This document shows positions 1 through 36,295 of a stretch of DNA of 36,295 nt, piece by piece (the first letter of the stretch is position 1; every line of letters starts with the position of its first letter). Source of the DNA: Crocinitomicaceae bacterium (GTDB taxonomy: Bacteria > Bacteroidota > Bacteroidia > Flavobacteriales_D > Crocinitomicaceae); contig JAKVAS010000020.1 of NCBI GenBank assembly GCA_022448165.1, forward strand, positions 1-36,295, written 5' to 3'. The notes beneath the pieces are model-generated. The model saw nothing but the letters and a program-made list of their open reading frames with translations. It did not search any database and had not been told where the DNA came from. Made by a program: the position numbers and the translations under genes.

Positions 1-288
1 AACATTTGAATTACTAAAACGTTTCTGAAGTTTACTCCGAACATTTTCAGTATGCGTAATCAATGGCGACACCCCATTACCAAACTCCCACAACTCTTTA
101 TATATTTTAGCCGATTTTGGCGCTCGAAATGGAACAATAATTCCATTTACTAAGAGTTTTCGTCCTAACCAAGGTAGATCAATTACTCTTGGATCATTTA
201 AGAATTCACTCAAGTAACGTCTAACATCTTTCGTTTTAGGAGAATCTGGTGTCCCCAATTGAATTAATAATACCCCCGTTTTTTTCAT
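1..288 (-). CDS. hemH: Ferrochelatase, N-terminal part (cut by window edge)
   Basis: Ferrochelatase inserts ferrous iron (or, in some lineages, acts on a late porphyrin intermediate) at the end of haem synthesis. The 96 codons read on the minus strand start at an ATG at 288-286 and run off the left edge without a stop. The N-terminus carries the family hallmark LLIQLGTPDSP (residues 7-17), then VRRYLSEFLNDPRVIDLPW and a segment ending GNGVSPLITHT, which fits the conserved GSPL porphyrin-site loop. The catalytic His and Glu would lie in the missing C-terminal part. The gene follows the binding-fold protein by only 6 bases, so it is probably the third gene of an operon starting with the ABC exporter. 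The family assignment rests on motif recognition and is strong. Confidence 0.93.
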   Translation of the reverse strand, partial: MKKTGVLLIQLGTPDSPKTKDVRRYLSEFLNDPRVIDLPWLGRKLLVNGIIVPFRAPKSAKIYKELWEFGNGVSPLITHTENVRSKLQKRFSNSNV

Positions 289-294
289 GTTATC

Positions 295-1158
295 CTAAAA
301 AAGTTTTGCTCTCCAATTATCAATTTGGTTTTTTTCCAAAAGGCCTAGCTTCAATAAATATTTAATCGTTTTATCAAATGCAAGTGGATACTCGATTCCT
401 TTATAATTCCAATCCGTTTCATTCAACCAATTTTCTACATGGCTGTGACGTAAATTATATCTCCAGCTAATAATATCTGCTGCGCTTTCATTTTGCTTCA
501 AATCATATGCTTGTTTCCATACAACTTCACACATTCTCTTTAATTCTTCAGGGTGATTCTCATAAACTTCGTTACGCACAGCAATAACAAAGCATGGCCA
601 AGGAGTTACCACCTCATCAATATATCTACACTTTTTTTGTTCAGTATACGGATGCGTTGTATATTTCTCCCAAAGAAACGCTTGCGCTTCATCATTTTGC
701 AACGCCCAAAGCCCTCCGTAAAGATCTCCAATAATATTAAACTTCAAATTTGAAGTATCCCAATTTTCTTGACTTGCTTTTACATAAGACATTAAATGTG
801 AACCAGACCCTTCACGAGAAATCGCAAATGTCTGATTCTCCAATTGATCAACAGAGTGTATATCTGAATGATAAGGGACATGAATTCCCCAATGAAGTGG
901 AGTAGTCACATAAACACCTATAATTTTAGCATCCAAACCTTGTAAAATGGCACGAGTAATTCCTTCCGTGAGCACAACGGCAACATCTAAACTTTTTTGT
1001 TCCAACCCTCGGATCATTTGTCCAGTTCCTCCGGCAATATCTTCCCAATGAAGATGAATTCCCTTAGCTCTAAACTTCCCTTCCTCAATCCCCATTCTCC
1101 ATGGTAGATTAAAATGCTCCGGAACTCCGCCAACTTTTAAACCAATCGTATCTTTCAT
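295..1158 (-). CDS. NMT1/THI5-like type 2 periplasmic-binding-fold protein without signal peptide
   Basis: This 287-residue protein has the look of a class II solute-binding protein of the NMT1/THI5 (SsuA-like) group. The N-terminus KVGGVPEHFNLPWRMGIEEG matches the VPEHF...P start of the little-studied Ca3427-like branch, known from fungi and bacteria. Further support comes from GGTGQMIRGL, a TEGITRAILQGLDAKIIGVYV strand-helix and FAISREGSGSHLMSYV in the second half. It has no signal peptide or lipobox, so it should be cytoplasmic, unlike a transporter's binding protein. The start ATG is 3 bases after the ABC exporter stop and the stop is 6 bases before hemH. The ligand is unknown. It could be a sensor or an enzyme using the fold, and I do not assign a substrate. 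Confidence 0.75.
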   Translation of the reverse strand: MKDTIGLKVGGVPEHFNLPWRMGIEEGKFRAKGIHLHWEDIAGGTGQMIRGLEQKSLDVAVVLTEGITRAILQGLDAKIIGVYVTTPLHWGIHVPYHSDIHSVDQLENQTFAISREGSGSHLMSYVKASQENWDTSNLKFNIIGDLYGGLWALQNDEAQAFLWEKYTTHPYTEQKKCRYIDEVVTPWPCFVIAVRNEVYENHPEELKRMCEVVWKQAYDLKQNESAADIISWRYNLRHSHVENWLNETDWNYKGIEYPLAFDKTIKYLLKLGLLEKNQIDNWRAKLF

Positions 1159-1161
1159 ATA

Positions 1162-2925
1162 TCAGTCTTCTGAGAATTGCATTTCGTGCAATGTTTTATA
1201 ATACCCTCCTAACTGCATCAATTCTTTATGTGTACCATTTTCAACAATTTCCCCTTTTTCCAATACTACAATTTTATCCGCAGATTGGATTGTGGAAAGG
1301 CGATGAGCGATAACAATGGAGGTTCTTCCTTTTGTGAGTTTATTCGTAGCGTTTTGAATCAGTTCTTCTAATTCGTTATCAACACTTGATGTTGCTTCAT
1401 CAAGAATCAAAATATGTGGATTATATACGTATGCACGGATAAAGGCCAGTAATTGTCGCTGACCGACAGACAGTACACCTCCACGCTCTCCAACTTGAGT
1501 TTCATATCCTTCTGGAAGCTGATTAATAAACTCATGCACTCCAACAGCTTTTGCTGCCTCAATTACTTGTTCTTTTGAAATGTTTGGGTCCGACAATGTT
1601 ATATTGTTCAATATTGAATCAGAAAACAAAAATACATCTTGAAGAACAATCGATATATTTTTTCTTAAGTAATGTAATTCAAGTGATTTTAAATCAATTG
1701 CTCCTAAACGAATTTCTCCTTTTTGAAATTCATAAAAACGTCCAAGTAAATTTACTATTGTACTTTTTCCTGCACCAGTAGCTCCAACAAATGCTACTGT
1801 AGATCCAGGCTCAATATCTAAACTAATATCCTTTAAAACCCAATCTTCGTCTGTATATGCAAAACTTACACTATCGAACTTAATCGTTTTGTTAAAATCA
1901 CAATCAACAATTTCCCCATCATTCTGAATTTGATCTTCACGATCTAAAATTTCAAAAACACGCTCTGCCCTAACAGTACCTCGCTGAAGAATATTAAACT
2001 TATCTGCAAGTTGACGTATTGGGCGATACAACATATACACCCATAAAGTAAATGTTACGACCTGGCCAAAACGATTAGAAATTTCCTCAGTAGACGCGCC
2101 CTTCATTGAAAAAGCACACCAAACCAACATCAATGCAATTGAAAGAGAACTTAACAATTCAACAATTGGAAAGAATATAGAATATGCCCATACAGCATTA
2201 ATATGTGCTTTAAGATGATTTTTATTTATTTTCTTAAATGATTGAAATTCTTTATCCTCCCTATTAAACAATTGTACCAACGAAACTCCTGTTAAACGTT
2301 CTTGTACAAATGTATTCAAAGCCGTAACAGCTTTTTGTTCCTGTTTTAGAGTTCCTCTAATTACTCGCGCAAAAATTCGAGTAGCAAAAATTAAAATCGG
2401 AATTGGGGTTAACGTTAAAATAGCAAGTTGCCAATCGAGGACAAACATGGCCACAATTACCACGAAAACGGATAGTAAATCACCTGCAATATTCATCAGA
2501 CCAGAAGAAAAAACTTCCGTTATAGCTTCTAAATCAGAAACAACCCTTGTAACAAGAGCTCCAATAGGAGTTTTATCAAAAAATTGCATTCTAAAAGTTA
2601 AAATCTTACCCACCAATTTTTTCCGTAAATCACGAATTATTGATTGCGCGAAAAGATTTGCAAAATAAGACGCTAAAAACTGAAAAAGAGCCTCTAAAAT
2701 CAAAGCTCCACCAATAATCAACGTCCAGATCAGCAGCATATTTGCGTCCTGTCCTTTGGCAATGTATTTAGAAACCATCTGTCCAATAATCAACGGTCTT
2801 GCCGGCCCTATAAACGCCAACAGAATAGTACATAGAACTGCAATTACAAATAATCGTTTATAGGTCTTCCAGTACGACAAAAGCCGTTTAAACACTACAA
2901 CATTCAATTTGGATTTTGATTCCAT
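1162..2925 (-). CDS. ABC exporter, fused permease and ATPase (MsbA/MdlB-like)
   Basis: A complete 587-residue half-transporter with an N-terminal six-helix membrane domain (about residues 20-320) and a C-terminal ATPase. The nucleotide-binding domain has Walker A GATGAGKST (381-389), Q-loop Gln429, a signature reading LSVGQRQ (485-491), Walker B ILILDE with catalytic Glu510, D-loop SSVD and H-loop His541, so the site looks active. LSVGQ instead of the usual LSGGQ is known in the MdlB/YheH branch. It should dimerise in the inner membrane and export a lipid or hydrophobic compound; the substrate is not readable from sequence. A good Bacteroidota promoter lies immediately upstream. Two genes follow at 3- and 6-base spacing, a binding-fold protein and hemH, suggesting co-transcription. 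A link to haem or porphyrin export is possible but is only inference. Confidence 0.92.
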   Translation of the reverse strand: MESKSKLNVVVFKRLLSYWKTYKRLFVIAVLCTILLAFIGPARPLIIGQMVSKYIAKGQDANMLLIWTLIIGGALILEALFQFLASYFANLFAQSIIRDLRKKLVGKILTFRMQFFDKTPIGALVTRVVSDLEAITEVFSSGLMNIAGDLLSVFVVIVAMFVLDWQLAILTLTPIPILIFATRIFARVIRGTLKQEQKAVTALNTFVQERLTGVSLVQLFNREDKEFQSFKKINKNHLKAHINAVWAYSIFFPIVELLSSLSIALMLVWCAFSMKGASTEEISNRFGQVVTFTLWVYMLYRPIRQLADKFNILQRGTVRAERVFEILDREDQIQNDGEIVDCDFNKTIKFDSVSFAYTDEDWVLKDISLDIEPGSTVAFVGATGAGKSTIVNLLGRFYEFQKGEIRLGAIDLKSLELHYLRKNISIVLQDVFLFSDSILNNITLSDPNISKEQVIEAAKAVGVHEFINQLPEGYETQVGERGGVLSVGQRQLLAFIRAYVYNPHILILDEATSSVDNELEELIQNATNKLTKGRTSIVIAHRLSTIQSADKIVVLEKGEIVENGTHKELMQLGGYYKTLHEMQFSED

Positions 2926-2930
2926 TTGAG

Positions 2931-2962
2931 CAAAAATAGTTAAAACCTAACTCAGTGTTCAA
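2931..2962 (-). promoter_or_regulatory. Promoter of the ABC exporter operon
   Basis: Read on the minus strand, TTG (2962-2960) is followed after 21 bases by TATTTTTG (2938-2931), which matches the Bacteroidota -33/-7 pattern TTTG...TAnnTTTG. Only five bases separate the -7 element from the ATG at 2925, so the transcript would be leaderless or nearly so. Confidence 0.5.
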
Positions 2963-3026
2963 GATAGCGAAAAATTAAATTATTAAATTCTTCAAAAAAG
3001 TTCAATTCAGTTGTTCAAATTTCCAC

Positions 3027-3034
3027 TAACTTTA
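3027..3034 (+). promoter_or_regulatory. Possible -7 element for upp
   Basis: TAACTTTA lies 19 bases before the ATG at 3054 and matches TAnnTTTG at all but the last base. A TTG at 3011-3013 is closer than the usual -33 spacing, so this is a weak call. Confidence 0.25.
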
Positions 3035-3053
3035 CTTAAAACTATTGATTATC

Positions 3054-3701
3054 ATGATCCATAATCTTTCGAAAACCAATTCGATATTCGCAACCTTCTT
3101 AGCCGAGATACGAGACGCTGAAATTCAAAAAGACCCCTTGCGATTCAGACGCAATTTGGAACGCATTTCCGAAATCCTGGGTTACGAATTATCAAAAAAA
3201 TTAGAATACGAACCAATTGAAGTAAAGACCCCACTTGGAATAGCTGAAACTGTTAAGTTAAAATCACAACCGGTCCTCGCTACCATCTTACGAGCAGGAC
3301 TAGGAATGCATCAGGGGCTGTTGAATTATTTTGACCGTGCGGAAAGTGCATTTATCTCAGCATATCGAAAACATTCTACTGCTGAAGAATTTGAGATCTT
3401 TGTAGAGTACATCGCCGCTCCACAAATTGACAACAAAGTTTTAATCATTAGTGATCCAATGCTTGCCACAGGAAGTTCCATGGCCACAGTATACAAAGCA
3501 TTATTAAAACAAGGCATCCCAAAAAAAACATACATTATATCTGCAATTGCAACTCCTGATGCCTTGGACTTATGTAAACGTGTATTCCCAGACAACACAG
3601 AATATTTTATTGGAGGGATTGATTCCGAACTAACAGCTCAGTCTTACATCGTGCCTGGATTAGGTGATGCAGGTGATTTAGCTTATGGTGAAAAATGTTA
3701 A
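3054..3701 (+). CDS. upp: Uracil phosphoribosyltransferase
   Basis: Converts uracil and PRPP to UMP (pyrimidine salvage, cytoplasm). The 215-residue length is normal for the family. Recognisable blocks are the N-terminal start MIHNLSKTNS typical of Bacteroidota, IQKDPLRFRRNLERISEIL, the conserved ATILRAGLGMHQG and the PRPP loop VLIISDPMLATGSSM. The C-terminal GDAGDLAYGEK is the usual uracil-site end. The frame is open to a TTG at 3045, but the ATG at 3054 gives the standard family N-terminus and is preferred. It is followed after 6 bases by a small membrane protein and then a nucleotidase of the pyrimidine type, a plausible operon on nucleotide turnover. Confidence 0.96.
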   Translation: MIHNLSKTNSIFATFLAEIRDAEIQKDPLRFRRNLERISEILGYELSKKLEYEPIEVKTPLGIAETVKLKSQPVLATILRAGLGMHQGLLNYFDRAESAFISAYRKHSTAEEFEIFVEYIAAPQIDNKVLIISDPMLATGSSMATVYKALLKQGIPKKTYIISAIATPDALDLCKRVFPDNTEYFIGGIDSELTAQSYIVPGLGDAGDLAYGEKC

Positions 3702-3707
3702 CTGCTT

Positions 3708-4172
3708 ATGTATTTCTGGAAACTAGCTTCTCTTTTCTTAATATCCATTGTTAAATTTATGTTTGCTCCTTTTGGGGGACCAGGTGTAGGGCTCACATTT
3801 ATAGAGACTTATTTAGCTTGCGTGGCAGGAGGCATATTCGGATCAGCAATCTTTTATTTTGCTTCCAGTTACCTCATGGAAAGTTCAAAACGAAAAAAAC
3901 AAAAAAAGAAAGACCTCTTAATAAAACAAGGATTACCTGTTCCTAAAGTAAAAAACTTTACGCGAATGAATAAATTCATTGTTCGAATTAAACGCTCACT
4001 TGGAATATATGGAACAGCTTTTTGGGCTCCTTTCTTTCTATCCGTTCCAATTGGAAGTATTGTCACAGCAAAATTTTACAGCGATGACAAACGCACTTAT
4101 CCCCTCATTGTTTTAGGAATGTTTATCAACGGATTGATTACAACTACTATCAGCTTTTTTATATGGCAATAA
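3708..4172 (+). CDS. Small conserved membrane protein, function unknown
   Basis: A 154-residue protein with about four hydrophobic helices (roughly residues 3-22, 28-55, 104-126 and 132-153). They are split by a very basic cytoplasmic loop (KRKKQKKKDL, about residues 62-71). The second pair contains AFWAPFFLSVPIGSIV, whose Pro/Gly-rich helices recall small export-type membrane proteins, but I do not recognise a characterised family. The positive-inside rule puts the basic loop in the cytoplasm. It starts 6 bases after upp and its last 10 bases overlap the next gene's start, so all three are likely cotranscribed and translationally linked. The function is open. Confidence 0.8.
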   Translation: MYFWKLASLFLISIVKFMFAPFGGPGVGLTFIETYLACVAGGIFGSAIFYFASSYLMESSKRKKQKKKDLLIKQGLPVPKVKNFTRMNKFIVRIKRSLGIYGTAFWAPFFLSVPIGSIVTAKFYSDDKRTYPLIVLGMFINGLITTTISFFIWQ

Positions 4173-4864
4173 AAACCTTGTTTTTTGATCTTGACCACAC
4201 ACTGTGGGACTTCGAGGCCAACTCAGAAAAGGCTCTTGCGCAACTATTCGAAGAGTTTAATTTAATTAAGCATGTAAGATCTTTCAGAACCTTTCATACA
4301 GAGTATAAAAAAGTCAACGCAGAAGCATGGCACCAATACAGTAAAGGTATTATCACAAAAGATATTCTCCGTACAAAAAGGTTTAAAGATACTTTTCAAA
4401 AATTCGGATTCAAAAACGATGAACTTGTTCAGAAAATGGCCAAAGGATACCTCAAAATATCTCCCTATCAGACACAACTTTTCCCAAATGCAAAAGAAAC
4501 ATTAGAGAAGTTAAAATCTGATGGGTACGCCTTACATATTATCACAAACGGATTCAAAGAAGTACAATTTATTAAACTAGAGCAAAGTGGCATCCTTGAT
4601 TACTTTGATGTCGTATTATGCTCTGAAGAAGTTGGAAAAAACAAACCTGCTAGAATTGTTTTTGACAGAGCTTTATCATTAGCCAACGCAAAAGCAGAAG
4701 AAAGTGTAATGATTGGTGACAGCTACCAAGCTGACATCGTTGGAGCAGAGAATGCTGGAATTCAAGCCATTTTCTTTGATCCAAGCTTTGAACACCAAGA
4801 CAAAAAACACAAATGGATTATTCGGGATTTAAAAAAAATTCCAGAAACACTCGTTTGGATGTGA
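4163..4864 (+). CDS. HAD-superfamily nucleotidase, YjjG family
   Basis: A 233-residue HAD hydrolase with motif I DLDHT (nucleophile Asp9, acid Asp11), motif II Thr128 in ITNG, motif III Lys161 in GKNKPA, and motif IV GDS..AD (Asp186, Asp191). The start FFDLDHTLWDFEANS and the segment NGFKEVQFIKLEQSGI are characteristic of YjjG. YjjG proteins dephosphorylate pyrimidine nucleoside monophosphates including non-canonical ones, which would fit a house-cleaning role beside upp. The family is clear from motifs; the exact substrate is inferred from the family. Its ATG lies inside the upstream membrane-protein gene (10-base overlap). It ends 5 bases before the end of the convergent minus-strand gene, and I see no hairpin between the two. 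Confidence 0.9.
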   Translation: MAIKTLFFDLDHTLWDFEANSEKALAQLFEEFNLIKHVRSFRTFHTEYKKVNAEAWHQYSKGIITKDILRTKRFKDTFQKFGFKNDELVQKMAKGYLKISPYQTQLFPNAKETLEKLKSDGYALHIITNGFKEVQFIKLEQSGILDYFDVVLCSEEVGKNKPARIVFDRALSLANAKAEESVMIGDSYQADIVGAENAGIQAIFFDPSFEHQDKKHKWIIRDLKKIPETLVWM

Positions 4865-4869
4865 TTCTT

Positions 4870-5331
4870 CTACTCTTCTGTCTTAAACAAGATTAATTTC
4901 AACCCTTTATCATTTCGACTATAGTGGATCCTAATTTTCATTTTGTTCTTATTAAAAAGTCCTAGCGAATATTGAATTGAATACGGCGTAATCGCATCAA
5001 TATTGGTAAAGTTTAATTTTCGTTTACCTCCAACAAAATTATGAGTCGTTACAAATACGGAATCATTCAAATGATTAAACGTTTCCATCTTGTATATTAA
5101 ATTAGCATTTACTCGACTCAAAACCATGTCTTCGACCTTGGAACTATCGCCAGTTTTTTTGTTTACTCGATACGCCTCACCAATCAAAACATCTCCTTGA
5201 GATTTCCAAATTTCATAACCACTCCCCTCTTTATACTTCCACACTCCGACAAGTTTATTCGCTTTTGAAGGCAGCTGAGCAAATACCGAGTTAAATACAA
5301 TTAAGAAAAAACAAATTGACAAATAACGCAT
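4870..5331 (-). CDS. Small exported beta-rich protein, DUF6265-like
   Basis: A 153-residue protein with a clear signal peptide (MRYLSICFFLIVFNSVFAQ, cleavage probably after Ala18). The mature part opens LVGVWKYKEGSGYEIWKSQGD and has alternating short strands, resembling the DUF6265 lipocalin-like small exported proteins of Bacteroidota. No catalytic motif is visible. It should be periplasmic or envelope-associated. It follows rlmB by 21 bases on the same strand, so may be the last gene of an OsmC-rlmB transcript. Its end lies 5 bases from the convergent nucleotidase gene. The function is unknown. Confidence 0.75.
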   Translation of the reverse strand: MRYLSICFFLIVFNSVFAQLPSKANKLVGVWKYKEGSGYEIWKSQGDVLIGEAYRVNKKTGDSSKVEDMVLSRVNANLIYKMETFNHLNDSVFVTTHNFVGGKRKLNFTNIDAITPYSIQYSLGLFNKNKMKIRIHYSRNDKGLKLILFKTEE

Positions 5332-5352
5332 TTCTGTTTCATTTACGATTAA

Positions 5353-6147
5353 TTAACTTAACTCTTGACGCACCTTTTCATACATCATCATGCCAGCAGC
5401 TACACCAACATTTAATGAGGCAATCTCTCCTTTCATTGGAATCTTACAATTCACATCTGCAAGATTTAATAAATCTGAAGTTATACCATCTTTCTCAGAC
5501 CCCATAATAACTGCTACTGATCCACGTAAGTTAGTTTGATACAATGGTGTTTCTGATTTTTCAGTACAACCTACAATCCTCAAACCACACTGTTGTATAT
5601 AAAATAACGATTCTTTAAGACTATCCGTCTTACAAACCTTAATTCTATTCAAAGCACCCGCTGACGTCTTTATTGCATCAGGAGTAACAGTAACTGATCC
5701 TTTTGTCGGTATCAAAATTGCATGCACCCCCTCACACTCAGCTGTTCTAGCAATAGCACCAAAATTTCTAACATCAGTAATTCTATCCAATGCTAAAATA
5801 AATGGTTTTTCACCAGCTTCAATCAATTCCTCTACCAATTCCTCCACCTTATAATACTCTACAGGAGATGCCATTGCAATAACACCTTGATGATTTTCCT
5901 CCGTAATTCCATCTAGCTTTTCAACAGGAACAAATTGAAGCTGATAATCTCCTCCTTTAAGCGCTTGCTTCAATTCTAAGAAAAGCTCCTTATTCATCCC
6001 CTTTTGAATCAGGATTTTATTCAACTCTCTATCCGCTTTAATAGCCTCAATAACAGCTCTCACTCCAAATATATAAGTGTCGTCCAATTTCTTTTGCGCT
6101 CTTCTTTCCGCTTCTGGTCTTCTATCGTACTTACTTCTTCGTTCCAT
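5353..6147 (-). CDS. rlmB: 23S rRNA 2'-O-ribose methyltransferase, TrmH/RlmB family
   Basis: A 264-residue SPOUT-fold methyltransferase. The N-terminus is basic (ERRSKYDRRPEAERRAQKK) and leads into an RNA-binding substrate domain starting YIFGVRAVIEAI. The catalytic domain shows motif 1 LDRITDVRNFGAIARTAE, motif 2 AVIMGSEKDGIT and motif 3 IPMKGEIASLNVGVAAGM, whose Ser-Leu-Asn closes the knotted SAM site. RlmB methylates G2251 of 23S rRNA in E. coli, and that target is inferred by family. Some TrmH-family members modify other rRNA or tRNA sites, so the substrate is less certain than the fold. It sits 2 bases after the OsmC gene, an operon arrangement. Confidence 0.92.
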   Translation of the reverse strand: MERRSKYDRRPEAERRAQKKLDDTYIFGVRAVIEAIKADRELNKILIQKGMNKELFLELKQALKGGDYQLQFVPVEKLDGITEENHQGVIAMASPVEYYKVEELVEELIEAGEKPFILALDRITDVRNFGAIARTAECEGVHAILIPTKGSVTVTPDAIKTSAGALNRIKVCKTDSLKESLFYIQQCGLRIVGCTEKSETPLYQTNLRGSVAVIMGSEKDGITSDLLNLADVNCKIPMKGEIASLNVGVAAGMMMYEKVRQELS

Positions 6148-6149
6148 CT

Positions 6150-6554
6150 TTAAAACGTGTATTTAAATGTAATTTCCATATCATCATGAACAGACTGCGC
6201 CACTGGACACGCTTCTGCTACCTGCTGAATTTTTTCTTTTGTCTCACTGGACCAGTTATTCATCGAAAAATCAACCTCAACCGTCAAAGCTGAGATTCTT
6301 CTCGGTCCTGCCCCCATTACTTTTACAATGCCTGCTGTCGCACCTTTTAGTTCAATATTATTCTTTTCGCAGTAGATCCCTACAATTGTCAACATACAAG
6401 AGCCATAGGCTGTAGCAACCAAATCCGTAGGGGAAAACGACTCACCTTTTCCATTATTGTCAACTGGGGCATCCGTATAAATTTCCGTTCCGGATTTTAC
6501 GTGCGTACACTTAGTACGTAATCCATCCAAATATTCTACTCTAGAAGTCATCAT
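6150..6554 (-). CDS. OsmC family peroxide-handling protein
   Basis: A 134-residue OsmC-fold protein. The two family cysteines are present: Cys53 in AYGSCMLTIVGIYCEKN and Cys116 in AEACPVAQS, and the SFSPTDLVATAYGSC block is typical. OsmC/Ohr/YhfA proteins reduce hydroperoxides with this cysteine pair, and this one is closest in look to the YhfA/general OsmC branch. The open frame extends upstream to a TTG at 6602. I chose the double ATG at 6554/6551 because the family begins near here and because a promoter -7 element (6607-6600) puts the transcription start at about 6594. rlmB follows after 2 bases. Confidence 0.88.
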   Translation of the reverse strand: MMTSRVEYLDGLRTKCTHVKSGTEIYTDAPVDNNGKGESFSPTDLVATAYGSCMLTIVGIYCEKNNIELKGATAGIVKVMGAGPRRISALTVEVDFSMNNWSSETKEKIQQVAEACPVAQSVHDDMEITFKYTF

Positions 6555-6574
6555 AAATTCATTCCTTTTTTGCG

Positions 6575-6582
6575 TACATTTG
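6575..6582 (+). promoter_or_regulatory. Possible -7 element for lipA
   Basis: TACATTTG is an exact match to TAnnTTTG, 75 bases before the lipA ATG. No good -33 element is seen upstream. It faces the OsmC promoter on the other strand. Confidence 0.3.
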
Positions 6583-6599
6583 TAATCCGCTATGAAAGG

Positions 6600-6626
6600 C
6601 AAAATTAGGCTTTTTTATCAGCGCAA
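6600..6626 (-). promoter_or_regulatory. Promoter of the OsmC-rlmB operon
   Basis: On the minus strand TTG (6626-6624) is followed after 16 bases by TAATTTTG (6607-6600), an exact TAnnTTTG match. The expected transcription start is about 6594, giving a leader of about 40 bases before the ATG at 6554. Confidence 0.4.
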
Positions 6627-6657
6627 GAGTGAATGAGAGATATTAAATGTTCAAGTG

Positions 6658-7530
6658 ATGAGCGAAACATTAGAAGAAGACAACAAAGTTCGTATTAAAA
6701 AACCGAAATGGCTTAGAGTAAAACTTCCTACAGGAGAAAACTATAAGAAAGTTCGTTCTTTAGTCGATGAACATAAGCTTCATACGATTTGCGAAAGCGG
6801 GAACTGCCCTAACATGGGAGAATGCTGGGGGGAAGGCACTGCCACGTTCATGATCCTTGGAAACATCTGTACGCGCTCATGTGGTTTTTGCGCTGTTCAA
6901 ACTGGACGCCCTGACAAAGTAGATGAATTCGAACCAGGAAGAGTTGCCCATAGCGTAAAGACGATGGGGGTCAAACATGCAGTTATTACTTCTGTGGATC
7001 GTGATGATTTAAAAGATGGAGGAGGAGGCATCTGGGCACAAACAGTCCGTGCCATCAGGAAACAATCTCCAATCACCACTCTAGAGACTTTAATCCCTGA
7101 TTTTGGTGGTAAATGGGAAAATCTCCAAATGATTATTGACGTGGCACCTGAAATTGTTAGTCACAACCTTGAAACAGTCAGAAGACTTACAAAAGAAGTA
7201 CGTATTCAAGCAAAATACGATCGAAGTTTAGAAGTTCTTTTTCGACTCAAAAAAGGCGGGATGCGAACCAAATCTGGTGTTATGCTAGGACTTGGAGAAA
7301 CGAAAGAAGAAGTGCTAGAAACAATGGAAGACTTAAGAAGTGTTAATGTTGACATACTAACACTCGGACAATACCTTCAACCCACGACAAAGCATCTTCC
7401 AATTGCAGAGTTTGTAACACCTGAGGTTTTTGCTGAACTAAAGGACGCAGGAATGAAAATGGGATTCAGATACATTGAAAGTGGCCCCCTTGTTCGTTCA
7501 TCTTATCGTGCTGAAAAGCACCTATTTTAA
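6658..7530 (+). CDS. lipA: Lipoyl synthase (radical SAM)
   Basis: Inserts two sulfurs into octanoyl groups on the lipoyl domains of 2-oxoacid dehydrogenases and glycine cleavage H protein. Both iron-sulfur sites are complete: the auxiliary cluster cysteines at 45, 50 and 56 in [12 protein letters not shown], and the radical-SAM triad at 71, 75 and 78 in CTRSCGFC. The C-terminal RSSYRAEKH carries the serine that ligates the auxiliary cluster. At 290 residues the length is normal. A GTG at 6655 is also in frame, but the ATG at 6658 is the better start. It is divergent from the OsmC gene. The lipoamide-using enzyme gene lpdA lies about 6.7 kb downstream on the same strand, beyond two secreted-protein genes. 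Confidence 0.97.
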
Positions 7531-7672
7531 TAGACCTGTATATTCTAAATCCAATTTGAGCTACGACACCAAAGTAGTCCGTTTCGCTTGTAGTAATTTT
7601 ACATAGACATTAGTTCCATTAAAAGGTTCACACCCTATCGATTGGACAAAACGTGTAAAAAAACTATGAAAT

Positions 7673-10600
7673 ATGAAACATTCAATATGGATAATTAGTA
7701 GCGTTGGCATTGCTACCATTGCCTCTTTTTTAACTTTTCAACCATGGAATTTTAATGAATCCGTTTACAAGCAAGAAGTACTAAAGACTTTAGAAAGGCA
7801 AGAAATTGACGATGCTAAAAAATGGCTGTCGGCGCGATTTATTGATCAAGAAACAGGGCTTCCCCTTTCCAAAGAAAAATTACGCCTAATTGATGAATCA
7901 ATAAAAAACATGCCTCAAACAAAGTCAATTTCCTTTATTGAGCAGGGGCCCGACAATATTGGTGGACGTATTCGTGCAATACAGGTTGATCGAATTAATA
8001 ACGACATCGTATGGACAGGCGGTGTTTCAGGTGGACTATTTAAGTCTACAAATGGAGGGAATACATGGAATCATGTTACTTCCTACGAAGGAGTGGGAAG
8101 TCCATTTATTTCTTCAATTGCTCAATTTTCTAACGGAACATTGTTCGTTGCCACTGGTTCAGAAAATGAAAACTGGAACGGAGGTGGTGGAAACGGTGTT
8201 TGGTATAGCCAGGATCAAGGGACAACTTGGACACTAGTCCCCGAAACTGGGACTATTAATCTCATAAATAAAATTATAGCACCTGCCAATGGCACAACTC
8301 TATGGCTAGCAACATCTAATGGAATGAAAAAATGGAATTTTGGTAGCAGCTCCTTAGAAGTTGCCTCTAACGCCATCGGATCAACTACCTGTAGATCTAT
8401 AAGTTGCACAGAAGACGGTAGCCTACTCGTTGCAGCAATCGGAAGCAACAAAACTTATATTTCTAATGACGGAGGGGTTAGCTGGACAGATAAATCAATG
8501 GCGAATGGAGGCATTATACCTACAGGAGGCGATCGAATGGAATATGCAATTTCCCACGAATTAAACAACTCAGGACACTACTCAATATACGCTGTTCACA
8601 CCAGCTCAAACCTAAATGGGATGTATGTTTCCCATGATAGTGGAAATACATGGAGTCAATTCATGGGATCATCGGGGTCCCCTGGTAACTTAGATATATA
8701 CCGAGATCAAGGAGATTACAATTCAGTCGTTTCTGTTGTTCCTGGTAATTCAAAGAAAATCCTTATCGGTGGGATTGACATATGGAAATGGGAACAAAAT
8801 ACGAACTCTCCAATTTCTGGAGGCTTCGAAAAATTAACGGAATCTTATCTTTCACCTTCATCTAGCAAATACTCACATGCCGATAACCATGTAATGCAAT
8901 GGGATGGAGACAAACTATACGTTGGAAATGATGGCGGTATTAGTATTAACTTTGATCCTGAAGGAGATTGGTACCCAGCAAACCGCGGGTACAACATAAC
9001 CCAATATTATGGTGTTGCATTTGACGCGCACGGAGGCGTTATGGGTGGAGCTCAGGACAATGGGACCACCCACAATGACCATACAGGCTCTACATGGCAT
9101 GAATTTAAACAAGTATGGGGTGGTGATGGTTTCCAATGTGAAATTTCATTTTTCAATAGAGACATTCTTTTCGCAACTGTTCAGAACGGTGTAATTAAGC
9201 GCTCAAAAGACAGAGGAGTTACCGCGGAAGATTTTCATCCTGATTCCATTCCAGCTTCTTATGATGATTTCGGAACAGGTGGAGGTAACCATCCCTTCCA
9301 CACCACAATCTACATGGCAGAATATTACGACACCAATTCTGAAGATTCTATAATCTTCATTCCGCAACAAAATTATGCAGCAAACGATGAGATTGCAATC
9401 CCTAGTATGACGACCGGTGACAGTATCTATTATACCACACCAGTGCCACTATATTTCAGTGATACACTTAATTATACGGCTAATTTGTCTGTAACCGAAA
9501 ATTCTGTTGTTAATCAATTAAACGGCACGATTGTTCATCTTGACTTATACAACTGGGTTCATCATGGAACCTCTGGCTCAGGAAGTAACCCACCAGTCAT
9601 TGGTGATTCATTACTCGTTGATTTCCCTACAGGAACAGACACTGTCATTGTAGAATCATTAGATACATACACTCATTACTACGGACAACACCCTGTTACA
9701 TCAGACATATACGACATGGGATTAGATTCCGTTGTATATGATGTGTCATGGGATCAAATAACCGTTCAAGACCCATATCAATCTTGGTTTTTATTCTACA
9801 TAGACGCAAATGGTGGAGAACTTTGGGGGACACGAAATGCTCTTCGTTTATCAACACCAGATCCAAGATGGGGAATAATAGCTCAAGGAATTGGATCTGC
9901 CGGTGGATTTTCCAATCAGCCGAACCCAATTGATTTAGAATTTTCTAAAGACATGAATCATCTTTTCGTAAGCACAGGAGGGAGTCAAGTACATCGAATT
10001 GATGGATTAGGAAGTCTCTATTCTACAAATCCAACATTTGAAACAGATGCATTTTTCAAAGCTGGTAATCCACCGGCTGCTACCACCATGACATCTTTCT
10101 CTGGAGGAGGCGGAAGCATTGAAGGTTTAGGATTAAATCCAAATGATCCAGATGATCTAGTCATTTTTAAAGGTTCCGCAGGAATATCACGAACTTTAAG
10201 TAATGCCACATCTGGAAGTCCAACATTAACAACACTAGGCGCGGTAGGAACAACCTCTCCAAACATTTATGACGGAATCATTGACCGTGACGACCCAAAC
10301 ATTCTAGTTATAGGGACCTCTCATGGTGCTTTCGTTTCTGAGAACGGAGGACTAACATGGACTGTTGCTTCTACAGGATTTACTGGAACGCCAGTATTTG
10401 AGGTACGTCAGTCATGGAGAACGTGGAACGAAGGAAATTTCAAACCTGGAACCATATATATAGCAACTTATGGTAGAGGGATCTGGAGTTCTGACGCATA
10501 CGCTGAAACCCCAGAAAACGACCCGACTAGTGTCAATATTGATAACTTCAAAACACGTTTATCATCTTACCCAAACCCAGCAAATTTATCAACCAACATT

Positions 10601-10804
10601 CAATTTGAGCTCGCAGCTACATCTGATGTTACGATTAATGTATATAACCTATCAGGACATTTAGTTAAAAGTATCAAACAAAAAAACATGGCGAAAGGAA
10701 CAAACGAAGTTCCTCTTAACATCTCTGATTTATCAAGAGGCGTCTATGTTGTAAAGTTCAATGCTGGTGAACAAGTTGCCAGTACTAAACTTGTTAAGCA
10801 ATAA
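7673..10804 (+). CDS. T9SS-secreted BNR/VPS10-type beta-propeller protein, copy 1
   Basis: A 1043-residue secreted protein. It has an N-terminal signal segment (MKHSIWIISSVGIATIASF), then sialidase/sortilin-like propeller blades with Asp-box motifs such as STNGGNTW, SQDQGTTW, SNDGGVSW, SHDSGNTW and SENGGLTW. An inserted domain of about 185 residues (roughly 550-735) interrupts the blades. The C-terminal about 85 residues (from RLSSYPNPAN, near 957) form a type A T9SS sorting domain with NVYNLSGHLVKS and the terminal STKLVKQ. Such proteins are exported by Sec, then through the T9SS to the surface or medium. Propellers of this kind occur in glycosidases and adhesins; no catalytic residues can be assigned here. 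A diverged paralogue follows directly downstream. Confidence 0.9.
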   Translation: MKHSIWIISSVGIATIASFLTFQPWNFNESVYKQEVLKTLERQEIDDAKKWLSARFIDQETGLPLSKEKLRLIDESIKNMPQTKSISFIEQGPDNIGGRIRAIQVDRINNDIVWTGGVSGGLFKSTNGGNTWNHVTSYEGVGSPFISSIAQFSNGTLFVATGSENENWNGGGGNGVWYSQDQGTTWTLVPETGTINLINKIIAPANGTTLWLATSNGMKKWNFGSSSLEVASNAIGSTTCRSISCTEDGSLLVAAIGSNKTYISNDGGVSWTDKSMANGGIIPTGGDRMEYAISHELNNSGHYSIYAVHTSSNLNGMYVSHDSGNTWSQFMGSSGSPGNLDIYRDQGDYNSVVSVVPGNSKKILIGGIDIWKWEQNTNSPISGGFEKLTESYLSPSSSKYSHADNHVMQWDGDKLYVGNDGGISINFDPEGDWYPANRGYNITQYYGVAFDAHGGVMGGAQDNGTTHNDHTGSTWHEFKQVWGGDGFQCEISFFNRDILFATVQNGVIKRSKDRGVTAEDFHPDSIPASYDDFGTGGGNHPFHTTIYMAEYYDTNSEDSIIFIPQQNYAANDEIAIPSMTTGDSIYYTTPVPLYFSDTLNYTANLSVTENSVVNQLNGTIVHLDLYNWVHHGTSGSGSNPPVIGDSLLVDFPTGTDTVIVESLDTYTHYYGQHPVTSDIYDMGLDSVVYDVSWDQITVQDPYQSWFLFYIDANGGELWGTRNALRLSTPDPRWGIIAQGIGSAGGFSNQPNPIDLEFSKDMNHLFVSTGGSQVHRIDGLGSLYSTNPTFETDAFFKAGNPPAATTMTSFSGGGGSIEGLGLNPNDPDDLVIFKGSAGISRTLSNATSGSPTLTTLGAVGTTSPNIYDGIIDRDDPNILVIGTSHGAFVSENGGLTWTVASTGFTGTPVFEVRQSWRTWNEGNFKPGTIYIATYGRGIWSSDAYAETPENDPTSVNIDNFKTRLSSYPNPANLSTNIQFELAATSDVTINVYNLSGHLVKSIKQKNMAKGTNEVPLNISDLSRGVYVVKFNAGEQVASTKLVKQ

Positions 10805-10830
10805 AGTAAAAGATATATATACAAATAAAA

Positions 10831-10864
10831 TTAAGCCCATCTCTTTTTATAGAGATGGGCTTAA
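10831..10864 (+). terminator. Hairpin between the two propeller genes
   Basis: A perfect 14-bp inverted repeat (arms 10831-10844 and 10851-10864, loop TTTTAT) starts 26 bases after the copy 1 stop. The T-run after the stem is weak, so it may end transcription or protect the upstream mRNA 3' end. It suggests separate transcription of the two copies. Confidence 0.7.
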
Positions 10865-10994
10865 TATGTCTTGAGACTTTCAAAACTGTAAAGGGCATGA
10901 TTAAAACCAACTATATCAAATAGTAACTTTTCAATTATTATTTGTATTTTGGCGGTCGCGATAAACAGTTAAACTACTTGTATAATATCAAATT

Positions 10995-13900
10995 ATGAAA
11001 CGTAATAACATCATCTTTGGCAGTCTTGGCGTAATCGCCGCAGCTACCTTTTTTGCGTTTACACCTTGGAAATCAACAGATTCCGAAAGTGTTTATACTC
11101 AAGAGAATCTTAGTGCTTTAGAAAACAAAAGTGCCAATGACGCACGTATCTGGCTTGAAGCTAGGTATCTTGATCAATCAACAGGAGAACGAATTACTGA
11201 CGAAAAACTTCGTCAAATTGAAGAATCAATTAAACTTTTACCTAAAACAAAGGCATTAAGTTTTGTTGAGCAAGGTCCTGATAACATTGGTGGACGTACT
11301 CGTGCTATCCAAGTTGATCGTACCGATAACAATATTGTTTGGACTGGTGGAGTTTCTGGTGGTTTATACAAATCTGTTGACGGAGCTAATATATGGGAAC
11401 GAGTTACCTCTTACGAAGGTGTCGGAAGTCCTTTTATTTCTTCTATTGCTCAATTTTCTGATGGTACGCTATTTGTTGCAACTGGTTCAAATTTCGAAGG
11501 TTGGAATGGTAATGGAGTATGGTACTCGCAAGACCAAGGAGCTACTTGGACAATTGTTCCAGGAACAGCCTCTTTAGTTAAAGTTTCAGAACTTGCTGCA
11601 CCTGTTGGAGGAACAACTTTATGGCTAGGAACTTCTTCAGGTTTAAGAAAGTGGGAATTTGGTAACTCAACACTAGATATACCTTCTGCAGGCGCTGGAA
11701 ATTGTGGTTCTTTGAACTGCACCGATGATGGAACTGTATTTGTTGCTTCTATTGGAAGTAATCGTACTTATGTTTCTAACGACAGCGGAGTTACATGGGT
11801 TGACAAATCAACTGCTGGTGGTGGTACACTTCCATCAGGAAGTTCTCGAATGGAATATGCTATTTCGCATGAATTAAATAGTTCAGGATTCTATACTCTA
11901 TACGCAGTTCACACAGGAAGTAACTTAAATGGAATGTATGTATCTCAAGATAATGGAAATACATGGAGTCAATTTGTTGGAGCATCTGGTTCTCCAAGTA
12001 ACTTAGATATCTACCGTGGACAAGGAGGATATAACACTATTGTTTCTGTTGTACCTGGTAATACAAAAAAGATTGTTATTGGAGGTATTGACATTTGGAA
12101 ATGGGAGCAAAACACGAACAATCCGCCTGCCGGAGGATTTGAAAAGTTAACAGAATGGTTCTTATCTCCATCTTCGAACAAATATGTCCACGCAGACAAC
12201 CATGAAATGGAATGGGATGGTGACAAATTATATGTAGGTAATGATGGTGGTATTGGTATCACTTATGACCCTGAAGGAGATTGGTTCCCTGCAAACAGAG
12301 GTTACAACGTAACACAATACTACGGAATCGCTTTTGATGCCAACGGAGGTGTTATGGGAGGAGCTCAAGATAATGGTACAACACACAACGATCATACTGG
12401 ATCAACATATCATGAGTTTAAAGAGGTTTCTGGTGGAGACGGATTTGAATGTGAGATTTCTTTTTTCAATAGAGATATCTTATTCTCTACATCTCAATTT
12501 GGTTTCGTTATGAGATCAGGAGACAGAGGAGTAACAATGGATCAATTTTCTCCTTCGCTTCCAGCTGCATACGATCCTTTCGGTACAGATGGTTCACCGA
12601 ACCACCCGTTCCATACAACTATCCACTTGTCTGAGTACTACGATACAAACTCATTGGATTCTGTAGTATTTATTCCTCAACAAAACTACGCTGCAAATGA
12701 TGTTATATCTATTCCAAGTGCCACTACTGGGGATAGTATTCTTTATACAACACCTGTTGCATTATACTTTGATGATACATTAAACTATGCACCAGGATTA
12801 TCTACAACTGAAACGTCCGTTGTAAACTCTATCAATGGTGCAACAGTGCTTTTGGATCTATATACTTGGATTCATCACGGAACATCGGGTTCTGGAAACA
12901 CTCCGCCTGAAGTGGGAGATTCTTTATTAGTAGACTTCCCTACAGGAACGGACACAGTAGTTGTTGGTTCATTAGGAACATTTACACACTATTATGGTCA
13001 AAATGCCATTACTTCTGAAGTATATGACATGGGAATTGATTCTGTAGCTTATGATGTTGCTTGGGATAAATTAACCATTCAAGATCCTTACCAATCATGG
13101 TTCTTCATTTACGTAAATGCTAATGGAGGCGAACTTTGGGGAACACGTAATGCGCTTCGACTAGCTTCTGCTGATCAACAGTGGGGTGTTGTTGCTAGAG
13201 GAATTGGAGGATCATTTGGAGATCTTGATATAGAATTCTCTAAAGATTTGAACTCTTTATTTATCGCTACAGGAAGTTCACAGGTAAGAAGAATCGATGG
13301 TTTAGGAAGTCTTTACTCTACTACACCATCATTTGAAACAGATGCATTCTACTCTGTTACAGGAGCAGCCCCAGCGGCAACAACGGTTACAACCTTCTCT
13401 GGAGGCGGTGGAAACGTTGAAGGTATTGCTGTCAACCCAAGTAACCCAGATGACATTGTTACATTTAGAGGTTCTTCTGGAATGTCTAGAAGTAATAATA
13501 ATGCAACATCTGCATCTCCTACATTCACAAATGTTGGAGCTATTACAGGTGTTTCTCCATTCGTTTATGATGGAATCATCGATCGTGACGATCCTAATAT
13601 TATAGTTGTTGGTACATCAAATGGTGCTTTTGTAACAGAAGATGGAGGATCATCATGGAACGATGCTTCTACAGGATTTAGTGGAACACCTGTATATGAA
13701 GTACGTCAATCATGGAGAACTTGGGACGAAGGAAACTTCAAGCCAGGTACGATCTACATTGGTACATTTGGTCGAGGTCTTTGGAGCTCTGATTCTTACT
13801 TAGGCTTGACAGACTCAAATGATCCATCGGAAAACATTGAAAACTTTAATACACGGTTATCTTCATTCCCAAACCCAACGACAAGTACAACTACACTATC

Positions 13901-14102
13901 ATTTGAATTGGCGCAAGCTTCAGATGTAGATGTATATGTATACAATTTATCCGGTCGTTTGGTTAAAACGGTTAACAAGAAAAACCAAACAGCAGGATCT
14001 CAATTATTAGACTTAGATTCTAATGATCTTCCTCGTGGAACTTATATCGTTAAGTTCTCTGCTGGTAAACAACAAGCTTCAACAAAATTTGTTAAGCTGT
14101 AG
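10995..14102 (+). CDS. T9SS-secreted BNR/VPS10-type beta-propeller protein, copy 2
   Basis: A 1035-residue paralogue of the upstream gene with the same plan. The N-terminal signal segment is MKRNNIIFGSLGVIAAATFFAF. Asp-box blades include SQDQGATW, SNDSGVTW, SQDNGNTW and TEDGGSSW. An inserted domain spans about residues 545-730, and a type A T9SS sorting domain begins at RLSSFPNPTT near residue 950 and ends STKFVKL. Like copy 1 it should reach the surface or medium through the T9SS. Synonymous codons lean more to GCT, TCT, GTT, GGT and CGT than in copy 1, which by eye suggests stronger expression. A 190-base gap with a hairpin precedes it and a strong terminator follows, so it is probably its own transcription unit. 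Ligand or enzymatic activity is unknown. Confidence 0.9.
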   Translation: MKRNNIIFGSLGVIAAATFFAFTPWKSTDSESVYTQENLSALENKSANDARIWLEARYLDQSTGERITDEKLRQIEESIKLLPKTKALSFVEQGPDNIGGRTRAIQVDRTDNNIVWTGGVSGGLYKSVDGANIWERVTSYEGVGSPFISSIAQFSDGTLFVATGSNFEGWNGNGVWYSQDQGATWTIVPGTASLVKVSELAAPVGGTTLWLGTSSGLRKWEFGNSTLDIPSAGAGNCGSLNCTDDGTVFVASIGSNRTYVSNDSGVTWVDKSTAGGGTLPSGSSRMEYAISHELNSSGFYTLYAVHTGSNLNGMYVSQDNGNTWSQFVGASGSPSNLDIYRGQGGYNTIVSVVPGNTKKIVIGGIDIWKWEQNTNNPPAGGFEKLTEWFLSPSSNKYVHADNHEMEWDGDKLYVGNDGGIGITYDPEGDWFPANRGYNVTQYYGIAFDANGGVMGGAQDNGTTHNDHTGSTYHEFKEVSGGDGFECEISFFNRDILFSTSQFGFVMRSGDRGVTMDQFSPSLPAAYDPFGTDGSPNHPFHTTIHLSEYYDTNSLDSVVFIPQQNYAANDVISIPSATTGDSILYTTPVALYFDDTLNYAPGLSTTETSVVNSINGATVLLDLYTWIHHGTSGSGNTPPEVGDSLLVDFPTGTDTVVVGSLGTFTHYYGQNAITSEVYDMGIDSVAYDVAWDKLTIQDPYQSWFFIYVNANGGELWGTRNALRLASADQQWGVVARGIGGSFGDLDIEFSKDLNSLFIATGSSQVRRIDGLGSLYSTTPSFETDAFYSVTGAAPAATTVTTFSGGGGNVEGIAVNPSNPDDIVTFRGSSGMSRSNNNATSASPTFTNVGAITGVSPFVYDGIIDRDDPNIIVVGTSNGAFVTEDGGSSWNDASTGFSGTPVYEVRQSWRTWDEGNFKPGTIYIGTFGRGLWSSDSYLGLTDSNDPSENIENFNTRLSSFPNPTTSTTTLSFELAQASDVDVYVYNLSGRLVKTVNKKNQTAGSQLLDLDSNDLPRGTYIVKFSAGKQQASTKFVKL

Positions 14103-14123
14103 TATTGCAAGAATATTAATACT

Positions 14124-14158
14124 AAAAGCCCCGTTTTGGATTACAAAACGGGGCTTTT
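14124..14158 (+). terminator. Intrinsic terminator after propeller copy 2
   Basis: A 15-bp stem (arms 14124-14138 and 14144-14158) with a 5-base loop, a GC-rich centre (GCCCCG/CGGGGC) and a T-run at the end of the 3' arm. It lies 21 bases after the stop codon. The A-run on the left makes it potentially bidirectional. Confidence 0.88.
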
Positions 14159-14197
14159 TCTTTCCCGATACAACCTCTTCTATTCCATTAGAAATAA

Positions 14198-14205
14198 TAA
14201 ATTTG
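14198..14205 (+). promoter_or_regulatory. Possible -7 element for lpdA
   Basis: TAAATTTG is an exact TAnnTTTG match 19 bases before the ATG at 14225, between the copy 2 terminator and the gene. No clear -33 box is seen. Confidence 0.35.
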
Positions 14206-14224
14206 TAGTAAACAATTAAATAAC

Positions 14225-15628
14225 ATGAGTAATTTCGATATAACAATTATTGGTTCAGGCCCTGGAGGATATGTAGCTGCAATTCGTTGCGCACAATTGG
14301 GTATGAAAACAGCCATTATTGAAAAATATGATACGTTAGGCGGAACATGTCTTAATGTTGGGTGCATTCCATCAAAAGCACTTCTTGATTCTTCGGAGCA
14401 TTTCCATAATGCCACGCATAACTTTGCAGAACACGGTATTGACGTTACAGATGTTAAAGCGAATATCGAGCAAATGATCAATCGTAAGAATGACGTTGTT
14501 GCACAAACTTGTAATGGTGTAAAATTCTTAATGGATAAAAACAATATTGAAGTATTTCACGGTACAGGATCTTTCGTGAATAATACAACGATTAAAATTA
14601 CCGATAAAGAAGGAAACGAATCAGAAATCACTTCAAAACACTCAATTATCGCTACAGGATCTAAACCGAACTATTTCCCTGGAATGGAACCTGATAAAAA
14701 ACGAATTATAACTTCCACAGAAGTTCTAAACATGAAGGAAATCCCTTCTAAAATGCTTGTAATTGGAGGTGGTGTTATTGGATTAGAACTAGGATCTGTT
14801 TTTGCACGACTCGGAACGAAAATAGAAGTTGTAGAATTCGAAAATACGATCATTCCAACCATGGACAAAACAATGTCTAAAGAGTTAACGAAAGTATTAA
14901 AGAAAGAAGGTTTTAAGTTCCATTTGAATCATCGTGTACAACATGTAAAGAATACTGGAGATGGAGTTCAGCTCACTGCTCTAAACAAGAAAGGTGAAGA
15001 AGTAACAATGGACGCTGATTACTGCTTAGTAGCTGTTGGTAGAAAACCTTTTACGGAAGGTCTAGGCTTAGAAAATGCGGGTGTAAAATTAAATAATCGA
15101 GGTCAAGTTGAAGTTAATGATAACCTTCAAACATCTTCTCCTAATATTTATGCTATAGGCGATGTAGTACGTGGTGCAATGTTAGCTCACAAAGCTGAAG
15201 AAGAAGGTGTATATGTTGCAGAAATGTTAGCTGGACAAAAACCTCATATCAATTACGACCTTATACCAGGTGTTGTTTACACTTGGCCAGAAGTCGCATC
15301 TGTTGGAAAAACAGAAGAGGAGCTGAAATCAGCTGGAAAAGAGCTAAAAATTGGTCAATTCCCTATTAAAGCACTTGGTCGTGCTCGTGCTAGCATGGAC
15401 ATTATGGGAACGATCAAAATAATTGCTGATAAGGAAACTGACGAAGTTTTAGGAGTTCATATGATCGCTCCAAGAGCCGCTGACCTAATCATGGAAGCTG
15501 TTGTGGCAATGGAATACAGAGCATCTGCTGAGGACATTGCTAGAATTTGTCATCCACACCCAACCTATTCCGAAGGTGTTAAAGAAGCTGCTTTAGCTGC
15601 AACTGAAAATAGACCCTTACACATCTAA
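14225..15628 (+). CDS. lpdA: Dihydrolipoyl dehydrogenase
   Basis: The FAD flavoprotein E3 that reoxidises dihydrolipoamide in pyruvate, 2-oxoglutarate and branched-chain dehydrogenases and in glycine cleavage. At 467 residues it is full length. An N-terminal FAD fold GSGPGGYVAAI leads to the redox disulfide Cys42/Cys47 in GGTCLNVGCIPSKALL. The NAD fold is VIGGGVIGLELGSVFARLG, followed by the second FAD motif IYAIGDVV. The C-terminal dimer interface has HPHPTYSE with catalytic His445 and Glu450. It stands alone between two terminators with its own probable promoter, not in an E1/E2 operon, so one E3 may serve several complexes. It is functionally linked to lipA upstream. Confidence 0.97.
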   Translation: MSNFDITIIGSGPGGYVAAIRCAQLGMKTAIIEKYDTLGGTCLNVGCIPSKALLDSSEHFHNATHNFAEHGIDVTDVKANIEQMINRKNDVVAQTCNGVKFLMDKNNIEVFHGTGSFVNNTTIKITDKEGNESEITSKHSIIATGSKPNYFPGMEPDKKRIITSTEVLNMKEIPSKMLVIGGGVIGLELGSVFARLGTKIEVVEFENTIIPTMDKTMSKELTKVLKKEGFKFHLNHRVQHVKNTGDGVQLTALNKKGEEVTMDADYCLVAVGRKPFTEGLGLENAGVKLNNRGQVEVNDNLQTSSPNIYAIGDVVRGAMLAHKAEEEGVYVAEMLAGQKPHINYDLIPGVVYTWPEVASVGKTEEELKSAGKELKIGQFPIKALGRARASMDIMGTIKIIADKETDEVLGVHMIAPRAADLIMEAVVAMEYRASAEDIARICHPHPTYSEGVKEAALAATENRPLHI

Positions 15629-15646
15629 TCGTTGATGTTTTAAACT

Positions 15647-15679
15647 AAAAAAAGCTTCGTGATACACGAAGCTTTTTTT
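15647..15679 (+). terminator. Intrinsic terminator after lpdA
   Basis: A 15-bp stem with a 3-base loop (arms 15647-15661 and 15665-15679) ending in a run of eight T. It lies 18 bases after the lpdA stop. The A-run on the 5' side mirrors the T-run. Confidence 0.9.
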
Positions 15680-15741
15680 TGCCTATACAATCTATCATGA
15701 ATAAAGACATAGAAAAATTCATTGATTAAACATGAAGTAAT

Positions 15742-15781
15742 ACACAAAAAAGCCCCACTAAACAGCGGGGCTTTTTTGTGT
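15742..15781 (-). terminator. Terminator of the S46 peptidase gene, probably bidirectional
   Basis: A 15-bp stem (arms 15742-15756 and 15767-15781) with a 10-base loop, a GCCCC/GGGGC core and runs of six A and six T. It begins 14 bases past the peptidase stop on the minus strand and gives a U-run in that direction. It can also act as a second stop for readthrough from lpdA. Confidence 0.85.
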
Positions 15782-15795
15782 GTTAATCACAATCT

Positions 15796-18030
15796 CTATT
15801 TTTTACATTTTTGCTTACAGCGTCTTTTCTTTCTTTTACATTTTTTCTCCTTTTCACTACAAGATCCACTATTAGCCTCATAAGGACTATCACCTTTAAT
15901 CAAGGTCATCTCCTTTACTAAATGTCCAGCATCAGCATATTTATCCATAATCCAAAGAACATATCGGATATCTACTGTAATGTTTCTACAACGATTTGGA
16001 TCAAACATATAGTCACTCATAGTACTTTCCCAAGAACGATCAAAGTTCAATCCCATCAAATATCCTTCCGCATCTATGACTGGCGAACCAGAATTCCCTC
16101 CAGTAGTATGGTTTGAACTTGTAAAACACACCCATAAATCACCATCTTGATCATATCCACCATAATCTTTCTTTGCTGCCAACTCTTTCATTCTTGGTAA
16201 CAAATCAAAATCTGACTTCCCTGTTTGGTTCTTAGCAATCAACCCATCCAAAGTTGTATGCTCGAGATACTGCATCCCATCGTGAGGAGCAGATCCTTCC
16301 ATTTTACCATAACTAATTCGCATTGTTGAATTTGCATCTGGCCAATGTTTACCATCAGGAAACATTTCCATTTTTCCTGCAACATATATTTTTAACATTC
16401 CATTCATCTGTGCATCAAAATCACGAGATTTTGGAATAACAACTGTTACAAAATGATCGAATAACTCCTTCCAAAGCAAATATGCTTGATCATTCTTCTT
16501 AAATTCCTCAATGGAGTTTTCATCTAAATTATCTAAAAACTCATTAAACTTAGTTTCATCAGTTAATACAGAGCCCTCGTAAATATCCTTAGCCAACTCC
16601 TCACTAGTTCTTGTACTTAGATACTTCGAAAATGAAAAGTCAACTACTTGTTTCTTATATTCATCTGTCAGAGCCGTAAACATTTTTCTATCGGTTGGAT
16701 TATCATAATCCTTAAAAAAAGATTTGCTTCCCTTCTTATACTTTTCTATTTCATCACTCAACTCCCCCAACTCCTTCAAGGTTTCATATTCTCCAATCAA
16801 CTTATTAATTGATCTACAACGCTTAAACATTTCCGCACCAATAAAGATATATTCCACATCCATAGCATATGCAAAATCATCATCTTTACGTTCAGCAACC
16901 AACGCATTCATTTGCTCGACAAGTTGCCCATACTTTTCTTTCCATTCTGACTTTGTCGCAGCTTTATCATTAAACGCCTTTTCTCTATCTAATTTAATTT
17001 GAATCGCATCGACAGATTGTAAGCCCCCAATTTGTCCGATCCATTTCTTCCAACCATTTGCAATACGTGCTTGTTTTGAGGCATACTTAATTCTAAGTAA
17101 ATCAGAACTAGCCATACTTGCATTGATTGCTGCTAAAGATTTATCGCGCATAGAAATACGAGCCGGTCGTTCCTTATTTTGGATATATTCTAAATGCCCT
17201 GAAGACAAATGTTGTTCAGTAGACCCCGGAAATCCGTACACCATAGTAAACTCACCAGGTACTCTATTCCTTACTGAAACAGGAAAGAAATGCAGTGGCG
17301 AATACGGCTTATTATCCGCACTAAAATCTGCAGGTTTATTGTCTTTTCCAGCATAAATTCTAAACACCGAGAAATCTCCAGTATGTCTTGGCCATACCCA
17401 GTTATCAGTATCTCCACCAAACTTCCCCACAGAACTAGGGGGCGCACCAACTAATCGAATATCCGTAAATACTTCTTTAACGACCATGTAATAATCATTT
17501 CCATAATTAAATGCCTTGATTTCCGCTTTATAATGATTACCAGTAACGGCGTCATTCTCCAACACCTTCATGTTCTCTTTTAATCGCTTTTCAAAAGCTT
17601 CACCTGTTAATCCTTCTGTACCGTTTAACACAGAAATAGTAACATCATCAATTCGGACAATTCGTGCCGCGGTTAATCCAGGATTTTTTAACTCCTGTTC
17701 TTTATTCTTAGCCCAAAACCCATACTTGATATAATCATTTTCTAATGACGAATGAGACTGAACCTGAGAATATCCACAATGATGATTCGTTAATAACAAA
17801 CCTTCCGAAGAGACCAATTCCGCTGTACATCCACCGCCAAAATGTAAAATTGCATCTTTTAAACTTGAGTTATTTACACTGTAAATTTGATCGGCAGTCA
17901 ATTTCATCCCCATTGCTTGCATGTCGCTTTCAAACGCTTTAATTAACGACGGAATGAGCATTCCTTCTTCTGCATTCAGACGAAAGAATGTGGACAATAT
18001 TAAAGTGATTAAGATTCCTATTTTTTTCAT
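15796..18030 (-). CDS. S46 family dipeptidyl-peptidase, DPP11-type, with Cys/Lys-rich C-terminal tail
   Basis: A 744-residue periplasmic serine exopeptidase that removes dipeptides from peptide N-termini. The signal peptide is residues 1-20 (cleavage after RLNA). The triad appears as His84 in TNHHCG, Asp219 in RHTGDFSVFR and Ser647 in TGGNSGSP. Eighteen residues after the serine is Arg665 in NFDRSWES, the position of Arg673 in P. gingivalis DPP11. Arg there gives Asp/Glu preference at P1, whereas DPP7 has Gly. The family core ends near VKEMTLI. A 33-residue extension follows whose last 18 residues hold 13 Lys/Arg, with Cys at 724, 731, 738 and 742. That tail is not part of the S46 fold as I know it. 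The gene is monocistronic with its own promoter and terminator and would serve amino-acid supply from peptides. Confidence 0.93.
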   Translation of the reverse strand: MKKIGILITLILSTFFRLNAEEGMLIPSLIKAFESDMQAMGMKLTADQIYSVNNSSLKDAILHFGGGCTAELVSSEGLLLTNHHCGYSQVQSHSSLENDYIKYGFWAKNKEQELKNPGLTAARIVRIDDVTISVLNGTEGLTGEAFEKRLKENMKVLENDAVTGNHYKAEIKAFNYGNDYYMVVKEVFTDIRLVGAPPSSVGKFGGDTDNWVWPRHTGDFSVFRIYAGKDNKPADFSADNKPYSPLHFFPVSVRNRVPGEFTMVYGFPGSTEQHLSSGHLEYIQNKERPARISMRDKSLAAINASMASSDLLRIKYASKQARIANGWKKWIGQIGGLQSVDAIQIKLDREKAFNDKAATKSEWKEKYGQLVEQMNALVAERKDDDFAYAMDVEYIFIGAEMFKRCRSINKLIGEYETLKELGELSDEIEKYKKGSKSFFKDYDNPTDRKMFTALTDEYKKQVVDFSFSKYLSTRTSEELAKDIYEGSVLTDETKFNEFLDNLDENSIEEFKKNDQAYLLWKELFDHFVTVVIPKSRDFDAQMNGMLKIYVAGKMEMFPDGKHWPDANSTMRISYGKMEGSAPHDGMQYLEHTTLDGLIAKNQTGKSDFDLLPRMKELAAKKDYGGYDQDGDLWVCFTSSNHTTGGNSGSPVIDAEGYLMGLNFDRSWESTMSDYMFDPNRCRNITVDIRYVLWIMDKYADAGHLVKEMTLIKGDSPYEANSGSCSEKEKKCKRKKRRCKQKCKK

Positions 18031-18050
18031 AATTTTTCTTTGAATGATCG

Positions 18051-18078
18051 TAAAGATAATGATTTATGGTTCGACCAA
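18051..18078 (-). promoter_or_regulatory. Promoter of the S46 peptidase gene
   Basis: On the minus strand TTG (18078-18076), 17 bases, then TATCTTTA (18058-18051), one base off TAnnTTTG. The expected leader is about 15 bases before the ATG at 18030. Confidence 0.5.
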
Positions 18079-18174
18079 TACGAAGTCGTTATTTTCTACA
18101 CTTTTCATCTATTCTAAATAACCATCTATAGATTTATTAAGTCGTATTTGATATTCTATCCATATATTTGTCCT

Positions 18175-18846
18175 GTGGAGTTATTGAATTATATTTTCCG
18201 TTTAGGAGTTGTATTTGCCATCTTCGGATTTCTTTGGGGAATCTTTGATTTGGCCATTAAGATGTTACGAGCAGGAAATCAACGAACCGTTACTGAGATC
18301 TATATAATAAAAGGATTTAAGTACTTGCTATTGGTGAATGTCACTTTTCTGTTTTGTATTGAAGATCAACTGACAAACCTTGTTGTTTTGCATCAGGCAA
18401 TACTTGTAGGCTTGGTTTTACTCATGTACTTTGTTGGAAAGCTTCAAAACTCCGAAAACAGAAAGCGAATGTTTAAAGTCGTTGCGCAAGGAATACCTCA
18501 AATACCCATAGCAAGCTTTAACAAACGTGCAGAAATCATTGTTATAATCTTGGCCCTATGTGTATTTATTATTTTTTGGTTTTTTCCTTCCCTTGCTAAT
18601 AATTCTGCTTCTCGTTGGTTTCATGACAACATAATGAACATCGAAGACACTCCCCTGTTTGGTTTTATGTTTAAAATCATCGGGTTCTTCTTTTTGTTAA
18701 GTATTTTTTCGCGCATGTTTAACGCCATTAACTATCTTTTGAATAGCAGCAACCTTTCAAAAAACAACATGGGTAATGATAATGATTCGTCTTCAATTGG
18801 GAATGACGACTCCGGTGAATACACTGATTATGAAGAAGTAGATTGA
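18175..18846 (+). CDS. Membrane protein of unknown function with acidic C-terminal tail
   Basis: About five hydrophobic helices (the first in YIFRLGVVFAIFGFLWGIF, the last in FMFKIIGFFFLLSIF) are followed by a polar Asn/Asp/Ser-rich tail ending DYEEVD. I do not recognise a named family, though proteins of this look next to coaE seem common in Flavobacteriales. The frame is open to a TTG at 18148. I prefer the GTG at 18175 (ELLNYIFRLG...), since it places the N-terminus directly before helix 1; this gives 223 residues. No enzyme motif is seen. Its last 19 bases overlap the convergent coaE end, and no terminator separates them. Confidence 0.72.
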   Translation: MELLNYIFRLGVVFAIFGFLWGIFDLAIKMLRAGNQRTVTEIYIIKGFKYLLLVNVTFLFCIEDQLTNLVVLHQAILVGLVLLMYFVGKLQNSENRKRMFKVVAQGIPQIPIASFNKRAEIIVIILALCVFIIFWFFPSLANNSASRWFHDNIMNIEDTPLFGFMFKIIGFFFLLSIFSRMFNAINYLLNSSNLSKNNMGNDNDSSSIGNDDSGEYTDYEEVD

Positions 18847-19427
18847 TTCAATTTCAATTCTACCAATAAGGCTTCCACTTGCTCTAATACAGGTGTGTCA
18901 TTCATGTTCTCAATTAAATAATCAGCCAAAGGGATCTTCTGATCATCAGTCCATTGATTATTCATTCGGTCAATAACTTGCTCTGTCGTTGCTCCATCAC
19001 GATTTCTAACTCTTTCTATCCTTACCTCCTTTGAAGCAGTCACCAATATTACGACATCAAATTTTTTGTAACTTCCCGTTTCGAAAATAATCGCAGCTTC
19101 ATTGAAAACAAATTCATTACTACTATTTTCAGATACAAAATCCTCAAATTTTTCTCTAACGCGGGGATGAACCAAAGCACTTATTTTAGCCTTTTCATCC
19201 TCATTATTCATAATGATTTCTGATAAAAAAGGACGGTTTAGTTTACCATTAAGAAATGTTTCTTCTCCAAAATGTTCCACTAAAGAAGCCCTAAGAGATA
19301 AATCCGTATGCATCAGTTGCTTCGCAACCGCATCAGAATAAAAAACTGGATACCCTAGGCATTCAAAAATTTTGGCAATTGTACTTTTACCTGCACCAAT
19401 ACCACCTGTGATACCAATTCTTAACAT
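18828..19427 (-). CDS. coaE: Dephospho-CoA kinase
   Basis: Phosphorylates the 3'-hydroxyl of dephospho-CoA, the last step of CoA synthesis. The 199-residue protein has the P-loop GITGGIGAGKST at residues 5-16, the early acidic site in PVFYSDAVAKQL, the HPRVREKFE block and the lid-region segment VRNRDGATTEQVIDRMNNQ with the conserved arginine. Length and order are normal. It starts 3 bases after siaC on the same strand, so the three genes siaB-siaC-coaE form a compact operon. Its 3' end overlaps the convergent membrane-protein gene by 19 bases. Confidence 0.96.
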   Translation of the reverse strand: MLRIGITGGIGAGKSTIAKIFECLGYPVFYSDAVAKQLMHTDLSLRASLVEHFGEETFLNGKLNRPFLSEIIMNNEDEKAKISALVHPRVREKFEDFVSENSSNEFVFNEAAIIFETGSYKKFDVVILVTASKEVRIERVRNRDGATTEQVIDRMNNQWTDDQKIPLADYLIENMNDTPVLEQVEALLVELKLNQSTSS

Positions 19428-19430
19428 CTT

Positions 19431-19814
19431 TTACATTTCATCCACTTCTATAATTTCAAATGGGAGGTTGATGATTGCTTGATAATCTTCACCAGCTTCT
19501 TCCATATCTTCATCATCCTCTTCAAAATACCAGTTCACCTTTACAGGATGTACTTCTGTATTCATGTTTTCCAAACGTTTAAATAAATCCAGAATACATT
19601 TAGAAGATGACGTATTGAAATATTCTAGTTTCACATCAATCGTAGTTGTATTACTAGGAGTCATTCCATAAGCCTCTAACCATTCGTTTAGCGGAGAGAA
19701 AAATTCAATCGAATTCTCAGGAATTGATCGCCCCTGCAACAATAGTACCCCTGTTCCTGCATCAAAATTAATATAAGGGGTTTTCGCTGTACCTTCAAGA
19801 TGTAAATTATCCAT
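19431..19814 (-). CDS. siaC: SiaC family regulatory phosphoprotein
   Basis: A 127-residue DUF1987/SiaC protein. Hallmarks are the N-terminal TPYINFDAGTGVLLLQGRS, IPENSIEFFSPLNEWLEAY, KLEYFNTSSSKCILDLFKRLE and the acidic WYFEEDDEDMEEAGEDY. In P. aeruginosa SiaC is phosphorylated by SiaB on Thr68 and dephosphorylated by SiaA, and the unphosphorylated form activates the diguanylate cyclase SiaD. Here Thr68 is present at the same number in the same motif (FNTSSSK). No SiaA or SiaD gene lies in the window, so the output is unknown. The gene is 14 bases after siaB and 3 before coaE. Confidence 0.92.
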   Translation of the reverse strand: MDNLHLEGTAKTPYINFDAGTGVLLLQGRSIPENSIEFFSPLNEWLEAYGMTPSNTTTIDVKLEYFNTSSSKCILDLFKRLENMNTEVHPVKVNWYFEEDDEDMEEAGEDYQAIINLPFEIIEVDEM

Positions 19815-19828
19815 AGTCTATCTGTAAT

Positions 19829-20380
19829 TTATTCTATAATAACATTTAAGCAGAAAAAACTGCAATCTTTATCAATTGGGATGAATTCATATCCCAATTT
19901 ATTCTTGGACTTGCGAGCAATATCTATAAGACCTAGCCCTGCAGTCCCCTTATCAGATAGTGAGTTGTTTAACAGCCTGTCTTGGTAAAGCTTTCGCAAT
20001 TCAATTTGCGTAAGGTCATTTACTGTTGACAAACGATTCTCCAAATCACTTATCCCGTTATTTTTAACATAGTTTCCAGTCTGAACAATAATTTTATCGC
20101 CTACATATTTGACCATAATCAACGCAGATTTTTGAAATAGCGTATCTTCTTTATTATCATTCGCGTGCTCAATATGGTGATACAAATTCTGGAAACACTC
20201 AACTAAAATGTTGAAAACTCGCTTTTTGAGTTTATCTGAAATCGTAAGTTTCCTCATTTTTGATTCCATAATATCTAAAATAGAAGTTAAAAGGTCAGAT
20301 GTAAATTCACCTTTAAAAGAGAGGATTACGTTCTCTCCTTCCATCTTACGGTAAAAATTATACACTTCCTTTAGTTCCAT
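19829..20380 (-). CDS. siaB: SiaB family protein kinase (GHKL-like)
   Basis: A 183-residue protein of the SiaB/DUF6272 family, an anti-sigma-factor-like GHKL kinase that phosphorylates SiaC. The N-box region is ILVECFQNLYHHIEHAN (about 58-74, Asn65), followed by VGDKIIVQTGNYV and the glycine lid DKGTAGLGLIDIARKS (about 143-158). The frame is open up to 20419, but I set the start at the ATG at 20380: a family-like N-terminus (MELKEVYNFYRKMEG) begins there, and a TATATTTG -7 element lies at 20402-20395, inside the longer version. It heads the siaB-siaC-coaE operon and is divergent from the methyltransferase gene. Confidence 0.87.
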   Translation of the reverse strand: MELKEVYNFYRKMEGENVILSFKGEFTSDLLTSILDIMESKMRKLTISDKLKKRVFNILVECFQNLYHHIEHANDNKEDTLFQKSALIMVKYVGDKIIVQTGNYVKNNGISDLENRLSTVNDLTQIELRKLYQDRLLNNSLSDKGTAGLGLIDIARKSKNKLGYEFIPIDKDCSFFCLNVIIE

Positions 20381-20394
20381 AGTCGATTGATACC

Positions 20395-20402
20395 CAAATA
20401 TA
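20395..20402 (-). promoter_or_regulatory. -7 element for siaB-siaC-coaE
   Basis: TATATTTG on the minus strand is an exact TAnnTTTG match 14 bases before the ATG at 20380. It supports the shorter siaB start. No clear -33 element. Confidence 0.4.
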
Positions 20403-20447
20403 ATCATTCGCAGGAACATTTAAAAAGCGAAGACAATAAAAGATCAT

Positions 20448-20455
20448 TACCTTTG
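20448..20455 (+). promoter_or_regulatory. -7 element for the methyltransferase operon
   Basis: TACCTTTG is an exact TAnnTTTG match ending four bases before the ATG at 20460, so the transcript would be close to leaderless. It is divergent from the siaB promoter about 46 bases away. Confidence 0.42.
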
Positions 20456-20459
20456 CAAT

Positions 20460-21194
20460 ATGAAAAAAGAGGAATGGTTTGCCGACTGGTTTGACACTGC
20501 CTATTATCATACGTTGTACAGCAATCGAGATGAGCAGGAAGCGGCTCGTTTTATTGGAAATCTTACAAAAAAACTAAAATTACCTAAAGGAGCTAAATTA
20601 CTAGATTTAGCATGTGGAAAAGGAAGACATTCTATCACCCTAAATAAACTAGGATTTAATGTCCTTGGGGCAGATTTATCTCCAAATAGTATATCAATTG
20701 CAAAAAAGAGTAAAACAGACGGACTTGAATTTATAGTTCAGGACATGCGAAAGCCAATTGAAAATAAAGAATTCGACGCTGTACTAAATCTATTCACCAG
20801 CTTCGGCTATTTTGATGACCTGAATGATAATGACCGAGTTATATCTTCCGTGCGAAGTATGTTGAAGAATAATGGAATCTTTCTCATTGATTTCATGAAT
20901 GCGGAGTATATCATCGATACTCTAATTGAAAAAGAGGTGAAAACAGTAAATTCAATTGAATTTGAAATTGAGCGTAGATATGATGGCGAGCATATTTTTA
21001 AAGACATTCGTTTCAACGACCGAAATCAAGTATTTCATTTTACGGAAAGGGTGCAAGCTTTAAAATTAAAGCATTTTGAAACACTTTTAACGAACAATGA
21101 CTTCGAAATTCTTCGTACTTTTGGCGACTTTGATTTAAATCCATTTGATGAAAAAACATCGGATCGATTAATCATCGTTTCACAAAAAAAATAA
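20460..21194 (+). CDS. Class I SAM-dependent methyltransferase
   Basis: A 244-residue methyltransferase. Motif I LLDLACGKGRHSITL binds SAM, followed by the acidic end of strand 2 (VLGADLSPNS), the VQDMRKPI loop and the motif IV region EFDAVLNLFTSFGYF. Overall it resembles the Methyltransf_25/11 group with a C-terminal beta extension (RRYDGEHIFKDIRF). The substrate is not evident. Its stop and the ZIP gene start share a base (TAATG), so translation is coupled. A TAnnTTTG element sits four bases before the ATG. It may be the first gene of a three-gene group with ZIP and PAP2. Confidence 0.88.
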   Translation: MKKEEWFADWFDTAYYHTLYSNRDEQEAARFIGNLTKKLKLPKGAKLLDLACGKGRHSITLNKLGFNVLGADLSPNSISIAKKSKTDGLEFIVQDMRKPIENKEFDAVLNLFTSFGYFDDLNDNDRVISSVRSMLKNNGIFLIDFMNAEYIIDTLIEKEVKTVNSIEFEIERRYDGEHIFKDIRFNDRNQVFHFTERVQALKLKHFETLLTNNDFEILRTFGDFDLNPFDEKTSDRLIIVSQKK

Positions 21195-21922
21195 TGAGCG
21201 TAACACTAATATTTATAGCACTTATTGTTTCTGTCCTTCTTGGCGGAGGATTAGTTTCAATAATTGAGAAAGCCAAAAACGAGCAACTGATTAAATTATT
21301 ATTGGCATTCAGTGGTGGTTTTTTGCTTGCGATCGCTTTTATTCACTTTATACCTGAATTGTACGAACACAGTAATTTAAACATTGGTGTGTTTATTCTG
21401 ATTGGTTTCTTGGTTCAATTGGTTTTAGAGTTTTTCTCTGGAGGAATAGAACATGGACATATTCACCATGGTCATAATAAAAGACTTCCATATGGCTTAA
21501 TCATAGCTTTGTGTGCACATTCCTTCTTAGAAGGGATTCCATTAGGTGCACAATTCTCAGGAATGGAAATTGCTACGAGTCATCATCATGGAAATAATAA
21601 CCCTTTATTTATGGGAATTCTTTTCCACCGTCTTCCTGTAGCAATTGCGTTAATGACCTTATTGAAAGTTTCTAAGATTGGAAACATACAAGCTTGGATT
21701 GTTATGCTCGTATTTGCAATAATGACTCCTATTGGAATGCTTTTAGGTGTGTATGAATTACCTCTTTCCATAGATTTTGATGCAATACTTGCAATTGTTG
21801 TAGGTATGTTTTTACATATCTCCACAACAATTATTTTTGAAACTAGTGAGAACCACAAGTTCAACTTTTTGAAATTGTTGACAATTGTTGGAGGATGTGC
21901 ACTTGCCTTTTTGATTCACTAA
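21194..21922 (+). CDS. ZIP family metal transporter
   Basis: A 242-residue inner-membrane protein with about eight helices of the ZIP fold. A His-rich loop (HGHIHHGHNK) lies between helices 3 and 4. The helix 4 metal site reads AHSFLEGIPLGA, and the helix 5 site reads FHRLPVAIAL where canonical members have HExPE/HKxPEG. The helix 5 glutamate is thus Val, so metal choice could differ from zinc-type ZIPs. It should import zinc, iron or manganese into the cytoplasm. The ATG overlaps the methyltransferase stop by one base. Confidence 0.9.
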   Translation: MSVTLIFIALIVSVLLGGGLVSIIEKAKNEQLIKLLLAFSGGFLLAIAFIHFIPELYEHSNLNIGVFILIGFLVQLVLEFFSGGIEHGHIHHGHNKRLPYGLIIALCAHSFLEGIPLGAQFSGMEIATSHHHGNNNPLFMGILFHRLPVAIALMTLLKVSKIGNIQAWIVMLVFAIMTPIGMLLGVYELPLSIDFDAILAIVVGMFLHISTTIIFETSENHKFNFLKLLTIVGGCALAFLIH

Positions 21923-21935
21923 CCGTTTAGTATAC

Positions 21936-22577
21936 GTGAAAGATCTATACAAGCAACTTCGTTTCTATTACACTCCTGCAATTGGAGCAATTCTCATTGG
22001 ACTAATTCTTCTTATGATTCTCCCCAAAGTCGATGGTCACATGGCAGTAAATAATACACACAATGAGTTTCAGGATGTATTCTTTTATTATGTTACCTAT
22101 CTGGGAGATGGATTATTCGTCTTTGCCTTTATTGTACTTCTATTACTAGTACACTTAAAAAAGGATGTTGTCTTCTTTTTACTCCTAGCAATATCAACTA
22201 TGCTATTAGTAAGTGTTTTGGTCTTTTTAGGAAAACAGATTATATTCTATGATGCGTTTAGACCGTTTAAATTTTTATCCGAGATAACGCATACTTCATT
22301 CTATCGAGTTCCTGGTGTTCACCTTCATACCAACAACTCATTTCCATCTGGGCACACAACAGCTGCTTTTGCATTATTTGCGTTGGTCGCGTACTCTTTT
22401 CGAAAATCTCACTTAATTCAGGTTTTAAGTGTACTGATCGCAATTCTAGTAGGATATTCTAGAATTTACCTTTCTCAACACTTTTTAGAAGACGTCGTTA
22501 TGGGAGCCATTATAGGATTGGCATCATTTACGCTTTCTTACTGGCTTATTTCCAATGTTCGGCCTTCTAAAGACTAG
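21936..22577 (+). CDS. PAP2 family phosphatase
   Basis: A 213-residue membrane phosphatase with about five to six helices. Motifs are K-x8-RP (GKQIIFYDAFRP, two residues longer than the textbook K-x6-RP), the PSGH motif in NSFPSGHTTAAF, and SRIYLSQHFLEDVVMGA with the catalytic His and Asp. Family members dephosphorylate undecaprenyl pyrophosphate, phosphatidylglycerophosphate or lipid A. Undecaprenyl-PP recycling would fit the adjoining polysaccharide locus but is inference. The start is a GTG at 21936, 13 bases after the ZIP stop. Its 3' end overlaps the convergent sugar transferase by 4 bases. Confidence 0.9.
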   Translation: MKDLYKQLRFYYTPAIGAILIGLILLMILPKVDGHMAVNNTHNEFQDVFFYYVTYLGDGLFVFAFIVLLLLVHLKKDVVFFLLLAISTMLLVSVLVFLGKQIIFYDAFRPFKFLSEITHTSFYRVPGVHLHTNNSFPSGHTTAAFALFALVAYSFRKSHLIQVLSVLIAILVGYSRIYLSQHFLEDVVMGAIIGLASFTLSYWLISNVRPSKD

Positions 22578-23161
22578 GAAATAATCTTTACAAACGTTCT
22601 CCACATAATTTTGAGATCATGAGCGACAGTAGGCCGTTCAAGATATTTTTTATTTAATTTAATTTTGGCAGGCATTACCTCATTGATATATGTTTCATGG
22701 GGATTTTTAGACTTTCCAAGTAAGTCATTTTCATGAAAATATTCAAGAGAAGCATAATCTGTTATTCCAGGACGCACACTCAAAACTTCTCTCTGTTCAT
22801 TCGTATATAACTTAACATATTCTTCTACTTCTGGTCGAGGTCCAACAACACTCATTTCACCAATCAACACATTCAAGAATTGAGGAAACTCATCTAGTTT
22901 CACCTTTCTTAAAAAATATCCAACTTTAGTAATACGCGCATCTCTACTCCCAACGGTCAATTTACCTTGTTTATCAGCATTTTTACGCATAGTTCTAAAT
23001 TTATACAGCCCAAATGGGACTCCATTTTTCCCTATGCGTTCCTGAATATAGAAAACCCCACCTCTACTCTCCAGAGAGATCATTACTGATAGAATAATTC
23101 CAAAAGGAAGAAATATCAACAATACTAAAATGGCAATCGCTATATCAAATAATCGCTTCAC
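22574..23161 (-). CDS. Initiating sugar-phosphate transferase (PglC-like)
   Basis: A 195-residue monotopic phosphoglycosyltransferase that moves a sugar-1-phosphate from a UDP-sugar to undecaprenyl phosphate, the first step of glycan assembly. It has the N-terminal membrane hairpin (AIAILVLLIFLPFGIILSVM) and the motifs LYKFRTM, the catalytic Asp-Glu in KLDEFPQFLN, and GEMSVVGPRPE. The short PglC/WecP size lacks the large N-terminal domain of WbaP types. The start is a GTG at 23161 overlapping the aminotransferase stop (GTGA). Together with the DegT gene it resembles a bacillosamine-type initiation pair, but the 4,6-dehydratase and acetyltransferase are not in the window. Confidence 0.93.
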   Translation of the reverse strand: MKRLFDIAIAILVLLIFLPFGIILSVMISLESRGGVFYIQERIGKNGVPFGLYKFRTMRKNADKQGKLTVGSRDARITKVGYFLRKVKLDEFPQFLNVLIGEMSVVGPRPEVEEYVKLYTNEQREVLSVRPGITDYASLEYFHENDLLGKSKNPHETYINEVMPAKIKLNKKYLERPTVAHDLKIMWRTFVKIIS

Positions 23162-24369
23162 CCAAGAACTTTATTAACCGCTTGTTTTACAGCGTCAATA
23201 ACTAAATCAACTTGATCGTCTGACAAATCAAAATATACAGGTAAGCTTATCTCATTTGCAAATTTATTGTAAGCTTCAGGGAAATCACTCATTTTATACC
23301 CTCTCTTTTTATATGCTGTAAGAAGTGGCAAAGGTTGAAAATGAACATTTACAGAAACGTCTTGTTCAAATATCTCCCGAATAATCTCATCTCGTTGTGT
23401 TTCGGAAGCACCGTCAATACGTAATAAATACAAATGATAACTTGATACTTTTCTGTCTGTTACTATTGTCGGTTCAATTGCCCAATTATCTGAACGAAAC
23501 CCACTGACATAACGATCAAAAATTGCCTTTCTTCTTGCTAAGTTCTCATCGTATCTTTCCAATTCAATTAAACCAATAGCTGCTTGAAGGTCCGTCATGT
23601 TGCATTTAAACCCTGGCTCCTCAACATCATATTTCCAATTTCCTTTTTGGGTTTTTGCTAAAGCATCCTTGCTTTGTCCGTGAAGTATTTTCACACACAT
23701 TTCTTTATAGATTGCTTCATGATCAAAATCAGCAGGTAAATTAAAGCAAAGCGCCCCACCTTCAGCAGTTGTTAAGTTCTTTACTGCATGAAATGAAAAC
23801 GATGAAATATCAGCGAGGCTTCCTGATCTATTACCGTCTAATTGAGCACCAAAACTATGGGCAGAATCACTCAGAAGTAAAATTCTCCCTAATTTTTCTT
23901 GAAGCTCATTTGAGGCAGAGAATTGAGAAATAATTTCTGGAGTATTAATCAATTCAAATAATTGATCGTAATCGGCTGGGAAACCAGAAATATCAACAGC
24001 CATAATAGCTTTAGTTTTTGGTGTAATTGCAGCTTTGACCTTTTCTACACTCAAATTAAAGTCTTCCTTATTCAAGTCCACCATAACTGGAGTTGCTCCA
24101 GCATGCACTATTACATTAGCACTAGCACAATAAGTATACGCAGGAATTATTACCTCATCTCCCTCTTTAATTCCCCACCAATTTAGCAAAACCTGCATCC
24201 CCATTGTCCATGAGTTAACGGCCACAGTAGTTTTACAACCACAATAAGCAGTAATATTTTTTTCAAATTGCTTGGTTCTAGGACCAGTAGTAATCCAGCC
24301 AGATTTTAATGCTTCAGTAACCTCTGCAATAACTTTATCGTCAATTCTTGGTGGTGAAAATGGAATCAT
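23158..24369 (-). CDS. DegT/DnrJ/EryC1 nucleotide-sugar aminotransferase
   Basis: A 403-residue PLP enzyme that aminates a keto-sugar nucleotide, probably at C4. The N-terminus IPFSPPRIDDKVIAEV and GWITTGPRTKQFE are typical. The cofactor site shows Asp168 in LLSDSAHSFGA and the Schiff-base Lys197 in SSFSFHAVKN, followed by TAEGGAL. Between PADYDQ (132-137) and LLLSDS there are about 13 more residues than in standard DegT proteins, a small insertion. It overlaps the sugar transferase start by 4 bases. Together they point to an amino-sugar as the first residue of the glycan. Family certain, sugar inferred. Confidence 0.92.
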   Translation of the reverse strand: MIPFSPPRIDDKVIAEVTEALKSGWITTGPRTKQFEKNITAYCGCKTTVAVNSWTMGMQVLLNWWGIKEGDEVIIPAYTYCASANVIVHAGATPVMVDLNKEDFNLSVEKVKAAITPKTKAIMAVDISGFPADYDQLFELINTPEIISQFSASNELQEKLGRILLLSDSAHSFGAQLDGNRSGSLADISSFSFHAVKNLTTAEGGALCFNLPADFDHEAIYKEMCVKILHGQSKDALAKTQKGNWKYDVEEPGFKCNMTDLQAAIGLIELERYDENLARRKAIFDRYVSGFRSDNWAIEPTIVTDRKVSSYHLYLLRIDGASETQRDEIIREIFEQDVSVNVHFQPLPLLTAYKKRGYKMSDFPEAYNKFANEISLPVYFDLSDDQVDLVIDAVKQAVNKVLG

Positions 24370-24379
24370 AATTTCTTTG

Positions 24380-24398
24380 TTGAGTCAAATTTACTCAA
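24380..24398. promoter_or_regulatory. Inverted repeat over the DegT -7 element
   Basis: TTGAGT (24380-24385) and ACTCAA (24393-24398) form a 6-bp inverted repeat with a 7-base spacer. On the minus strand TAAATTTG (24393-24386), an exact TAnnTTTG match 16 bases before the ATG at 24369, lies within it. It may be an operator for a dimeric regulator or chance. Confidence 0.35.
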
Positions 24399-24599
24399 TT
24401 TGCATTGAAAGTTATGTAACATTCAAACCAACTAGTTTTCTTATGAGTCTCTTTTTATCAATATGAGGTGGTTGAAGATAAAATATTATCCCAAAAAACA
24501 GCTTTTTCACTCATTCTTAAACAAATAATTTCGAACTCAATAGAAAGTGTAAATTCAGTTAATCGACAAATAAAAAAACTTCAAAACGATAGATTATCC

Positions 24600-24607
24600 T
24601 ATCTTCG
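24600..24607 (+). promoter_or_regulatory. Possible -7 element for the GT2 gene
   Basis: TATCTTCG, one base off TAnnTTTG, ends 11 bases before the ATG at 24619. The rest of the 249-base divergent gap (24370-24618) holds no other feature I can support. Confidence 0.25.
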
Positions 24608-24618
24608 CGTGATAGTAT

Positions 24619-25575
24619 ATGAAGGAACAAAAAAGAAAAATTGCAATAGTGATCCCGGCATATCGGGTAAAGAACAAAATCACTCAGGTATTGAATTCAA
24701 TTCAAGACAATGTAAACTACGTAATTGTAGTTGATGACTGTTGTCCTCAGGAATCGGGGAAACTCGTTGAATCCCAGGAATTCCCGTCAATTGAACACCT
24801 TGAAGTAATCTTTCATCAAGAAAACAAAGGAGTTGGAGGAGCTGTTGTTACTGGGTATAAAAGAGCGCTAGAATTAGGTTGTGATGTTGTAGTTAAAGTT
24901 GATGGTGACGGACAAATGGATCTCGATTACCTTCCCAAACTAATTGCACCAATTCTTTCAGGCGAAAGTGATTATGCCAAAGGAAATCGCTTTGTTGATT
25001 TCAAAATGCTCCGTCAAATGCCAAAAATTCGTTTAATTGGAAATAGTATTTTATCCTTTCTCCTAAAAGCTGTTTCAGGATACTGGAATATTATGGATCC
25101 AACCAACGGTTATACTGCAATTGGTAAAGAGGCACTTAAAAATATAAATTTAGAAAAGCTTTCCGAACGTTATTTTTTCGAATCTGACATGCTAATCAAT
25201 CTAAATATTCATAAACGAGCTGTTAAAGATATTCCTATTCCTGCTAAGTATGATGACGAAGAAAGTTCATTATCAGTAACTAAAATCATTTTTCAGTTTC
25301 CTTTTTACCTAATGCGAGGTGGGTGTCGTCGTATTTTTCTTAAATATTATATCTACGATTTCAACATGGCCTCAATTTACCTGATATTTGGAATACCTCT
25401 ATTAATTTGGGGTACCAGTTTTGGACTATATCAATGGTGGTGGCATGTTCACCATAGTACTTTTGCCTCAACAGGAACGGTTATGTTAGCCGTACTACCT
25501 CTAATATTAGGCACCCAATTTTTACTTCAAGCGATTCACATTGATATTCAATCGAATTCAGATTCACACAAGTAG
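24619..25575 (+). CDS. Family 2 glycosyltransferase, polyprenyl-phosphate-sugar synthase type
   Basis: A 318-residue GT-A enzyme. The N-terminal domain has VIPAYRVKN, the nucleotide-binding VIVVDDCCP (Asp39/40), GVGGAVVTGYKRALE and the metal-binding KVDGDGQMD (Asp95-Asp97). Two C-terminal helices (about 251-276 and 286-306) anchor it to the membrane. The layout is that of DPM1/GtrB-like synthases, which charge polyprenyl phosphate with a hexose from GDP or UDP. The next gene, 10 bases on, is a GT-C type membrane transferase that would use such a lipid-linked donor. An earlier overlapping reading frame (24468-24734) is not a gene. Confidence 0.88.
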   Translation: MKEQKRKIAIVIPAYRVKNKITQVLNSIQDNVNYVIVVDDCCPQESGKLVESQEFPSIEHLEVIFHQENKGVGGAVVTGYKRALELGCDVVVKVDGDGQMDLDYLPKLIAPILSGESDYAKGNRFVDFKMLRQMPKIRLIGNSILSFLLKAVSGYWNIMDPTNGYTAIGKEALKNINLEKLSERYFFESDMLINLNIHKRAVKDIPIPAKYDDEESSLSVTKIIFQFPFYLMRGGCRRIFLKYYIYDFNMASIYLIFGIPLLIWGTSFGLYQWWWHVHHSTFASTGTVMLAVLPLILGTQFLLQAIHIDIQSNSDSHK

Positions 25576-25585
25576 ATAATCTCAA

Positions 25586-26821
25586 ATGAAAACTATCATG
25601 CAAAAAGCACCTTTGTCTGCGAAAAAGTCTCTTATAATAGAATTAACACTTGCGATCGGAATAATTTTGTCACTCGTTTTCAGTTTTGAAAATTCTGATG
25701 TTGTTTCTCCAGACGGAGTACTTTATCATGAATTAGCCAATAACCTTGTTGACGGTGACGGATACCATGACAATGTTCGAAATGACTTTATTATCCCTCC
25801 TGTCGGTCATCCTTTGGTTATTCTTTTAGCAAATAGCATAGGAATAAACAACCCCTTAACCTTTGCTAGAATTCTATTTTTTCTTGGTTTACTCATTGCT
25901 TTTTTCACCACAAAGGAACTAAAGATCCCACAGTATTTTAGATTGTTAATACTCCCTTTAATGTATGCTATCATACCGGTAATTTATGACTGGGGAATCG
26001 AAATGTCTCTTTTCTTCTCGATTAATTTAACAGTGTTTTGCATTATTCGATTTCTTCAAAATTACAATTTGAAAACTGCTGTTTTTTTAGGGTTATCTAT
26101 TGCTTTAAATTTACTAATTCGGCCTGTTTATGCTCCTTTTTTATACCTAACTCTTTTTTGCGCATTCATCCTTCTAATCAAGTTTAAACGAAAATCAATT
26201 CCTCTATTGATTAGTTTAACACTTGCTGCTGGTATCGTTAATGGTGTAATGTTACTATCAAAATTAAGCTTTGGAGATAAACGATTGAGTGCAGGAACGT
26301 ATAGTGAAATCCCGTTATACTGTGCAAATAATGAATATATTGAATTAAGGCAAGTTTATTACTCTTCTCGATGGAGTGAGTTATCTGAGGACGATTATCA
26401 TGCTGCCGTAGACCCATTGCAAATCACAACAACTTGGGAAGACCGAGCTGACACTTTAAAGAAAAAAGTTATTTCTTTCTATAAAAATCATCCGGGAAAA
26501 GCTATTGGAGGAATACTATGGAGAGCAACAAACTTCACTTATAACCAACCCAAATTCATTCGTGTAATCCCATTTATTATTTGGGGAGCTTTAAGTTTAT
26601 TTCTCTTTTGGGTTCGGCGTAAAAAACTGTTTATTCCAACAAAAGAAAACAGCATGTATTGGATTGGGTTGTTAGCTCCTTTTTATACTGTTGCAATCTT
26701 ATCGTTATTTGTATATGTGGGCGAGCGATACAATCTAACATCAAATTTGGCCTTTATTTTATCTGCTTTACTATGTGTTCCAATGCTTCAAATCTATCTT
26801 AAAGAAAAAAAGAAGTCTTAG
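25586..26821 (+). CDS. Multi-pass GT-C glycosyltransferase, GT39/ArnT-like
   Basis: A 411-residue membrane protein with about nine to eleven helices. After helix 1 comes the first periplasmic loop with an acidic site DVVSPDGVLYHELANNL (Asp43), then GHPLVILLANSIG. The Asp-Tyr loop and PPxGHP pattern are those of GT39/PMT and ArnT-type enzymes, which use polyprenyl-phosphate sugars on the outer face of the inner membrane. A second soluble segment (about 245-305) precedes the last helices. It is paired with the GT2 synthase upstream, so the two likely add one sugar to the glycan or to a lipid. The acceptor is unknown. Confidence 0.8.
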   Translation: MKTIMQKAPLSAKKSLIIELTLAIGIILSLVFSFENSDVVSPDGVLYHELANNLVDGDGYHDNVRNDFIIPPVGHPLVILLANSIGINNPLTFARILFFLGLLIAFFTTKELKIPQYFRLLILPLMYAIIPVIYDWGIEMSLFFSINLTVFCIIRFLQNYNLKTAVFLGLSIALNLLIRPVYAPFLYLTLFCAFILLIKFKRKSIPLLISLTLAAGIVNGVMLLSKLSFGDKRLSAGTYSEIPLYCANNEYIELRQVYYSSRWSELSEDDYHAAVDPLQITTTWEDRADTLKKKVISFYKNHPGKAIGGILWRATNFTYNQPKFIRVIPFIIWGALSLFLFWVRRKKLFIPTKENSMYWIGLLAPFYTVAILSLFVYVGERYNLTSNLAFILSALLCVPMLQIYLKEKKKS

Positions 26822-26878
26822 CAACAAGAAAATATTTGATACAATAAAAGCGATATTCACGTTGAATTACTTCATAGC

Positions 26879-28102
26879 CTATGCATTCTCTTTTAACACA
26901 TCTTGCAATTTACTTGCGATATCATTACGATTAAAATGTTGTGAAACATAGGTTCTAGCATTCTCCCCCATTTGTTTTAATTCTTCCCGATTTACAGCCA
27001 TCTTCTGCATTTTATCTGCCAAATCTTGAATATTCTCTGGTTCGAAAAACAGACCAGCCTTTCCCTTTTCAATAAAGTGCTTTTTTGCTTCACCATCAAC
27101 CCCCAAAAGCAACGATTTCTTCATGGCCAATGCCTCAAATATCTTTGATGGTATCGCTCCTTGAAACAGATCAAGTTTACGCAATGGTACAAGTGCAACA
27201 TCCACCTCTTTTAGAATACCGGGCATCTCCGTTTTGGGGACTGGATCTCTAAAAATGACATTTGTTAATGATAGTTTTTCTTTTAGCGCAAGCAATTCTT
27301 GTTTTTCGGGACCTGCCCCCTGCAAAATTACTTTGATTTGCGGAATGTGCTCAACTTTTTTTGCCGCTTCTAAGACAATATGTAAGCCCTGAGCATGCCC
27401 CAAAATACCACCATAGAAGAATACAATATCATCTTTAGTAATATTTTCTACACTTCTTAAATTGGATTCTTTGATTTTCGAAGGATCATAAAAAGACACA
27501 TCTACTCCGTTAGGTAGCCAATGCGTCTTAACACCTGGAAATCGTTCATTTATATTCTCAACAATTCCTTGTGTTTGCCCCGTAACTAATTGAGACCTCT
27601 TATAACATTTCTCTTCTAATTTATAGGCCATCTTCAACATTCGTTGATTCGTTACTATCCCCATTTTTTCTGCACTTTCCGGCCAAAGGTCAGAAACATT
27701 AAAAATCAACTTAGAGTTTAGTTTTTTAGACAACCTTAAGGCACTATACCCCAAAAATAATGGAGGGGATTCCACCATCAAAAAATCAAATTCCCCTAGC
27801 TTACGCCCTCTCCAATATGAAGTCCAAACAAAGCTGAAATAATTTAATAATCTTGATACAATTTTCTTGGATTGCGAAACATATATTTTCGACCGAAATA
27901 CTGGAATTCCATCAATCTCTTCTTGCTTTACTTTACCTTTTTTGTACTTCTCAAAGATCTCCATCTTCGGATAATTCGGCATAGCTGTTAATACTTGCAC
28001 ATCAACTCCTTCCTTTTTCAACCGTACAGCTAATTCGTGCAATCGATTCTGCGGAGCCCCAATTTCTGGAGGATAATATTGAGTTAGAATTAACAATTTC
28101 AT
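26879..28102 (-). CDS. Family 4 glycosyltransferase, WbuB-like
   Basis: A 407-residue GT-B enzyme. The N-terminus LLILTQYYPPEIGAPQNRLH and LTAMPNYPKMEIFEKYKKGK are signatures of the WbuB-like group of deoxyamino-sugar transferases. The central FNVSDLWPESAEKMGI and the C-terminal donor site PSKIFEALAMKKSLLLG (with its conserved glutamate) follow in the expected order. It should act on the cytoplasmic face of the inner membrane in O-unit extension. Its ATG overlaps the upstream ligase stop (ATGA). It is the last gene of the minus-strand polysaccharide set, with 57 bases to the convergent GT-C gene and no hairpin seen there. Confidence 0.92.
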   Translation of the reverse strand: MKLLILTQYYPPEIGAPQNRLHELAVRLKKEGVDVQVLTAMPNYPKMEIFEKYKKGKVKQEEIDGIPVFRSKIYVSQSKKIVSRLLNYFSFVWTSYWRGRKLGEFDFLMVESPPLFLGYSALRLSKKLNSKLIFNVSDLWPESAEKMGIVTNQRMLKMAYKLEEKCYKRSQLVTGQTQGIVENINERFPGVKTHWLPNGVDVSFYDPSKIKESNLRSVENITKDDIVFFYGGILGHAQGLHIVLEAAKKVEHIPQIKVILQGAGPEKQELLALKEKLSLTNVIFRDPVPKTEMPGILKEVDVALVPLRKLDLFQGAIPSKIFEALAMKKSLLLGVDGEAKKHFIEKGKAGLFFEPENIQDLADKMQKMAVNREELKQMGENARTYVSQHFNRNDIASKLQDVLKENA

Positions 28103-29352
28103 ACGTCTACTATCGTTTTTTTGGAATTATCAGTCATCCAATGAATTAACAAGAAAATCCAGAAAGTGTAAAACACAATCCCACTTTGTCGTTGCAACAT
28201 CGATTCAAACAAACAGTTAAATGCCAAATTACTTATTAATAACATGAGTAAATAATTCTTTGTTCTAATTGCCTTAATAACTAGATACCCCAGCAAGCAA
28301 AGAAAAACTAGTAATCCGATTATTCCAATCTCAACCCCAATTTGTAAATATTGATTGTGCGGATTCATTCCTAAATCTGCAAGTACATTTTGACCGTAAG
28401 ATCGAAGTCTTTTATCCATACGAGCCTCCATACTTCCAATTCCAACCCCCATTGGGTTTTCACAAAACTCTTGACAAGCAACAGTCCAAAGACATAATCG
28501 AATTTCATTACCAGACATTACCTGATTCCTTGACAGAATAAATTTTGAAGGATCTTTTACGTAATCCTTCATATAATAGGATACGCCGTAAATTTGATTC
28601 TGTATGATATTTACATTATTCGCCAAATAGCCACTAACCAAAGGCATTAATATTATCGCAAAAATCAATGCATATTTACCCCATAATCTATACGTTCCAA
28701 CAAGTATAAAAACCGCTATCAATAAACACATAAAAGCAGTTCCAGCCAGAGACATCAAAAGGAAGTGATGTATTATCGAAAAAAACGTGTACGGAATCAG
28801 CCACCAACGGTTAAATCCTTGTATTTTTTTTGAATTTGCCCACCAAAGCAATCCTAATAATATGGTTGAAAATGCCGAAAAATACGTTGGGTGATGAATT
28901 CTCGAAATACTTGTTGACATAAAACTATGCGTATTCCCAGTTTCATTGTAGAGTAACCAACCATCGTAAAGTCCAATTAAAGATACTATGGTAACACCAA
29001 TAAACCACCCCCAAATAATTGGACTAATAATCCATTTGTTCTTACTTTTAAAAGAAAAGAGAACCGGGAATATTATCAATGAAAGCTTATATTCGAGATA
29101 ACTACCTGCTAACCTAGCATCGGTTGTCCAAAAAGCAGAAATCAAATATATGATATAAAACAACACCAATATTGTAGAGACTTTCGTCCACTCAAACTTC
29201 AACTCTCTTTTTACGTAGCCCACAATAATAACTCCAAGCAAAGCAATAATTGCAATACTCGTTAGTTTTGGAAAAACAACAAAGATGAAACCTAAGCATC
29301 CTATAGAAATAGAAAGCCAATCCATATACTTCAAGGAACCTATTGCTTTCAT
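28099..29352 (-). CDS. O-antigen ligase/polymerase family membrane protein (Wzy_C type)
   Basis: A 417-residue protein with about eleven helices. The large periplasmic loop between helices holds RNQVMSGNEIRLCLW and GVGIGSMEARMDKRL, and is followed by NPHNQYLQIGVEIGIIGLL, the HNxYL-type signature of the O-antigen ligase (WaaL/Wzy_C) family. I set the start at the ATG at 29352, whose first bases overlap the upstream stop as ATGA; an earlier in-frame start at 29373 would overlap by 25 bases. The family cannot be split safely into ligase or polymerase from sequence. Since a second protein of this kind lies upstream, one may be Wzy and this one the ligase. Confidence 0.88.
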   Translation of the reverse strand: MKAIGSLKYMDWLSISIGCLGFIFVVFPKLTSIAIIALLGVIIVGYVKRELKFEWTKVSTILVLFYIIYLISAFWTTDARLAGSYLEYKLSLIIFPVLFSFKSKNKWIISPIIWGWFIGVTIVSLIGLYDGWLLYNETGNTHSFMSTSISRIHHPTYFSAFSTILLGLLWWANSKKIQGFNRWWLIPYTFFSIIHHFLLMSLAGTAFMCLLIAVFILVGTYRLWGKYALIFAIILMPLVSGYLANNVNIIQNQIYGVSYYMKDYVKDPSKFILSRNQVMSGNEIRLCLWTVACQEFCENPMGVGIGSMEARMDKRLRSYGQNVLADLGMNPHNQYLQIGVEIGIIGLLVFLCLLGYLVIKAIRTKNYLLMLLISNLAFNCLFESMLQRQSGIVFYTFWIFLLIHWMTDNSKKTIVDV

Positions 29353-30428
29353 GTCAATAACTTTTGATAACACTTCATCAACCTATCCACACATACAGAC
29401 TCTGAATAATGTTCTTCCACAAATTTTCGAGGTTTCTGACTTGAGTAAACCTTAATAAACTCATTTAATTCAGTAAGCCAATCATTTGGATTATCACTCA
29501 ACACCTTTCCATCCATTGGAGAAGTTACTTCAGGTAGACCTCCGACATTGGTTACAATGGAAGGTACATTACATGCTTGTGCCTCCAATACGGCTACTCC
29601 GAAACTCTCTCGTCTAGAGAGAAACAATGCAACATCTAATGATTGAAAAGCTTCCACAAGCTCATCTCCACCAACATATCCTTCAAAAAAGACATGCTCA
29701 TGAATTCCTAGATCCTTTGTAAGCTGCTTTAGAGATTCTAATTGGCTTCCTTTACCAAAGATAACCAGTTTACTTGGCTTCTTATATATTTTTATAAAAT
29801 CAGCATAAAGCTTTATCAATCGATCAATACCATAAACCTTCTCTAAAGATTTTACCGTTCCAAGGGTTAGTACATCATTTGTTCTCCTTCCTTCTTTAAA
29901 ACGAGAAAGATCAACACCGAAGGGTGTTATTTCATAATCACGTTTTACCCACTTTCCAGCCTCTCTTGCCATGTCCTCGGATGTTGAACAAACCATCTTT
30001 GCTGATTTAACCGCTCGCTGAAAAATATATTTATGGACGATACTTCTTTTCGGAAACTCATAAACATCAGATCCCCATAGAGAAACAACCGTATTCTCAA
30101 AACCGATATACTTAGCTAAAGTACCATATGAAGATGCATAATGCGCATGTACAATCTCTGGTTGTATCTCTTTGCAGTATTGTTTTGCAGCCTTTCTTGC
30201 ATTAAAATATTGACTCTTTCCGAATCGTCTATTCGACTTTATGGTAGAAGAATCTACCCCAAAACACTTAAAATCAAATCCTTTAACTCCATCTTGCCAA
30301 TTGGTAGTCCTCTGACTTAAAGAAAACAGGAAAATTCGATGTCCTTTTGCACAAATATTTTTCACCCATCGCTCTGTATGTATAGAGTTAATATCGGCTA
30401 AAAACAATATGCGGTTGATGTTCTCCAT
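29349..30428 (-). CDS. Family 4 glycosyltransferase
   Basis: A 359-residue GT-B enzyme. An N-terminal acceptor domain has INRILFLADINSIHTERWVK and PEIVHAHYASSYGTLAKYIG. The C-terminal donor domain has LGTVKSLEKVYGIDRLI, FFEGYVGGDELVEAFQSLDV and the E-x7-E motif RRESFGVAVLEAQACNVPSI followed by NVGGLPEV. The HAHYASSYG segment and WGSDV (after VVSLWGSD) are common in O-antigen transferases. It starts a sub-operon after the 498-base break that holds the plus-strand gene. A TAATTTTG -7 match lies 7 bases before its ATG. The next gene starts within its stop. Confidence 0.92.
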   Translation of the reverse strand: MENINRILFLADINSIHTERWVKNICAKGHRIFLFSLSQRTTNWQDGVKGFDFKCFGVDSSTIKSNRRFGKSQYFNARKAAKQYCKEIQPEIVHAHYASSYGTLAKYIGFENTVVSLWGSDVYEFPKRSIVHKYIFQRAVKSAKMVCSTSEDMAREAGKWVKRDYEITPFGVDLSRFKEGRRTNDVLTLGTVKSLEKVYGIDRLIKLYADFIKIYKKPSKLVIFGKGSQLESLKQLTKDLGIHEHVFFEGYVGGDELVEAFQSLDVALFLSRRESFGVAVLEAQACNVPSIVTNVGGLPEVTSPMDGKVLSDNPNDWLTELNEFIKVYSSQKPRKFVEEHYSESVCVDRLMKCYQKLLT

Positions 30429-30435
30429 TATACCC

Positions 30436-30443
30436 CAAAATTA
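30436..30443 (-). promoter_or_regulatory. -7 element for the GT4-ligase-GT4 sub-operon
   Basis: TAATTTTG on the minus strand is an exact TAnnTTTG match, seven bases before the ATG at 30428. No clear -33 box. It suggests a second transcript start inside the polysaccharide locus. Confidence 0.4.
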
Positions 30444-30506
30444 ACATATTTCATGAGGTCGTTTAAGGATTATGATGAATATCAACCATGGATTATAATT
30501 CTTACG

Positions 30507-30514
30507 TATCTTTA
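30507..30514 (+). promoter_or_regulatory. -7 element for the embedded small membrane gene
   Basis: TATCTTTA, one base off TAnnTTTG, ends seven bases before the ATG at 30522. The mRNA leader would be only a few bases. Confidence 0.35.
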
Positions 30515-30521
30515 GCTCTTT

Positions 30522-30992
30522 ATGAAAAAAGTGCATCGGAAATATCAGCTTACTTTGGTCTTTTTAGTCTTGGGTATTCTCACGGGTTCTATTTTCTATT
30601 TTCGCCAAACTCCGCTTGACATCTGGAGAGTTAATTATGCGTACCGTTCCGATCAAATTGATCAACTGCCAGACTTTGCAGTTAAGAGCACTCTTTTCCT
30701 ACATCAGGATGTCCTAATTCGTCATTGTTTATCATCCTATTCTGATACTTCAAGAGCACAAGGCATATCTCGAAATGAAATGAAATTCAGTGTAAATCAT
30801 CCTTCGAATAAAGAAAACATAAGAAAAACTGCCGTAAACCTCTTTTCATCAGAAGCTATCGATATTGAAGAAATTCGGTTTTGGGAAACACAGCGTTCTA
30901 AACGCCCACTATTTGGATGTATTTTATTAGGTATTTTTATTGGACTTGTCTTCGATTTTATTATTTCCTTTCGAAAACAACCAAACACCTAA
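30522..30992 (+). CDS. Small two-TM protein of unknown function, Wzz-like topology
   Basis: A 156-residue protein opposite to its neighbours. A basic N-terminus (MKKVHRKYQ) is followed by one helix (LVFLVLGILTGSIFYF, about 12-27) and a polar, mostly soluble middle (about 30-127). A second helix near the end (LFGCILLGIFIGLVFDFIIS, about 130-149) is preceded by SKRPLFG and followed by a basic tail. This is the plan of chain-length regulators (Wzz), with both termini cytoplasmic and a periplasmic middle, but the middle is shorter than in known Wzz and I see no family motif. A promoter-like element lies just upstream. The last 66 bases overlap the end of the convergent polymerase gene. A real gene is likely; its role is unproven. 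Confidence 0.65.
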   Translation: MKKVHRKYQLTLVFLVLGILTGSIFYFRQTPLDIWRVNYAYRSDQIDQLPDFAVKSTLFLHQDVLIRHCLSSYSDTSRAQGISRNEMKFSVNHPSNKENIRKTAVNLFSSEAIDIEEIRFWETQRSKRPLFGCILLGIFIGLVFDFIISFRKQPNT

Positions 30993-32126
30993 TAGAAAAG
31001 CCATTACAACTGTTATTTCAGGATTAAGAAAAACAGTGTTTGTAGTACTAAACACAAGAAACAAAAGAATCAATTGCCATCCAAAATCTAGTTTCCCTGT
31101 TTCTTTTTTAATCAAAACTAATATCGAAACCATCACAGTGATCCATAATATGAACCCAATATACCCATATTGCAATAGTATACTTAGGTATTCGGAATCA
31201 AGGTAAAAGCCGACATTCTCTAATGGGTTTAAAAGAATTCCTCTTCCAATCATTTGTTTGAACATGGAAGATTCATAAAAAATGGAATAATGCTCCACGC
31301 GTTCCAGCCAAGAATTCGATTTGAATGCTTCTCCTGTAATTAAAGAAAGAAGGTTAGTAGAACGAAAGAAAAACAAAGCTGAAACAAGTGATAGCACCCC
31401 TCCAACAATTATAAAAAGATTCCTTCTTAAAGTGTTTGTCTTCAATAAATGAAAAACAATCAAAAGTAAAGAAGCAATCATTCCTGTTCTCGATTGCGTA
31501 AGAAAAACCAATAGGAAACAAAGCACAATATACTTCCAATTCTCTTTAGCATTTAACGATAAGAAATACAACAAAAACAAACAAAACGCAATGGAATTAT
31601 TATTTGGATTCAGCATTGTCCCGGCTAATCGAAACCCTCCAAACTCATGATAGTTTCCTAAAATCACTTCCTCTTTTGGAGCATAGAAATAAGATAGCTG
31701 TTCCCCCAAACCAAACGGGTTCAAATACATGATTAAATTGATACCGACAAAAATTAGAAATAATCCTTTTACAAAATTCCCCAATTTAATCGACGAGAAC
31801 CAGGCTGTTGGTAAATTTCCGACTACAAAAACAACCGCTCCCCATTTGATCCATCGCATTGACATTCCAATTGAACGCACTCTAAACGTGTCATGATTTA
31901 AAATATCACTGATTAATATCCAACCAACCATTACTAAAAAAAACAACATCAAAAGACGCCAATTCTTTCTCTCCCAACAAACAACTCCTGTATATACAAG
32001 AGCAAAAGGAAATAACAAGTTATCTATTCCAAAGCGGCTCTGCGATGACCAAAACATCGTGTCAAACAGACAGATAATCACAAAGAGTACTGCCCCAATA
32101 CTTAATAATTGTTTTAATGCTTTCAC
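30927..32126 (-). CDS. O-antigen polymerase-like membrane protein (Wzy candidate)
   Basis: A 399-residue protein with about ten to eleven helices. Features of the polymerase/ligase superfamily are the cytoplasmic/TM run IVLCFLLVFLTQSRTGMIASLL (the SRTG arginine is typical), a periplasmic segment SNSWLERVEHYSIF with GRGILLNPLENVGFYLDSEYLSILLQYG, and a final helix pair. It lies between transferases and upstream of the 498-base break, so it fits a Wzy that polymerises repeat units on the periplasmic side. The start is a GTG at 32126 overlapping the preceding glycosyltransferase's stop (GTGA). Its last 66 bases overlap the convergent small two-TM gene. Confidence 0.85.
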   Translation of the reverse strand: MKALKQLLSIGAVLFVIICLFDTMFWSSQSRFGIDNLLFPFALVYTGVVCWERKNWRLLMLFFLVMVGWILISDILNHDTFRVRSIGMSMRWIKWGAVVFVVGNLPTAWFSSIKLGNFVKGLFLIFVGINLIMYLNPFGLGEQLSYFYAPKEEVILGNYHEFGGFRLAGTMLNPNNNSIAFCLFLLYFLSLNAKENWKYIVLCFLLVFLTQSRTGMIASLLLIVFHLLKTNTLRRNLFIIVGGVLSLVSALFFFRSTNLLSLITGEAFKSNSWLERVEHYSIFYESSMFKQMIGRGILLNPLENVGFYLDSEYLSILLQYGYIGFILWITVMVSILVLIKKETGKLDFGWQLILLFLVFSTTNTVFLNPEITVVMAFLLGVWLFSKGNNKIEDKSNKNT

Positions 32127-33217
32127 TTCGACACTTCATCAATCAATTCAACCAAATATTGTAATTGGTTCCCTCTTGAATACTTTTCCGAAAACCCTTC
32201 TGAAGGAAGGATATATTTCGACTTCTTTATATCTTCTAAAGATCTAAAGATATCTTGAATCGTATTTTTAGCCCAAAAAACATTTGGATACTCTTTCAAT
32301 TCTTCATGAATAGAACCGCATCTTATTTTATCATTTGAGATGATCAAAATTGCACGATTACAGCGTACATAATCAAAAATCTTTGTAGTAGACTGAAACT
32401 CATGCCCAATGGTTTGAATGATGCCAACATCCGAATTTCCTATTACACTAATTGCTTTGTCATAATTTACAAAACCCAATGAGCTCACATATTCATTATT
32501 CAAATCCAACGCTTTTTCGTCTCCTCCGATATACGTTAACGACAAACTACTTTCCTCCAATGCCTTTTCCATATTCCCAGGAGGGAAATAAAACTTCCCT
32601 GCATAAGAAAAAGTAGCTGAATCGGATAATTTTACTGGTTTTGGATTACATTCTACGGATTCATCGTATCCATTTTGAATAATTCTATTTGGTTTTGAGT
32701 CGAAATTCGCAATGATTTTGGCACAATGTTCATTAACTGTAATTAATGCATCAGCACAACGATTAAACCCACGTTCGAACCACTTTTTAATTGCCGTTTT
32801 AAGTTTTCCATTATCGAAACCTGGATTAATTGCAAAAGGATCCCTGTAATCCAAAATAACTTTACAATCAAACTTCTTCTTTAACCATTTGCTCAAAGAA
32901 AAATGCATAAAAGGCCCTCCGGTAATTATCACAATATCAGGATTAATCCCTGACTCAATTTCGAGAAAATGTTTGATATTCTTTTTCCAAATCACGCCAT
33001 CATCCGCTATAACTTTTTGCAAAATAGAAGTTCCCTCTTTTTTAACAAAATAAACGTTTTCTCCTTTTGCTTCAGTCTCGCCTGTTATTACAGACACCCT
33101 CGCATTACAAGCATCTCCAAGATACTTATACCAATAGCTTGCTCTTAATGCTCCAACTCGCTTGTTTGGAGCAAATGCATAAGCTATAATCAATATATTT
33201 CGTTGCTTATTTGGCAA
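32123..33217 (-). CDS. GT-B glycosyltransferase with TTG start
   Basis: A 364-residue protein of the family 4-like GT-B fold. The N-terminus NILIIAYAFAPNKRVGALR carries the donor/acceptor glycine loop, followed by PDIVIITGGPFMHFSL, VILDYRDPFAINPGF and a C-terminal domain with FSYAGKFYFPPGN and STTKIFDYVRCNRAILII in place of the usual E-x7-E. It therefore belongs to a divergent branch, and donor and acceptor are unknown. The only start that keeps the first strand is a TTG at 33217: an in-frame stop lies three codons before it and no ATG follows until well inside the fold. It overlaps the upstream gene by 11 bases and the polymerase start by 4. Confidence 0.85.
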   Translation of the reverse strand: MPNKQRNILIIAYAFAPNKRVGALRASYWYKYLGDACNARVSVITGETEAKGENVYFVKKEGTSILQKVIADDGVIWKKNIKHFLEIESGINPDIVIITGGPFMHFSLSKWLKKKFDCKVILDYRDPFAINPGFDNGKLKTAIKKWFERGFNRCADALITVNEHCAKIIANFDSKPNRIIQNGYDESVECNPKPVKLSDSATFSYAGKFYFPPGNMEKALEESSLSLTYIGGDEKALDLNNEYVSSLGFVNYDKAISVIGNSDVGIIQTIGHEFQSTTKIFDYVRCNRAILIISNDKIRCGSIHEELKEYPNVFWAKNTIQDIFRSLEDIKKSKYILPSEGFSEKYSRGNQLQYLVELIDEVSK

Positions 33218-34121
33218 TGTCTTTTAATTTTTTGGTCAGATTACCATAAATTTCATCTTTACAGAATTCTGTTGAAATAAAATCAATTCCTTTTTTGTTA
33301 ATCCCTAAACTTCCCGAATCAAAAAGCCCCTTTATTTTTCGCAACTGTGACTCTAGCCCTTCCTCATCTGGGCAATGTAAACAATGATCATAAGCATTCT
33401 TGTACAACACCTGTTTACCTCTGGCTAATGCTTCTAAAATAAAAGAAGATAAACCATCATGTTCCGTATATCTCATACAGACATGTGCCTCATCAAATAC
33501 AGCATTCATATCTTTCACCCAACCTAATGCTTTCACATTTGATGGTAAAGGCTCATAGCTTTCCGCTTTTGCCCCAGCAATTTTAAATTGAACATCGGGA
33601 AACTTTTGCGCTAAGTTCAAAAACGCCTCTATTCCATAAAACTCCAATCGAGTCTCCGATATATAAGATAAAACTGTTAACTGATTATTTTCTTCTATAT
33701 CAACCGTATCAAACCGTTTTTCAAAACAAGCAAAGTTTAAGATTTCTGCATTGATTCCGATTTCCTTTAATTCTTCCTGAATCCAGCTCACCTCGCACAA
33801 ATGAATGGCGTTATCGATATATGATTGAAGAAAATCTCCATTTTTAAAATTAGCAATCGATCTCACAACATCAGTACCAACCCAGTTCATTACAACTGGG
33901 ACATTATTTTTAAATGCTAAATCAAAAGCTTTACTTTTCTTTATTGTTCCGTTTATAGAAAACAAGCAGTCTGCTCTGGGGATATGATAAAGCCCTTTTA
34001 GTTGATCCATTCTGCTACCGTATGTATCTAAACGAATGTATTTGCTCTTAGCATCAAACTCAGACAACCCATTTCTTAGGCGATCTGTAAACATGGGTAA
34101 TCCAACAATAACTACTTTCAT
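33207..34121 (-). CDS. GT-B fold glycosyltransferase
   Basis: A 304-residue protein. The N-terminal half is short (KVVIVGLPMFTDRLRNGL, DCLFSINGTIKKSKAF, VVMNWVGTDVVRSI). The C-terminal half has FKIAGAKAESY, VKALGWVKDMNAVFDEAHVC and YTEHDGLSSFILEALARGKQ, the last being the donor-binding glutamate region of family 4-like enzymes (E-x6-E in the order EHDGLSSFILE). The size is below the usual 350-400 residues, so the first domain is reduced. I chose the ATG at 34121, which overlaps the acetyltransferase stop as ATGA, over an in-frame start at 34133. Donor sugar unknown. Confidence 0.82.
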   Translation of the reverse strand: MKVVIVGLPMFTDRLRNGLSEFDAKSKYIRLDTYGSRMDQLKGLYHIPRADCLFSINGTIKKSKAFDLAFKNNVPVVMNWVGTDVVRSIANFKNGDFLQSYIDNAIHLCEVSWIQEELKEIGINAEILNFACFEKRFDTVDIEENNQLTVLSYISETRLEFYGIEAFLNLAQKFPDVQFKIAGAKAESYEPLPSNVKALGWVKDMNAVFDEAHVCMRYTEHDGLSSFILEALARGKQVLYKNAYDHCLHCPDEEGLESQLRKIKGLFDSGSLGINKKGIDFISTEFCKDEIYGNLTKKLKDIAK

Positions 34122-34702
34122 CCCTGAGCCCATTTATTGTAAAACGATTTTAATTCTGGATACTGCTCTAAATATGATTTATCCATATCTCTTGTATCAC
34201 CAATTACTTTTGCTGGATTACCTCCAATAATTGAAAAGTCCGGAAACTCTCCTTTCACAAAACTATATGCAGCTACCAAGCATCCTTTACCTAGTTTAAC
34301 CTCTGGCATAATTGTCACATGCGGACCTACAAATGAATATTTCCCTATATGTACACTGCCTTTATTATACGCCTTATGATCACTTGTTGAACGATATTGA
34401 TCTCCGTACAATCGAATAGAAATATGACTACTGTGCGTCAATATTGATATATAGTTTGTGATTTGGCAACCTTCCTCTATTTTAACCCCATTCGTTGATT
34501 CAATAAAATTGAATTGCCCAATAAACACATTATCCGCAAGCGTTAAACCAGCCTCCCCAACTATTGCCGTAGCGCTTCCTATTCGCGTATCTTTAAGAAA
34601 TACACCGTTTTGATTATAGCCATATATCATCTGAGGCCTTGCTCTTTTGGCATGCTTCATACTCCGTTTGGCAGCCCAATAATTCATCACTTTCTTAATC
34701 AT
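34118..34702 (-). CDS. Hexapeptide-repeat acyltransferase (left-handed beta-helix)
   Basis: A 194-residue O- or N-acetyltransferase of the maltose/WcaF/CatB-like group. Several imperfect hexapeptide turns are visible from about residue 42 on: ATAIVGEAGLTLADNVFIGQ, then IGKYSFVGPHVTIMPEVKLG and KGCLVAAYSFVKGEF, ending with SIIGGNPAKVIGDT, the usual C-terminal cap. The catalytic histidine is probably in the SSHISIR region. It would acetylate a sugar of the repeat unit, using acetyl-CoA in the cytoplasm. It overlaps the flippase stop by 4 bases at its start and the next glycosyltransferase by 4 at its end. Confidence 0.88.
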   Translation of the reverse strand: MIKKVMNYWAAKRSMKHAKRARPQMIYGYNQNGVFLKDTRIGSATAIVGEAGLTLADNVFIGQFNFIESTNGVKIEEGCQITNYISILTHSSHISIRLYGDQYRSTSDHKAYNKGSVHIGKYSFVGPHVTIMPEVKLGKGCLVAAYSFVKGEFPDFSIIGGNPAKVIGDTRDMDKSYLEQYPELKSFYNKWAQG

Positions 34703-35961
34703 GCTTTCGGTTGCTTAACAAACTGAAATATTTTAAATATAACGAAAAGAAAGTAAGCTACCTGAGACAAACTCATTGCCCAAAGCATAGTACTTACATC
34801 CGCCTTAATAATATATGCAGGAACAAAAACAGATAGAATCATAACAAACGTTCCAATTGTAGCGATTTGGAAAAATTCACGCTGCTTTCCTATAACAATG
34901 GGCAAAAACGAAAGAGGTGACACTAAGAAATTTGCCAAAAACCAAGGTGCCATTATTTCAGAAAACTCTCCAGCGCCCCTCCATTTTTCGCTGAAAACAA
35001 ACGCAAAGATATCCCCTCCAAAAATGAAAATGAACGTGAATGGAACAATCGATATTAACACGAGTACCTTCAGCGCTTTAGAAATCAATGGAAGTATATC
35101 CTCACCCTTATTATACTTTTCTGAACAACGTTGAAAAAACACCTGGCTTAATGCGAGCCCAGCTAGAATTAGAGGCATTCTTAATAATCGATAAGACAAT
35201 CCATAATATCCTAAATCATCTTTTGTGAAGAATTCCATAATCATAAAGGCCACCAACAAGTCCTTTCCTAAATCCATCAACGTATGCGGTAAACTTATCC
35301 TAGGAAATTCAGTGTGTTGTTTAGCAAGCAATAAATTTCTTGGTGATTTGATCCCTATATTATGAGCTTTCCTTGCTTTAAAAAAGTCTCTTAAAAACCA
35401 AACATTAGATACAACCAGTCCTGATATAGCACCAATGATCAAGCCGATATAACCAAAACCTAACCATCCCAACAATATCTTCATCACTCCACTAAATGAC
35501 GAATTAGCAACTTTGGAATAACTAATACTTGAAAACAACTTTTCACGAATTCCCCAGTTGGTACCAAGATTATAGAAAGCAGTTAATCCAATTCCCAAAG
35601 GCAACAAAACATAAAATAGTACACCACTTGGTGTTTTCGACCAAACAAGTGGAATAAGCACACCAATAAACGAAAGCGCTGTAATATTCGCAATCATTCG
35701 AAGCCCTACAAGGTAGAGACGATACGCATGCGTTGTTGTTTTTACAATCGGTAAAGATAATTCATATTTAGCTGTTGCTAAAGCAGCTCCAACAGCCATA
35801 ACTCTTGAAAACATTTCTAATTCCGCTGTTTCCTCTGGATTATACACCCTGTTTATTACAATACTTAATCCAAGATTGATAATCTGAGCAATAACTGTTC
35901 CTGACATCAAGACCATGATGTACTTGAAGAAATCAGATTTTAAATGACTACGCTTAATCAT
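34699..35961 (-). CDS. Oligosaccharide flippase (Wzx-like, MOP superfamily)
   Basis: A 420-residue membrane protein with about twelve helices. The start FFKYIMVLMSGTVIAQIINL and VYNPEETAELEMFSRVMAVG match the N-terminal polysaccharide-synthesis domain of Wzx-type flippases. GLSYRLLRMPLILAGLALSQ in the second half is a family landmark. It would flip undecaprenyl-PP-linked repeat units across the inner membrane for polymerisation by the Wzy-type protein encoded downstream. The ATG at 35961 overlaps the upstream epimerase stop by 8 bases; a TTG at 35970 is also in frame and less likely. Confidence 0.92.
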   Translation of the reverse strand: MIKRSHLKSDFFKYIMVLMSGTVIAQIINLGLSIVINRVYNPEETAELEMFSRVMAVGAALATAKYELSLPIVKTTTHAYRLYLVGLRMIANITALSFIGVLIPLVWSKTPSGVLFYVLLPLGIGLTAFYNLGTNWGIREKLFSSISYSKVANSSFSGVMKILLGWLGFGYIGLIIGAISGLVVSNVWFLRDFFKARKAHNIGIKSPRNLLLAKQHTEFPRISLPHTLMDLGKDLLVAFMIMEFFTKDDLGYYGLSYRLLRMPLILAGLALSQVFFQRCSEKYNKGEDILPLISKALKVLVLISIVPFTFIFIFGGDIFAFVFSEKWRGAGEFSEIMAPWFLANFLVSPLSFLPIVIGKQREFFQIATIGTFVMILSVFVPAYIIKADVSTMLWAMSLSQVAYFLFVIFKIFQFVKQPKA

Positions 35962-36295
35962 TATTAACAAGTCCTCTTAAATATTCTGAAATTCCCTCTT
36001 CAAAATAGTTAAGGTCTTCGTAGCCTAGTTCTTTGGTTGTATTTGAGATATCGGCTAACGAATCACGAATATCTCCTGGTCTATCCGGACCATTTACAAT
36101 TTTAGTTTCATTATTATAAGCACCCAACTCTATCAGGGTTGTCTTAATTAATTTCACAATACTGTTTAATGAGAAGAAAGTACCACATGCAACATTGAAT
36201 TTACCACCAAATGTTTCTTCATTTGTTGTAGAAAGGGCTAATACATTTGCTTTGACAGCATTCTTCACGTACGTAAAATCTCGTGTTTGTTCACC
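35954..36295 (-). CDS. NAD-dependent nucleotide-sugar epimerase/dehydratase, C-terminal part (cut by window edge)
   Basis: The 113 visible codons are the C-terminal third of an extended SDR protein. The fragment opens with GEQTRDFTYVKN, the strand-helix of the substrate region, and continues with FNVACGTFFSLNSIVKLI and GPDRPGDIRDSLADISNT, then LGYE. This order is that of UDP-GlcNAc 4-epimerase (WbpP/Gne) and related UDP-sugar enzymes. The Rossmann NAD site and the YxxxK catalytic pair lie outside the window, so the exact reaction (4-epimerase versus dehydratase) is inferred. The frame is open to the right edge. It is probably the upstream member of the wzx operon. Confidence 0.88.
   Translation of the reverse strand, partial: GEQTRDFTYVKNAVKANVLALSTTNEETFGGKFNVACGTFFSLNSIVKLIKTTLIELGAYNNETKIVNGPDRPGDIRDSLADISNTTKELGYEDLNYFEEGISEYLRGLVNND

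Follow-up and report, generated by a model that had tools for sequence, protein, structure and literature searches.

Tandem propeller-like genes in the lipA-lpd interval

The window (the whole stretch of DNA analysed, 36,295 nucleotides from a Crocinitomicaceae bacterium) carries two T9SS-tailed propeller-like genes in tandem between lipA and lpd (Table 1). Both open reading frames are intact, and their products are paralogues with 68% amino-acid identity that share the length class and domain plan described in the initial annotation. Each ends in a T9SS type A tail: PF18962 scores 55.6 bits in copy 1 and 47.3 bits in copy 2, both above the cut-off, and the TIGR04183 C-terminal sorting domain scores 52.6 and 56.4 bits, respectively (cut-off 23). 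A hydrophobic stretch is visible by eye at the N terminus of each copy. Both proteins are probably secreted by the T9SS.

Table 1. Features of the lipA-lpd interval, in window coordinates.
Feature	Position	Strand	Remarks
lipA (lipoyl synthase)	6655..7530	+	TIGR00510, 368.5 bits; upstream slot neighbour, adjoins the propeller-like gene in relatives
Distal upstream element TAGACCTGTATA	7531..7542	+	Before copy 1; after lipA in family relatives too
-7-like box P1 TAATTTTACA	7594..7603	+	63 nt from the start of the distal element; same spacing in relatives
Copy 1, T9SS-tailed propeller-like protein, 1043 aa	7673..10804	+	Average codon use, faster-evolving
Hairpin after copy 1, terminator-like	10830..10865		15 pairs, -25.7 kcal/mol; T run on the - strand
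Proximal block P2 with TTTGTATTTTGGCGGTCGCGATAAAC	10934..10967	+	Before copy 2; no match before copy 1
Copy 2, T9SS-tailed propeller-like protein, 1035 aa	10995..14102	+	Highly biased codon use
Terminator-like hairpin after copy 2	14124..14158	+	15 pairs, -24.3 kcal/mol; ends in T; absent from the pattern-scan list
lpd (dihydrolipoyl dehydrogenase)	14225..15628	+	TIGR01350, 582.2 bits; downstream slot neighbour

The cargo part of both copies matched no named family above cut-off in Pfam or NCBIfam. PF15902 (Sortilin/Vps10) stayed below its gathering score of 33 (29.9 bits in copy 1, 30.8 in copy 2), NF045728 (F510_1955 glycosylhydrolase) below its curated cut-off of 175 (55.1 and 44.8 bits), and the BNR/Asp-box Pfam match was weak and also below cut-off. 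Five Asp-box-like pattern matches occur in copy 1 and six in copy 2, where the one at residue 46 is probably spurious. A profile comparison with the solved structure 1sqj, an oligoxyloglucan reducing-end cellobiohydrolase, gave E 8e-7 with a best stretch of 87 positions; the AlphaFold2 models of both proteins have a mean pLDDT of only 29. GH74-type proteins are grouped with the Asp-box beta-propellers. The two copies resemble T9SS type A cargo proteins (TIGR04183/PF18962) in their C-terminal sorting domain, but differ in that their cargo part falls outside the named families. They resemble the Asp-box beta-propellers and Vps10/sortilin, as these are described in PMC2716378, in their Asp-box-like motifs and 1sqj profile match, but their Vps10 match lies below the Pfam cut-off.

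The hairpins described earlier, one after each copy, are both present (Table 1). Between lipA and copy 1 no terminator is evident (fold z -0.24; one weak 5-pair stem). A sigma-70 promoter scan returned 21 sites against 28.8 in shuffles, and the window had no Rfam match at the gathering threshold.

Single-copy relatives and other duplicates

The order lipA-X-lpd recurs in six relatives, which each carry one propeller-like copy in this same slot. With each genome's own weights, the single copies of 6/6 relatives fall in the 91st-100th percentile of codon adaptation (z 1.1 to 2.9), against small backgrounds of 29-36 ORFs. Bias is weaker in some homologues (a partial gene in G005, 0.556; G012, 0.648; G035, 0.655), as scored with G000 weights and not their own. 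Other members of the genus have a T9SS-tailed M43 peptidase in the slot, in tandem in four of the eight examined. In the papers searched, we found no description of a lipA-lpd slot with T9SS cargo; none paired lipoyl synthase with type IX secretion, and none brought the VPS10 domain and type IX secretion together for flavobacteria.

One relative, G032, carries a separate duplicate upstream of lipA, with a broken frame, a proximal block that is altered by eye and a long branch (0.35). Its codon adaptation index (CAI) is 0.55, like that of its neighbours (0.48-0.59), while the single copy of G022 reaches 0.724 with the same G022 weights. This duplicate repeats the pattern of copy 1, although the comparison is hampered by a downstream copy of only 68 codons (CAI 0.504; the same stretch gives 0.523 in G022 and 0.408 in the upstream copy). 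In another relative, G028, an 85-residue tail remnant is found.

The two copies differ in codon adaptation

We computed CAI with 10 S10-operon genes as reference and 201 ORFs as background; the source genome is an 86.5% complete MAG without L16 and without a match to EF-Tu domain 3. Copy 2 has a CAI of 0.751 (bootstrap 0.719-0.779), at the 98th percentile of the background and like that of ribosomal-protein genes. Copy 1, at 0.595 (bootstrap 0.563-0.631; 34.8th percentile), is average. The difference in codon choice noted in the initial annotation is thus borne out. At the 352 positions where the copies share a residue and differ in codon, the reference-favoured codon is in copy 2 at 221 and in copy 1 at 131 (p 2e-6). 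The individual codons named in that annotation agree only in part: GCT, TCT, GGT and CGT are indeed higher in copy 2 and CTC in copy 1, where TCC, CCC and GGG are also raised, but GTT (37/62 vs 45/73) and GCC (9/52 vs 8/63) are nearly equal, and ATC, contrary to the claim, is commoner in copy 2 (17/54) than in copy 1 (13/77).

Codon use unlike that of copy 2 might mean that copy 1 was horizontally acquired and retains the usage of a donor genome. We regard this as extremely improbable: the codon use of copy 1 is that of the genome average (53rd percentile on a reference-versus-background score; GC3 0.30 vs 0.293 in the background), both copies lie in the native slot, and copy 1 is the fully supported sister of copy 2.

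The duplication is old and copy 1 has changed faster

The two copies form a sister pair with support of 100/99 in one tree and 100/100 in another. A duplication that predates this lineage's divergence from the remaining genus rows was rejected, since grouping copy 2 there without copy 1 gave a p-AU of 0.0002. The duplication took place inside this lineage, long ago. Of the 268 fourfold sites, 154 are different between the copies, which is near saturation, and the duplication is therefore old; maximum-likelihood dS ran to its bound. Recent gene conversion is unsupported: DNA identity per 50 codons is 53-77%, with no identical stretch longer than 21 bases.

In three-taxon GY94 fits a branch length reached its bound with each of three outgroups, and for this reason only fourfold-site counts and amino-acid rates were used. 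Equal omega on the two copies (w1=w2) was rejected with one of the three outgroups, with dS at its bound, and the fitted omega on the copy 1 branch was low (0.037-0.065), with dS unreliable. The branch leading to copy 1 measures 0.38, compared with 0.14 for copy 2. At 486 columns that are invariant in six relatives, copy 1 has 53 unique changes and copy 2 has 12 (p 3e-7). Such changes at otherwise invariant positions could indicate that copy 1 has acquired a new binding or enzymatic role, and that its codons shifted as a side effect of having to be expressed differently. However, they are scattered along the protein and densest in its first 100 columns (15/53), and we consider neofunctionalisation improbable.

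The two copies differ in their upstream modules

In the six single-copy relatives the upstream region is bipartite: TAGACnTGTATA, followed at 62-64 nt by TAnnTTT, makes up the distal module, and GTAATTTGGCGGTCGCG the proximal block. We find that in the window the distal part lies before copy 1 and the proximal part before copy 2. The proximal block scores 46.7 bits before copy 2; the score before copy 1 (-22.9) equals that of shuffles (mean -22.8). The block is also found before the genes of eight relatives in the genus. The exact sequence TTTGGCGGTCGCGA occurs once in the genome, and a proximal-block regulon was rejected, as five places with at most two mismatches (the exact one included) compare with nine for the reversed control.

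Allowing one mismatch brings up no second site of the distal element in the window. Because 0.60 chance matches with at most one mismatch are expected there, the single site is meaningful only through its conserved place. The element has 54 exact matches across 11 genomes, with none in G023, and the reversed pattern has 20. Among distinct sites away from the slot, 36 of 42 lie outside ORFs of at least 120 aa, compared with 8 of 20 reversed sites. Those eight reversed-pattern sites all fall where a single orthologous gene begins. TAnnTTTG follows at 62-63 nt at only 9/42 of the non-slot sites and 0/20 of the reversed ones; the nine stand before what is apparently one orthologous gene, judged by its N terminus, in nine genomes. 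The window genome's own copy of that gene (L216) has the distal element and lacks the TAnnTTTG box. The distal element as the mark of a general regulon was rejected, and the element-box spacing is supported by two gene families. The papers searched for the element yielded a sole match, unrelated by its title.

Both blocks are putative promoters, and the proximal one may be regulatory. In five of the six tandem pairs examined, just one copy has the distal element before it. In three tandem M43 pairs the distal module stands before the second copy, which has the higher CAI, so that elsewhere the module is no mark of low expression. G046 shows the opposite CAI order (first copy 0.681, second 0.557, with borrowed weights).

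Discussion

We propose that the pair are duplicates with a divided upstream sequence, copy 2 filling an abundant role and copy 1 serving as a lower or conditionally expressed variant. On the sequence evidence, we put the probability of this reading at roughly 0.66. The lipA-lpd slot houses a gene for T9SS-tailed cargo, with biased codons in most of the genus relatives tested, and in this lineage the propeller-like gene underwent an ancient tandem duplication there. Because copy 2 retains its biased codons as well as the proximal block, which is promoter-like, it most likely holds the abundant ancestral role. Copy 1 would have kept only the distal module (TAGACnTGTATA with the -7-like box 63 nt on), possibly aided by read-through from lipA; because selection for preferred codons appears lost and its protein has changed faster, its expression is most likely lower or conditional. 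A TAnnTTTT also lies 71 nt before copy 2, without the distal element, and we count this against our proposal. The initial annotation had suggested long coexistence at different expression levels. The age of the duplication and the unequal codon adaptation agree with this, and neither of the opposing outcomes named there, equal codon adaptation or a Ks low enough for recent copies, was obtained; the difference in expression is suggested by the codons and the upstream blocks, and is strengthened by a promoter-like block that stands before copy 2 and in eight relatives and is absent before copy 1.

Copy 1 may instead be decaying towards loss with no selected role, the promoter block having gone first and codon bias and protein constraint having relaxed afterwards. 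Its faster change and weaker codon bias than copy 2 fit such a course, as do the later stages of loss represented by the broken-frame copy of G032 and the remnant in G028. Nevertheless, its 1043-aa frame and T9SS tail are intact despite near-saturating synonymous divergence, and the fitted omega on its branch is low, with the unreliable dS noted above. We therefore judge decay unlikely and copy 1 probably still functional.

In a broader and more tentative scheme, which we think less likely than not, the slot would be an enduring site of expression for exported cargo whose coding sequence is exchangeable (propeller-like or M43 peptidase) and tandem-duplicable, while its upstream region stays. 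The TAGACnTGTATA element with its TAnnTTT(A/G) box 62-64 nt on may then be the binding site and promoter of an undescribed regulator, common to a TonB-receptor-like gene, and tandem copies may share out the modules in a bacterial case of subfunctionalisation by promoter partition.

Duplicates drifting apart in expression are already known in kind from yeast, and the present pair is a clean example, not an unprecedented one. According to Bu et al. 2011 (PMC3190396), the derived copy among small-scale duplicates of Saccharomyces cerevisiae evolves faster and has lower CAI and lower mRNA. The faster copy here likewise has the lower CAI (0.595 vs 0.751). Unlike the yeast duplicates in that account, ours are a bacterial tandem pair, the missing upstream block is seen directly, and the same copy keeps the other module. 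A derived copy is named in the yeast work, whereas here either copy may be the derived one.

In this bacterial tandem pair, the evidence from codons, from the rate of protein change and from the upstream regions runs in one direction, and single-copy relatives are at hand for comparison, together with other duplicates in which loss is more advanced. The locus exposes a wide link, between a lipoyl synthase gene and an exported T9SS cargo gene. The upstream element with its fixed spacing may offer a route to a regulator of the order's cell-surface genes.

Copies 1 and 2 are old duplicates with unequal codon bias

The genome carrying the window (G000; 3.39 Mb, 306 contigs, rated 86.5% complete) holds two tandem genes that are 68% identical, each with a C-terminal T9SS type A sorting domain. 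Their cargo parts resemble Asp-box propellers through weak matches only, and because the AlphaFold model of the window proteins has a mean pLDDT of 29, "propeller-like" is a sequence-level description. The gene after lpd matches the dipeptidyl-peptidase Dpp7 at 565 bits, below the cut-off of 1200, and has homologues near lpd in six relatives (G028, G012, G016, G006, G007, and G022).

Features of the window and of related loci
Feature	Position or locus	Strand	Source and remarks
lipA	6655-7530	+	window
copy 1	7673-10804	+	window
copy 2	10995-14102	+	window
lpd	14225-15628	+	window
gene after lpd	15796-18030		window
slot with M43-kind genes	L154-L161		G030, G027, G023, G020, G025, G014, G011, G019; 6/12 genes scanned
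two adjacent M43-type genes	G000:C13:33585-37912		G000
copy upstream of lipA	L040:1478-4604		G032
partial matches	G203:C115:172-2541, G203:C39:175-2550		G203
LRR protein	L173:238-1491		G000:C1
opposed TAGACGTGTATA sites	L204:5-34, end of L205		G028:C57, G028:C74

Two trees group copies 1 and 2 with support of 100/99 and 100/100, respectively. A topology placing copy 2 with the other genus sequences, apart from copy 1, was rejected (p-AU 0.0002). At fourfold sites of shared residues the copies differ in 154 of 268 cases, a divergence within the between-species range (G028-G012: 161/302). Of the 486 alignment columns that do not vary among six relatives, 53 are changed in copy 1 only, 12 in copy 2 only, and 45 in both (p 3e-7). 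The dN/dS fits ran to the bound and were excluded from the rate evidence.

The codon adaptation index (CAI) was referenced to 10 of the 14 ORFs of an S10-operon stretch (L076), hand-picked as ribosomal-protein genes plus fusA; L2 was identified by search, and the others carry putative names based on their sequences. Against 201 mechanically picked ORFs of at least 150 amino acids (26 stretches and the window), copy 1 has a CAI of 0.595 (34.8th percentile) and copy 2 one of 0.751 (98th percentile), exceeding all 39 background ORFs of at least 600 amino acids. Dropping fusA gives 0.617 and 0.768, and G028 weights give 0.583 and 0.724; copy 2 ranks higher in all gene thirds. The direction of the codon difference proposed in the initial annotation stands, but codon counts do not bear out its examples ATC, GCC, and GTT.

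The six single-copy relatives have the gene at the 91st-100th percentile of each genome's own background (29-36 ORFs, excluding those near the gene's length; 8-10 reference genes each), with the weakest bias in G012 (z 1.4) and G006 (z 1.1). With G000 weights, the partial gene of G005 has a CAI of only 0.556. Most simply, high codon bias would be ancestral and copy 1 would have lost it. The pair matches in kind the pattern that Bu et al. 2011 (PMC3190396) describe for yeast duplicates. That these are old duplicates that would differ in expression, as first proposed, is well supported by their sequences.

The copies keep different upstream modules

A conserved promoter-like stretch, the proximal block (GTAATTTGGCGGTCGCGATAAAC, with small variations), lies 49-51 nt before the ATG at all six loci with one copy and at the downstream copy of G032; the G005 gene also has a form of it. 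Copy 2 carries it as GTATTTTGGCGGTCGCGATAAAC, 51 nt before the ATG. On a 34-column matrix built from the eight sequences of the relatives, the region upstream of copy 2 scores 46.7 bits; that of copy 1 has no proximal block (-22.9 bits versus a shuffle mean of -22.8).

A distal element, TAGACnTGTATA, follows lipA directly in the six single-copy loci and G032, with a TAnnTTT box at a spacing of 62-64 nt. This pair also precedes copy 1 (spacing 63); the element is absent upstream of copy 2, where TAnnTTTT lies 71 nt before the ATG. TAnnTTTG with TTTG is the B. fragilis -7/-33 motif, as described in PMC2483708. In nine genus loci selected for the exact element, the box lies at 62-63 nt in 9 of 10 sites, the exception being a remnant in G028. 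The exact element occurs in 17 of 30 lipA-centred genus loci, and farther along in longer stretches of G020, G025, and G011. Among 41 family- and order-level loci where lipA adjoins the gene, 21 have it with at most one mismatch (shuffles 0.000): 17 come from the same-family set L100-L120 (21 loci) and just 4 from the 18 of L014-L033. The box lies at 62-64 nt in 15 of the 21 loci that have the element.

TAGACnTGTATA also lies about 190 nt upstream of apparently one orthologous gene (L169, L170, L172, L213, L216, L219, L221, L224, L227, and L231), with CarboxypepD_reg and TonB-receptor Plug domains in both proteins scanned (L169, L216); TAnnTTTG stands at 62-63 nt in nine of the ten, and none in L216. 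G000 has another TAGACATGTATA site immediately before the gene of an LRR protein that carries a T9SS tail. In G028, each of two contig ends bears two opposed TAGACGTGTATA sites 6 nt apart.

The lipA-lpd slot holds possibly exchangeable genes

The propeller-like gene occurs in 9 of 34 genus genomes, G000 counted (E 1e-30 or better), and its family in 157 of 199 order genomes (E 1e-40). Six whole loci (the relatives named for the gene after lpd) have a single full copy between lipA and lpd. In non-random samples of best-scoring loci, lipA adjoins the gene in 18 of 20 (L014-L033; on later inspection also in L016) and 23 of 24 (L100-L123). The Flavobacteriales homologue at L033, 39% identical in its best segment, also follows lipA.

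Duplicates, some of them apparently in decay, recur elsewhere. G032 has a copy upstream of lipA, on a long branch, with codon use resembling its neighbours' and a frame broken near residue 900, possibly by assembly error; its other copy begins after lipA at a contig end. In G028 a tail remnant of 85 residues persists upstream of lipA, with a TAGACATGTATA of its own before it. For G203, a genome of the same family, two partial matches located at contig ends suggest another pair.

The genus survey covered 30 of 34 lipA loci; those of G001 and G009 are among the ones left out. The propeller-like gene adjoins lipA in 7; the other 23 show the start of a different protein with a hydrophobic N terminus. 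All six such proteins scanned, from four genomes, combine Peptidase_M43, PKD, and a T9SS tail. Longer stretches from eight of these genomes contain one such gene before lpd in four and two in four, and several have an upstream block resembling the proximal block by eye (L154-L161). Elsewhere in G000, two adjacent M43-type genes are 34-37% identical to the G030 slot protein.

In the four M43 pairs the second copy always has the higher CAI (0.657/0.685, 0.674/0.787, 0.629/0.755, and 0.737/0.777); in the propeller-like pair of G046 the first does (0.681/0.557; all on G000 weights). An exact match to the distal element stands before the second M43 gene alone in G020, G025, and G011, before the first alone in G027, and before copy 1 alone in the window; both G046 copies have a one-mismatch form. 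Thus, it often accompanies one tandem copy only. The six pairs do not represent six independent events: a supported clade unites the second copies of G020, G025, and G011, and another unites the first copies from G020 and G025. Across the pairs, module division is not always complementary (the first G027 copy apparently has both modules, by eye), and the distal element does not predict the higher-CAI copy.

We tentatively propose that the slot is a long-lived expression site for an exchangeable, duplicable exported cargo gene, that the distal module may be a regulator site or promoter, and that tandem copies partition the upstream modules. We give this reading odds of about 0.30, lowered somewhat because the modules are not shared out in a complementary way in every pair and their division does not tell which copy has the higher CAI. 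The literature searched, with thin coverage of subscription journals, contained no account of the module division, the lipA link, or the T9SS slot. The new elements are the directly observed retention of different upstream modules by copies 1 and 2, the gene's wide link to lipA, and what may be an exchangeable, duplicable T9SS slot.
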